A stretch of 38,261 nucleotides of DNA. It comes from Verrucomicrobiaceae bacterium. Its GTDB lineage: Bacteria > Verrucomicrobiota > Verrucomicrobiia > Opitutales > Intestinicryptomonadaceae. Each line of letters starts with the position of its first letter. Position 1 is the first letter of the stretch. Made by a program: the position numbers and the translations under genes. The stretch lies in NCBI GenBank assembly GCA_015061955.1, contig SUVO01000023.1:1-38261 (forward strand). The letters run 5' to 3'. Below the pieces are notes generated by a model. The model had not been told where the DNA came from. It ran no database searches and saw nothing but the letters and a program-made list of their open reading frames with translations. Shown here in pieces: positions 1 through 38,261 of this stretch.

Positions 1-50
1 GAAGTTATTCAGCAAAAATAATACAAAGACAAAATATATTTACAAAATTT

Positions 51-82
51 AAGAGTAGTTTTTATACTACTCTTATTTTTTT
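51..82 (+). terminator. Rho-independent terminator of an upstream gene outside the window
   Basis: A perfect 9-bp stem (51-59 with 66-74) and a 6-base loop are followed by seven T at 76-82. It insulates the promoter at 104-132 from transcription entering from the left. The gene it serves lies outside the window. Confidence 0.85.
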
Positions 83-103
83 GTACTACTCGTTAAAAAA
101 AGC

Positions 104-132
104 TTGACAAAGATTATGGGGGGGGGTATTAC
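104..132 (+). promoter_or_regulatory. Near-consensus sigma70-type promoter with nine-G run in its spacer
   Basis: The -35 box is TTGACA at 104-109, followed by a 17-base spacer and TATTAC at 127-132. The last nine spacer bases (118-126) are all G, the only such run in this AT-rich window. The predicted transcript starts near 139 and gives a leader of about 20 bases containing an AAGGAG ribosome site (150-155). A homopolymer here could slip and alter -35/-10 spacing, as known for the poly-G in the Neisseria meningitidis porA promoter. The promoter call is direct; phase variation is inference. Confidence 0.75.
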
Positions 133-159
133 TTGCTTAGTGATTATCAAAGGAGTTTT

Positions 160-3100
160 ATGAAAATTTTGTTAGTACTTTTAAGCTTTTTGTTGACAAC
201 ATCGCTCTTTGCGGGGCAGGTTTTCTACGTTGTAGAAGGTGGTGCAGGTAAGAAAGATGGCATGTCGTGGGCGAATGCCTTTAGCGATGTTCAAACTGCG
301 ATTGATAAAGCATACGAAGTTGCAACAGCCGATAACCCAAGCGAAGTCTGGATAGCCAAAGGCACATATAAACATGGTTCTGAAATGACCATGAAAAATA
401 ACGTTGCTATCTTCGGTGGCTTTGCTGGAACTGAAACAAGCAAAGAGCAACGTGTAGTTGGCAATGAAACAATCCTTGATGGCGAAGGTAAGTATAGAGT
501 TTTCTATAATCCAAATATAACCAATAGTGCAAAATTAGATAATGTAACAATTCAGAATGGTAAAACTTCAGGTGATGGAGCAGGAATGTATAACTACTAC
601 GCCAGCCCAGAAATCACAAATTGCACGTTCAGTGACAACAGTGCAAGACGTGGCTGCGGGATGTATAATTCTGGAGGTAGTCCGAAGTTGACAAATTGCA
701 CGTTCAGTGGCAACACCGGCGGCGGGATGTATAATTCTCGCTCGAGTCCGACGTTGACAAATTGCACCTTTGTGAACAACAGTGTTTCTTTAGGCGGCGG
801 GATGTGTAATGAAGATTACTCGAGTCCCGTATTGACAAATTGCACCTTTGCAAGCAACAGTGCTGAATACGGCGGTGGGATGTATAATTGTTTTTCCTCG
901 AGTCCGACGTTGACAAATTGCACGTTCAGTGGCAACAGTGCTTCTTCTTGGGGCGGCGGGATGTTTAATGATTCCTCGAGTCCGGTGTTGACAAATTGCA
1001 CGTTCAGTGGCAACAGTGCTGAATACGGCGGCGGGATGTATAATGGTTTCTCGAGTCCGACGTTGACAAATTGCATATTATGGGGAAATACAGCGTCATC
1101 AAGTGGCAATGAAATCTATAATGGGTATTCAAATAATAATCCAACAATAGACACGTGTATAATACAGGGTGGATATAGTAGTTATGGCACTTATACAAAC
1201 ATCATAGAAACTGATCCAATGCTAATGCCACTTGGCAACTATGGTGGAAGTGTGTTTACGTGTTCTGTTGCGGAGGGTAGTTCTGCTATCGGTGCTGGTA
1301 AAGTTGTAGAAGGACTAACAACCGATGCTCGTGGCTATACACGTTCAACAACAGCACCAACAATTGGGGCTTATGAATATGGTGTAACACTCCAAAACGA
1401 ATCTTCAAGCATAACAGTATCATTCTTACCCGATATTAAACTTAAAGAAGGTGGAACATATACCTATAATACCAAGGCTGATAATTCGATTGAAAATACA
1501 ACTATTACATACAACTGGCAAGTAGATAAGCTTGATGGAAAAGGTTGGGTAAAAGCTGGCAGTACTAAAAATACTCTCAAGGTATCAGCCAAAGCAAATA
1601 TGGATGGTTGGAAGTATCGTTGCGAAGTTTCAAATGGTGTTGATACAGTAATGTCGAATGTGTCAACTTTAGATGTATTAACAAAGGCAAAAATCACAAC
1701 TCAGCCAACAGTTGATGCAGTCGCATCGGGTGGAACGTTAACCTTAACGGCAGGTGCAACAGGCGACAACTTAAAATATCAGTGGCAAGAGAAAGTCGGC
1801 AAAGAGTGGGTAAATATATCAGGGGAAACCTCAGAAACTCTCACTATTAGTGGATTAACTTCAGCCGACAACAACACTGAATATCGTTGTGTAGTTTCAA
1901 ACGATGGCTCTTCTGTTACAACAAAGTCAGTTAAAGTTCCAGTTGTCTCAAAGCCAACATATACTATTGATGAAAAGAAGCACGTTCCAGAGGTTGCTAT
2001 AATCGAGGGCAAGAAGAATAAGGCAACGTTTGCAATAAAAGCTACAAAGCCAAAGGGCGAAACAGGCACATACAAGTATCAGTGGTACAAGAATGGCGAG
2101 CCTATCGCAAAGGCAACAAAGGCAACGTACACAACAGATGTCTTAACCGAAGCCGACTTTGAAAAAGACCCAACCGACAATATCTATTACACCAAAGACA
2201 CGTATTATTGTGTAATCTCGGTAGATGTAAAAAAGACAATCGTAAACAAAGCTCAAACCGAAAACTTCAAAGTAATGAAGCTTGAGCCAGCCAAGATTTT
2301 GGTAAATCCAGTAGATGTTTTAGTTTCGGATAAAGAAGATGCAATCTTTACAGCAGAAGCTACAAAGACATCAGGAGTAAAGGCAGTGTATCAGTGGCAA
2401 GTTTGTGCGTTCGGCTCAGATCCTGAAAATCCAAAGAACTGGAAGAACTCATCAAAAGGTGCAACACTCACACTCAAGAAAGCAACAGTAAAGCTTTCGG
2501 GCAACTTGTATCGTTGCCAAGTGTATAACGACCTCAACAAAAAAGACCCCGATACTTCAACATACGCAAAGTTAGAAGTAGAAGGAGCACCAATAATCAA
2601 AACTCAACCAAAGGCAATTACAACATACGAAGGTGCATCGGCAAACTTGTCTGTATTAGCTCAAGGTTATAATTTGAAATATCAGTGGTATGTTTCGGAT
2701 TCAGGTAAAAAAGATACTTGGTCAGTCCTTGAGGGCGAAACATCTGCAACGCTTATATCAACAGCCGATTCAACAAAATTCTATCAGTGCAAAGTGTGGA
2801 GTAAAGATTCTCCAGATAAAGTTGTTGTTTCAAAGTCGGCAAAAACTACAGTCAAAGCTGGTGTACAAATAAATGGCTATACGGTATCGCAATATTCAAC
2901 TATTTTGGAAGATGTTGGTACCAACGAATTTGAGGTATACGAAGATTTTTCTTTAGAATTGCGTGTATATGCTACTGGTGATAAACCAAAATATCAGTGG
3001 TATTGTTCAGATGATGGCGAAACATTCACAGCTATTGCTGGAGCAACTAAAGATACATTGCTTGTTGATCCAGTATTTATGCAAGATAAAATTTATTATT

Positions 3101-3846
3101 GCGAAGTCTTTAATGGCACAACTAAACTAAATTATACCGATGGCACAAACGTAAAAACTAACGATATTTACTTGTATGTAAAACAGAGTATGTTGCCAAA
3201 GTCATTAGTGGGCTTGGGGGTGGCTGCTACTTATACTGAATACGAATCTGTAAGCACTTTTATGGTATTTCAAGATACTCGTTATTTCAGAATGACTGTA
3301 AGCTCGGCTCCGTATGTACCATTTGAAAAAACAATGTATTTGTATAACAGAATTTCTCCATTTGAAGCTGAAATATCGTTGTCGTTTATGGATATGTATA
3401 ATGGTCGAAAAACTTTGATGAATTTTAAAGGCTATTTATACTACGATGAGGAAATAAATGGTGTAGTTGCTATCTTGGTTGATGAAGGTAAAGACGTATT
3501 TTTGTCGTTTATTGTAGATAGATTTATTGCAAGCGAATATATGTGGCAGACTTTACCTTTAAATTCTGTAATAACTTTCCAAGGTATTGATAAATACTCT
3601 CAATCAATAAAAATTCTCTCACCTAAAGTATGTTTGTATACCGGACCAACGGGATCTTTTGAATGTTCTTACACTTATGTAAAGAAAAGTGGAACGTTAG
3701 GTATTATTACACTCATAACTAATAGCGATAAATGGGAATTGAACTTGTTGTACGATTCCCCCGAAGGTGGCGAGTATTTAGATTATCTAACACGTTTTAA
3801 CGAGGCAATTAATAGTGAATGTGGTACATTTACCATAAAACGTTAA
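160..3846 (+). CDS. Secreted giant surface protein: beta-helix head, six Ig-like modules, unrecognised C-terminal domain
   Basis: A 1228-residue protein. The ATG at 160 is preferred over a TTG at 133 because AAGGAG lies just upstream and the protein then begins with a clean signal peptide (MKILLVLLSFLLTTSLFA). Residues ~20-420 resemble right-handed parallel beta-helix proteins, with repeats of the type LTNCTFSGNSA..GGGMYN. Residues ~425-1005 hold six Ig-like modules, each marked by a (Y)QW and a Y(R/Y/Q)C motif. Residues ~1010-1228 form a beta-rich domain I do not recognise, shared with the protein at 13166-17398. No LPXTG motif, autotransporter barrel or other known anchor was seen. It is probably an exported adhesin or glycan-binding protein; the ligand is unknown. 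It stands alone, flanked by terminators on both sides. Confidence 0.85.
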   Translation: MKILLVLLSFLLTTSLFAGQVFYVVEGGAGKKDGMSWANAFSDVQTAIDKAYEVATADNPSEVWIAKGTYKHGSEMTMKNNVAIFGGFAGTETSKEQRVVGNETILDGEGKYRVFYNPNITNSAKLDNVTIQNGKTSGDGAGMYNYYASPEITNCTFSDNSARRGCGMYNSGGSPKLTNCTFSGNTGGGMYNSRSSPTLTNCTFVNNSVSLGGGMCNEDYSSPVLTNCTFASNSAEYGGGMYNCFSSSPTLTNCTFSGNSASSWGGGMFNDSSSPVLTNCTFSGNSAEYGGGMYNGFSSPTLTNCILWGNTASSSGNEIYNGYSNNNPTIDTCIIQGGYSSYGTYTNIIETDPMLMPLGNYGGSVFTCSVAEGSSAIGAGKVVEGLTTDARGYTRSTTAPTIGAYEYGVTLQNESSSITVSFLPDIKLKEGGTYTYNTKADNSIENTTITYNWQVDKLDGKGWVKAGSTKNTLKVSAKANMDGWKYRCEVSNGVDTVMSNVSTLDVLTKAKITTQPTVDAVASGGTLTLTAGATGDNLKYQWQEKVGKEWVNISGETSETLTISGLTSADNNTEYRCVVSNDGSSVTTKSVKVPVVSKPTYTIDEKKHVPEVAIIEGKKNKATFAIKATKPKGETGTYKYQWYKNGEPIAKATKATYTTDVLTEADFEKDPTDNIYYTKDTYYCVISVDVKKTIVNKAQTENFKVMKLEPAKILVNPVDVLVSDKEDAIFTAEATKTSGVKAVYQWQVCAFGSDPENPKNWKNSSKGATLTLKKATVKLSGNLYRCQVYNDLNKKDPDTSTYAKLEVEGAPIIKTQPKAITTYEGASANLSVLAQGYNLKYQWYVSDSGKKDTWSVLEGETSATLISTADSTKFYQCKVWSKDSPDKVVVSKSAKTTVKAGVQINGYTVSQYSTILEDVGTNEFEVYEDFSLELRVYATGDKPKYQWYCSDDGETFTAIAGATKDTLLVDPVFMQDKIYYCEVFNGTTKLNYTDGTNVKTNDIYLYVKQSMLPKSLVGLGVAATYTEYESVSTFMVFQDTRYFRMTVSSAPYVPFEKTMYLYNRISPFEAEISLSFMDMYNGRKTLMNFKGYLYYDEEINGVVAILVDEGKDVFLSFIVDRFIASEYMWQTLPLNSVITFQGIDKYSQSIKILSPKVCLYTGPTGSFECSYTYVKKSGTLGIITLITNSDKWELNLLYDSPEGGEYLDYLTRFNEAINSECGTFTIKR
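613..1080 (+). repeat. In-frame tandem DNA repeats coding for beta-helix coils
   Basis: Seven copies of a unit beginning at or near TTGACAAATTGCAC start at 613, 688, 754, 832, 910, 988 and 1063. The unit lengths are 75, 66, 78, 78, 78 and 75 bases, all multiples of three. Several copies are nearly identical at the DNA level, including the GGCGGCGGGATGTATAAT and TCGAGTCCGACG segments, which are more G+C-rich than the rest of the gene. This suggests recent duplication, and recombination could add or remove whole coils without breaking the frame. Confidence 0.85.
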
Positions 3847-3875
3847 ATTTAATAAAAACATTCACGAGCATAAAA

Positions 3876-3907
3876 AAAGATGACATCGTAAACCGATGTC
3901 ATCTTTT
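3876..3907. terminator. Bidirectional terminator between convergent genes
   Basis: A perfect 13-bp stem (3876-3888 with 3894-3906) with a 5-base loop has an A-run before it and a T-run after it. It can end both the surface-protein gene from the left and the lysine-rich gene from the right. Confidence 0.9.
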
Positions 3908-3986
3908 GTTTGAACAAACTTATCTTTATAAGTTTATGTTTTATCTTTTTTGAATAGTTTTATTTTATTGCTCTTGAATAAAAATT

Positions 3987-4469
3987 TTATTCTATGTCTA
4001 CGTGCGCTTCTAAGTTCTGAACATCAACTACAACTTTGTTTGCCAATTCTGTTGCTTGTTCATCACTATAGCCTCTTGCGAGCAATTCACTATAGAAAAA
4101 GTTTATCAAAAGCTCTTCTATTGCTTCAGTGCTATTGAGTTGTCCAAAAATTTCATCAAGAACTTTTTTGTTGTCTATCTTGCACTTGCAATCTTTCTTT
4201 CCGCAACATTTTTTATTCGGATTTGCTTTGCAAGTTTTCTTTCCACCACAAGCACATTCTTTCTTAGCTGGAGCTTTTGAAGTAACAGTTTTAGTTTGTG
4301 CTTTTACTGGAGCCTTCTTTGCAATAGGAGCTTTCTTTGCTACTGCTTTTTTAGCAACAGGAGCTTTTTTAACAGGTTCTTTTTTTGATACAGCTTTTTT
4401 TGTTGGAGCTGTTTTCTTTACAGGTTTTGAACCTTTACTTACTGATTTTTTTACTGGTGCTTTTTTCAT
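3987..4469 (-). CDS. Lysine/alanine-rich histone-H1-like protein with cysteine cluster
   Basis: A 160-residue protein in three parts. Residues 1-70 are a Lys/Ala/Pro/Val-rich basic tail of repeated KKAP/AKKA units resembling histone H1 tails. Residues 72-96 contain seven cysteines (72, 74, 80, 88, 89, 94, 96) among lysines and glycines, which could bind zinc or another metal. Residues ~100-160 are acidic and predicted helical, with no Cys. The tail suggests nucleic-acid binding, as in other lysine-rich bacterial H1-like proteins. The cysteine cluster and C-terminal domain I do not recognise. It is a monocistronic gene ending at the shared terminator, with no clear Shine-Dalgarno site. The long opposite-strand reading frames here are compositional shadows of the lysine repeats. 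Confidence 0.75.
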   Translation of the reverse strand: MKKAPVKKSVSKGSKPVKKTAPTKKAVSKKEPVKKAPVAKKAVAKKAPIAKKAPVKAQTKTVTSKAPAKKECACGGKKTCKANPNKKCCGKKDCKCKIDNKKVLDEIFGQLNSTEAIEELLINFFYSELLARGYSDEQATELANKVVVDVQNLEAHVDIE

Positions 4470-4630
4470 AATGTTATTTTATTAAATTGTATTTTTTTTG
4501 TAAATGCAAGTATATTTTTAAGTTATGTTTATTTTATGATATGTTTTTGTTGCAATATAAAAGTATTTATGTTTCATTTTATACGGTAATTATGTCTAAT
4601 TTGTTTGTATATATTTAGGTTGATTTTTTT

Positions 4631-4636
4631 TATAAT
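4631..4636 (+). promoter_or_regulatory. Possible -10 box of the aminotransferase-kds operon
   Basis: TATAAT lies 26 bases before the start codon of the aminotransferase gene, in a very AT-rich gap. No good -35 box is at normal spacing (TTGTAT at 4605-4610 would need a 20-base spacer), so this is only a candidate. Confidence 0.3.
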
Positions 4637-4662
4637 ATGTTATCTAATTTAAGCCGATTTTT

Positions 4663-5793
4663 ATGAATGTTCCCCTTTTAGATTTAAAGACGCAATATAA
4701 ACCTTTGCGTGAAGAAACAAGAAAACTTGTCGACGATATTCTCGATAGCCAATACTTTATCGGTGGTCCATATGTCGCTAAATTAGAGGAAGAAGTTGCT
4801 AAGTATTCCGAAACAAAAGCCGCTATCGGTATATCGAGTGGTACCGATGCACTGTTGGCATCGTTAATGGCAATAGGTATATCGCCATCTCCTTTAGATA
4901 GAAGCGAACCTGCCGAAGTTATTTTACCTACATATACTTTTTTTGCTACTGCAGGTTGTGTATGGCGTGCAGGAGCAAAACCAGTTTTTGTAGATATAGA
5001 CAAAGATACTTACAATATTGATGTCGATGCAATCGAAGCTAAAATTACTCCACGCACAAAAGCTATTATGCCTGTTCACTTATATGGACAATGTGCAAAT
5101 ATGGAAAAAATTCGCGAAATTGCCGATAAGTATAATTTAGCTATTATTGAAGACGGTGCTCAGGCAATTGGTGCTCGTAGAAATGGCAAGAGGGTTGGTA
5201 ATTTTGGCGATTGTGCTTGTTTGAGTTTCTTCCCATCTAAAAATCTTGGTGGTTTAGGCGATGGAGGTATGGTTGTTACAAATAATCTCGAACTTGCCGA
5301 TAAAATTCGTCAGATGCGTAATCATGGTATGGAGCCAAAATATTATCATAAGTTTGTGGGTGGTAATTTCCGTTTAGATGCAATTCAAGCTGCAGGTTTG
5401 TTGGTAAAGCTTCCACATCTCGATAAATGGGGGCAAATGCGCAGAAGCAACGCATCGCAATATAATGAAGCTTTTGCAGGTATTGATAAAATAAAAACTC
5501 CATTTATAGAATCGCAAAATTATTCAATTTATAATCAGTACATTATATCGGTTGAAAATCGCGATGAAGTAATGAATTACTTGCGTTCAAAAAATATCGG
5601 TTGCGAAATTTATTATCCGGTACCATTGCACATGCAAGAATGTTTTGCAGGTCTTGGTTATAAAATGGGCGATTTCCCAAATGCCGAATATGCAGCTACA
5701 CACACAATAGCTTTGCCAATATATCCAGAATTAACAAGTGAACAAATTTCTTATGTAGCGTCTTCTGTAAAAGAGGCTGTTGCAAAATTTTAA
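4663..5793 (+). CDS. DegT/DnrJ/EryC1/StrS-family PLP sugar aminotransferase
   Basis: A 376-residue protein of normal length for this fold-type I PLP family, which transfers an amino group from glutamate to a keto-sugar nucleotide. Visible marks: SSGTDAL (58-64) for cofactor phosphate contact, the EDGAQAIGA segment with the pyridine-nitrogen aspartate at 164, and FFPSKNLGGLGDGG with the Schiff-base lysine at 193. The arrangement resembles WbpE/FdtB-type enzymes. The exact substrate cannot be read from sequence. It is the first gene of a tight operon with kdsB and kdsD (3-base gap to kdsB), so an amino sugar for LPS core or surface glycan is the most likely product. Confidence 0.9.
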   Translation: MNVPLLDLKTQYKPLREETRKLVDDILDSQYFIGGPYVAKLEEEVAKYSETKAAIGISSGTDALLASLMAIGISPSPLDRSEPAEVILPTYTFFATAGCVWRAGAKPVFVDIDKDTYNIDVDAIEAKITPRTKAIMPVHLYGQCANMEKIREIADKYNLAIIEDGAQAIGARRNGKRVGNFGDCACLSFFPSKNLGGLGDGGMVVTNNLELADKIRQMRNHGMEPKYYHKFVGGNFRLDAIQAAGLLVKLPHLDKWGQMRRSNASQYNEAFAGIDKIKTPFIESQNYSIYNQYIISVENRDEVMNYLRSKNIGCEIYYPVPLHMQECFAGLGYKMGDFPNAEYAATHTIALPIYPELTSEQISYVASSVKEAVAKF

Positions 5794-5796
5794 AGT

Positions 5797-6861
5797 ATGG
5801 TTAAAATAGTTTTAACAATATTAGAAGTTGGTATTATTATTGTACCCTTGTCTATAGGATTGTATTTCCTATTCCGAACAGGCGTTTCGTACAACGAAAG
5901 CTTCGATAATTCAAAATTGCGTTTTTGGGGAATATCTCGAAAAAGCTATATTCTTTTGTTTCGTGCGTTGGGGGTTTTTTGTTTGGGTGTGGCAATGTTC
6001 GCATTGTACAATAATTACTTTGCTCCAGACGAAAATGTTGAGTCGGAAATAAAAGATTTTTGGAAAGATGTTGACTCTACTCAAGAAAAAGGGATTTTAA
6101 CAGGCGCTATGCTTTTAGGTGCAGCTATTGCTATTCCAACAAGAATGGGTTCTACACGTTTTCCTGGGAAACCTTTGGCAATGTTAGGTGGCAAAACGGT
6201 TTTACAACGCGTGTACGAACGTTGCTTAGAAAGTAAGCTTTCGCAAAAAGCAGTCATATTGACCGATAGTCCAGAAATTATCGACTACGCTAAAACCATA
6301 AATGCACCTGCTATTATGACTTCGCCAACGTGCAATTCGGGTACAGAGCGTATAATAGAAGCTTTCGATGAAATTGGTGCTGAGTTTGTAGTAAATGTTC
6401 AGGGCGATGAGCCTTTTATATCGCCAGTGCTTATCGATGGACTTATCGAAATGCGTAAGCAAACTAATTGCGATTTAGTAACAGCAGCGTCGAAAATAGA
6501 AGATGTAGAGGCTTTGACAAACGAAAACGTTGTCAAGGTTTTGCGTGCTGATGATGGTAAGGCTATATATTTCAGTAGAGCAGCTATACCTCATATCAGA
6601 GGCGAAGCTAATTGCGAAAAATGGCTTGAACGTACTTCGTATTGGCGACATATCGGCATATATGGATACTCTAAAAATGCGCTTGAAAAATACGCAAGCT
6701 TTGGTCCATGTACTCTTGAAAAATGTGAGATGCTTGAGCAACTTCGTTTTATCTCTAATGGTATGAATTTTGAAGTAGTTTCAACAGAGTACGAATCAAT
6801 TGGTATTGATACTCCTGCAGATTTAGCTGCGGCAGAAGAATTTTTAAAAAAACAATCGTAA
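5797..6861 (+). CDS. kdsB: CMP-Kdo synthetase (KdsB) with N-terminal membrane extension
   Basis: A 354-residue protein. Residues ~108-354 are a full 3-deoxy-manno-octulosonate cytidylyltransferase, which activates Kdo with CTP for lipid A: IPTRMGSTRFPGKPL at the nucleotide site, NVQGDEPFI, FSRAAIPHIR and the ECMLEQLR-like segment (here KCEMLEQLR). The usual enzyme is about 250 residues and starts at this point. Here about 105 extra residues precede it in frame, with two hydrophobic membrane segments (~4-27 and ~51-74) and an acidic linker. An internal ATG at 6109 (residue 105) could start a normal-length soluble enzyme but has no close ribosome site. The stop overlaps the start of kdsD by one base (TAATG). 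The membrane extension may be a fused small membrane protein. Confidence 0.88.
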   Translation: MVKIVLTILEVGIIIVPLSIGLYFLFRTGVSYNESFDNSKLRFWGISRKSYILLFRALGVFCLGVAMFALYNNYFAPDENVESEIKDFWKDVDSTQEKGILTGAMLLGAAIAIPTRMGSTRFPGKPLAMLGGKTVLQRVYERCLESKLSQKAVILTDSPEIIDYAKTINAPAIMTSPTCNSGTERIIEAFDEIGAEFVVNVQGDEPFISPVLIDGLIEMRKQTNCDLVTAASKIEDVEALTNENVVKVLRADDGKAIYFSRAAIPHIRGEANCEKWLERTSYWRHIGIYGYSKNALEKYASFGPCTLEKCEMLEQLRFISNGMNFEVVSTEYESIGIDTPADLAAAEEFLKKQS

Positions 6862-7829
6862 TGAATGATTCAGAATTAATTTCAATAGGTGCCGATGTTC
6901 TCAAGTGCGAGGCAAATTCAATATTGTCGGCTGTAAAAGTGCTTGATGAAAATTTTGCAAAGGCTGTGAATGCTATTTTAAATCATAAGGGTAAACTTAT
7001 GGTTTGTGGTGTTGGTAAATCGGGCTTGGTTGGGCAAAAAATTGCAGCAACACTTTCAAGTACTGGTACTCCAGCTGTATTTATGCACGCCTGCGATGCT
7101 GTTCATGGTGATTTAGGTGTGTATGAAGCAGGTGATCCTACTTTGTTGATATCGAATAGTGGTGCTACTGTTGAATGTTTGCGATTGATGCCAATTCTCA
7201 AAAAATTCAATTCAACTATTATTGCTTTGATTGGTAATTTAGATTCTCCAATGGGGCGTGAATGCGATATAATTTTGAACGCGTCGTCGAATGGAGAAGC
7301 TGATCCGATAGGCATAGTTCCTACAAATTCTACAACTCTTGCATTGGCAATGGGCGATGCTCTTGCATGTGCGTTGATGAAAGCTCGTGGTTTTACAAAA
7401 GAAGATTTTGCACGTTTTCATCCAGCAGGTCAGTTGGGCAGAAATTTATTGCTTAAAGTTGGCGATGTAATGCACAAATTAGAGCATTGTGCGTTGGTTT
7501 CTGAAAATGATTCTGCTCGCGATGTAGTGATTGCTATGACCGAAAGACCTTTAGGTGCGGCAGGTATTGTTGATGCAGATAATAAGATTTTAGGTTTGGT
7601 AACCGATGGCGATATTAGAAGAATGTTGCGCAATGTATCGAATATCGATAGCGTAAAATGTGCCGATATAATGACAAAATCTCCAATTTGTATAAATAGT
7701 GATGCATCGCTTTCTGATGCAGTAAAACTAATGGAAGAACGTAAGTCGAAGTTGTCGGTATTACCAGTTGTAGACGATGGAATTTTGAAAGGTATAATTC
7801 GTTTACACGATATTTATCAACCACAGTAA
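6861..7829 (+). CDS. kdsD: Arabinose-5-phosphate isomerase, KpsF/GutQ family (SIS + two CBS)
   Basis: A 322-residue protein of typical length. It interconverts ribulose-5-phosphate and arabinose-5-phosphate, the first step to Kdo. The SIS domain (~1-195) has VCGVGKSGLVGQKIAATLSS, the ISNSGAT phosphosugar loop and the FHPAGQLGRNL segment with the conserved His. Two CBS domains follow (~205-260 and ~270-322, the latter with IMTKSPICI and a closing LHDIYQP). It is translationally coupled to kdsB by a one-base overlap. kdsA and kdsC, the steps between, are not in the window. Confidence 0.93.
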   Translation: MNDSELISIGADVLKCEANSILSAVKVLDENFAKAVNAILNHKGKLMVCGVGKSGLVGQKIAATLSSTGTPAVFMHACDAVHGDLGVYEAGDPTLLISNSGATVECLRLMPILKKFNSTIIALIGNLDSPMGRECDIILNASSNGEADPIGIVPTNSTTLALAMGDALACALMKARGFTKEDFARFHPAGQLGRNLLLKVGDVMHKLEHCALVSENDSARDVVIAMTERPLGAAGIVDADNKILGLVTDGDIRRMLRNVSNIDSVKCADIMTKSPICINSDASLSDAVKLMEERKSKLSVLPVVDDGILKGIIRLHDIYQPQ

Positions 7830-7830
7830 A

Positions 7831-8400
7831 ATGAAAGTATTAGAATCGTTAGCTTTCTTTGCACGTTATGTTCGTAATCCATCTTCGGTTGGTGCGATTT
7901 GTCCGAGTTCGCGTTTTTTGGCGCGTAAAATGGTTGCACCATTGAAGCATATTGTTGAAGAAGATAGCGTAGTTGTTGAGTTAGGTTCTGGTACTGGGGC
8001 TGTAACAAAGTATATATTGTCCGATCTTGGCATAACGCCTGATAAATTGTTTTGCATTGAATTCGATAAAACATCGGTAGATGTTTTATCGGAGAAATTC
8101 CCACAAGTAAATATTGCTAACGATAGCGCAGAAAATATGATAAATATTTTAGGTGGAGAGTTGAAAAATTTGAAATGCGTTGTGTCTTGTTTGCCCATAT
8201 TATCACTTCCCGAAGATTGTGGAGCTCGTATAATTGAGTGTGTAGAAAAAGCCTTGCCCGAGGGAGGAATGTTTGTTCAGTTTACCTACAACTTAGCAAA
8301 TTCAAGTGTGGGGAAATTTATGAAAGAGCTAAAACACGTTAAAACATCGTATACGATGCTCAATATACCTCCAGCTCGAATAGATTTTTACGTTAAATAG
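7831..8400 (+). CDS. SAM-dependent methyltransferase, phospholipid N-methyltransferase (PmtA)-like
   Basis: A 189-residue class I methyltransferase. The SAM-binding motif I is VVELGSGTGAVTKYIL near residues 48-63, followed by an acidic loop (CIEFDKTS) and the VVSCLPILSLP segment, which resembles PmtA-type phosphatidylethanolamine methyltransferases and related KsgA-like proteins. The N-terminal FFARYVRNPSSVGAICPSS is also typical of that group. It starts one base after the kdsD stop, so it is the last gene of the operon, consistent with an envelope lipid substrate; this is inference. Its 3' end overlaps the convergent minus-strand gene by 8 bases, with no terminator visible between them. Confidence 0.78.
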   Translation: MKVLESLAFFARYVRNPSSVGAICPSSRFLARKMVAPLKHIVEEDSVVVELGSGTGAVTKYILSDLGITPDKLFCIEFDKTSVDVLSEKFPQVNIANDSAENMINILGGELKNLKCVVSCLPILSLPEDCGARIIECVEKALPEGGMFVQFTYNLANSSVGKFMKELKHVKTSYTMLNIPPARIDFYVK

Positions 8401-10096
8401 AATTTAATATAGCTTGAGCTGTATTACTGAGGTGTTGAAGCTGTGCTTTTTTTGCACAATGTAGTAATCGTTGTGATGCTGGTTTAAAGTATTGTGTGTA
8501 TTCTGTTTTTTTACGTTTTATTGATAAAAAGCCATATGCCCCTAATGCTTGCATTAGACGTTGGCAAGCTGAAATGTAGAAAATATCGAGTTGATCTTGT
8601 GTTGGTGTAGCTCGTAAGTATAACTTTAGTAAATCATCAATAAGGTCATCGGGAATATCTACGTATGGGTCGAATAATAGCGATGCTACATCGTAGAAAG
8701 CACATCCTAAACGCATACCTTGAAAATCTATTAACGATATTTCTCTATCGGTTATCATTATGTTTTGCGATTGAAAATCGCGGTGTAGCAATACTAACGG
8801 TTGTGCTAATAATTTTTGTTTAATTAAATTGAGCTCTTGTTGAAGATTTTCGGTAGGGAAAATATTGAATCGGCTTTCAAGACATTCTTTTTTAAAGTAA
8901 GTTTGTTCCCATTCGTAGAGATTGTCGTTGAACGGTTGCGATAACTCAAAAGGTTTTTTGTGGAAAGCTTCGGAGACTTTTGTGTGTAGTTTTCTGATGT
9001 TTTCAATTGCAAGTCCGTAGTAGTATGCACTTTGAAATACGTTATTTTGAGCTATCGAAAGTAAGTCGGTAGAGCCTCCATCTTGCATTACAATTACTCT
9101 GCGTCTGGCACACGATTTTATAATTTGGGGAACTGCAATTTTTTGTTTGAATAAAAATTTAGCAATGTTTGTGTATAGCGAGTCTTCGCGTTTTTGTAAA
9201 TCGTAGAAACATGCCACTAATTTTTTGTTGGTAGATTCGTCGGTAAAGCGCAGGAATGTTCTGGTAGATGCTCCCTTTTGAATTAAAGTGTGGTTTTTAG
9301 CAATGAAGCCAAAATCAGCCAATTGGGCAAGATATGTATAGAGATTTGGCGTGTGTGTTTTACAAATTTTAAGATATTGTTTTGGTGTGCCAATATCGTC
9401 CCATTTACCCTTAGATTCGAGGTAATATGGAATTGATTGTTTGTCTTTTAAAATTGATTGTAGGAAAATATCGACATTAGAAAAAACGTTTGTCGGATAA
9501 TTTTTTGCCATTTCTAAAAATTTAGAATTTGCAACAAATACTCCTGTGTACTGCATTAGTTTTTCTGCAGGTAAGTTTGTTGTTGAACGCATATCGCAAA
9601 CATAATCGCCCGAAACACCAACATTGTTTAGGTGCCCACTGTTGCGTAAACAAAGAACAGCCGATACATTTTGTTGTGTTATTTTTTTGTGAGCGAAGTT
9701 TATAAAGTTTTCAATGTTTGCAGTAAATAAAATGTCGCCATTGTGAACAAGAAAAGATTGTTCGTCTTTTAATATATCGTAGGCGTTTTTTATTCCACCA
9801 CCAGTGTCGAGAATTTCTGGTTCAAATATTTTTATTATTTGTGTGCCTTTGTATGTTATAGTTGCTGATGATTTATCAGTGTATGGGATTAGTGCAGAGT
9901 CGAACTCTTCAGGCAAATGATGAGTGTTTACTATTATCTTTTTTATGCCTGCTTTAATAAGCTTATCGAAAATTAAAAAAAGTAGAGAATTTTCGCCTAT
10001 GGGCAGGAGAGGTTTAGGGGTAATGTTAGTGAGTGGTTTTAGACGCTTGCCAAAACCTGCTGCCAAAACAAAAGCTGTTTTTATATTATTTTGCAT
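8393..10096 (-). CDS. Fused nucleotidyltransferase-sugar kinase, MurU-like plus AmgK-like
   Basis: A 567-residue protein of two enzymes. Residues ~1-235 are a sugar-1-phosphate nucleotidyltransferase: FVLAAGFGKRLKPLTN, TPKPLLPIGE, and HNGDILF with the metal-binding Asp. Residues ~250-567 are an aminoglycoside-phosphotransferase-fold kinase with the Brenner motif HRDFQSQN (H438, D440, N445) and LIDFQG. In Pseudomonas, separate adjacent genes amgK (anomeric MurNAc/GlcNAc kinase) and murU (MurNAc-1-phosphate uridylyltransferase) perform the same two chemistries in peptidoglycan recycling, bypassing de novo UDP-MurNAc synthesis. A single polypeptide would join the steps. The substrate is inferred from this pairing; another sugar, such as mannose or a heptose, remains possible. 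Confidence 0.8.
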   Translation of the reverse strand: MQNNIKTAFVLAAGFGKRLKPLTNITPKPLLPIGENSLLFLIFDKLIKAGIKKIIVNTHHLPEEFDSALIPYTDKSSATITYKGTQIIKIFEPEILDTGGGIKNAYDILKDEQSFLVHNGDILFTANIENFINFAHKKITQQNVSAVLCLRNSGHLNNVGVSGDYVCDMRSTTNLPAEKLMQYTGVFVANSKFLEMAKNYPTNVFSNVDIFLQSILKDKQSIPYYLESKGKWDDIGTPKQYLKICKTHTPNLYTYLAQLADFGFIAKNHTLIQKGASTRTFLRFTDESTNKKLVACFYDLQKREDSLYTNIAKFLFKQKIAVPQIIKSCARRRVIVMQDGGSTDLLSIAQNNVFQSAYYYGLAIENIRKLHTKVSEAFHKKPFELSQPFNDNLYEWEQTYFKKECLESRFNIFPTENLQQELNLIKQKLLAQPLVLLHRDFQSQNIMITDREISLIDFQGMRLGCAFYDVASLLFDPYVDIPDDLIDDLLKLYLRATPTQDQLDIFYISACQRLMQALGAYGFLSIKRKKTEYTQYFKPASQRLLHCAKKAQLQHLSNTAQAILNSI

Positions 10097-10143
10097 ATTC
10101 TCTAAATTTACTGAAAAAATACTACTATAAAAGAAAATGAAAA

Positions 10144-10173
10144 TGTTGACAATGTCAACAGAGACTGTATTGT
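10144..10173 (+). promoter_or_regulatory. Promoter with operator-like palindrome over the -35 box
   Basis: TTGACA at 10146-10151, a 16-base spacer, then TATTGT at 10168-10173, upstream of the PpiD-like gene. A perfect 7-bp inverted repeat (10144-10150 with 10154-10160, 3-base centre) covers the -35 box and is a plausible repressor site. The bound regulator is unknown. Confidence 0.55.
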
Positions 10174-10195
10174 TGAGTGATTAAATTTTTATCAT

Positions 10196-11806
10196 ATGAT
10201 TACTTGGATTCAAATAGTATTACAAAAACACCATAAAGTTGTATTTAGCATATTGTTGGTTGCTATCACAATTGCTTTCGTATTCACAATCGGTTCTGTT
10301 CCGTTCCTCGGTGATAGAAATCGTTATGAAGTCTCTAAGCAAGACTTCTACGGATTCGATTTGTCGAATCAAAATGTGGTTTCTTATTTAAGTACTTATG
10401 CAGCTTATGATGCAATATTAGCAGGCGCTCGTCCTGATGATACTTTTATCTATAAACAAGCATATTTGCGTTATGTTGCAAAGAATTTAGGCATAAAGCA
10501 AGTTGGTCAGAAAGAGTTAGATGCTTATATTCAAAACTCACCAGTGTTTATGGGTAAAGATGGTAAGTTTGATAATAACGCATTTAAACAGTTTGTAGCT
10601 CAGCGTGTAGCAACTGGTATGCCAGAAGAAGCGCTTACTCAAATTTTGTCTGAAAATGCTATGTTGAATATGGTTGGTTCAATTTTGAGTGGACCAGGAT
10701 ATATTTTGAAAAGTGATATTAAAAATCGTTTTGAACTTGAAAACGGAACATGGCAGTTCAACTTAGCTATTATTCCAACAGATTCTTTCAAACCAGAAAT
10801 TAAGGTTGATGCAAAGAAACTTGAAACTTTCTACAAACAAAATGGTGCACAGTTCCGTGTTGGTGAAGGTGTTGTTTTGGAAACAGTGTTCTTGCCTTAC
10901 TCGAAGTACGAAGCTTCGGTGTCGCCAAAAGATGTTGATTTGTTGGGATACTATAATTCAAATATAACTAAGTATTCCGAAACAAAAGATGGTATTCCAA
11001 ATACAAAGCCATTCGAAAAGGTTAAAGATAAGGTAAAGGCAGATTTTATTAAAGATTCTGCAATCCATAAGGCAATGTCGTATGCGGAAGAAATCAGTTT
11101 GAAAATTTACGATTCTAAAGCTAAAATGGCATCGCCAGAGCTCAAGAAAATTCTTGCCGATGCAAAAGTTGAAGTTAAGAAATCTAAGCAAATTCGTTCA
11201 ACAGATAAAGAACCAGATGCATCGTTGCCAGGTGCTGTTGTTTCGGCAGGTTTCAAGCTTGATGAACAATCGTTCTACCAAGATCCAGTTTCGACCGACG
11301 ATGGCGTATGGTTGGTTTTCTTGGCAGAAAAGTTGCAAGCATATCAGCCAAAGTTAGAAGCTGTAAAGGCTGAAGTTGAAAAAGCATATATAGAAGCAGA
11401 AAAAGATCGTTTGTTTGCTGAATATGGTGCAAAACTTGATGCAGAATTTGCTAAAGGTTTGAAAGATGGAAAAACTTTCGTTGCTATTGCAAAAGCAAAT
11501 AATGTCGATGTAGAAGAAGTTAAAAACTTCTCTTTGATGAATCCAACATCAGCATCGGGTAAGGTTCGTGCAGCATTCCAAGTTTTGAGTGCTGAATTGC
11601 CAAAGATGAAAGTTGGAGGCTTGTCGAAAATGCAGATTTCAGGTAAGAATGGTTTTATTGTAAATCTTACAGGCTTCAAAAAACCAGCCGACGATGTTAA
11701 GCGTTTGGCTGAGCTTGAAAAAGGTTATGCAAATATAATGCGTTCTTTCTCTATGCAGTCGATTTTATCGCAAGCAATTTCTCAGGGGGAAAAACAAGAT
11801 AAATAG
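10196..11806 (+). CDS. PpiD/SurA-like membrane-anchored periplasmic chaperone
   Basis: A 536-residue protein. One N-terminal membrane segment (~14-36) anchors a periplasmic body. Residues ~40-210 resemble the SurA_N/PpiD chaperone region, with VSKQDFYGF and repeated helical (Q/E)-rich segments. The middle and C-terminal parts are helical and lysine-rich, and I see no clear parvulin rotamase domain, so it may be a chaperone without isomerase activity. Family knowledge: PpiD meets proteins leaving SecYEG and works with YfgM, and a YfgM-like gene lies at 32413-33120. It is expressed from the promoter at 10146-10173; there is no strong ribosome site at the ATG. Confidence 0.75.
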   Translation: MITWIQIVLQKHHKVVFSILLVAITIAFVFTIGSVPFLGDRNRYEVSKQDFYGFDLSNQNVVSYLSTYAAYDAILAGARPDDTFIYKQAYLRYVAKNLGIKQVGQKELDAYIQNSPVFMGKDGKFDNNAFKQFVAQRVATGMPEEALTQILSENAMLNMVGSILSGPGYILKSDIKNRFELENGTWQFNLAIIPTDSFKPEIKVDAKKLETFYKQNGAQFRVGEGVVLETVFLPYSKYEASVSPKDVDLLGYYNSNITKYSETKDGIPNTKPFEKVKDKVKADFIKDSAIHKAMSYAEEISLKIYDSKAKMASPELKKILADAKVEVKKSKQIRSTDKEPDASLPGAVVSAGFKLDEQSFYQDPVSTDDGVWLVFLAEKLQAYQPKLEAVKAEVEKAYIEAEKDRLFAEYGAKLDAEFAKGLKDGKTFVAIAKANNVDVEEVKNFSLMNPTSASGKVRAAFQVLSAELPKMKVGGLSKMQISGKNGFIVNLTGFKKPADDVKRLAELEKGYANIMRSFSMQSILSQAISQGEKQDK

Positions 11807-11838
11807 TTACAGACTGTCCGTCTGGAGAAAGGATAAAA

Positions 11839-12204
11839 ATGACAGAAAAAATAAAAAAAGCCGTAAAGAAGACTGCAACAAAAAAAGCTACAGTTAAAAA
11901 AGTAGCCACCAAGAAATGTGCAAAAAAATGTGCTAAGTCGGCACCTAAAAAGGTAACTCGCATTCTTGCAAAAGTTAATGTTGGTTGGGGCAATTGCCTC
12001 TACGTTCGTGGTGCAGGTGCAGAACTCAGTTGGGATAAGGGTATAGCTATGCAGTGCATTGGTGAAGATGAATGGCTTTGGGAACAATATGTACCTAAGG
12101 GCGATATTACATTCAAATTCCTCGTGAATGATTCCCAGTGGTCGCTTGGTGAAGACTATGTTGTATCGGTAGGCGATTCTATTATTTGCAAACCTGAATT
12201 CTAA
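11839..12204 (+). CDS. Lysine-rich tail fused to a CBM20/CBM48-like starch-binding domain
   Basis: A 121-residue protein with a good ribosome site (AAAGGA, ~6 bases before ATG). Residues 1-45 are a histone-like basic tail (KKTATKKATVKK and similar, with two Cys-Ala-Lys-Lys units). Residues ~45-121 resemble the glycogen/starch-binding fold of CBM20/CBM48: LYVRGAGAELSWDKGIAM, then GEDEWLWEQ, FKFLVND and WSLGEDYVV. There is no signal peptide, so it should be cytoplasmic. It could tether to nucleic acid or to glycogen granules. Function is inference; the domain resemblance is fairly clear. It lies 32 bases after the PpiD-like gene. Confidence 0.75.
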   Translation: MTEKIKKAVKKTATKKATVKKVATKKCAKKCAKSAPKKVTRILAKVNVGWGNCLYVRGAGAELSWDKGIAMQCIGEDEWLWEQYVPKGDITFKFLVNDSQWSLGEDYVVSVGDSIICKPEF

Positions 12205-12225
12205 TTATAATTTTTTGATTTATTG

Positions 12226-12256
12226 TGGTTCGTCTTTTTAGGCGAGCCATTTTTTT
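12226..12256 (+). terminator. Hairpin plus T-run ending directly at the next start codon
   Basis: A 9-bp stem (12226-12234 with 12241-12249, two G-U pairs) with a 6-base loop is followed by seven T (12250-12256). The ATG of the permease gene is the next base. It looks like the terminator of the CBM gene but leaves no leader for the permease, so it may act as an attenuator. Confidence 0.7.
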
Positions 12257-13099
12257 ATGATAACCATTTTGGCTTTAGTCGTAAGAATTGTTGCAAATCC
12301 ACTTGCAAATGTATTTCAAAAAAAAGCAGTGGCCGACGGACTTTGTGCTGCAAGGGTAAATTGTGCAAGTTATGTTTTGTTGGCAATTATAACATTGCCA
12401 TTGTTTGTTAGCTTTGAGTATATTAACTTGAAATTTTTGTTGTTGTGCGCAGTAAGTGGGTTGATGGGGGCATTGAGCAATTATTTTTTAATACGAGCAT
12501 TAGAGCTTGCTGATTTGTCGGTGCTTGGTCCAATAAACTCGTATAAGGCTATTATAGGTATAGTTTTTGCTATTGTTTTGTTAGGAGAATACCCTGATGT
12601 ATATGGTTTGATAGGTGTGTTGTTTATTGTTTGTGGAAGTTATTTTATTGTAGATAGTGGTGGTAGATTTTGTTTTTCAATGTTTAAAAACAAAGGAATA
12701 AGGTATCGTTTTTATGCACTTTTTTTGGCAGGTATTGAGGCTGTTTTGTTGAAGAAAATTATATTGTGTTCGTCGGTAGAAGTTGGTTTTAGTGCGTGGG
12801 CACTTGGTGGAGCATTGTTTTCGTTGCCATTGGCAATTATATCTAAAAATAAGTCGAGTGTGTCGGTGGTGTATGCAGGATGCAGAATTTTTTTAATAGC
12901 CTTACTTTTTGGAGCAATGCAACTTTCAACAAATTACGTATTTGAGTATGTAAAAGTTGGTTATGCGTTGGCGTTGTTTCAGTTGTCGGGGGTATTGAGT
13001 GTTGTTTTTGGCTGGTTGTTTTTTGGTGAAAAGAATATAGTAAAAAAACTTATTGGTGCTGTTATGATGTCGATAGGTGCAGGTGCTATTGTGTTATAA
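12257..13099 (+). CDS. EamA/DMT-superfamily permease
   Basis: A 280-residue, very hydrophobic protein with about ten membrane segments in two EamA halves. The first half shows VRIVANPLANVFQKKAV and the SVLGPINSYKAIIGIVFAIV segment ending in LGEYP; the second half ends with VVFGWLFFGEK, the usual EamA signature. Substrate is unknown; relatives export amino acids, sugars or nucleotides. The start at 12257 gives the complete first membrane segment but lies directly after a terminator-like hairpin with no ribosome site, so expression may depend on readthrough. Confidence 0.85.
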   Translation: MITILALVVRIVANPLANVFQKKAVADGLCAARVNCASYVLLAIITLPLFVSFEYINLKFLLLCAVSGLMGALSNYFLIRALELADLSVLGPINSYKAIIGIVFAIVLLGEYPDVYGLIGVLFIVCGSYFIVDSGGRFCFSMFKNKGIRYRFYALFLAGIEAVLLKKIILCSSVEVGFSAWALGGALFSLPLAIISKNKSSVSVVYAGCRIFLIALLFGAMQLSTNYVFEYVKVGYALALFQLSGVLSVVFGWLFFGEKNIVKKLIGAVMMSIGAGAIVL

Positions 13100-13134
13100 A
13101 AAAAGCTTGCCAAGTTTTTAAGGTAAATTATTTT
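13098..13134 (+). promoter_or_regulatory. Candidate promoter sharing its -35 block with the other Ig-repeat gene
   Basis: AAAAAAAGCTTGCCAA at 13098-13113 matches AAAAAAAGCTTGACAA at 95-110 in front of the paralogous gene, with one mismatch. It gives a -35 of TTGCCA (13107-13112) and, after 16 bases, a weak TATTTT (13129-13134). There is no G run here. Confidence 0.5.
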
Positions 13135-13165
13135 TAAGTACAAATAAACCCCAAATTAGTTAGTT

Positions 13166-16100
13166 ATGAAAAGTAAATTTATGTCAATTTTTGTAGGCTC
13201 ATTAGCATTGAGTGCTGGGGCTTCGTCAATAACGTCAGATATAGATGCAAGTAAAATATCTGATTTTAGTACAAAACAAACAATTTTTGCTGGTACAGGT
13301 ATAACTTTGACTGTATCAAAAGATACAACTGGTTATACGTTCAAAGCTGGACAAAAAAATAGCGAAAACACAATCGATATTAAGAGTGGAGCAACACTCA
13401 CAACAGCACGTCGCTCCGAAACTGGCTCATCTACGGGCGAAGTTATCAATTTTAAGAACTCGTTGTTAAATATTGTTGGCGATGGTAAGTTCTATTTTAG
13501 TGCATCGGCAGAAATATATTGGAGTGGTAATATAAATGTCGATGTCCCAGTAGAGTGTCGAGGTGGTTTTTCAATGCGTCCAAATGGAACAGTGCGTTCG
13601 TTTGTGAAAATCAATAAAGATTGGAAATCAACAACATATTCTGGACAAGGATATACCGATTTGTACATCAATGCAGGTACAACAAATATGGGTGCTTATG
13701 CTCAGTGGGGCGAGCAAACAACAAGTACTATTGCAGAAGGTGCTACATTGCAAACTAGTTGGGTTCGTGCTACTAATACTGGTAGTAGATTAGAGAAGCT
13801 TACTCAGACAATGAACTTAGATGGCAATTTAATAATGTCGTCGTATGGTTCAACAGGTACAGGTGGTGCAAATGCTGTAATATTTGCATCGAATATGAAT
13901 ATTGGTCCAAGTGGTAGTTTGTTGTCGGAATATGCAACTACTAGCGACAAAATACCAATGGCTGTGTTTGCTCGTAGCTTCAGTGTTGCAGGTAAAGCCA
14001 ATTTCGGTATAGCACCATTATATATGCCCGATGGCTCTACGTTAACTCTCAAACCTGGGGCAGAAATTATAGCTGCCTCTGCTGATAATTCGCAAGAAGG
14101 AACATATATTAACATTGCAAATGTTCTTTCGCTTTACAATGCACGTCCGATTATAATTTACGATAATGATGCAAAAGTTACAAAGGCCGACGTGGCAGTA
14201 AATATCGAGGGTGAACATACATTGGGTGGCTTCAATGTGTGGGAAGGTTCAACACTTACTTTAGATTTCAAAAAGAATGGTTTTTTGAGTGTTGGCAATA
14301 TCATGTCGAATAATATGGGAAAAATTACCATAAATATAAAGGGTAATTGGCTTAAAAATAATTTCTTATTGCGTGCTACTAATATAGATTCTATTCGCGA
14401 TGAAATTGCTTTCGGTGGCGTTGTATGGCAATATAACGGAAAAGTTATCAAAGAAGGTGTAGATTTTGAATTAGAAGAAATTCCATGGGAAGAAGATAAC
14501 GGGGGTGGAATATGGTTTAACAAAAAAGGAGCAAAGGTGTTCCATACATGTTATGCCGAATCTAGCGCCGATACATTGCAAATTCCAGATACTTTCCAAA
14601 TTTCAGTAGCAACCGATATAAAACCAAATTCATATACTTTATATTGTAATGATAAAGAAGTAGCAGTTCAAGATAACCCATACTTTACAAATATTACTGC
14701 TGATAAAACAGGTATTTATAAGTACTATGTAAAGGCTGATTTTGGTGATAATAACATAGTGCAATCCGATGATGTATATGTTGAATTTAAAGAAAGTATT
14801 ATTGTTGATGAAAAAAATACATTTGGTGATTTCTCAATTGCAGATGGTGCATCGTTTACGTTGTCGGTAAAATGTACTTCTAAGAGCGATGTTTCTTACA
14901 AGTGGGAAGTTGATAAACAAGACGGCAATGGTTTTGTTGAAGAAAAAACAAAAACTGAAACTTATACTGCAAAAGCCTCCTCAAATATGAATGGTTGGGT
15001 ATATCGTTGTACAATGTCAAATGGTATTGACGATGTTACTGTTGAAGGTAAGTTGACTATATTAGAACCAGTTTCAAATGTTGAAATATCGTCTGTACCA
15101 GCTTATTTTAAAGTTGGTGATCCTTTGTCTATAAGTGTAGAGGCATTGGGCGATGAATTATCGTACCAGTGGGAATATTACAATCCACAAAGCAAGAGCT
15201 GGACAGTTTTATTTAACTCATTAGATGATGCAATTAGTGAAGATTCTAGTTCTAATGAAGGTGAAGATGGATTTATTGATGCCGATGGAAATGGTATAGC
15301 AGATAATCTGGAAGGTGCTGAAGATGCTCCAAGTGGTGATGAGCCAGCCGACGATGAGCCAAAAGCTACTATTGAAGGTGCAAGATCTGCTGTATTGACC
15401 GTTTCTGAATTATTTGCTCGCGACAATAATGCACAGTATCGTTGCGTTGTTTCAAATAACGGCTCAACTGCAACATCTAAGCCTATAAAGGTTGTAGTAG
15501 TTGCACAACCTACATACGAACTCGATAAAAAACATGCTCCAGAAGCATTTGTAGGTGGCAAGGCAACATTTGCAATTAAGGCTTCTAAAATTGCTAAAGA
15601 TCAAACAGGAACATTGAAGTATCAGTGGTATAAAAATGGTGTAGCAATTGAAAAGGCAACTAAAGCAAGCTACACTACATTGCCTCTTGAAGATGTAGAT
15701 TTTAAAGATGTTTACTATTGTAAGATTTTGGTAGATGTTAAGGGCGAAACAGCAAATTTATTGCAGACAGAAGATTTCAAAATTACAAAACTTTTCAATG
15801 CTAAGGTTGCAACAAGTCCGGCTGATTTCATAGCCGAAGATGGTGGCGAAGCAACTTTTAAAGTTAGTGTAACTGCTGAATCTGGAACTAAGATAACATA
15901 TCAGTGGCAAGTTTGTACTGCAGGTGCAGATCCAACTGTTGAAAAGAATTGGAAGAGTGCAAGTGGCAAAACCGAAACATTGGTATTGAAAAAAGTAAAC
16001 GTAAAGTTGTCGGGTAATTTGTATCGTTGCAAAGTTTCAAACGATGGTAATAAGAAAGATCCAGATGTTTCAGATTGGGCAAAGTTAGAAGTTAAGGCAC

Positions 16101-17398
16101 CAGCGATTGTAAAAACTCAACCAAAGGCTATTACAGCATACGAAACAAAGATTGCCTCGTTTGCAGTTGTTGCACAGGGTTATAAGGTAAAATATCAGTG
16201 GCAGGTTAGTGCTACTGGGAAAGATGATAATAGTTGGTCAGATATTGCAGGACAAACTTCTGATGAACTCACAATTATAGCCGATGAAAATATGTTCTAT
16301 CGTTGTATGGTTTATAGCGATGGTTATAAAGATAGTGCAGTATTTACAAAATCAGCAAAACTTACAGTTAACGAAAAAGCTAAAATAAACGATGTTGTTG
16401 TAATGCAAGGTAAAAGCACTTTGACCAAAGATAATACAGGTGCATACATAGCTTACGAAGAATATCAGTTAGATATTAGCGTTTCGGCTTCTGGTAAAGG
16501 TATAAAGTATCAGTGGTATGAATCTTCCGATGGTATTGGTTGGACAGCCGTAAAGGGTGGTACAAAAGCAAAGCTTTCAATAAAACCAAATCTTCTTGAA
16601 GATAAAATCTACTATTGCAAAGTGTATAATGGTTCGGCGAAAGTTAAAGATGCAGAACCATACTCTGACGGCACAAGTGCTCAAACCGATGATATCATCA
16701 TAAATATAAAATCTTGCCCGTTGCCTAATTCAATACAAGGTAAGTCTATGACTATCTTGTTTGAAGAAACTGATAATGATGTAAAAGAAAGTGGCGAACT
16801 TTATGCAATAGCCCAAGATGCAAAGAAGTTGAGTATGGCTTTGATTTCAAAATCTAATCCAACTTCTAAGCGTTATTCCCCAAGTACATGTACATATAAG
16901 CGTACAGGACCAACAAGTGCCGACATAACCGTAAATATAACAAAGATAGAAAACGACAATGATGGTGTTAATACCGATAAAGAAACTCTCAAAGGTCAGT
17001 TGAATTATATAGATGGACAGATTGTTGGTATTTTGAAAGAAGGTAATGAAACTGAATGTGTGATTGGGGTTGAATTTGCTTCGCAGGGAGCAAATGCTCC
17101 TAAAACGTTGCCAGTTGGTGCTAAGCTAACAGTTTCAACACAAGCAGAAACTTATAGTTTTGTCTTGAAAGAAAAGGGTGTTTGTACGATTTCGGATAGT
17201 TTTGATGCTACTTACAAATACACATATAAAGCTAATAATGTGGGTGTGTTAGTAGTTTCTTATAAAGATGGAAAAATTCCAGTTGAACACGAATACACAT
17301 TTGCATTCGATACCGAAAATAATGGTGGTTTTGTAGAAAAGCTTTCCGTTAATAAAAAGGTTGAGGAAATGAAATCTGGAAGTTTCAAGTTAGAATAA
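13166..17398 (+). CDS. Secreted giant Ig-repeat surface protein, paralogue with a different head
   Basis: A 1410-residue protein with an N-terminal signal (hydrophobic segment ~7-20, SIFVGSLALSAGASS). Residues ~25-480 are a beta-solenoid-like head rich in Gly, Thr and Asn that resembles autotransporter passengers and differs from the head of the protein at 160-3846. Residues ~540-1180 hold six Ig-like modules (SYKW, SYQW, KYQW, TYQW, KYQW, KYQW, each with a later Y(R/Y)C) matching the order and individual character of the six in the paralogue. Residues ~1183-1410 match its C-terminal domain in layout (LPNS start, GSFKLE end). An acidic insert in the second Ig module carries a canonical EF-hand-type loop, DADGNGIADNLE (705-716). 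Ribosome site is weak. Ligand and anchor are unknown. Confidence 0.82.
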   Translation: MKSKFMSIFVGSLALSAGASSITSDIDASKISDFSTKQTIFAGTGITLTVSKDTTGYTFKAGQKNSENTIDIKSGATLTTARRSETGSSTGEVINFKNSLLNIVGDGKFYFSASAEIYWSGNINVDVPVECRGGFSMRPNGTVRSFVKINKDWKSTTYSGQGYTDLYINAGTTNMGAYAQWGEQTTSTIAEGATLQTSWVRATNTGSRLEKLTQTMNLDGNLIMSSYGSTGTGGANAVIFASNMNIGPSGSLLSEYATTSDKIPMAVFARSFSVAGKANFGIAPLYMPDGSTLTLKPGAEIIAASADNSQEGTYINIANVLSLYNARPIIIYDNDAKVTKADVAVNIEGEHTLGGFNVWEGSTLTLDFKKNGFLSVGNIMSNNMGKITINIKGNWLKNNFLLRATNIDSIRDEIAFGGVVWQYNGKVIKEGVDFELEEIPWEEDNGGGIWFNKKGAKVFHTCYAESSADTLQIPDTFQISVATDIKPNSYTLYCNDKEVAVQDNPYFTNITADKTGIYKYYVKADFGDNNIVQSDDVYVEFKESIIVDEKNTFGDFSIADGASFTLSVKCTSKSDVSYKWEVDKQDGNGFVEEKTKTETYTAKASSNMNGWVYRCTMSNGIDDVTVEGKLTILEPVSNVEISSVPAYFKVGDPLSISVEALGDELSYQWEYYNPQSKSWTVLFNSLDDAISEDSSSNEGEDGFIDADGNGIADNLEGAEDAPSGDEPADDEPKATIEGARSAVLTVSELFARDNNAQYRCVVSNNGSTATSKPIKVVVVAQPTYELDKKHAPEAFVGGKATFAIKASKIAKDQTGTLKYQWYKNGVAIEKATKASYTTLPLEDVDFKDVYYCKILVDVKGETANLLQTEDFKITKLFNAKVATSPADFIAEDGGEATFKVSVTAESGTKITYQWQVCTAGADPTVEKNWKSASGKTETLVLKKVNVKLSGNLYRCKVSNDGNKKDPDVSDWAKLEVKAPAIVKTQPKAITAYETKIASFAVVAQGYKVKYQWQVSATGKDDNSWSDIAGQTSDELTIIADENMFYRCMVYSDGYKDSAVFTKSAKLTVNEKAKINDVVVMQGKSTLTKDNTGAYIAYEEYQLDISVSASGKGIKYQWYESSDGIGWTAVKGGTKAKLSIKPNLLEDKIYYCKVYNGSAKVKDAEPYSDGTSAQTDDIIINIKSCPLPNSIQGKSMTILFEETDNDVKESGELYAIAQDAKKLSMALISKSNPTSKRYSPSTCTYKRTGPTSADITVNITKIENDNDGVNTDKETLKGQLNYIDGQIVGILKEGNETECVIGVEFASQGANAPKTLPVGAKLTVSTQAETYSFVLKEKGVCTISDSFDATYKYTYKANNVGVLVVSYKDGKIPVEHEYTFAFDTENNGGFVEKLSVNKKVEEMKSGSFKLE
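15208..15366 (+). other. Acidic insert with EF-hand-type calcium loop in Ig module 2
   Basis: About 50 residues rich in Asp, Glu and Ser interrupt the second Ig module. The 12-residue loop coded at 15278-15313 has Asp at 1, 3 and 9, Asn at 5, Gly at 6, Ile at 7 and Glu at 12, the full EF-hand ligand pattern. The paralogue lacks this insert. Confidence 0.7.
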
Positions 17399-17421
17399 CA
17401 ATAGCTTACTATATAAAAATA

Positions 17422-17457
17422 CGAAGGCGATTGCAAATGCAATCGCCTTCGGTGTTT
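17422..17457. terminator. Terminator between convergent genes
   Basis: A perfect 13-bp G+C-rich stem (17422-17434 with 17439-17451) with loop AAAT is followed by GTGTTTT and preceded by A-rich sequence. It lies between the Ig-repeat gene and thiF, which converge here. The T-run is modest. Confidence 0.75.
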
Positions 17458-17467
17458 TGATATAAAA

Positions 17468-18139
17468 TTATATGAGATTTGCTTTTATAAATTTGTTATT
17501 TTGAAAATCAAAACTCTGGAAATAGCCAGCTTGAAATTCTCGTTGTTTAGTTATTATTTTTATAGCTTCCGATGCCCCCCATACTCCACTTAGATGTGCA
17601 GCTGGAGGAAATATTGGTAAATATTGAGCCTTTTCTTGAGCGTTTGGGGCAATATCTGCAAACTTGAAAGATTTGTCGAAAAAGTAGAGTTGTGCAACCC
17701 ATTCGCCAGCAGTGCAGGCTATCTCTAAAACGTTTTCTTTTGCACACGCTTCGGAAATAAATGTACGCGACAAAAACGAGTCGGTAGTGTCGATACATAA
17801 ATCGGTTCCCGAAATAAATTCTTGTGCATCTTTTTGATTTTCTAAGTGTGTTGAGCGAGATACTATTTCTACTTGAGAATTTAATTTTGATAACTTCTCT
17901 TTTGCAATTATAGCCTTGTTTTTTGAAATATCGTCTTCGTTGAAAATTGTTTGTCGGTGCAGATTTGATAACGATACGCAATCGCCATCTACAATTTTTA
18001 TCTTCCCAACACCTGCACCTACTAATAATGGCAGAACTGCATTCCCAACGCCACCAACACCTATAACAGCAATAGTTGAATGTTTTAGCATTTCAACTGA
18101 GTTGTCTTTTAAAAGTGGAAGTTGTCGGGAGTATCGCAT
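17468..18139 (-). CDS. thiF: ThiF/MoeB/HesA-family E1-like adenylyltransferase
   Basis: A 223-residue protein. E1-like enzymes adenylate the C-terminal Gly-Gly of a small sulfur-carrier protein. The Rossmann motif IGVGGVGNAV is at ~25-34, followed by IVDGDCVSLSNLHRQ (ATP contact) and LCIDTTDSFLSR, equivalent to the conserved DATDN region. No CxxC zinc pairs are present, so this is a short form. A thiS gene lies on the same strand at 21688-21888, so ThiS activation for thiazole synthesis is the likely job; MoaD activation is the alternative. The start codon lies about 10 bases after a terminator hairpin. Confidence 0.82.
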   Translation of the reverse strand: MRYSRQLPLLKDNSVEMLKHSTIAVIGVGGVGNAVLPLLVGAGVGKIKIVDGDCVSLSNLHRQTIFNEDDISKNKAIIAKEKLSKLNSQVEIVSRSTHLENQKDAQEFISGTDLCIDTTDSFLSRTFISEACAKENVLEIACTAGEWVAQLYFFDKSFKFADIAPNAQEKAQYLPIFPPAAHLSGVWGASEAIKIITKQREFQAGYFQSFDFQNNKFIKANLI

Positions 18140-18148
18140 TTGTTTTAT

Positions 18149-18177
18149 AAAAACCTAACACGAGTCGTGTTAGGTTT
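18149..18177 (-). terminator. Terminator of the squalene-hopene cyclase gene
   Basis: On the minus strand, a perfect 11-bp stem (18167-18177 with 18151-18161, loop GAGTC) runs into a T-run (complement of A at 18149-18153). It follows the cyclase stop by about 10 bases and precedes the thiF ATG by about 10 bases. Confidence 0.8.
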
Positions 18178-18187
18178 AGCTTTAATT

Positions 18188-20227
18188 TTATTTTTTTCTA
18201 TTGATAACGCGAGCTAACGCTGTAATAGGGAAATACTGACGATACCAGTTATAATTGAGCATAAAGCCACGTGCTAACTCTTTACCTTGTGGAAGTGGAG
18301 CTCCTGCACGAAGGTCAACTTTTGCACCTAATCCATATCCAGGGAAACCTGTACCAGTGTAATAAGGTTCGTCCCACGAGCCATCTTGACGATTTGTTGA
18401 AGTTAAGAAGTTTGTGGCTTTATCTATTAGAGTATCGTAGTTTTTATCGTCTACAGCCAAGAATGCAGTCAATGCCCAAGCTGTTTGTGATGCAGTAGAT
18501 GGTATGCCACAGCCTGCATATTTTGGCTCCATATACGATGCCACACTTTCGCCCCAACCACCATCTTCTTGTTGTTTCGAGGCTAACCATTCAAGAGCTT
18601 TTTTTACTTCAGGAGTATCTTTAGTTTCGCCAACTGCTATGAGTGCTGGAATAACTGCACCAGTGCCATAAACATAGTTTACGCCCCAACGTCCGAACCA
18701 CGAGCCGTCGTCTTCTTGTTCGTTGTAAAGGAATTGTAACGCCTTAGCTATTGCTGGATGGTTTTTTGAAAATCCACACATAGACAACGCTTCTACAACG
18801 TGAGCAGTTACGTCGGCACTTGGTGGATCGAGTACTTCGCCAAAGTCGCAGAAAGGTATTTTTGTTATAATTTCACGAGTGTTGTTTTTGTCGAATGCAG
18901 CCCAACCACCATTGTCGGATTGCATTGCTAAAATCCAATTTATAGTCCGACGAATTGCTGCATCTACACGACGTGCACGCACATTTTCGCGAGGAATTAA
19001 TTTTTGAATTTTTTTCAGGGCAATTATGCCAACTGCTGCATCGTCAATATCTGGATAGTAGTTGTTTGCTCGTTCAAACGACCAACCACCTGGTTCAACG
19101 TGCTTGCCAACTTTAACAGCCCAATCGCCATGATAGTGATTTTCTTTTGCTAAAACGTAATCTAATGCTTTTATTAACTCTGGGCAAGAGCCTGGGGTTT
19201 CGCCTGCATCGATAAGTGCAATCATAGTCAAGAACGTATCCCAAACCGGACTTTCGCTTGCTTGAAGCATTATACCTTCGCCTCTATCGACACGCCAGTG
19301 CAAATTGAATGCGTCTATAGCCTTAGCCAAATTGATTTGGTCGTGAGCAAAACCTTCGGTGTACAATGTAATAATACCGTAAATCCATGGAGGTTGAATG
19401 CCACCCCATGCGCCGTCTTCGTCTTGGTGTTCTAAGATCCATTGTAAAACAAGCTTAATTGCAAATTCGCGAAAAGGTTTTATTGGCAAGCGATTGTATG
19501 CATGCAAAGCGTGATCGAGCTTCATAAAAATATTTTCAATGCTGAAGAAACGTTTGTTTTTGCGTGGCAAACGGAAATCAGCTTTTTCTCGACCTTCAGG
19601 GAAAAGTTCGTCTAATTGCAAATGAGGTGGAAGTTCTTTTATTGGGCGACGTGCCGTTAAGATTGTAATGGGCATCATGGTTGCTCTTGCCCAACAAGCG
19701 AAGTCGTAAATGTTGAAAGGACACCACTTGGGTAAGAAGAAAATTTCAGGTGGAAGAACGGGAGTATGTGCCCATGGCCACTGACCAAATAAAGCCAACC
19801 AATATTTTGTAAAAACTCTGATGCGTTCAATCCAATTATTTTCTAAAAGCCAGTTGCGAGCTTTAGTCATTATTGGGCTATCGGGGTCGAAGCCATGAAT
19901 ACGCAATGCAAAATAACATTCAAGTGTAGTGTTTATATCGCCTTGTTCTGCACCATGATAAACGTCCCACGAGCCATCTTCACGTTGGCGATCAAGAATG
20001 TATCGTATAACACCGTCTTTTTTGTGGTCATCAAAATCTATGAAATACATAGCCAACAACCATTGTGCTTCCATGCAACAGTTGGTGTCGAGTGGGGCGT
20101 TCCAGTAGCCTTCGGGATATTGGCGATCTCTGACATATTTTATGGAGTCGCGCAAAGTTTGTTCGACAGATTTTTTTGCCGACAAATTTTCCTGAGTATT
20201 TTCAACACTACCAATATTTTCAAACAT
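18188..20227 (-). CDS. shc: Squalene-hopene cyclase
   Basis: A 679-residue protein of normal length. It cyclises squalene to hopene/hopanol at the membrane, giving hopanoid lipids. The acid motif DIDDAA (D393, D395, D396) matches the catalytic DxDD. Several QW-type repeats are visible, such as QREDGSW, QSDNGGW, EQEDDGSW, KQQEDGGWG and NRQDGSWDE. The C-terminus has GTGFPGYGLG and YNWYRQYFPI, as in bacterial cyclases. No squalene-synthesis genes (hpnCDE) are in the window. It sits between the beta-CASP nuclease and thiF on the same strand, with its own terminator. Confidence 0.95.
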   Translation of the reverse strand: MFENIGSVENTQENLSAKKSVEQTLRDSIKYVRDRQYPEGYWNAPLDTNCCMEAQWLLAMYFIDFDDHKKDGVIRYILDRQREDGSWDVYHGAEQGDINTTLECYFALRIHGFDPDSPIMTKARNWLLENNWIERIRVFTKYWLALFGQWPWAHTPVLPPEIFFLPKWCPFNIYDFACWARATMMPITILTARRPIKELPPHLQLDELFPEGREKADFRLPRKNKRFFSIENIFMKLDHALHAYNRLPIKPFREFAIKLVLQWILEHQDEDGAWGGIQPPWIYGIITLYTEGFAHDQINLAKAIDAFNLHWRVDRGEGIMLQASESPVWDTFLTMIALIDAGETPGSCPELIKALDYVLAKENHYHGDWAVKVGKHVEPGGWSFERANNYYPDIDDAAVGIIALKKIQKLIPRENVRARRVDAAIRRTINWILAMQSDNGGWAAFDKNNTREIITKIPFCDFGEVLDPPSADVTAHVVEALSMCGFSKNHPAIAKALQFLYNEQEDDGSWFGRWGVNYVYGTGAVIPALIAVGETKDTPEVKKALEWLASKQQEDGGWGESVASYMEPKYAGCGIPSTASQTAWALTAFLAVDDKNYDTLIDKATNFLTSTNRQDGSWDEPYYTGTGFPGYGLGAKVDLRAGAPLPQGKELARGFMLNYNWYRQYFPITALARVINRKK

Positions 20228-20327
20228 ATCTATACTTTTGCATATAATAATGTTTATTCAAGCTAATTTTTTGAATAAAAGCGTTAGTTTAGGTTGCTTT
20301 TTTTGAGTGCAGATTATCTGCTAACAG

Positions 20328-21683
20328 TCAAAGGTCGTAGGTTTCAGATGGGTTTGGAATAACTACGTTTGTATTTGGCAAGCGATCGAAAATTTCGTAC
20401 ATAAACCATTCGCGCGATGCCTCGCTACCATGTGTTAAAATTACGCATCGGGGATCTTTACGCATTATAAATTCTAATAGTTCATCACGGTCGGCGTGCG
20501 ATGTAAGGTCGAATTTATCGAACTTACAATTCAATGTGCCAACAAAGAATAAATCACGAAACGCAAAATCGCCATTTGGGGGAGTCTTCATCAATCTCCC
20601 AGCTGGCGTTTTTGGATCGCAATAGCCAACAAGGAAAATAGCATTTGCAGAATCGTTCATAACTGCCGATGCTGCTATGTAAGCTGGCGTATTTTCAACC
20701 ATCATTCCACTGCCGAGAATGTAAATACCTTTTTCATCAAAATCTTTACCAACTTCGATTTTCCCACGCAATACTTTGGTGTCGTCGAGCGTTTTCTTTG
20801 TAAAGTTTACATAAGACGACGTCTTTGAAAGTTTAATAAGATGTTCTGCAATATCTACGCCCAAGCCCCCGATGAAAACTGGAGTTTTTTCTGGAATTAT
20901 TTTTTGAGCCTTTGCTTTTGCAATAATTAACATGACTTCTTGCATGCGTCCTAATGCAAATGCAGGAATTAAAACGTTGCCACCATCTTTTATGACGTGC
21001 GAAATCGAAGTAATTAAGCGTTGTTCTTCGCTTTCGCAATCGGCAAATTCTATGCGTTCGCGTTGACCACGCGTTGTTTCGGTTATGAGAACATCAATTT
21101 TTTCATCGATTTGTTTGGCACCTTTTAGAAGATTTGTGTCGTTGAAAGAAATATCGCCAGAAAAATAATATTTTTTCTTGTTGTGTTCAAATACTATCGA
21201 TGATGCTCCAGGGATATGACCAGATGGAAGAAATGTTATTTTTACTTTATCGCCATTTATCTCGAACATACGCTCGCGATTGAATGCCATTGGCGTGAGC
21301 TGTTCTACAATTCTATCGAGTTCGGAATTTTCGTAAAGAGGATATTCTTTGATGTCGTATTCTTCGCGCTGACGAGCCATTACACTGCGTGAATTACGCA
21401 ACATTTTAAACATAAGCTCACGCGATTCTTCGCTGACAAGCACTCGAGCATTACGTTGGCGACGCAACAAAACAGGCAATGCACCACAATGGTCTAAGTG
21501 TGCGTGCGTTATTGCTATAAAGTCGAGAGAATCGTCGAGGATTTTTGAAAAATCGGGCAATGCTTCTAATCCCATTTTTTTGGGGTGCATACCACAATCT
21601 ACAAGTGCTTTAAAATTTCCAAATTCAATCAGGTGTGCACTTGAACCAACATCTATATCTTTGTTTAAATCGGTATAAAGCAT
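20328..21683 (-). CDS. Metallo-beta-lactamase/beta-CASP ribonuclease-like protein
   Basis: A 451-residue protein from the ATG at 21683. That start is chosen over an ATG at 21704 inside thiS because AGGTGG lies 7 bases upstream and it begins just after the thiS stop. The zinc site is THAHLDHCG (H60, H62, D64, H65), with SGDIS further on. The beta-CASP region follows (ITETTRG, SGMMVENTPA, the SHAD element) and ends with LTHGSEASREW. This is the architecture of CPSF73-like/YSH1 nucleases that cut or degrade RNA. It differs from RNase J in lacking an obvious extended C-terminal domain. It is probably co-transcribed with thiS by position alone. Confidence 0.87.
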   Translation of the reverse strand: MLYTDLNKDIDVGSSAHLIEFGNFKALVDCGMHPKKMGLEALPDFSKILDDSLDFIAITHAHLDHCGALPVLLRRQRNARVLVSEESRELMFKMLRNSRSVMARQREEYDIKEYPLYENSELDRIVEQLTPMAFNRERMFEINGDKVKITFLPSGHIPGASSIVFEHNKKKYYFSGDISFNDTNLLKGAKQIDEKIDVLITETTRGQRERIEFADCESEEQRLITSISHVIKDGGNVLIPAFALGRMQEVMLIIAKAKAQKIIPEKTPVFIGGLGVDIAEHLIKLSKTSSYVNFTKKTLDDTKVLRGKIEVGKDFDEKGIYILGSGMMVENTPAYIAASAVMNDSANAIFLVGYCDPKTPAGRLMKTPPNGDFAFRDLFFVGTLNCKFDKFDLTSHADRDELLEFIMRKDPRCVILTHGSEASREWFMYEIFDRLPNTNVVIPNPSETYDL

Positions 21684-21687
21684 AAAA

Positions 21688-21888
21688 TTATCCACCTGCA
21701 ACAATCTGCATTATTTCTAAGATGTCGCCTTCTTTTAGATTTATATTAGCAAATTTTGAATAGGGCATAGCTTCGCCATTTAGCTCGACAACACAACGCA
21801 TTGGATTTTTTCCAAGCGATGATATCAATTCAGATATTGTCGTTTGTTCTTCAACATTCAGTTCTTTCGAGTTGGCAACAATTTTCAT
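21688..21888 (-). CDS. thiS: ThiS sulfur-carrier protein
   Basis: A 66-residue ubiquitin-like protein ending in IVAGG. The terminal Gly-Gly is the site that is adenylated by ThiF and thiocarboxylated to donate sulfur to the thiamine thiazole. Length and the LKEGDILEIMQIVAGG end are typical of ThiS; MoaD is less likely because it is longer and usually ends in PPVAGG. It is followed four bases later by the beta-CASP gene. thiG and thiH are not here; thiF is about 3.5 kb downstream on the same strand. Confidence 0.88.
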   Translation of the reverse strand: MKIVANSKELNVEEQTTISELISSLGKNPMRCVVELNGEAMPYSKFANINLKEGDILEIMQIVAGG

Positions 21889-22009
21889 TTTATAATTTTG
21901 AATATATGATAGTCGTAAAAAATCTCAATACATTTTTTGTTTGCAATAATATGATAAAAAAATAAGTGTACTTTTTTATCTAACACACATTTGACAAAGG
22001 ATAATATAT

Positions 22010-23833
22010 ATGAAAAAACTTACATCAACAATAGCAGGTATATTTGCAATGTTATCGGTTTTTGCAATTGATTCTGCAAAAGTTCGCATAACTAAACTTG
22101 ATAAATCTGTATCGGAAGAAATTGTAAAACTACAAAAAACCTCTGACGGTGCATGGCGTTTTAGAATTCCAGTAGCTAAAATATCGCGAGATACCGATAC
22201 TATTGAAGTGTTGAATGATTGGGCAGTAGCACAAAAAGGCGAAGACGGATTTTTCTTAACACAACAAGGCGAGTATGGAACGTTTCGTTTAGATAATGGT
22301 AAGGTATTATCTAATCGTCAAAATGTGCATGTCTTTGGTATGAAAACTCCACGTGGCTGTTTTGCAGGTATCGTGAAGGGATTGCGTTTAGAGTACGACC
22401 AAATTTTAAATATCAAGAATGGTCGTTATGAAATGGTTTCTCGTTTCAATATTTCTAAAATAGAATTTGATCCATACGAAGATATAATTATAGACTTTTA
22501 CGAGTTGAAAGGCAACGATACTAATTACTCGGCTATGGCAAATCTCTATCGTAATTATCTTTTGAAATCGCGTAATATTATTCCATTGGTAGAACGTGTT
22601 AAAGGAAATCCAACGTTGAAAAATACTGCCGAAACAATGTATGCACGTATAAAATTTGGCAGATGTGATCGCCGTTCAGCTCCCCAAAAAGAATGGAGTA
22701 AACCAAATTACAAACCAAAGATGATTGTTGACCATACTTTTGATGGTGCAAAGAAAATTATGCAAAACTTCAAAGACTTAGGTATGGACGATATTGAAGT
22801 ATGCTTTGTTGGTTGGCATAAAGATGGCCACGATGGACCTTTCCCCGACTTATTTCCAGTACCTCAAGAGTTTGGTGGAGAAAGCAAAATGCGTGAAGCT
22901 GTTGCTTTTGGCAAAAGTTTAGGATATAGAATTACCGTTCATACAAATCATCACAACTACTATGCTCACGCATCGCGTTTTGATGCTGATAATACGAGTA
23001 AAAATACAGATGGTTCGTTGCGTGTTTACAGATATTGGCCAGGTGGTAGGGCATATCACTCATGTTATCAAACAGTACTTACAAAGTATCTTGATGAAGA
23101 TATAGCACGCTTGAAAGATATTGGTATAAATGGCACATATCATGTCGATGTAACAAGTGTGCGTAAACCTACACAATGTTGTAATCCATTGCATCCATTG
23201 AACAAGCAAGAGATGGCTGACGTTCAAAATAAAATAGGCTTTAAATTGCGTGAAGAATTTGGTGGCTTTAGTTCAGAAGGTAAAATGGAACATGTAGCCG
23301 AATCGCTTGACTATGGTTTGTATGTTCGTTGGAATGCTACATTCCATAAGAACAAGGCAATAGACAAAGATGTGCCTTTGAACGAATTAGTTTTCAATGG
23401 TATAATTTTGAGCAATCCTTATTACGGTACTATTGATGCTCCATACGAACGTAAAACGGGCGAACGTTTGTCTGACTCGAACAAACCTTATTGTGTAATG
23501 GGGACAGCCGATAGAGCTCGACTAAAAGTTATTGAATGGGGTGGCAGACCATCGTTCTACTACATTGATTATTCAGACTTACAGCCGATGAAAAGCATTT
23601 ATCAAGACTGGCAAAAGTTGAAATACTTGCAGTATCATTTCTTTGTATATCACGATGAAATTGCAAAAGATGTTTTTGTTTCACGTTGGGATAATGGTGA
23701 TGAGATTGTATCGAATTATACGGATAAACCTTTTGTATATAAGGGCGAAACTGTTGAACCTGTTGATTACAAACTTTTTGTAAATAAAAAAGCTAAGAAA
23801 AATAAGGTGCAAGTTTTACACAGAAAATCTTAA
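22010..23833 (+). CDS. Secreted TIM-barrel glycoside hydrolase candidate
   Basis: A 607-residue protein with a signal peptide (MKKLTSTIAGIFAMLSVFA). The ATG is preceded by AAAGGA at 8 bases. Residues ~20-175 are a beta-sandwich-like part, and ~200-590 look like a TIM barrel: DDIEVCFVGWHKDG, ITVHTNHHNYYAH, the strand GTYHVDVTSV (D380 a candidate catalytic residue) and FGGFSSEGKMEH (an acidic candidate). The pattern recalls GH101/GH129-like and DUF5696 proteins, which act on alpha-linked host or mucin sugars. The family assignment is from memory and uncertain. It is a single gene between a divergent promoter region and a shared terminator. Confidence 0.65.
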   Translation: MKKLTSTIAGIFAMLSVFAIDSAKVRITKLDKSVSEEIVKLQKTSDGAWRFRIPVAKISRDTDTIEVLNDWAVAQKGEDGFFLTQQGEYGTFRLDNGKVLSNRQNVHVFGMKTPRGCFAGIVKGLRLEYDQILNIKNGRYEMVSRFNISKIEFDPYEDIIIDFYELKGNDTNYSAMANLYRNYLLKSRNIIPLVERVKGNPTLKNTAETMYARIKFGRCDRRSAPQKEWSKPNYKPKMIVDHTFDGAKKIMQNFKDLGMDDIEVCFVGWHKDGHDGPFPDLFPVPQEFGGESKMREAVAFGKSLGYRITVHTNHHNYYAHASRFDADNTSKNTDGSLRVYRYWPGGRAYHSCYQTVLTKYLDEDIARLKDIGINGTYHVDVTSVRKPTQCCNPLHPLNKQEMADVQNKIGFKLREEFGGFSSEGKMEHVAESLDYGLYVRWNATFHKNKAIDKDVPLNELVFNGIILSNPYYGTIDAPYERKTGERLSDSNKPYCVMGTADRARLKVIEWGGRPSFYYIDYSDLQPMKSIYQDWQKLKYLQYHFFVYHDEIAKDVFVSRWDNGDEIVSNYTDKPFVYKGETVEPVDYKLFVNKKAKKNKVQVLHRKS

Positions 23834-23840
23834 CAAATAA

Positions 23841-23877
23841 AAAAGATGCCGATTATAATCGGCATCTTTTTTTGTTT
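23841..23877. terminator. Bidirectional terminator between glycosidase and rnr genes
   Basis: A perfect 13-bp stem (23841-23853 with 23858-23870, loop TATA) is flanked by A before and T after. It lies between convergent genes and can serve both. Confidence 0.9.
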
Positions 23878-23878
23878 T

Positions 23879-26197
23879 CTATCTTCTGCGTTTACGATTT
23901 TTTGAACGTTTAGAATAAGAAGTAGAGGCCTCGGCAAGAACAAAGTCTATTTGACGTTTGAAAATATCTACACTTTCTACTTTTAACTTTACTTTATCTC
24001 CAACTTTGAAAACTTGGTTTGTTCTGCGTCCGCGAAGTTCTGTTGCACTATCATTCAAACGATAAATATCGTCTTTAAGAGAATGAATATGTACAAAGCC
24101 GAATGCCATAGACTCGGTAAGTTCAACAAAAAATCCATGGTTTGAAACCGATGTTATTATTGCTTCAAAGGAATTGTTTGTATTTACACTGCGTTGGAAA
24201 AATTCTATGAGTTTTATTTTGCGTGATTCTCTTTCTGCTTCTGCCGAATTTTGTTCTGTTTTAGTTATATGTTCTGCTGTTTGATCTAACGCACTTTTTG
24301 CCATTAGTTGTTCTTGCGTTTTTGATGCAAATGGCATTTTTAGAGATTTCATTAAGAATGCCATATTGCGATGTACTGTGAGGTCGGCGTATCGACGAAT
24401 AGGCGAAGTAAAATGAGCATAGTATTGTTTGCACAAGCCAAAGTGCCCGTCGGAACTTGCTCTATATTGAGCGCGTTTCATACTACGCAAAAATTTAGTT
24501 TTTAGAATATAACTTTGTGGATGTTTTGAAATTTCTGCCAAAACTTTTATTATTTCTCGACGTGAGGAAAGATCGCCACAATAGATGCCAAACAGCTCAA
24601 GTTCGTCGCGCAATTCGTTTAGCTTTTCATCGTCTGGATTATCGTGAACACGCGAAATAAATGGAATATGATGTCCGAATAATTCGCGTGCAACTGCTTC
24701 ATTAGCGGCAAGCATAAATTCTTCAATTAACTGATGACTTTCATCGGAAACAATTTTTTCGATTCTATCGGCATATCCTTCGGCATTGCAAAAAATTTTG
24801 AATTCTGGCACTTCTAAGTCAAGTGCACCTTTACGCATTCGCTTTTTTCGCAAAGTAGATGCTATCGACCACAAGCGACGAACAGCCGAACGAATACGGG
24901 TTAATTCTTTGTCGCTGATGTCGGATAATGATTTTCCAGTGAAGGCTGTTTCGTATTTTTCAGGTGGATTTATCGATCGGGCAACAGCGAGGTCGTCGGA
25001 TGTTAACAGAGCGTATGCTTGTTCATAGCTGAGGCGTTTATTACTTCTAATTACAGAGTTTGCAAAGCTTACGCTTTTGCAATCGCCTGTGGAGTCGTAG
25101 CTTAAAAATACGCTTTTTACGAGGCGATCTTGATCTTCTACTAAACTGCAAATTCCATTTGAAAGTTCAAAGGGCAACATAGGAATTACCGTACCTGTTA
25201 AATAGGTTGAATTACCTCGTTTTCTTGCTTCTTTATCGATTGCCGAGTTTGTGCGAACGTAGTGCGATACATCGGCTATATGCACACCTACAACCCAGTT
25301 TGAATCTTCGCGATGTAGCGATATTGCATCGTCAAAATCTCGAGCATCTACTGGATCTATTGTTATTGTGAATTTATCGCGAATATCTAAGCGTCCTTCA
25401 ATATCATTAACCGAAACATTTTGTGGAATTTTTTCAACTTCGTTCAAGACTGTTGCTGGAAATGTTTCTTCAAGCTTGAACTTCGATAGAATTGCTTTGT
25501 ATTCTGCCATTGGTGTATGGCTTTGACCAAAGTTTTCTATTATATCGCCCGAAGGATTTATATGGCGTTGAAGCCAGTCGTTTAGGCGAACTAAAACTTT
25601 ATCGTTTTCTTTAGGCGTTGGTAGAACTTGAGATTTTGACGGATCGCTGACAATTACATCGTAAAAGAATCGGGGATCATCTGGTACTATGTGCCAAAAA
25701 TTATAGGAACGTCGGAGTGTTCCAACTAAAGTTTGTGTTTTTCGCTCAAGAATTCTTATAACTTTGCCATAACGTTTTTCGTAGGCGTTGTTGAATTCTT
25801 TGCTATTCTTATTTCTGCGATTAAATTTATTTCGCTGATTGAAATTGCGATGTTGTATACGAGCTAAAATTTTATCGCCATTAAGTGCAACTCCAGTATC
25901 TTCTGGATTTATTTCTGCCAAAATTCGTCCGTCTGCAGAACGTAAAGTTGCCCATCCTGATTGTCTAAATTCTATTATTCCTGCTACTAAATCGAGGTCA
26001 TCGCTCGCACAATATTTATCACCTTTAACTTTTGCTATACTTCCCGAGCGAAGCATTTCGGCTACTACTTTTCTCAATGATGAAAGATTGCGCCGTTCTA
26101 AGCCTAACGACATCCCTAATTCGGGTAAAGTCATTGGCGTATATGAACGCATTTTCATTAATTTTATTAATTGCTCGGATAGTATGTCTTTGTTCAT
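23879..26197 (-). CDS. rnr: Ribonuclease R
   Basis: A 772-residue processive 3'-5' exoribonuclease of the RNB family. Order of parts: N-terminal helix-turn-helix-like region (~1-65), cold-shock/OB regions (~70-240), RNB catalytic core starting at TIDPVDARDFDDAI (metal-binding aspartates), GNSTYLTGTVIPMLP, then an S1 domain (~665-750) and a very basic tail (KRSKNRKRRR), all as in RNase R rather than RNase II. It degrades structured RNA. Its ATG overlaps the stop of the CcsA/HemX-like gene (ATGA), so it is the last gene of the heme operon and translationally coupled. Confidence 0.95.
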   Translation of the reverse strand: MNKDILSEQLIKLMKMRSYTPMTLPELGMSLGLERRNLSSLRKVVAEMLRSGSIAKVKGDKYCASDDLDLVAGIIEFRQSGWATLRSADGRILAEINPEDTGVALNGDKILARIQHRNFNQRNKFNRRNKNSKEFNNAYEKRYGKVIRILERKTQTLVGTLRRSYNFWHIVPDDPRFFYDVIVSDPSKSQVLPTPKENDKVLVRLNDWLQRHINPSGDIIENFGQSHTPMAEYKAILSKFKLEETFPATVLNEVEKIPQNVSVNDIEGRLDIRDKFTITIDPVDARDFDDAISLHREDSNWVVGVHIADVSHYVRTNSAIDKEARKRGNSTYLTGTVIPMLPFELSNGICSLVEDQDRLVKSVFLSYDSTGDCKSVSFANSVIRSNKRLSYEQAYALLTSDDLAVARSINPPEKYETAFTGKSLSDISDKELTRIRSAVRRLWSIASTLRKKRMRKGALDLEVPEFKIFCNAEGYADRIEKIVSDESHQLIEEFMLAANEAVARELFGHHIPFISRVHDNPDDEKLNELRDELELFGIYCGDLSSRREIIKVLAEISKHPQSYILKTKFLRSMKRAQYRASSDGHFGLCKQYYAHFTSPIRRYADLTVHRNMAFLMKSLKMPFASKTQEQLMAKSALDQTAEHITKTEQNSAEAERESRKIKLIEFFQRSVNTNNSFEAIITSVSNHGFFVELTESMAFGFVHIHSLKDDIYRLNDSATELRGRRTNQVFKVGDKVKLKVESVDIFKRQIDFVLAEASTSYSKRSKNRKRRR

Positions 26198-26988
26198 ATA
26201 AAGAAGCGTCTAAGTTCAATTGGGAATAGTGCCACTATGGAAAGAACAAGAAGTATTGTTGTAATTTTTGCTAACGATGTAGCCTTGATATTTTCAAGTA
26301 TAATATTTGTAGTTATATATATTTGAACGGAAAAAACGCTCAAACCTATAATTATTTTTATTAGAAGCGGATATTCGGTTTCCCCAGATGGCATTCCAAT
26401 TACACCCAAAATTATAGAAATTAACATAGTTATCGATGCCAACAATATTGTTTTTTTAACGGCTTTATTTAACGATTCTAACGATATTATATTTTTAGAA
26501 TTTTGTTCTATTTTGTTTTTTAAATTTGAGCTTTTACGCAGATAAGCAATTGCTAACACAAAGCCAGCGAACATCATAGCATACGACAGTCCAGCAAAGA
26601 GAGCATGTAATTGTATTGTAAGAGATGATGGTGTTTCAGATGTAGACACATTATTTGTGAAAACTGGGCAACACAATGGTATAACAGTTAAAATTGCCGA
26701 AGCCAACAACGGAAATTTTTTTAGAGCATCAATTTTTAACGCAATACCCACAAGAGAGACAACAGCACATCCCCAACCCATTATTTCTACAAGTCCGTAT
26801 ATATTCGATGAAGGTAGTGTTTTTATTGCATCGTAGAAAAACCACAATGCAATAGTATGTTGAACAAACGCAATAATTGTAAATATTGAAGCAAACTTTT
26901 GGCTTTTAGGAAAAAAATAACTTGTTATGGCTATCGAATAAAACACAAAAGCCTGACATAAGAAAATTGAAATTGATGATGTGTTCAT
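26194..26988 (-). CDS. CcsA/HemX-like integral membrane protein
   Basis: A 264-residue protein with about eight membrane segments. IQLHALFAGLSYAMMFAG resembles the HxxxAxxxYAxF segment of the cytochrome c assembly (CcsA/CcmC/HemX) family, which handles heme at the membrane. The tryptophan-rich WWD motif of true CcsA is not evident, so HemX/YpjD-like is the better name. It overlaps hemH upstream and rnr downstream by 4 bases each. The location next to hemH and hemY supports a role in heme handling; specific function is unproven. Confidence 0.72.
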   Translation of the reverse strand: MNTSSISIFLCQAFVFYSIAITSYFFPKSQKFASIFTIIAFVQHTIALWFFYDAIKTLPSSNIYGLVEIMGWGCAVVSLVGIALKIDALKKFPLLASAILTVIPLCCPVFTNNVSTSETPSSLTIQLHALFAGLSYAMMFAGFVLAIAYLRKSSNLKNKIEQNSKNIISLESLNKAVKKTILLASITMLISIILGVIGMPSGETEYPLLIKIIIGLSVFSVQIYITTNIILENIKATSLAKITTILLVLSIVALFPIELRRFFI

Positions 26989-27905
26989 TTTGTAGTTTCT
27001 AATGTTTTAAAAATTGTTGAAAATAACTGAGCGTGCGCATCTGAACTATTTAAACATGTAGATAAATTAAAATTTTTTCCACCACATTGATAAAATTTTT
27101 CTTTCAAATCATACGCTAATTCAAAAAGAGTTTCCGAGCAATCGCAAGCAAACGATGGAGCAATAACCGATATTGTATGTTTACCTTCTTTTGCGAGCTT
27201 TTCAACTACCTCTATAGCCGAAGGTTTTAGCCATTTACCTTTAGGCATAGCTGATTGCCATGCTATATGAACATCGGTTATTCCTAATTTTAGAGCTAAG
27301 AGTTTTGTTGTTGTTCTACATTGTTGTACATAGGGCGATTTTTTCGCGTGAGATAAAGGTATAGAATGGAACGATACCACTAATGTTTTAGTTTCTTTTT
27401 CTACTGTTTCAGCTAAAGCCGATATAAACATTGGATTATCAAAATAGGGTGTTGCTATTTTATAATTATCAGCTTTTAAGATTTGCGATATTACTTTGCA
27501 CGCAGTTTCCGTAGTTGAACAGGTTTGTTGAGGATACATTAGTGCAAATAAAAACTTTGTATAGCCTTGTTTTTGCAAGTTTTTTACAACCGATTCAATG
27601 TTATCTTTGCCATATCTGTAAGCAACGTGTACTTCTTTTTTGTCTATTTCTGCTATTTTTTTAGCGAGGTTTTGAGTATGTTTTTTCAATATATGAATAT
27701 TATTTTCAAAAACTCGTTGCAGACTTTCAGCATAATCATATTTGCGTTTTTTTGATATTAAATATGCTAGCCCCATACGCAACGGTTGTGGCAACGACAA
27801 CACATATTTATCAGATAGAAACTCAAACAAAAAATCTTCGGCACACTCCGATGTTGGCATTTCTGGAGCGCCCAGATTTACAAGTATTCTGGCTTCTTTA
27901 TTCAC
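26985..27905 (-). CDS. hemH: Ferrochelatase
   Basis: A 306-residue protein of typical bacterial length. It inserts iron into a porphyrin in the last steps of heme synthesis. Signatures: ILVNLGAPEMP at the N-terminus, LMYPQQTCSTTETA, VVSFHSIPLSH with the metal-site His (family norm is SFHGIP; here Ser replaces Gly), and the catalytic glutamate in DCSETLFEL. It overlaps hemY by 8 bases and the HemX-like gene by 4. Whether it uses protoporphyrin or coproporphyrin depends on hemY and cannot be settled here. Confidence 0.92.
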   Translation of the reverse strand: MNKEARILVNLGAPEMPTSECAEDFLFEFLSDKYVLSLPQPLRMGLAYLISKKRKYDYAESLQRVFENNIHILKKHTQNLAKKIAEIDKKEVHVAYRYGKDNIESVVKNLQKQGYTKFLFALMYPQQTCSTTETACKVISQILKADNYKIATPYFDNPMFISALAETVEKETKTLVVSFHSIPLSHAKKSPYVQQCRTTTKLLALKLGITDVHIAWQSAMPKGKWLKPSAIEVVEKLAKEGKHTISVIAPSFACDCSETLFELAYDLKEKFYQCGGKNFNLSTCLNSSDAHAQLFSTIFKTLETTK

Positions 27906-29277
27906 CCTTTGAATTTTTTGCTATTTTTTCGGCAGTTTTTAAGGCGTTTTCAATACATGCACTTACGCCAACACCACCTCGATACGAGCCTATAAAACTT
28001 ATGTTTGGAAAATCTTTTTCAATTTCATCTAAGGTATCGAGGTACTTTTGATATCCCAAGTTGTATTGAGGAATTGCGTTTTTCCAATAGTACATTTTCT
28101 TGAAAACAGGATCACTGTTTACACCAAGTAATTTTTTGATATCAAGCATCACCAAATTTTCAATTTCTTCTTGTGTTTTCGACGCATAATCAGGATGACG
28201 CATTCCACCAATATAATTTGTTAACGTTGTAAAACCTTCTGGCGCTCTGTTTTTAAATACGCTCGACACAAACAGCGAACCTAATATAGACAAGTTCTCT
28301 TTTTCAGGCGTAAGTACTCCAAACCCATCGAGCTTATGTGCGATTGTGTTGCGTTTAAATCCTAAGGTATATGTTGTAACAGGTGCATATTGAATTTCGG
28401 AAAGTACCGATAAACGAGTTGATATCGAGCCTGGCAAAGCTAATTTAACAACATCTGGTGCAGGGATTGCAACAACTACAACTTCGTAGTGTTCGCATAC
28501 ATCTTCTATATTATTGCCCCACGATACTTCCCAACCATCTGCAGTGAAATCAACCGAAATAACTTTGACATTCTTCTTTACGCAACCTTTGAGTTCGTCA
28601 GATAATGCGTTTATCAAAGTTTTCATTCCGTTTTCAAAAGAAATCATAACAGGCTTAAAGAAGTTACCCGTTGCTTTTTTTTCTTTCATCGACTTAATTG
28701 CGCCTTTGATAATTGAACCATACTTTTGTTCTAAATTCCAAAATGGAGGAAATGCGTGTTTAACCGACAGCTTTTCTGGATTACCTCCGTATACGCCAGC
28801 CATAAATGGATTTATTGCGTAGTCTAAAACATCTTTACCCATTCGTTTTGTGATAAATTCAGCAACGCTTGGTTCTGAATCGGGGGAGAATTTTTTTATG
28901 AATGGTTCAAAGAATAATCTAATTTTCCCACAGAGTGTGAACAGGCGAGTAAACAACAAATTTATAGGATTCATTGGAACAGCACGAGCTTTTCCATAAC
29001 GTACAAAGAAACGTTTTTTAGAAACGGGGGTTGCAGTGTCTATCTTATCTTTCAGCCCAATCGATTCGAGAAAATCGAGCGTTTTCTGTGTTTGAATCAT
29101 TACCGAATTAGAGCCACTTTCTGCTCGAAATCCGTTTTTTTCAAAAGTATCAATAACCCCTCCAACGTGATTTTCTCGTTCTAAGAGTGTTACATCGAAG
29201 CCTTTGCGTTTTAATTCAACAGCTGCACAAAGTCCACTTATTCCCGCACCTATAACTACTGCTTTTTTATTTTCCAT
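27898..29277 (-). CDS. hemY: Protoporphyrinogen/coproporphyrinogen oxidase, HemY/HemG family
   Basis: A 459-residue FAD-dependent oxidase of the amine-oxidase fold. The dinucleotide-binding motif VIGAGISGLCAAVELKRKG begins at residue ~8, followed by LLERENHVGG. The C-terminal FAD segment is FIGSYRGGVGVSACIENAL. It oxidises a porphyrinogen to the porphyrin that HemH then metallates, normally with oxygen. It is the first gene of the operon hemY-hemH-HemX-like-rnr. No consensus promoter is evident in the short gap upstream. Confidence 0.92.
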   Translation of the reverse strand: MENKKAVVIGAGISGLCAAVELKRKGFDVTLLERENHVGGVIDTFEKNGFRAESGSNSVMIQTQKTLDFLESIGLKDKIDTATPVSKKRFFVRYGKARAVPMNPINLLFTRLFTLCGKIRLFFEPFIKKFSPDSEPSVAEFITKRMGKDVLDYAINPFMAGVYGGNPEKLSVKHAFPPFWNLEQKYGSIIKGAIKSMKEKKATGNFFKPVMISFENGMKTLINALSDELKGCVKKNVKVISVDFTADGWEVSWGNNIEDVCEHYEVVVVAIPAPDVVKLALPGSISTRLSVLSEIQYAPVTTYTLGFKRNTIAHKLDGFGVLTPEKENLSILGSLFVSSVFKNRAPEGFTTLTNYIGGMRHPDYASKTQEEIENLVMLDIKKLLGVNSDPVFKKMYYWKNAIPQYNLGYQKYLDTLDEIEKDFPNISFIGSYRGGVGVSACIENALKTAEKIAKNSKGE

Positions 29278-29344
29278 CGTGTGTATTCAACATTGTTAGT
29301 GTTGTTTTTGCAAGATTTTTTGAAAGCAAGAGTACTTGTTTTTC

Positions 29345-29376
29345 ATAAAAAATCCGACACATTAGGTCGGATTTTT
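29345..29376 (-). terminator. Terminator of the metallophosphoesterase gene
   Basis: An 11-bp stem (29366-29376 with 29348-29358, 7-base loop) runs on the minus strand into a T-run. It separates the glycosidase/phosphoesterase pair from the heme operon. Confidence 0.85.
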
Positions 29377-29398
29377 CTTAGAACAATTTATTATGTTT

Positions 29399-30370
29399 TT
29401 AGTTAATTATGAATTCTTGAGCTAAATATCGGTTGGTCGCACCTACGCAATATTGCCTTACATTGCCAAAGAGTGTTGTATCCATTGCACTATGGAAGTG
29501 TCCACACAAGACAGCTTTAATAAGTGGTTGCGACTTCATATATTTAACAAATTCAGTAGTAGCTTTTGTTGGTGCTTGTTCTTTACGTTTTTGCTCGTTT
29601 TTGTACATTGCTAATTTATCGGCTGGAACATCAACTAACCACGAGCATTGATTTCCCATTGCTCCCATTCCGTACTCGAAAAATTCTGGAGTGTAAATTG
29701 GCATATGGAAACCAATAATTATTGGTAAGCCTTTTGTAACTTCGGCTTGTAATTTTCCAAGTGCATTTTCTGTGAAGCGATAGTAGTTGTTATCGACAGT
29801 TATTACGTTTATGCCATTAAATATTTTAGATGCAAATTCGATATCATGACCGACCATTTTCTTAACATCTGGTGCCGATTCGGCTTTGTAAGCGTCATCT
29901 TCAACTACTTGTTTTAAGTACATATATTGGCTAAACTCGTGATTACCTACCGACATTATGTAATTGTTGCAACGTTCAAGAGCTTTTCTGCCAAGTTCAA
30001 AATTTATCTTACTTGTGAAATCGATTAAATCGCCAGTGTGTACCAAAAGAGCATCTACGCTGTTTGCGTAGTCGATTGCCTCGTAAAGATTTCGCATAAT
30101 TGGACCATCTACACCTAATTGGCGTCCACAAAATGCTAATTCACGTTGATATGCCAACTTGCGTTTGAGTTCATCTTCGCGTTCATCGGCATAGCAAATA
30201 TGGGTATCTGATACATGAACAATCCTAACTTCTTTCCCTAAGCCGATATTTAAATTTATGCGTTTCCAGTAAAGGTATTCGGGCTTTTTCTGTTTAGTTG
30301 TAGTGCAACTTGCCAACAACGAAGCAAGTGGGGTAGTAGCTAAAATTTTTAAAAAAGTTTTTCTTTTCAT
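29399..30370 (-). CDS. Lipoprotein calcineurin-like metallophosphoesterase
   Basis: A 323-residue protein with a lipoprotein signal: a hydrophobic stretch ending LASLLAS then Cys22 as the acylated residue. The metallophosphatase motifs are in order: VSDTH (D55, H57), TGDLID (D114), GNHE (N143, H144), GFHMP and CGHFH. It should be membrane-anchored and face the periplasm or cell surface. Substrate is unknown: phosphodiester or phosphomonoester. It begins 12 bases after the GH2 stop, so the two are probably co-transcribed. Confidence 0.88.
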   Translation of the reverse strand: MKRKTFLKILATTPLASLLASCTTTKQKKPEYLYWKRINLNIGLGKEVRIVHVSDTHICYADEREDELKRKLAYQRELAFCGRQLGVDGPIMRNLYEAIDYANSVDALLVHTGDLIDFTSKINFELGRKALERCNNYIMSVGNHEFSQYMYLKQVVEDDAYKAESAPDVKKMVGHDIEFASKIFNGINVITVDNNYYRFTENALGKLQAEVTKGLPIIIGFHMPIYTPEFFEYGMGAMGNQCSWLVDVPADKLAMYKNEQKRKEQAPTKATTEFVKYMKSQPLIKAVLCGHFHSAMDTTLFGNVRQYCVGATNRYLAQEFIIN

Positions 30371-30382
30371 AATTAGTATTTT

Positions 30383-32215
30383 TTATTTAAATGAATTTAT
30401 TATTTTTTGATTAGTTTTTAGCATTTCTTTTTCATCAAATTTTAAAATTTTTCTATCGTAAGTCATAATGCCATTAGCTTCACGTTCAACATCGTATAAC
30501 TCAAAGTACATAGCACCACACAAACCTAAATCCATTAAACTTATAACAGAATTTGCGTATTCGTTGTATTGAGCGTGCATTTGTTTTTGATTTTCAAATT
30601 TGCCAAATCCCCAAGTTTTTCCAGTTGTCCACATGTGGTCTTTTACAACACAATGCAAGGCCCCAAATTCTCCGATTACATTGGCTTTCATACTTTCAAA
30701 GTATCGTATTTTGGGTTCTGGGTAGTTATGACTATCTACTATATCACCAACGTTTGCAGTCTGATTCCCTCCACTTGCTGGATTTATTAGGCGAGTTGGA
30801 TCGTAAGCTTTTATCCAATTTGTAAACTCTGACGTATTACTTTGTCCCCACGATTCATTGAACAGAACCCAAATTACAATACAGGGGTGCGAGTAGAGCG
30901 AGTTTACCATTGATTGTAATTCTGTTTTATAACGATTAATCCATTCTTGAGGAAGTGCGTTGTGGTCATCGACATATTGACCAGGTTTCCAAGTTAATTT
31001 TTGAAGAGGATTCATTGCCGATGGCATATCTTGCCAGACCAACATACCGAGCTTATCGCAGTGATAATACCAACGGGCTGTTTCGACTTTTATATGTTTG
31101 CGAATTGCATTAAAACCCAATTTTTTAGCTGTTTGTATGTCGAATTTCAGAGCTTCATCGCTTGGGGCTGTGTAGAGTCCATCGGGCCAATAGCCTTGAT
31201 CAACAATTCCGTATATGAAAAGAGGTTTGTTGTTCAGCGATATTTTTACCTTAGCTTTTGTTGGATCTTTGTCGGTGTAATGTAGCGATATTTTTCTGAG
31301 GGCAGAATAGCTTTTTATTGAATCTACTGTTTTGCCATTTTCTTTTAATCTTACAACTATATCGTATAAGAATGGATTTTCGGGCGACCACAATTTTGCA
31401 TTTTTTATGAATGCGAATGCTTTTTTATCCGAAGTACCAGTTGCTTTTGCTACAATTTCTTCATTGGCTAAAACATCGACTTCAAACGGTGCCTTATTGT
31501 TGGTGGAAACTTCTATTATAAACGACGGTTTATCTATGTTAGATGTTATTTTTATATTTTTTATGTAGTTTTTTTCTACTGGTTCAAGCCAAACTGTCTG
31601 CCAAATGCCACTTATGGCTGTGTACATATACCACGGTGGATTTAATGCTTGTTTGCCTCTTGGTTGATGTGGGCTATTTGTATCGTTTGTTGGATCTTCA
31701 ACTTTAACTAATAAAGTGTTTTTCCCTTTGTTGATTGCATCTGTTATATCTACCGAAAATGGAGTGTATCCACCTTCGTGAGTTACACAAGATTTTCCGT
31801 TTACAAAAATTTCACATTTCCAATCTACTGCACCAAAATTTAGCAAGATACGTTTATTTTCCCATTTGGTAGGAATTTCGAATGTGCGCTCGTACCATAA
31901 CCAGTGTTTACCGTCTAAGGCTTTACCCACTCCAGAAAGTGATGATTCTAACGCAAAAGGAACTAAGATTTTACCATCAGGATTTTTATAACTTTCGCCT
32001 ATTGTGGTTATTGCGTAATTCCAAAGCCCATTGAGGTTTTTCCATTCAGAACGTATCATTTGTGGGCGGGGATATTCAGGCAGTACGTTGTTTATATTTA
32101 GATTTTCACCCCAAGTTGTTTTTATTTTATCGCCGACAGGTTTCCAATGGGCAAATGCTGAAATAGAAAAAGAAATAAGTATAATTCCAACTAATAGCCT
32201 AAATAAAAAAAACAT
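30383..32215 (-). CDS. Secreted GH2 glycosidase (beta-galactosidase/glucuronidase family)
   Basis: A 610-residue protein with a signal peptide (residues ~1-22, ending SFSISAFA). Order: jelly-roll sugar-binding domain (~30-215, YPRPQMIRSEWKNLNGLW, HEGGYTPFSVDIT), Ig-like sandwich (~220-320), TIM barrel (~330-610). The acid/base glutamate is E454 in FNESWGQ and the nucleophile is E516 in VIGEFGAL, both intact. This is a compact GH2 enzyme, with no C-terminal extra domains as in LacZ. The actual sugar (galactose, glucuronic acid, mannose) is not decided. A ribosome site (AAAGG) precedes the ATG by ~8 bases. Confidence 0.9.
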   Translation of the reverse strand: MFFLFRLLVGIILISFSISAFAHWKPVGDKIKTTWGENLNINNVLPEYPRPQMIRSEWKNLNGLWNYAITTIGESYKNPDGKILVPFALESSLSGVGKALDGKHWLWYERTFEIPTKWENKRILLNFGAVDWKCEIFVNGKSCVTHEGGYTPFSVDITDAINKGKNTLLVKVEDPTNDTNSPHQPRGKQALNPPWYMYTAISGIWQTVWLEPVEKNYIKNIKITSNIDKPSFIIEVSTNNKAPFEVDVLANEEIVAKATGTSDKKAFAFIKNAKLWSPENPFLYDIVVRLKENGKTVDSIKSYSALRKISLHYTDKDPTKAKVKISLNNKPLFIYGIVDQGYWPDGLYTAPSDEALKFDIQTAKKLGFNAIRKHIKVETARWYYHCDKLGMLVWQDMPSAMNPLQKLTWKPGQYVDDHNALPQEWINRYKTELQSMVNSLYSHPCIVIWVLFNESWGQSNTSEFTNWIKAYDPTRLINPASGGNQTANVGDIVDSHNYPEPKIRYFESMKANVIGEFGALHCVVKDHMWTTGKTWGFGKFENQKQMHAQYNEYANSVISLMDLGLCGAMYFELYDVEREANGIMTYDRKILKFDEKEMLKTNQKIINSFK

Positions 32216-32412
32216 TTATATACCTTTCATCACTAACTAACTTTTTAAGACACGTTAAATTATGTAAACGAAAATCAATATAAGTAAAGAAAAAATCGTT
32301 GTAAATGGCTATGGAAAATTGTAAAAATATGATGTTTAAATACGCGATTGCAAAAAAGTCTTGCGTGATAATTGTTTTTATGTTTTAAGATAAGGAATTA
32401 AGTAATAAATAT

Positions 32413-33120
32413 ATGGCAAAAGATTTTTTCAGAAAAGGTCCGCATGCGGCAAAAAATAAAGTAAACGTTGTTGATGCTGAAGTAGTATCAGATGCAGACG
32501 AACGTAAAACTGTAATTCTTGACGAACAACTCGAAGGTGTTGAGTTTGACGATAAAGTATGGCTTTATTGGACACGCAATAAGAAATCAATAATTGCATC
32601 GGTCGTGTTGGCATTTGCAATAATAATAGGTGTTCAAAGTTATAAGTTGTACAAAACCTCGTCTGAAAACAAATTAGCTCAGGCTTATGCAGCAGCTTAT
32701 ACAGAAACTGAATTGGCAAGTTTTGCCAATGAAAATAAAGGAACATCATTAGCTGGGGTTGCTCTTTTGCAAAATGCCGATTCTCAATACAAGGCAGGTA
32801 AGTATGCAGAAGCTCAAAAATTGTATGCACAAGCTAAAGGTGATTTGAGATCTTCGGTATTGTTTGGTCGCGCTTTATTGGGCGAAGCTATGAGTGCTTA
32901 CAATGTTGATAAAAACAAGGGTGTTGAATTGTTGACTTCGGTTTATAATGACGCTTCGGTAAATTCTGCTTTCAAATCTCAAGCTGGTTATTTGTTAGGC
33001 TTGGCTTTGAAAGACCAAAATAAAATTGAAGAAGCCAAAAAGGTACTTACATCGGTTGCAGAGAATGTACAAGCTGGTTATTTCGCCCAAATGGCACGTT
33101 CTACATTGATGTCGATGTAA
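32413..33120 (+). CDS. YfgM-like membrane protein with TPR-like periplasmic domain
   Basis: A 235-residue protein. Residues 1-57 are cytoplasmic and acidic in part, residues ~60-78 form one membrane segment (SIIASVVLAFAIIIGVQSY), and the rest (~95-235) is alanine-rich helical hairpins with TPR-like spacing (SQYKAGKYAEAQKLYAQAK, and YLLGLALKDQNKIEEAKKV). This matches the TPR_21/YfgM layout, a partner of PpiD at SecYEG. The AAGGA at 32392-32396 is 16 bases from the ATG, too far to be a clear ribosome site. No well-formed promoter stands out upstream. Confidence 0.72.
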   Translation: MAKDFFRKGPHAAKNKVNVVDAEVVSDADERKTVILDEQLEGVEFDDKVWLYWTRNKKSIIASVVLAFAIIIGVQSYKLYKTSSENKLAQAYAAAYTETELASFANENKGTSLAGVALLQNADSQYKAGKYAEAQKLYAQAKGDLRSSVLFGRALLGEAMSAYNVDKNKGVELLTSVYNDASVNSAFKSQAGYLLGLALKDQNKIEEAKKVLTSVAENVQAGYFAQMARSTLMSM

Positions 33121-33136
33121 AATTTATAATTTGAAT

Positions 33137-33175
33137 AAAAAAGTGGTTCAATCATAATTGAACCACTTTTTTTTA
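33137..33175. terminator. Bidirectional terminator between convergent genes
   Basis: A perfect 16-bp stem (33137-33152 with 33157-33172, 4-base loop) carries A on its left and T on its right. It serves the YfgM-like gene and the P-type ATPase gene. Confidence 0.92.
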
Positions 33176-35200
33176 TTTTGTTTTGTTAAATTTTAAGGTT
33201 TGTTTGTTTAATAGTCTTGCTGAATTTGCAACTACCGAAACCGATGAAATGTTGTGTATTATTGCACCGATAGCCGGAGTTATTATTCCGAACATACCAA
33301 GCATTACAGCCGTAAGGCTTAGAGTTAGAGAAAATATTATATTTATTGTAATAGTAAGCATAACAGTTTTTGAAAAATCTATTAATGCTGGAATTTTTCT
33401 TAATTCGCCGTCGAGTATAACTACTTGGGCAGTGTTTATAGCAATATCGTTTTTTATGTCTGAAATTGCTATCGATATATCCGATGCCACAAAAGATGGT
33501 GTATCGTTAACGCCATCGCCAATCATACAAACAAATTCGCCTTCAGATTGTGTCTTATTTATAACATTTAATTTATCTTGAGGCAAAAGATTTGCCGAGT
33601 ATGTTTTTATACCTACTTCTTCGGCAATAGAGCTTACTGAGCTTAAATTATCTCCACTTAAAAGAGCAGTTGCTATACCATGTTCGTTTAATGTTTTTAT
33701 TGATGATTTTGCCGAAGAGCGAAGCGTATCTGAAAAATAGAAATTAGCAACAAGATTGTTGTCGATATATACGTTCGACATTGTCTGAGAATTTTCTGTT
33801 TGAGCTTTTTTAATTTCTACTTTTTTGTCATTTACTAAGCCAGAAATACCTATACCAGTTTGTGCTTGTACGTTTTTGGCTAATAGAGAAGTTTTTGTCT
33901 TTGTATTAGCGAAATCGATTATAGCTTTTGCTATTGGATGAGTGGAGTCCTTTTCGATAGCAACAACAGCTTCAAGTATGAAGTCTTCATCGGGATAAGT
34001 AGTGGTGAATTTTTCCACTTTAATTTTCCCTGTGGTAAGAGTTCCAGTTTTATCGAAAAATGCAGTAGTAATTTTTGACAAACGCTCGAGAGCTTCGCCA
34101 CTTTTGATTAATATTCCATTTTTTGAGGCGTTACCAATTCCTGCTGAAATTGCAGTTGGTGTTGCAAGTACAAATGCACAAGGACAAAAAACTACAAGTA
34201 TTGTTGTAGCTCTTACAATTGCTTCAATTAACGATGTATCTAATATAAATCGGGCAACAAGAAGCGTTATTAAAGATAATCCTAATGCACTTGGTACTAT
34301 GTATGTAGCCCATTTGCTTGCTATGCGTGCGATTGGTGCTTTTTTACCTTCGGCTTCATCTATGAGTTCAAGCATTTGTGAAAGAGTTGTTTGACATCCT
34401 GTTTTTTCGGCTTGAATTTCGATATAACTATCTTCATTGAATGTTCCACACAATACGGTATCACCTATTGTTTTTTCAACAGGCATGCTTTCGCCAGTAA
34501 TATTTGCTTGGTTTATAGATGTGCTCCCGAGTATAATTTTACCATCGGCAGAAATCATTTCGTGTGGAGCAACGCAAACGGTATCGCCAACTAATATTTC
34601 CGATGCGTTTATTTCTATTATATTGTCATTTCTACGCACACGCGATGTTTTGGGCATCATGTTTGCTAAAGATTGTAAGCCTTTTTGTGTTCTGGATATA
34701 GTTCTTTCTTCGAGCCATTCGCCAAGCGACATCAAAAAAGCTATTTCGCCAACAACAAAAATATAACTTTCGTGATGACCTCCAACATCTACACCAAAAA
34801 TTGTGAAAATTTGTAGCATGAACGATGCAATCATAGCAATGCTTACTAGCATTGATGTTACAATTTTCCCTTCTTTAAAAAATGTAATAAAGGCTCCTTT
34901 AAAAATATCACCAGCACACAGTAAAACAGCTATCCATGCTGGGTCGGTATAGGGGAAACCCACAAAATTCCATTTAAAATGCGATATGCAGAAACTTATA
35001 ATTAATGCTATTGCCGATAATAAAAGCTTTGTAGATAATTTAATTGTTCCATAGGAGGCGTTTGAACAACAACATCCCTTTAAGCTTCCTTTTGACGAAC
35101 AGCATGTTTGTTCTTTTTTTTCGTGTTTGTGGCAACAACAATTATTTTTAGGTGTTTCTATCTTGTTGGCTGAACAACACGTTTTATTTATATTACTCAT
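33173..35200 (-). CDS. P1B-type heavy-metal ATPase with Cys/His-rich N-terminus
   Basis: A 675-residue metal-transporting P-type ATPase. The N-terminal ~50 residues contain many cysteines and histidines (CC, CCCHKHEKK, TCC, GCCC) rather than a standard heavy-metal-associated domain. Then follow membrane helices, the actuator TGES, the transport motif C339-P-C341, the phosphorylation site D383 in DKTGTLT, the THP motif and GDGVND. The last helix has HNISSVSVVANSARLL; SS in this position is usual for copper pumps, while HN is more usual elsewhere, so metal choice is uncertain (Cu+ preferred, or Cd/Zn). It overlaps csoR by 4 bases (ATGA) and should be repressed by it without metal. Confidence 0.9.
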   Translation of the reverse strand: MSNINKTCCSANKIETPKNNCCCHKHEKKEQTCCSSKGSLKGCCCSNASYGTIKLSTKLLLSAIALIISFCISHFKWNFVGFPYTDPAWIAVLLCAGDIFKGAFITFFKEGKIVTSMLVSIAMIASFMLQIFTIFGVDVGGHHESYIFVVGEIAFLMSLGEWLEERTISRTQKGLQSLANMMPKTSRVRRNDNIIEINASEILVGDTVCVAPHEMISADGKIILGSTSINQANITGESMPVEKTIGDTVLCGTFNEDSYIEIQAEKTGCQTTLSQMLELIDEAEGKKAPIARIASKWATYIVPSALGLSLITLLVARFILDTSLIEAIVRATTILVVFCPCAFVLATPTAISAGIGNASKNGILIKSGEALERLSKITTAFFDKTGTLTTGKIKVEKFTTTYPDEDFILEAVVAIEKDSTHPIAKAIIDFANTKTKTSLLAKNVQAQTGIGISGLVNDKKVEIKKAQTENSQTMSNVYIDNNLVANFYFSDTLRSSAKSSIKTLNEHGIATALLSGDNLSSVSSIAEEVGIKTYSANLLPQDKLNVINKTQSEGEFVCMIGDGVNDTPSFVASDISIAISDIKNDIAINTAQVVILDGELRKIPALIDFSKTVMLTITINIIFSLTLSLTAVMLGMFGIITPAIGAIIHNISSVSVVANSARLLNKQTLKFNKTK

Positions 35201-35469
35201 TTTACTTTCCTCAAGTGATCAATTAACTCGTCGACGAGTGATTCGTCTTTGTGCTTTAATGAATTAGCTATACAGCCTTTTAAGTGACCTTCTAAAAACT
35301 GAAGCCATACTCCTTTTAGAGCACCTGTTACTGAGTTTATCTGACGCAATACTTCAATACAATCGGTGTCGTTATTTATAGCTTTTTGTACTCCACGAAT
35401 TTGTCCTTCTATACGACGCAAACGTGTACATAAACGTTCCTTTTCTTCTGGTGTTCTATGATGTTTCAT
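35197..35469 (-). CDS. csoR: CsoR-family metal-sensing repressor
   Basis: A 90-residue protein from the ATG at 35469; an upstream ATG at 35529 would put the promoter inside the gene and exceed the family's size. CsoR/FrmR/RcnR proteins are four-helix tetramers that release DNA on binding metal. The metal ligands C37, H62 and C66 have spacings of 25 and 4 residues, the same as in Cu(I)-sensing CsoR (C36, H61, C65). Other signs: RLRRIEGQIRGV near the N-terminus. Two His at 3-4 could recall RcnR-type nickel sensors, but RcnR has His at the third ligand place. It is coupled to the ATPase gene. Confidence 0.88.
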   Translation of the reverse strand: MKHHRTPEEKERLCTRLRRIEGQIRGVQKAINNDTDCIEVLRQINSVTGALKGVWLQFLEGHLKGCIANSLKHKDESLVDELIDHLRKVK

Positions 35470-35496
35470 AAATATACTTTGTTTGAATTTTTTTAT

Positions 35497-35525
35497 ATAA
35501 CATATACCCCTATACCCTATGTCAA
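35497..35525 (-). promoter_or_regulatory. csoR promoter with G-tract operator in the spacer
   Basis: On the minus strand, TTGACA (35525-35520), a 17-base spacer and TGTTAT (35502-35497). The spacer holds ATAGGGTATAGGGGTATA-like sequence: two G-tracts flanked by TA/AT steps. CsoR-family operators are G/C-tracts with such flanks, so repressor binding here would block polymerase. The operator call is inference. Confidence 0.6.
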
Positions 35526-35563
35526 ACAAAATTTATATATCGGCACTTTTTTCTTTTTTAAAT

Positions 35564-35586
35564 AAAAAAGGTGCCATGGCACCTTT
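35564..35586 (-). terminator. Terminator of the malic enzyme gene
   Basis: A stem of 8 bp plus (35579-35586 with 35567-35574, loop CATG) runs into a T-run on the minus strand (complement of A at 35564-35569). It lies about 15 bases after the malic enzyme stop. Confidence 0.8.
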
Positions 35587-35601
35587 AAAATATGTTATGT
35601 A

Positions 35602-36870
35602 TTATATACGCTTAGCAAGTTCTTTGCGATATTCTTGCCAATCGGTTATAACATTTCGGGCAACTCCCGATTCAATTGCAGCTTTCGCAACTGCCGATGA
35701 CACCTCAACAACCAAACGTTTATCGAATGGTTTTGGAAGTATATATTCTCTACCAAATTCTAATGTTTCGTTGGCGTAAACTTTTTTAACCTCTTCTGGA
35801 ACTGGCTCGTGTGCAAGTTTTGCCAAGGCGTAAACGGCAGCAAGTTTCATTTCTTCATTAATTGATGTTGCGTGAGTATCGAGAGCTCCTCTAAATATAT
35901 AAGGGAATCCTAACACATTATTAACCTGATTTGGATAATCAGAACGACCCGTAGCAAAAATTATGTCATTGCGTGCTTGCATTGCGTCTTCGTACGATAT
36001 TTCTGGTATAGGATTTGCTAAGGCGAATACAAGAGGATTTTCATTCATTGTTTTTACCATATCTTGTGTTAGTATATTTCCACGCGATACGCCCAAGAAT
36101 ACGTCGGCATCTTTTACAGCATCAGCGAGAGTTTTTGCCGAGCTATCAACAGCAAAGAATTTTTTGGCATCGTTCAAATCTGTGCGCGATGTTGTTATGG
36201 CTCCTTTGCTATCGCACATCAAAATGTTTTCTCGTTTAACGCCAAGAGATATGTACATTTTTGCACAAGATATAGCTGCCGAGCCTGCTCCACTAACAAC
36301 AACTTTTACGTTCTCGATTTTTTTATTGGCAATTTTCAAGGCATTAAGCAATGCTGCCCCCGATATAATTGCAGTGCCATGTTGGTCGTCGTGCATTACT
36401 GGAATATCGAGTTCTTCCTTTAATCTGCGTTCAATTTCAAAGCATTCTGGGGCTTTTATATCTTCCAAATTTATACCACCAAAAGTGGGTGATATTGCTT
36501 TTACTGCTTGCACAAATTTATCTACATTGGTTTCGCTAACTTCTATGTCGAAAGCGTCTATACCCGAAAAAATTTTAAACAATAATGCTTTGCCTTCCAT
36601 TACAGGTTTACCTGCCAGAGCTCCTATATTCCCTAGTCCAAGTACTGCTGTTCCGTTCGATATTACTCCAACAAGATTACCTTTACTTGTGTATTTGTAC
36701 GCATTGGCTTGATCTTTTTGGATTTCTAAGCAAGGTTCTGCAACCCCAGGCGTATATGCCATCGACAAATCCTCTTGTGTTGAATGAGGTTTTGTAGGCA
36801 CAATTTCTATCTTACCTTTCTTTCCACTACTATGGTAGTTTAAGGCTTGTTCTTTATTGATATTAGGCAT
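35602..36870 (-). CDS. NAD(P)-dependent malic enzyme, single-domain form
   Basis: A 422-residue protein that decarboxylates malate to pyruvate, giving NAD(P)H. Signatures: [45 protein letters not shown] (metal-binding Glu/Asp), DDQHGTA, and the Rossmann motif GAGSAAI at ~195. Length matches the short form; the MaeB type with a fused phosphotransacetylase-like domain is about 750 residues, and that domain is absent. The ATG has a good ribosome site (AGAGGA, spacing 8). A TATAAT lies at 36892-36887 on the minus strand but no matching -35 was found. Confidence 0.92.
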
Positions 36871-36936
36871 GTTGTTTTCCTCTTATATTATAATTTTTCT
36901 GTTTGTTTTCACTTTTTCGAGCTTCAACAAACTGCA

Positions 36937-36952
36937 CAAAATTGTAATTTTG
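36937..36952. promoter_or_regulatory. Operator-like palindrome between malic enzyme and cysK
   Basis: A perfect 7-bp inverted repeat with a 2-base centre (36937-36943 with 36946-36952), flanked on both sides by direct copies of TGCACA. It lies in the divergent control region, so a regulator of either gene could bind here. The identity is unknown. Confidence 0.4.
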
Positions 36953-36972
36953 CACATATAAACGCATTACTT

Positions 36973-37047
36973 TTGAACACGTTGATTTTTCCTATATAAT
37001 CCCTACCATTGAATATGCTTTGAAATTCCATTCAAGCATAAATTTTT
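36973..37047 (+). promoter_or_regulatory. Promoter followed at once by a hairpin and T-run: candidate attenuator or small RNA
   Basis: TTGAAC (36973-36978), a 16-base spacer and TATAAT (36995-37000) form a strong promoter. Seven or so bases past the expected start, a stem of 10 bp with one bulged T (37014-37024 with 37031-37040) is followed by AATTTTT. Transcripts would either stop after about 40 bases or run on into cysK. Confidence 0.5.
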
Positions 37048-37111
37048 ACAAAAATGTAACTTTTTTAATTTTCAGATGTTTTTTCGATATAAATACAATG
37101 AAGTAATGTTA

Positions 37112-37140
37112 TTGACATTCTAAATTTCAGATAACAACAT
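37112..37140 (+). promoter_or_regulatory. Second candidate cysK promoter
   Basis: TTGACA at 37112-37117 with a poor -10 (CAACAT at 37135-37140, 17-base spacing), 20 bases before the cysK ATG. It is weak by its -10, and it may serve only if activated. Confidence 0.3.
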
Positions 37141-37159
37141 AAAGAAACAACAGCCAACT

Positions 37160-38071
37160 ATGAACATTGCAAATAACATTCTCGAACTAATCGGAAACAC
37201 TCCATTGGTGCGTTTAAACGCAATCAATAATTCAAATGCAAATATTTTTGCCAAGCTCGAATTTTACAATCCAACAGGTTCTGTAAAAGACAGAACTGCT
37301 TTGGCAATGATAGAAGATGCCGAAAAAAAGCAAATTCTAAAGAAGGGCGCTCTCATAATAGAACCAACAAGTGGTAATACTGGCATTGGGTTAGCGTTGG
37401 TATCGGCTGTAAAGGGCTACAAGCTAATTCTTACTATGCCAGATACAATGAGCGTTGAACGTCGAAAATTTTTAGCAAGTTTTGGTGCCGAAATTGTACT
37501 TACCGATGGTAAACTTGGTATGGCTGGAGCTATACAAAAGGCTTTAGAAATTCAAAAGAATAACAAGGGATCTTTTATACCTCAACAATTTGAAAATCCA
37601 TCCAATCCAGAGATTCACCTACTAACCACTGGTGTTGAAATCTTCAACGACACCGATGGGAAAGTTGATATTGTTATTGCTGGTGTTGGCACTGGTGGTA
37701 CTATAAGTGGCATTGGTCAATATCTAAAACAAAAAAACAAAAACATAAAAATTTGTGCTGTTGAACCAATGGCGTCTCCAGTGTTATCGGGTGGGCAATC
37801 TGCTCCACATAAAATTCAAGGAATTGGTGCAAACTTTGTTCCCAAAACTTACGACGCATCCGTTATTGACGAAGTTATACAAGTATCAGATACCGATTCT
37901 GAACAAACTGCAAAGCAACTTGCAAAATTAGAGGGCATACATTCTGGATATTCTGCTGGTGCTGCTGTATGGGGAGCATTACAAATTGCGAATCGTCCTG
38001 AAAATGCGGGCAAGAATATAGTAGTAATTATTCCTGACGCGGGGAGTCGTTATTTATCCACTCTTTATTAA
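37160..38071 (+). CDS. cysK: Cysteine synthase A (O-acetylserine sulfhydrylase)
   Basis: A 303-residue PLP enzyme that makes cysteine from O-acetylserine and sulfide. Signatures: IGNTPLVRLN, PTGSVKDR with the Schiff-base Lys at 43, EPTSGNTGIGLA for substrate carboxylate, GVGTGGTISGIG for cofactor phosphate and the closing IIPDAGSRYLST. Length is typical. CysM or a cystathionine synthase is less likely given the short C-terminus. Expression probably comes from one of two promoters at 36973 and 37112. Its terminator is at 38121-38150. Confidence 0.95.
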   Translation: MNIANNILELIGNTPLVRLNAINNSNANIFAKLEFYNPTGSVKDRTALAMIEDAEKKQILKKGALIIEPTSGNTGIGLALVSAVKGYKLILTMPDTMSVERRKFLASFGAEIVLTDGKLGMAGAIQKALEIQKNNKGSFIPQQFENPSNPEIHLLTTGVEIFNDTDGKVDIVIAGVGTGGTISGIGQYLKQKNKNIKICAVEPMASPVLSGGQSAPHKIQGIGANFVPKTYDASVIDEVIQVSDTDSEQTAKQLAKLEGIHSGYSAGAAVWGALQIANRPENAGKNIVVIIPDAGSRYLSTLY

Positions 38072-38076
38072 AAAAC

Positions 38077-38261
38077 GTGTGTGGACGCACCACTTTGCGA
38101 ATAAGGATTTAAATAATGATAAAGTAGGCAATGAATTGCCTACTTTTTTTATTTAAATTCGCAAAGTGGTGCTTGTAGCTAAAAGAGCGTCTGCTCGGGT
38201 GGGCAGTGCGTAGCACAGCTCCACCAACTCGCAAACATCTCTTTTAGCAGACACCACACAC
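38077..38261. repeat. Nested inverted-repeat element at the right edge of the window
   Basis: Three perfect pairs are visible. A: GTGTGTGG 38077-38084 with CCACACAC 38254-38261. B: a 16-bp pair, 38087-38102 with 38157-38172, enclosing the cysK terminator. C: 10 bp, 38178-38187 with 38239-38248, enclosing 5-bp (38198-38202 with 38221-38225) and 4-bp (38206-38209 with 38213-38216) pairs. Paired this way it makes a three-way junction. The inside of C is much more G+C-rich than its surroundings. Pair A reaches the final base, so the element may continue outside. Confidence 0.7.
38121..38150 (+). terminator. Terminator of cysK
   Basis: A perfect 11-bp stem (38121-38131 with 38136-38146, 4-base loop TGAA) is followed by T to 38150. 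It lies in the loop of the larger inverted repeat 38087-38172. Confidence 0.88.

Follow-up and report, generated by a model that had tools for sequence, protein, structure and literature searches.

The opening of this stretch of DNA raises the question of whether a run of nine G between two promoter boxes, placed in front of a gene for a secreted-type protein, is a fixed spacer or a switch whose length changes by slippage; and, if it is a switch, whether it stands alone or belongs to a set. The window, by which we mean the whole stretch of 38,261 nucleotides that was analysed, comes from a Verrucomicrobiaceae bacterium whose genome assembly amounts to 2.43 Mb in 35 contigs. To our knowledge, descriptions of homopolymer phase variation have dealt mainly with single genes and come mainly from pathogens.

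The promoter and its gene in the window

The preliminary description placed nine G at positions 118–126 between a TTGACA and a TATTAC box, with a 17-base spacer, before a secreted-type protein, and all of these coordinates were confirmed in the sequence. The locus comprises the following features; the module mentioned in several lines is the repeated promoter layout treated in the next section.

1..21, forward strand: 3′ end of the upstream gene (...VIQQK, then stop), which continues upstream on contig C26
50..75, forward strand: terminator-like hairpin followed by a T run (terminator scan and RNA fold)
104..109, forward strand: −35 box TTGACA, from the sequence and the alignment of 25 module sites (GCTTGACA in most modules)
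110..117, forward strand: portion of the spacer outside the G run, 8 bases long (9 or 10 in the other modules)
118..126, forward strand: tract of nine G (G9), where slippage is proposed (the locus has G10 in its other assembled copy)
127..132, forward strand: −10 box TATTAC (TAGCAT or TAGTAT in most other modules of the 25-site alignment)
133..138, forward strand: TTGCTT, similar to the TTTGCT that many modules carry after the −10 box (consensus TAGnATTTGcT)
149..155, forward strand: AAAGGAG, resembling a ribosome-binding site, from the sequence
160..3846, forward strand: gene for a secreted-type protein of 1228 amino acids (domain matches; N-terminus judged by eye)
3875..3907, no strand assigned: hairpin 3′ of the gene, listed by the terminator scan as terminator-like on the minus strand

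The spacer at 110–126 totals 17 bases (8 plus G9), and the ATG at 160 lies 33 nt downstream of the G run; the TTGCTT at 133–138 may perhaps sit around the transcript start. The region 40–85 folds at −16.7 kcal/mol (z = −6.8), and because its hairpin and T run at 50–75 separate the upstream gene from the module, the promoter probably gives rise to a transcript of its own. A generic sigma-70 scan did not return the site at 104–132, because TATTAC fails the fixed T that the scan expects at position 6. Runs of at least seven G occur at a single place in the window (3 overlapping 7-mers versus 0.43 expected; 3 of 100 shuffles reached as high), and G9 is the sole run of G or C of at least eight. The uniqueness claimed for the run in the preliminary description therefore holds within the window and is lost in the genome, where we counted 41 runs of at least seven G and 37 of at least eight. 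A G-quadruplex at this site is unlikely: G9 is a single run, and the four separate runs known in general to form such a structure are lacking.

The 1228-residue protein has a signal-like N-terminus, as judged by eye, together with a choice-of-anchor Q domain (NCBIfam), Ig-like domains and a weak beta-helix repeat match below the cut-off. Its C-terminal end, ...ECGTFTIKR, is not a PEP-CTERM tail, and no PEP-CTERM model is found among its NCBIfam matches. A second Ig-like protein encoded in the window (13166–17398, 1410 amino acids) resembles it by eye; upstream of that gene GCTTGCCAAG is present and a G run is absent, and it is a possible non-switching paralogue.

One promoter module before many PEP-CTERM genes

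The arrangement recurs throughout the genome. A module of the form TTGACA-N8..10-G8..10-TA, with a spacer of 17–19 bases, accounts for 29 of the 37 runs of at least eight G and precedes secreted-type proteins; 28 of these sites are in the site list and the other is C24:67785, the halves of which fall in two extracted stretches. They correspond to 27 loci once two contig ends are set aside, namely C26, which is the window's own locus, and C21, which we assume on the basis of 35 shared bases to repeat the C7 end and which probably does so. The layout consists of a T-rich stretch, GCTTGACA, 8–10 bases, G8–10, TAgnAT and often TTTGCT, followed by the ATG of a secreted-type protein 33–75 nt downstream of the G run, and the run is on the sense strand at all 27 loci with a readable gene. 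Chance placement is ruled out by the reversed pattern, which gave 0 matches in this genome against 25 for the forward pattern. The homopolymer between the −35 and −10 boxes is pure, and total spacing stays within one or two bases of 17 at every one of the 27 loci (17 in 2, 18 in 11 and 19 in 14). The products are of surface or secreted type, with signal-like N-termini as judged by eye.

Most of these products share a C-terminal signature. Using a motif, we recognized a PEP-CTERM-like tail (for example, VPEPAEWAMIFGAIALGFVAYRRRK) in 25 of the 27 module genes, that is, in 24 of the 26 proteins of the first set and in the 27th protein; the two genes without a tail are that of the window's own protein and one for a Sel1-repeat protein (L055). 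The TIGR02595 model, which describes a C-terminal PEP motif, a hydrophobic stretch and an Arg-rich end, places 15 of the 25 tailed proteins over its cut-off and 4 just under it, with 6 unlisted. The stricter Pfam model for PEP-CTERM (PF07589) has 18 matches in the genome, 6 of which are module genes; for four tailed module proteins the match was under the cut-off in two and absent in two. Exosortase (PF09721) is matched three times over the cut-off in this genome, and 1 of 14 named control genomes also has a match. A tail profile built from 21 of the tails, which match it by construction, found 47 strong tails in the genome (2 weak ones omitted): 25 behind the module, 5 with another G or C run of 8–9 and 17 with no run. 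The probability that 25 of 27 module genes would land on the 47 tails by chance is below 1e-38 (assuming 1500 to 2500 genes). The 17 runless genes, among which several frames are short or incomplete and have uncertain starts, were checked for runs of at least six G or C between −150 and +120 relative to a script-selected start. About half of the exosortase-type surface proteins (25 of 47) appear to be under one slippery promoter design in one species.

Duplication plays a part in the descent of the module genes, because some similarity is detectable in 299 of the 351 pairs of their proteins. It could be argued that the modules spread by duplication together with their genes, as a static promoter family in which the G run is carried along as a neutral passenger, and the occurrence of the module in one of 14 species of the genus, which fits a recent expansion, agrees with such a history, as do the 299 pairs. 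Yet the proteins are mostly far diverged: alignments covering more than 60% of the shorter member were obtained for 26 of 351 pairs, and identity peaks at 51%, with 25–40% in the 11 further pairs listed. The rest of the spacer varies too, whereas all 20 sites of the form CTTGACA-N14..22-TANNATTTG in the genome (including the C7 and C21 contig ends, which are perhaps one locus) contain an unbroken G8–10, and a neutral G9 should show interruptions. We therefore judge a passive origin of the tracts to be very improbable. The number of G is anti-correlated with the length of the remaining spacer (ρ = −0.61, permutation P = 0.0017), which we rejected as proof of selection, as substitutions at the edge of the tract and common ancestry yield the same anti-correlation. 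Given how far the downstream proteins have diverged, tract purity is, on comparison of the sequences, the more telling observation.

A different account treats the tract and its conserved flanks as the site or signature of a dedicated regulator or sigma factor of PEP-CTERM genes, with a fixed length and with any phase variation incidental. Against it, tract length ranges over 8–10 among the modules and is both nine and ten at the window locus, and five more PEP-CTERM genes have runs of 8–9 in other positions, three of them within signal-peptide code; slippage accounts for these additional runs and a protein bound to the spacer does not. What speaks for it is the conservation of the flanks beyond the core boxes (T-rich GCTTGACA and TAGnATTTGcT), the regulon-like restriction to one functional class of gene and a palindrome-like motif common to five other PEP-CTERM genes, from which co-regulation of some kind probably occurs here. 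On balance we think a dedicated regulator site unlikely.

The five genes with runs in other positions comprise two with G8 in signal-peptide code (L040, on C9), one with C8 in signal-peptide code (L063, C31:78.5 kb) and two with C runs farther upstream. The G8 and C8 runs within signal-peptide code are in frame as assembled, and are candidates for translational on/off switching beside the promoter type. At C8:53.6 kb on the minus strand (L037), TTTTTTGCTTGACATA, then C8, then TAATAAATTAGG occur about 108 nt upstream of a PEP-CTERM gene, an arrangement that has the left half of the module but a C run where the G run would be. The palindrome-like motif, TGGGTATTTnTAATACT with small differences, lies between −35-like and TATA-like boxes of five runless PEP-CTERM genes (L250, L253, L254, L256 and L261), and a near copy lies upstream of a PEP-CTERM gene in congener G002 (L146). 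It is a likely operator, and these five upstream regions seem to represent a further promoter class, this one regulated, for genes of the same type. At C34:49 kb (L260, also L142), where two PEP-CTERM tails occur in succession, a PEP-CTERM frame starts immediately after a short tandem repeat of about three TATAGTTTATAGAGGA units, possibly another repeat-based switch.

Two assembled tract lengths and probable spacer-length phase variation

The window locus was assembled twice, with G9 at the start of C15 and with G10 at the end of C26. The C26 end is the same as the first 153 bases of the window apart from ten G in place of nine; the copies are thus identical over 126 bases, through the ninth G, after which the window copy has T and the C26 copy G. 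Overlaps of exactly 127 bases (six pairs) or 126 (two pairs) also occur between eight further pairs of contig ends, which suggests that a k-mer graph with k near this value forked at the tract, and many ends share shorter repeat pieces of 16–121 bases. The branching suggests that both tract lengths are present in the data, and the pair could stem from slippage in PCR, library preparation or sequencing. Of 70 contig ends, 4 fall no more than 150 bases from a tract, versus 0.18 expected, an excess that probably represents two loci only and that we take as weak (both ends of C25 are N). Separately, many contig ends, among them those of C2, C3, C7, C8, C9, C18 and C31 and the distal end of C15, carry shared interspersed repeats (GTGCTTGTAGCTAAAAGAGCGTCTGCT... 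and CAAAAGTGCGTCATAAGC...) that are apparently unrelated to G tracts.

Both the G9/G10 difference and the contig break may be artefacts of sequencing or assembly at a homopolymer, and then carry no information on the cells. The number of assembled copies is only two, and the C7 and C21 ends also stop within 16 bases of a G10 tract, as can result from poor sequencing. The G10 branch was, however, retained with 27 bases past the tract, which is unexpected for a rare error. We consider an artefact possible but doubtful, and the remaining argument for phase variation is independent of this pair.

We judge it highly probable that slippage drives transcriptional phase variation here, of the type described for porA and tp0126 (see below) and deployed as a battery over exosortase-sorted surface proteins. 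This was the reading proposed at the outset for the window locus, and the sequence evidence favours it through the anatomy of the promoter, the repetition of the module, the G9/G10 pair and the differing tracts in Microcystis (G11 and G14) and genus g135 (G13 and G10). According to this model, the G9 run would be the variable spacer of a sigma-70-type promoter, and slipped-strand mispairing at replication would add or remove one G. The distance between the −35 and −10 boxes would shift between a near-optimal value of about 17, the weak values 18 and 19, and 16, and transcription of the downstream gene would be tuned or switched in a heritable and reversible manner. About 27 genes stand behind the same module and each would slip on its own, so that a clonal population is expected to display many different surface coats. 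Random switching of portions of the cell's outer coat, through gain and loss of G between promoter boxes, is thus the probable outcome. We infer that tract lengths differ between cells and that spacing sets expression in this organism, and selection would act on the resulting coat.

If the usual sigma-70 optimum is valid here, most modules (spacers of 18–19) are predicted to be weaker in the assembled genome and the window gene (17) to be strong. The same optimum provides an argument against phase variation, as 25 of the 27 modules are at 18–19 rather than 17, and most would thus be weak; most −10 boxes, including TAGCAT and TATTAC, are also poor. Should phase variation be correct, combinatorial variation of the coat would provide a function for PEP-CTERM proteins, the role of which is little understood, and short-read assemblies are predicted to break or mislead at exactly these genes.

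Relatives, distant lineages and published switches

The module is not a genus-wide trait: a scan with the module pattern found it in 0 of 13 congeners, and it was found in 0 of 5 further members of the family. Because the 13 congeners are without it, the module is not essential to exosortase sorting. Without its G run, the pattern gave 0 forward matches in the congeners, with a single match in each of G002, G011 and G012 for its reversed control. The count of runs of at least eight G lies between 1 and 67 per congener, compared with 37 in this genome; as three congeners exceed that figure (38, 47 and 67), richness in G runs is by itself unremarkable. The TTGACA geometry was absent at the 15 congener G-run loci viewed (of 27 retrieved), many of which are coding and GC-rich. 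The only G8 run of congener G003 (a single contig; L221) lies 16 nt before the ATG of a signal-peptide-like sequence, with TTGACT just upstream, and is perhaps a relative of the switch with a different −35 box.

Beyond the family, the promoter pattern with at least eight G was found in 5 of 372 genomes of the order and in 27 of 387 of a phylum sample, two samples with genomes in common, this one among them; in the rows listed from the two scans the reversed control had 0 matches. The 367 order and 360 phylum genomes with no match count against phase variation. In genus g135 of the phylum, the geometry is present in 10 of 17 genomes and PEP-CTERM genes follow 12 of the 24 sites; apparent homologues differ in tract (G13 in L285 and G10 in L303). 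Genome G172, from another family of the order, has two sites, each followed by a PEP-CTERM frame; the start of one of these frames is uncertain. Four phylum matches (L273, L274, L278 and L280) are upstream of genes that look housekeeping-like by eye, and are probably due to chance.

An uncontrolled scan of named genomes returned 20 stretches from diverse phyla; 13 have a readable frame, and about 10 of the products look secreted or membrane-bound as judged by eye (two of these, from L075 and L078, share the same starting sequence). Among the stretches, two Microcystis species have closely similar promoters upstream of PEP-CTERM genes, with G11 and G14. The bases nearest the promoters match, ungapped identity is 54% over 200 upstream bases and the proteins differ past the signal peptide, a pattern that points to homology, with orthology not proven. 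Other lineages have the geometry with different flanks, which argues both against a dedicated regulator site and against a passenger tract. The module is peculiar to this species and the general geometry is wider.

The preliminary description compared the locus with porA of Neisseria meningitidis, in which a poly-G tract between the −35 and −10 boxes sets transcription of a surface protein around a spacing of 17 (PMC7864442). The comparison is apt, and the excerpted account of tp0126 of Treponema pallidum offers a closer published parallel: its poly-G lies between the −35 and −10 boxes with best transcription at a spacing of 17, and the tract of tprL varies over lengths of 7–11 within isolates (PMC7864442). 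porA is one gene of a pathogen, whereas about 27 promoters of one design occur in this genome, mostly before exosortase-type proteins. tp0126 shares with our module the poly-G between the boxes, but it and the tpr genes encode putative outer-membrane proteins that were studied singly and, in the excerpts of that article cited here, have no link to PEP-CTERM, whereas our genes are mostly of that kind. At CT533/lpxC of Chlamydia trachomatis a homopolymer lies between predicted −35 and −10 boxes, with 12 A in 87% and 11 A in 9% of reads (PMC4514472, in excerpt); that tract is poly-A at a single lipid A gene, in contrast to poly-G before a battery of surface proteins.

Akkermansia muciniphila, probably a relative, provides a likeness of another sort. 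According to excerpts of two papers, invertible promoters lie close to its PEP-CTERM genes (inverton group 138, PMC11892184), and its genome paper counted 21 PEP-CTERM proteins and suggested phase variation by mononucleotide repeats, naming two capsule genes (PMC3048395). Random switching near PEP-CTERM genes is common to that organism, so far as these excerpts go, and to the switch proposed here; the mechanism differs, being DNA inversion at inverted repeats there and, as we propose, homopolymer slippage here. No report of poly-G-spacer promoters before PEP-CTERM genes was found among the matches listed from the open-access literature. The kind of switch is already known; its scale and the PEP-CTERM link look new.

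Taking these lines together, we lean slightly towards a broader reading, in which poly-G-spacer promoters would be a dedicated and repeatedly evolved switch for exosortase-sorted coats. The 25 PEP-CTERM genes, with up to 5 more that have runs elsewhere in or before the gene, would slip independently and give each cell a random combination of coat proteins; the system would be the slippage counterpart of the invertible promoters of Akkermansia, with separate origins in the family of G172, in genus g135 and in Microcystis.

Stretches from candidate division WOR-3 (L066, L068, L069, L077 and L082) contain copies of TTGACA-N7/8-G10..14-TATAATTTGTCCCGTAA. Downstream genes are mostly unreadable in the stretches retrieved; the boxes are near consensus, the poly-G spacers measure 18–21 bases and two assemblies have two poly-G-spacer copies each.
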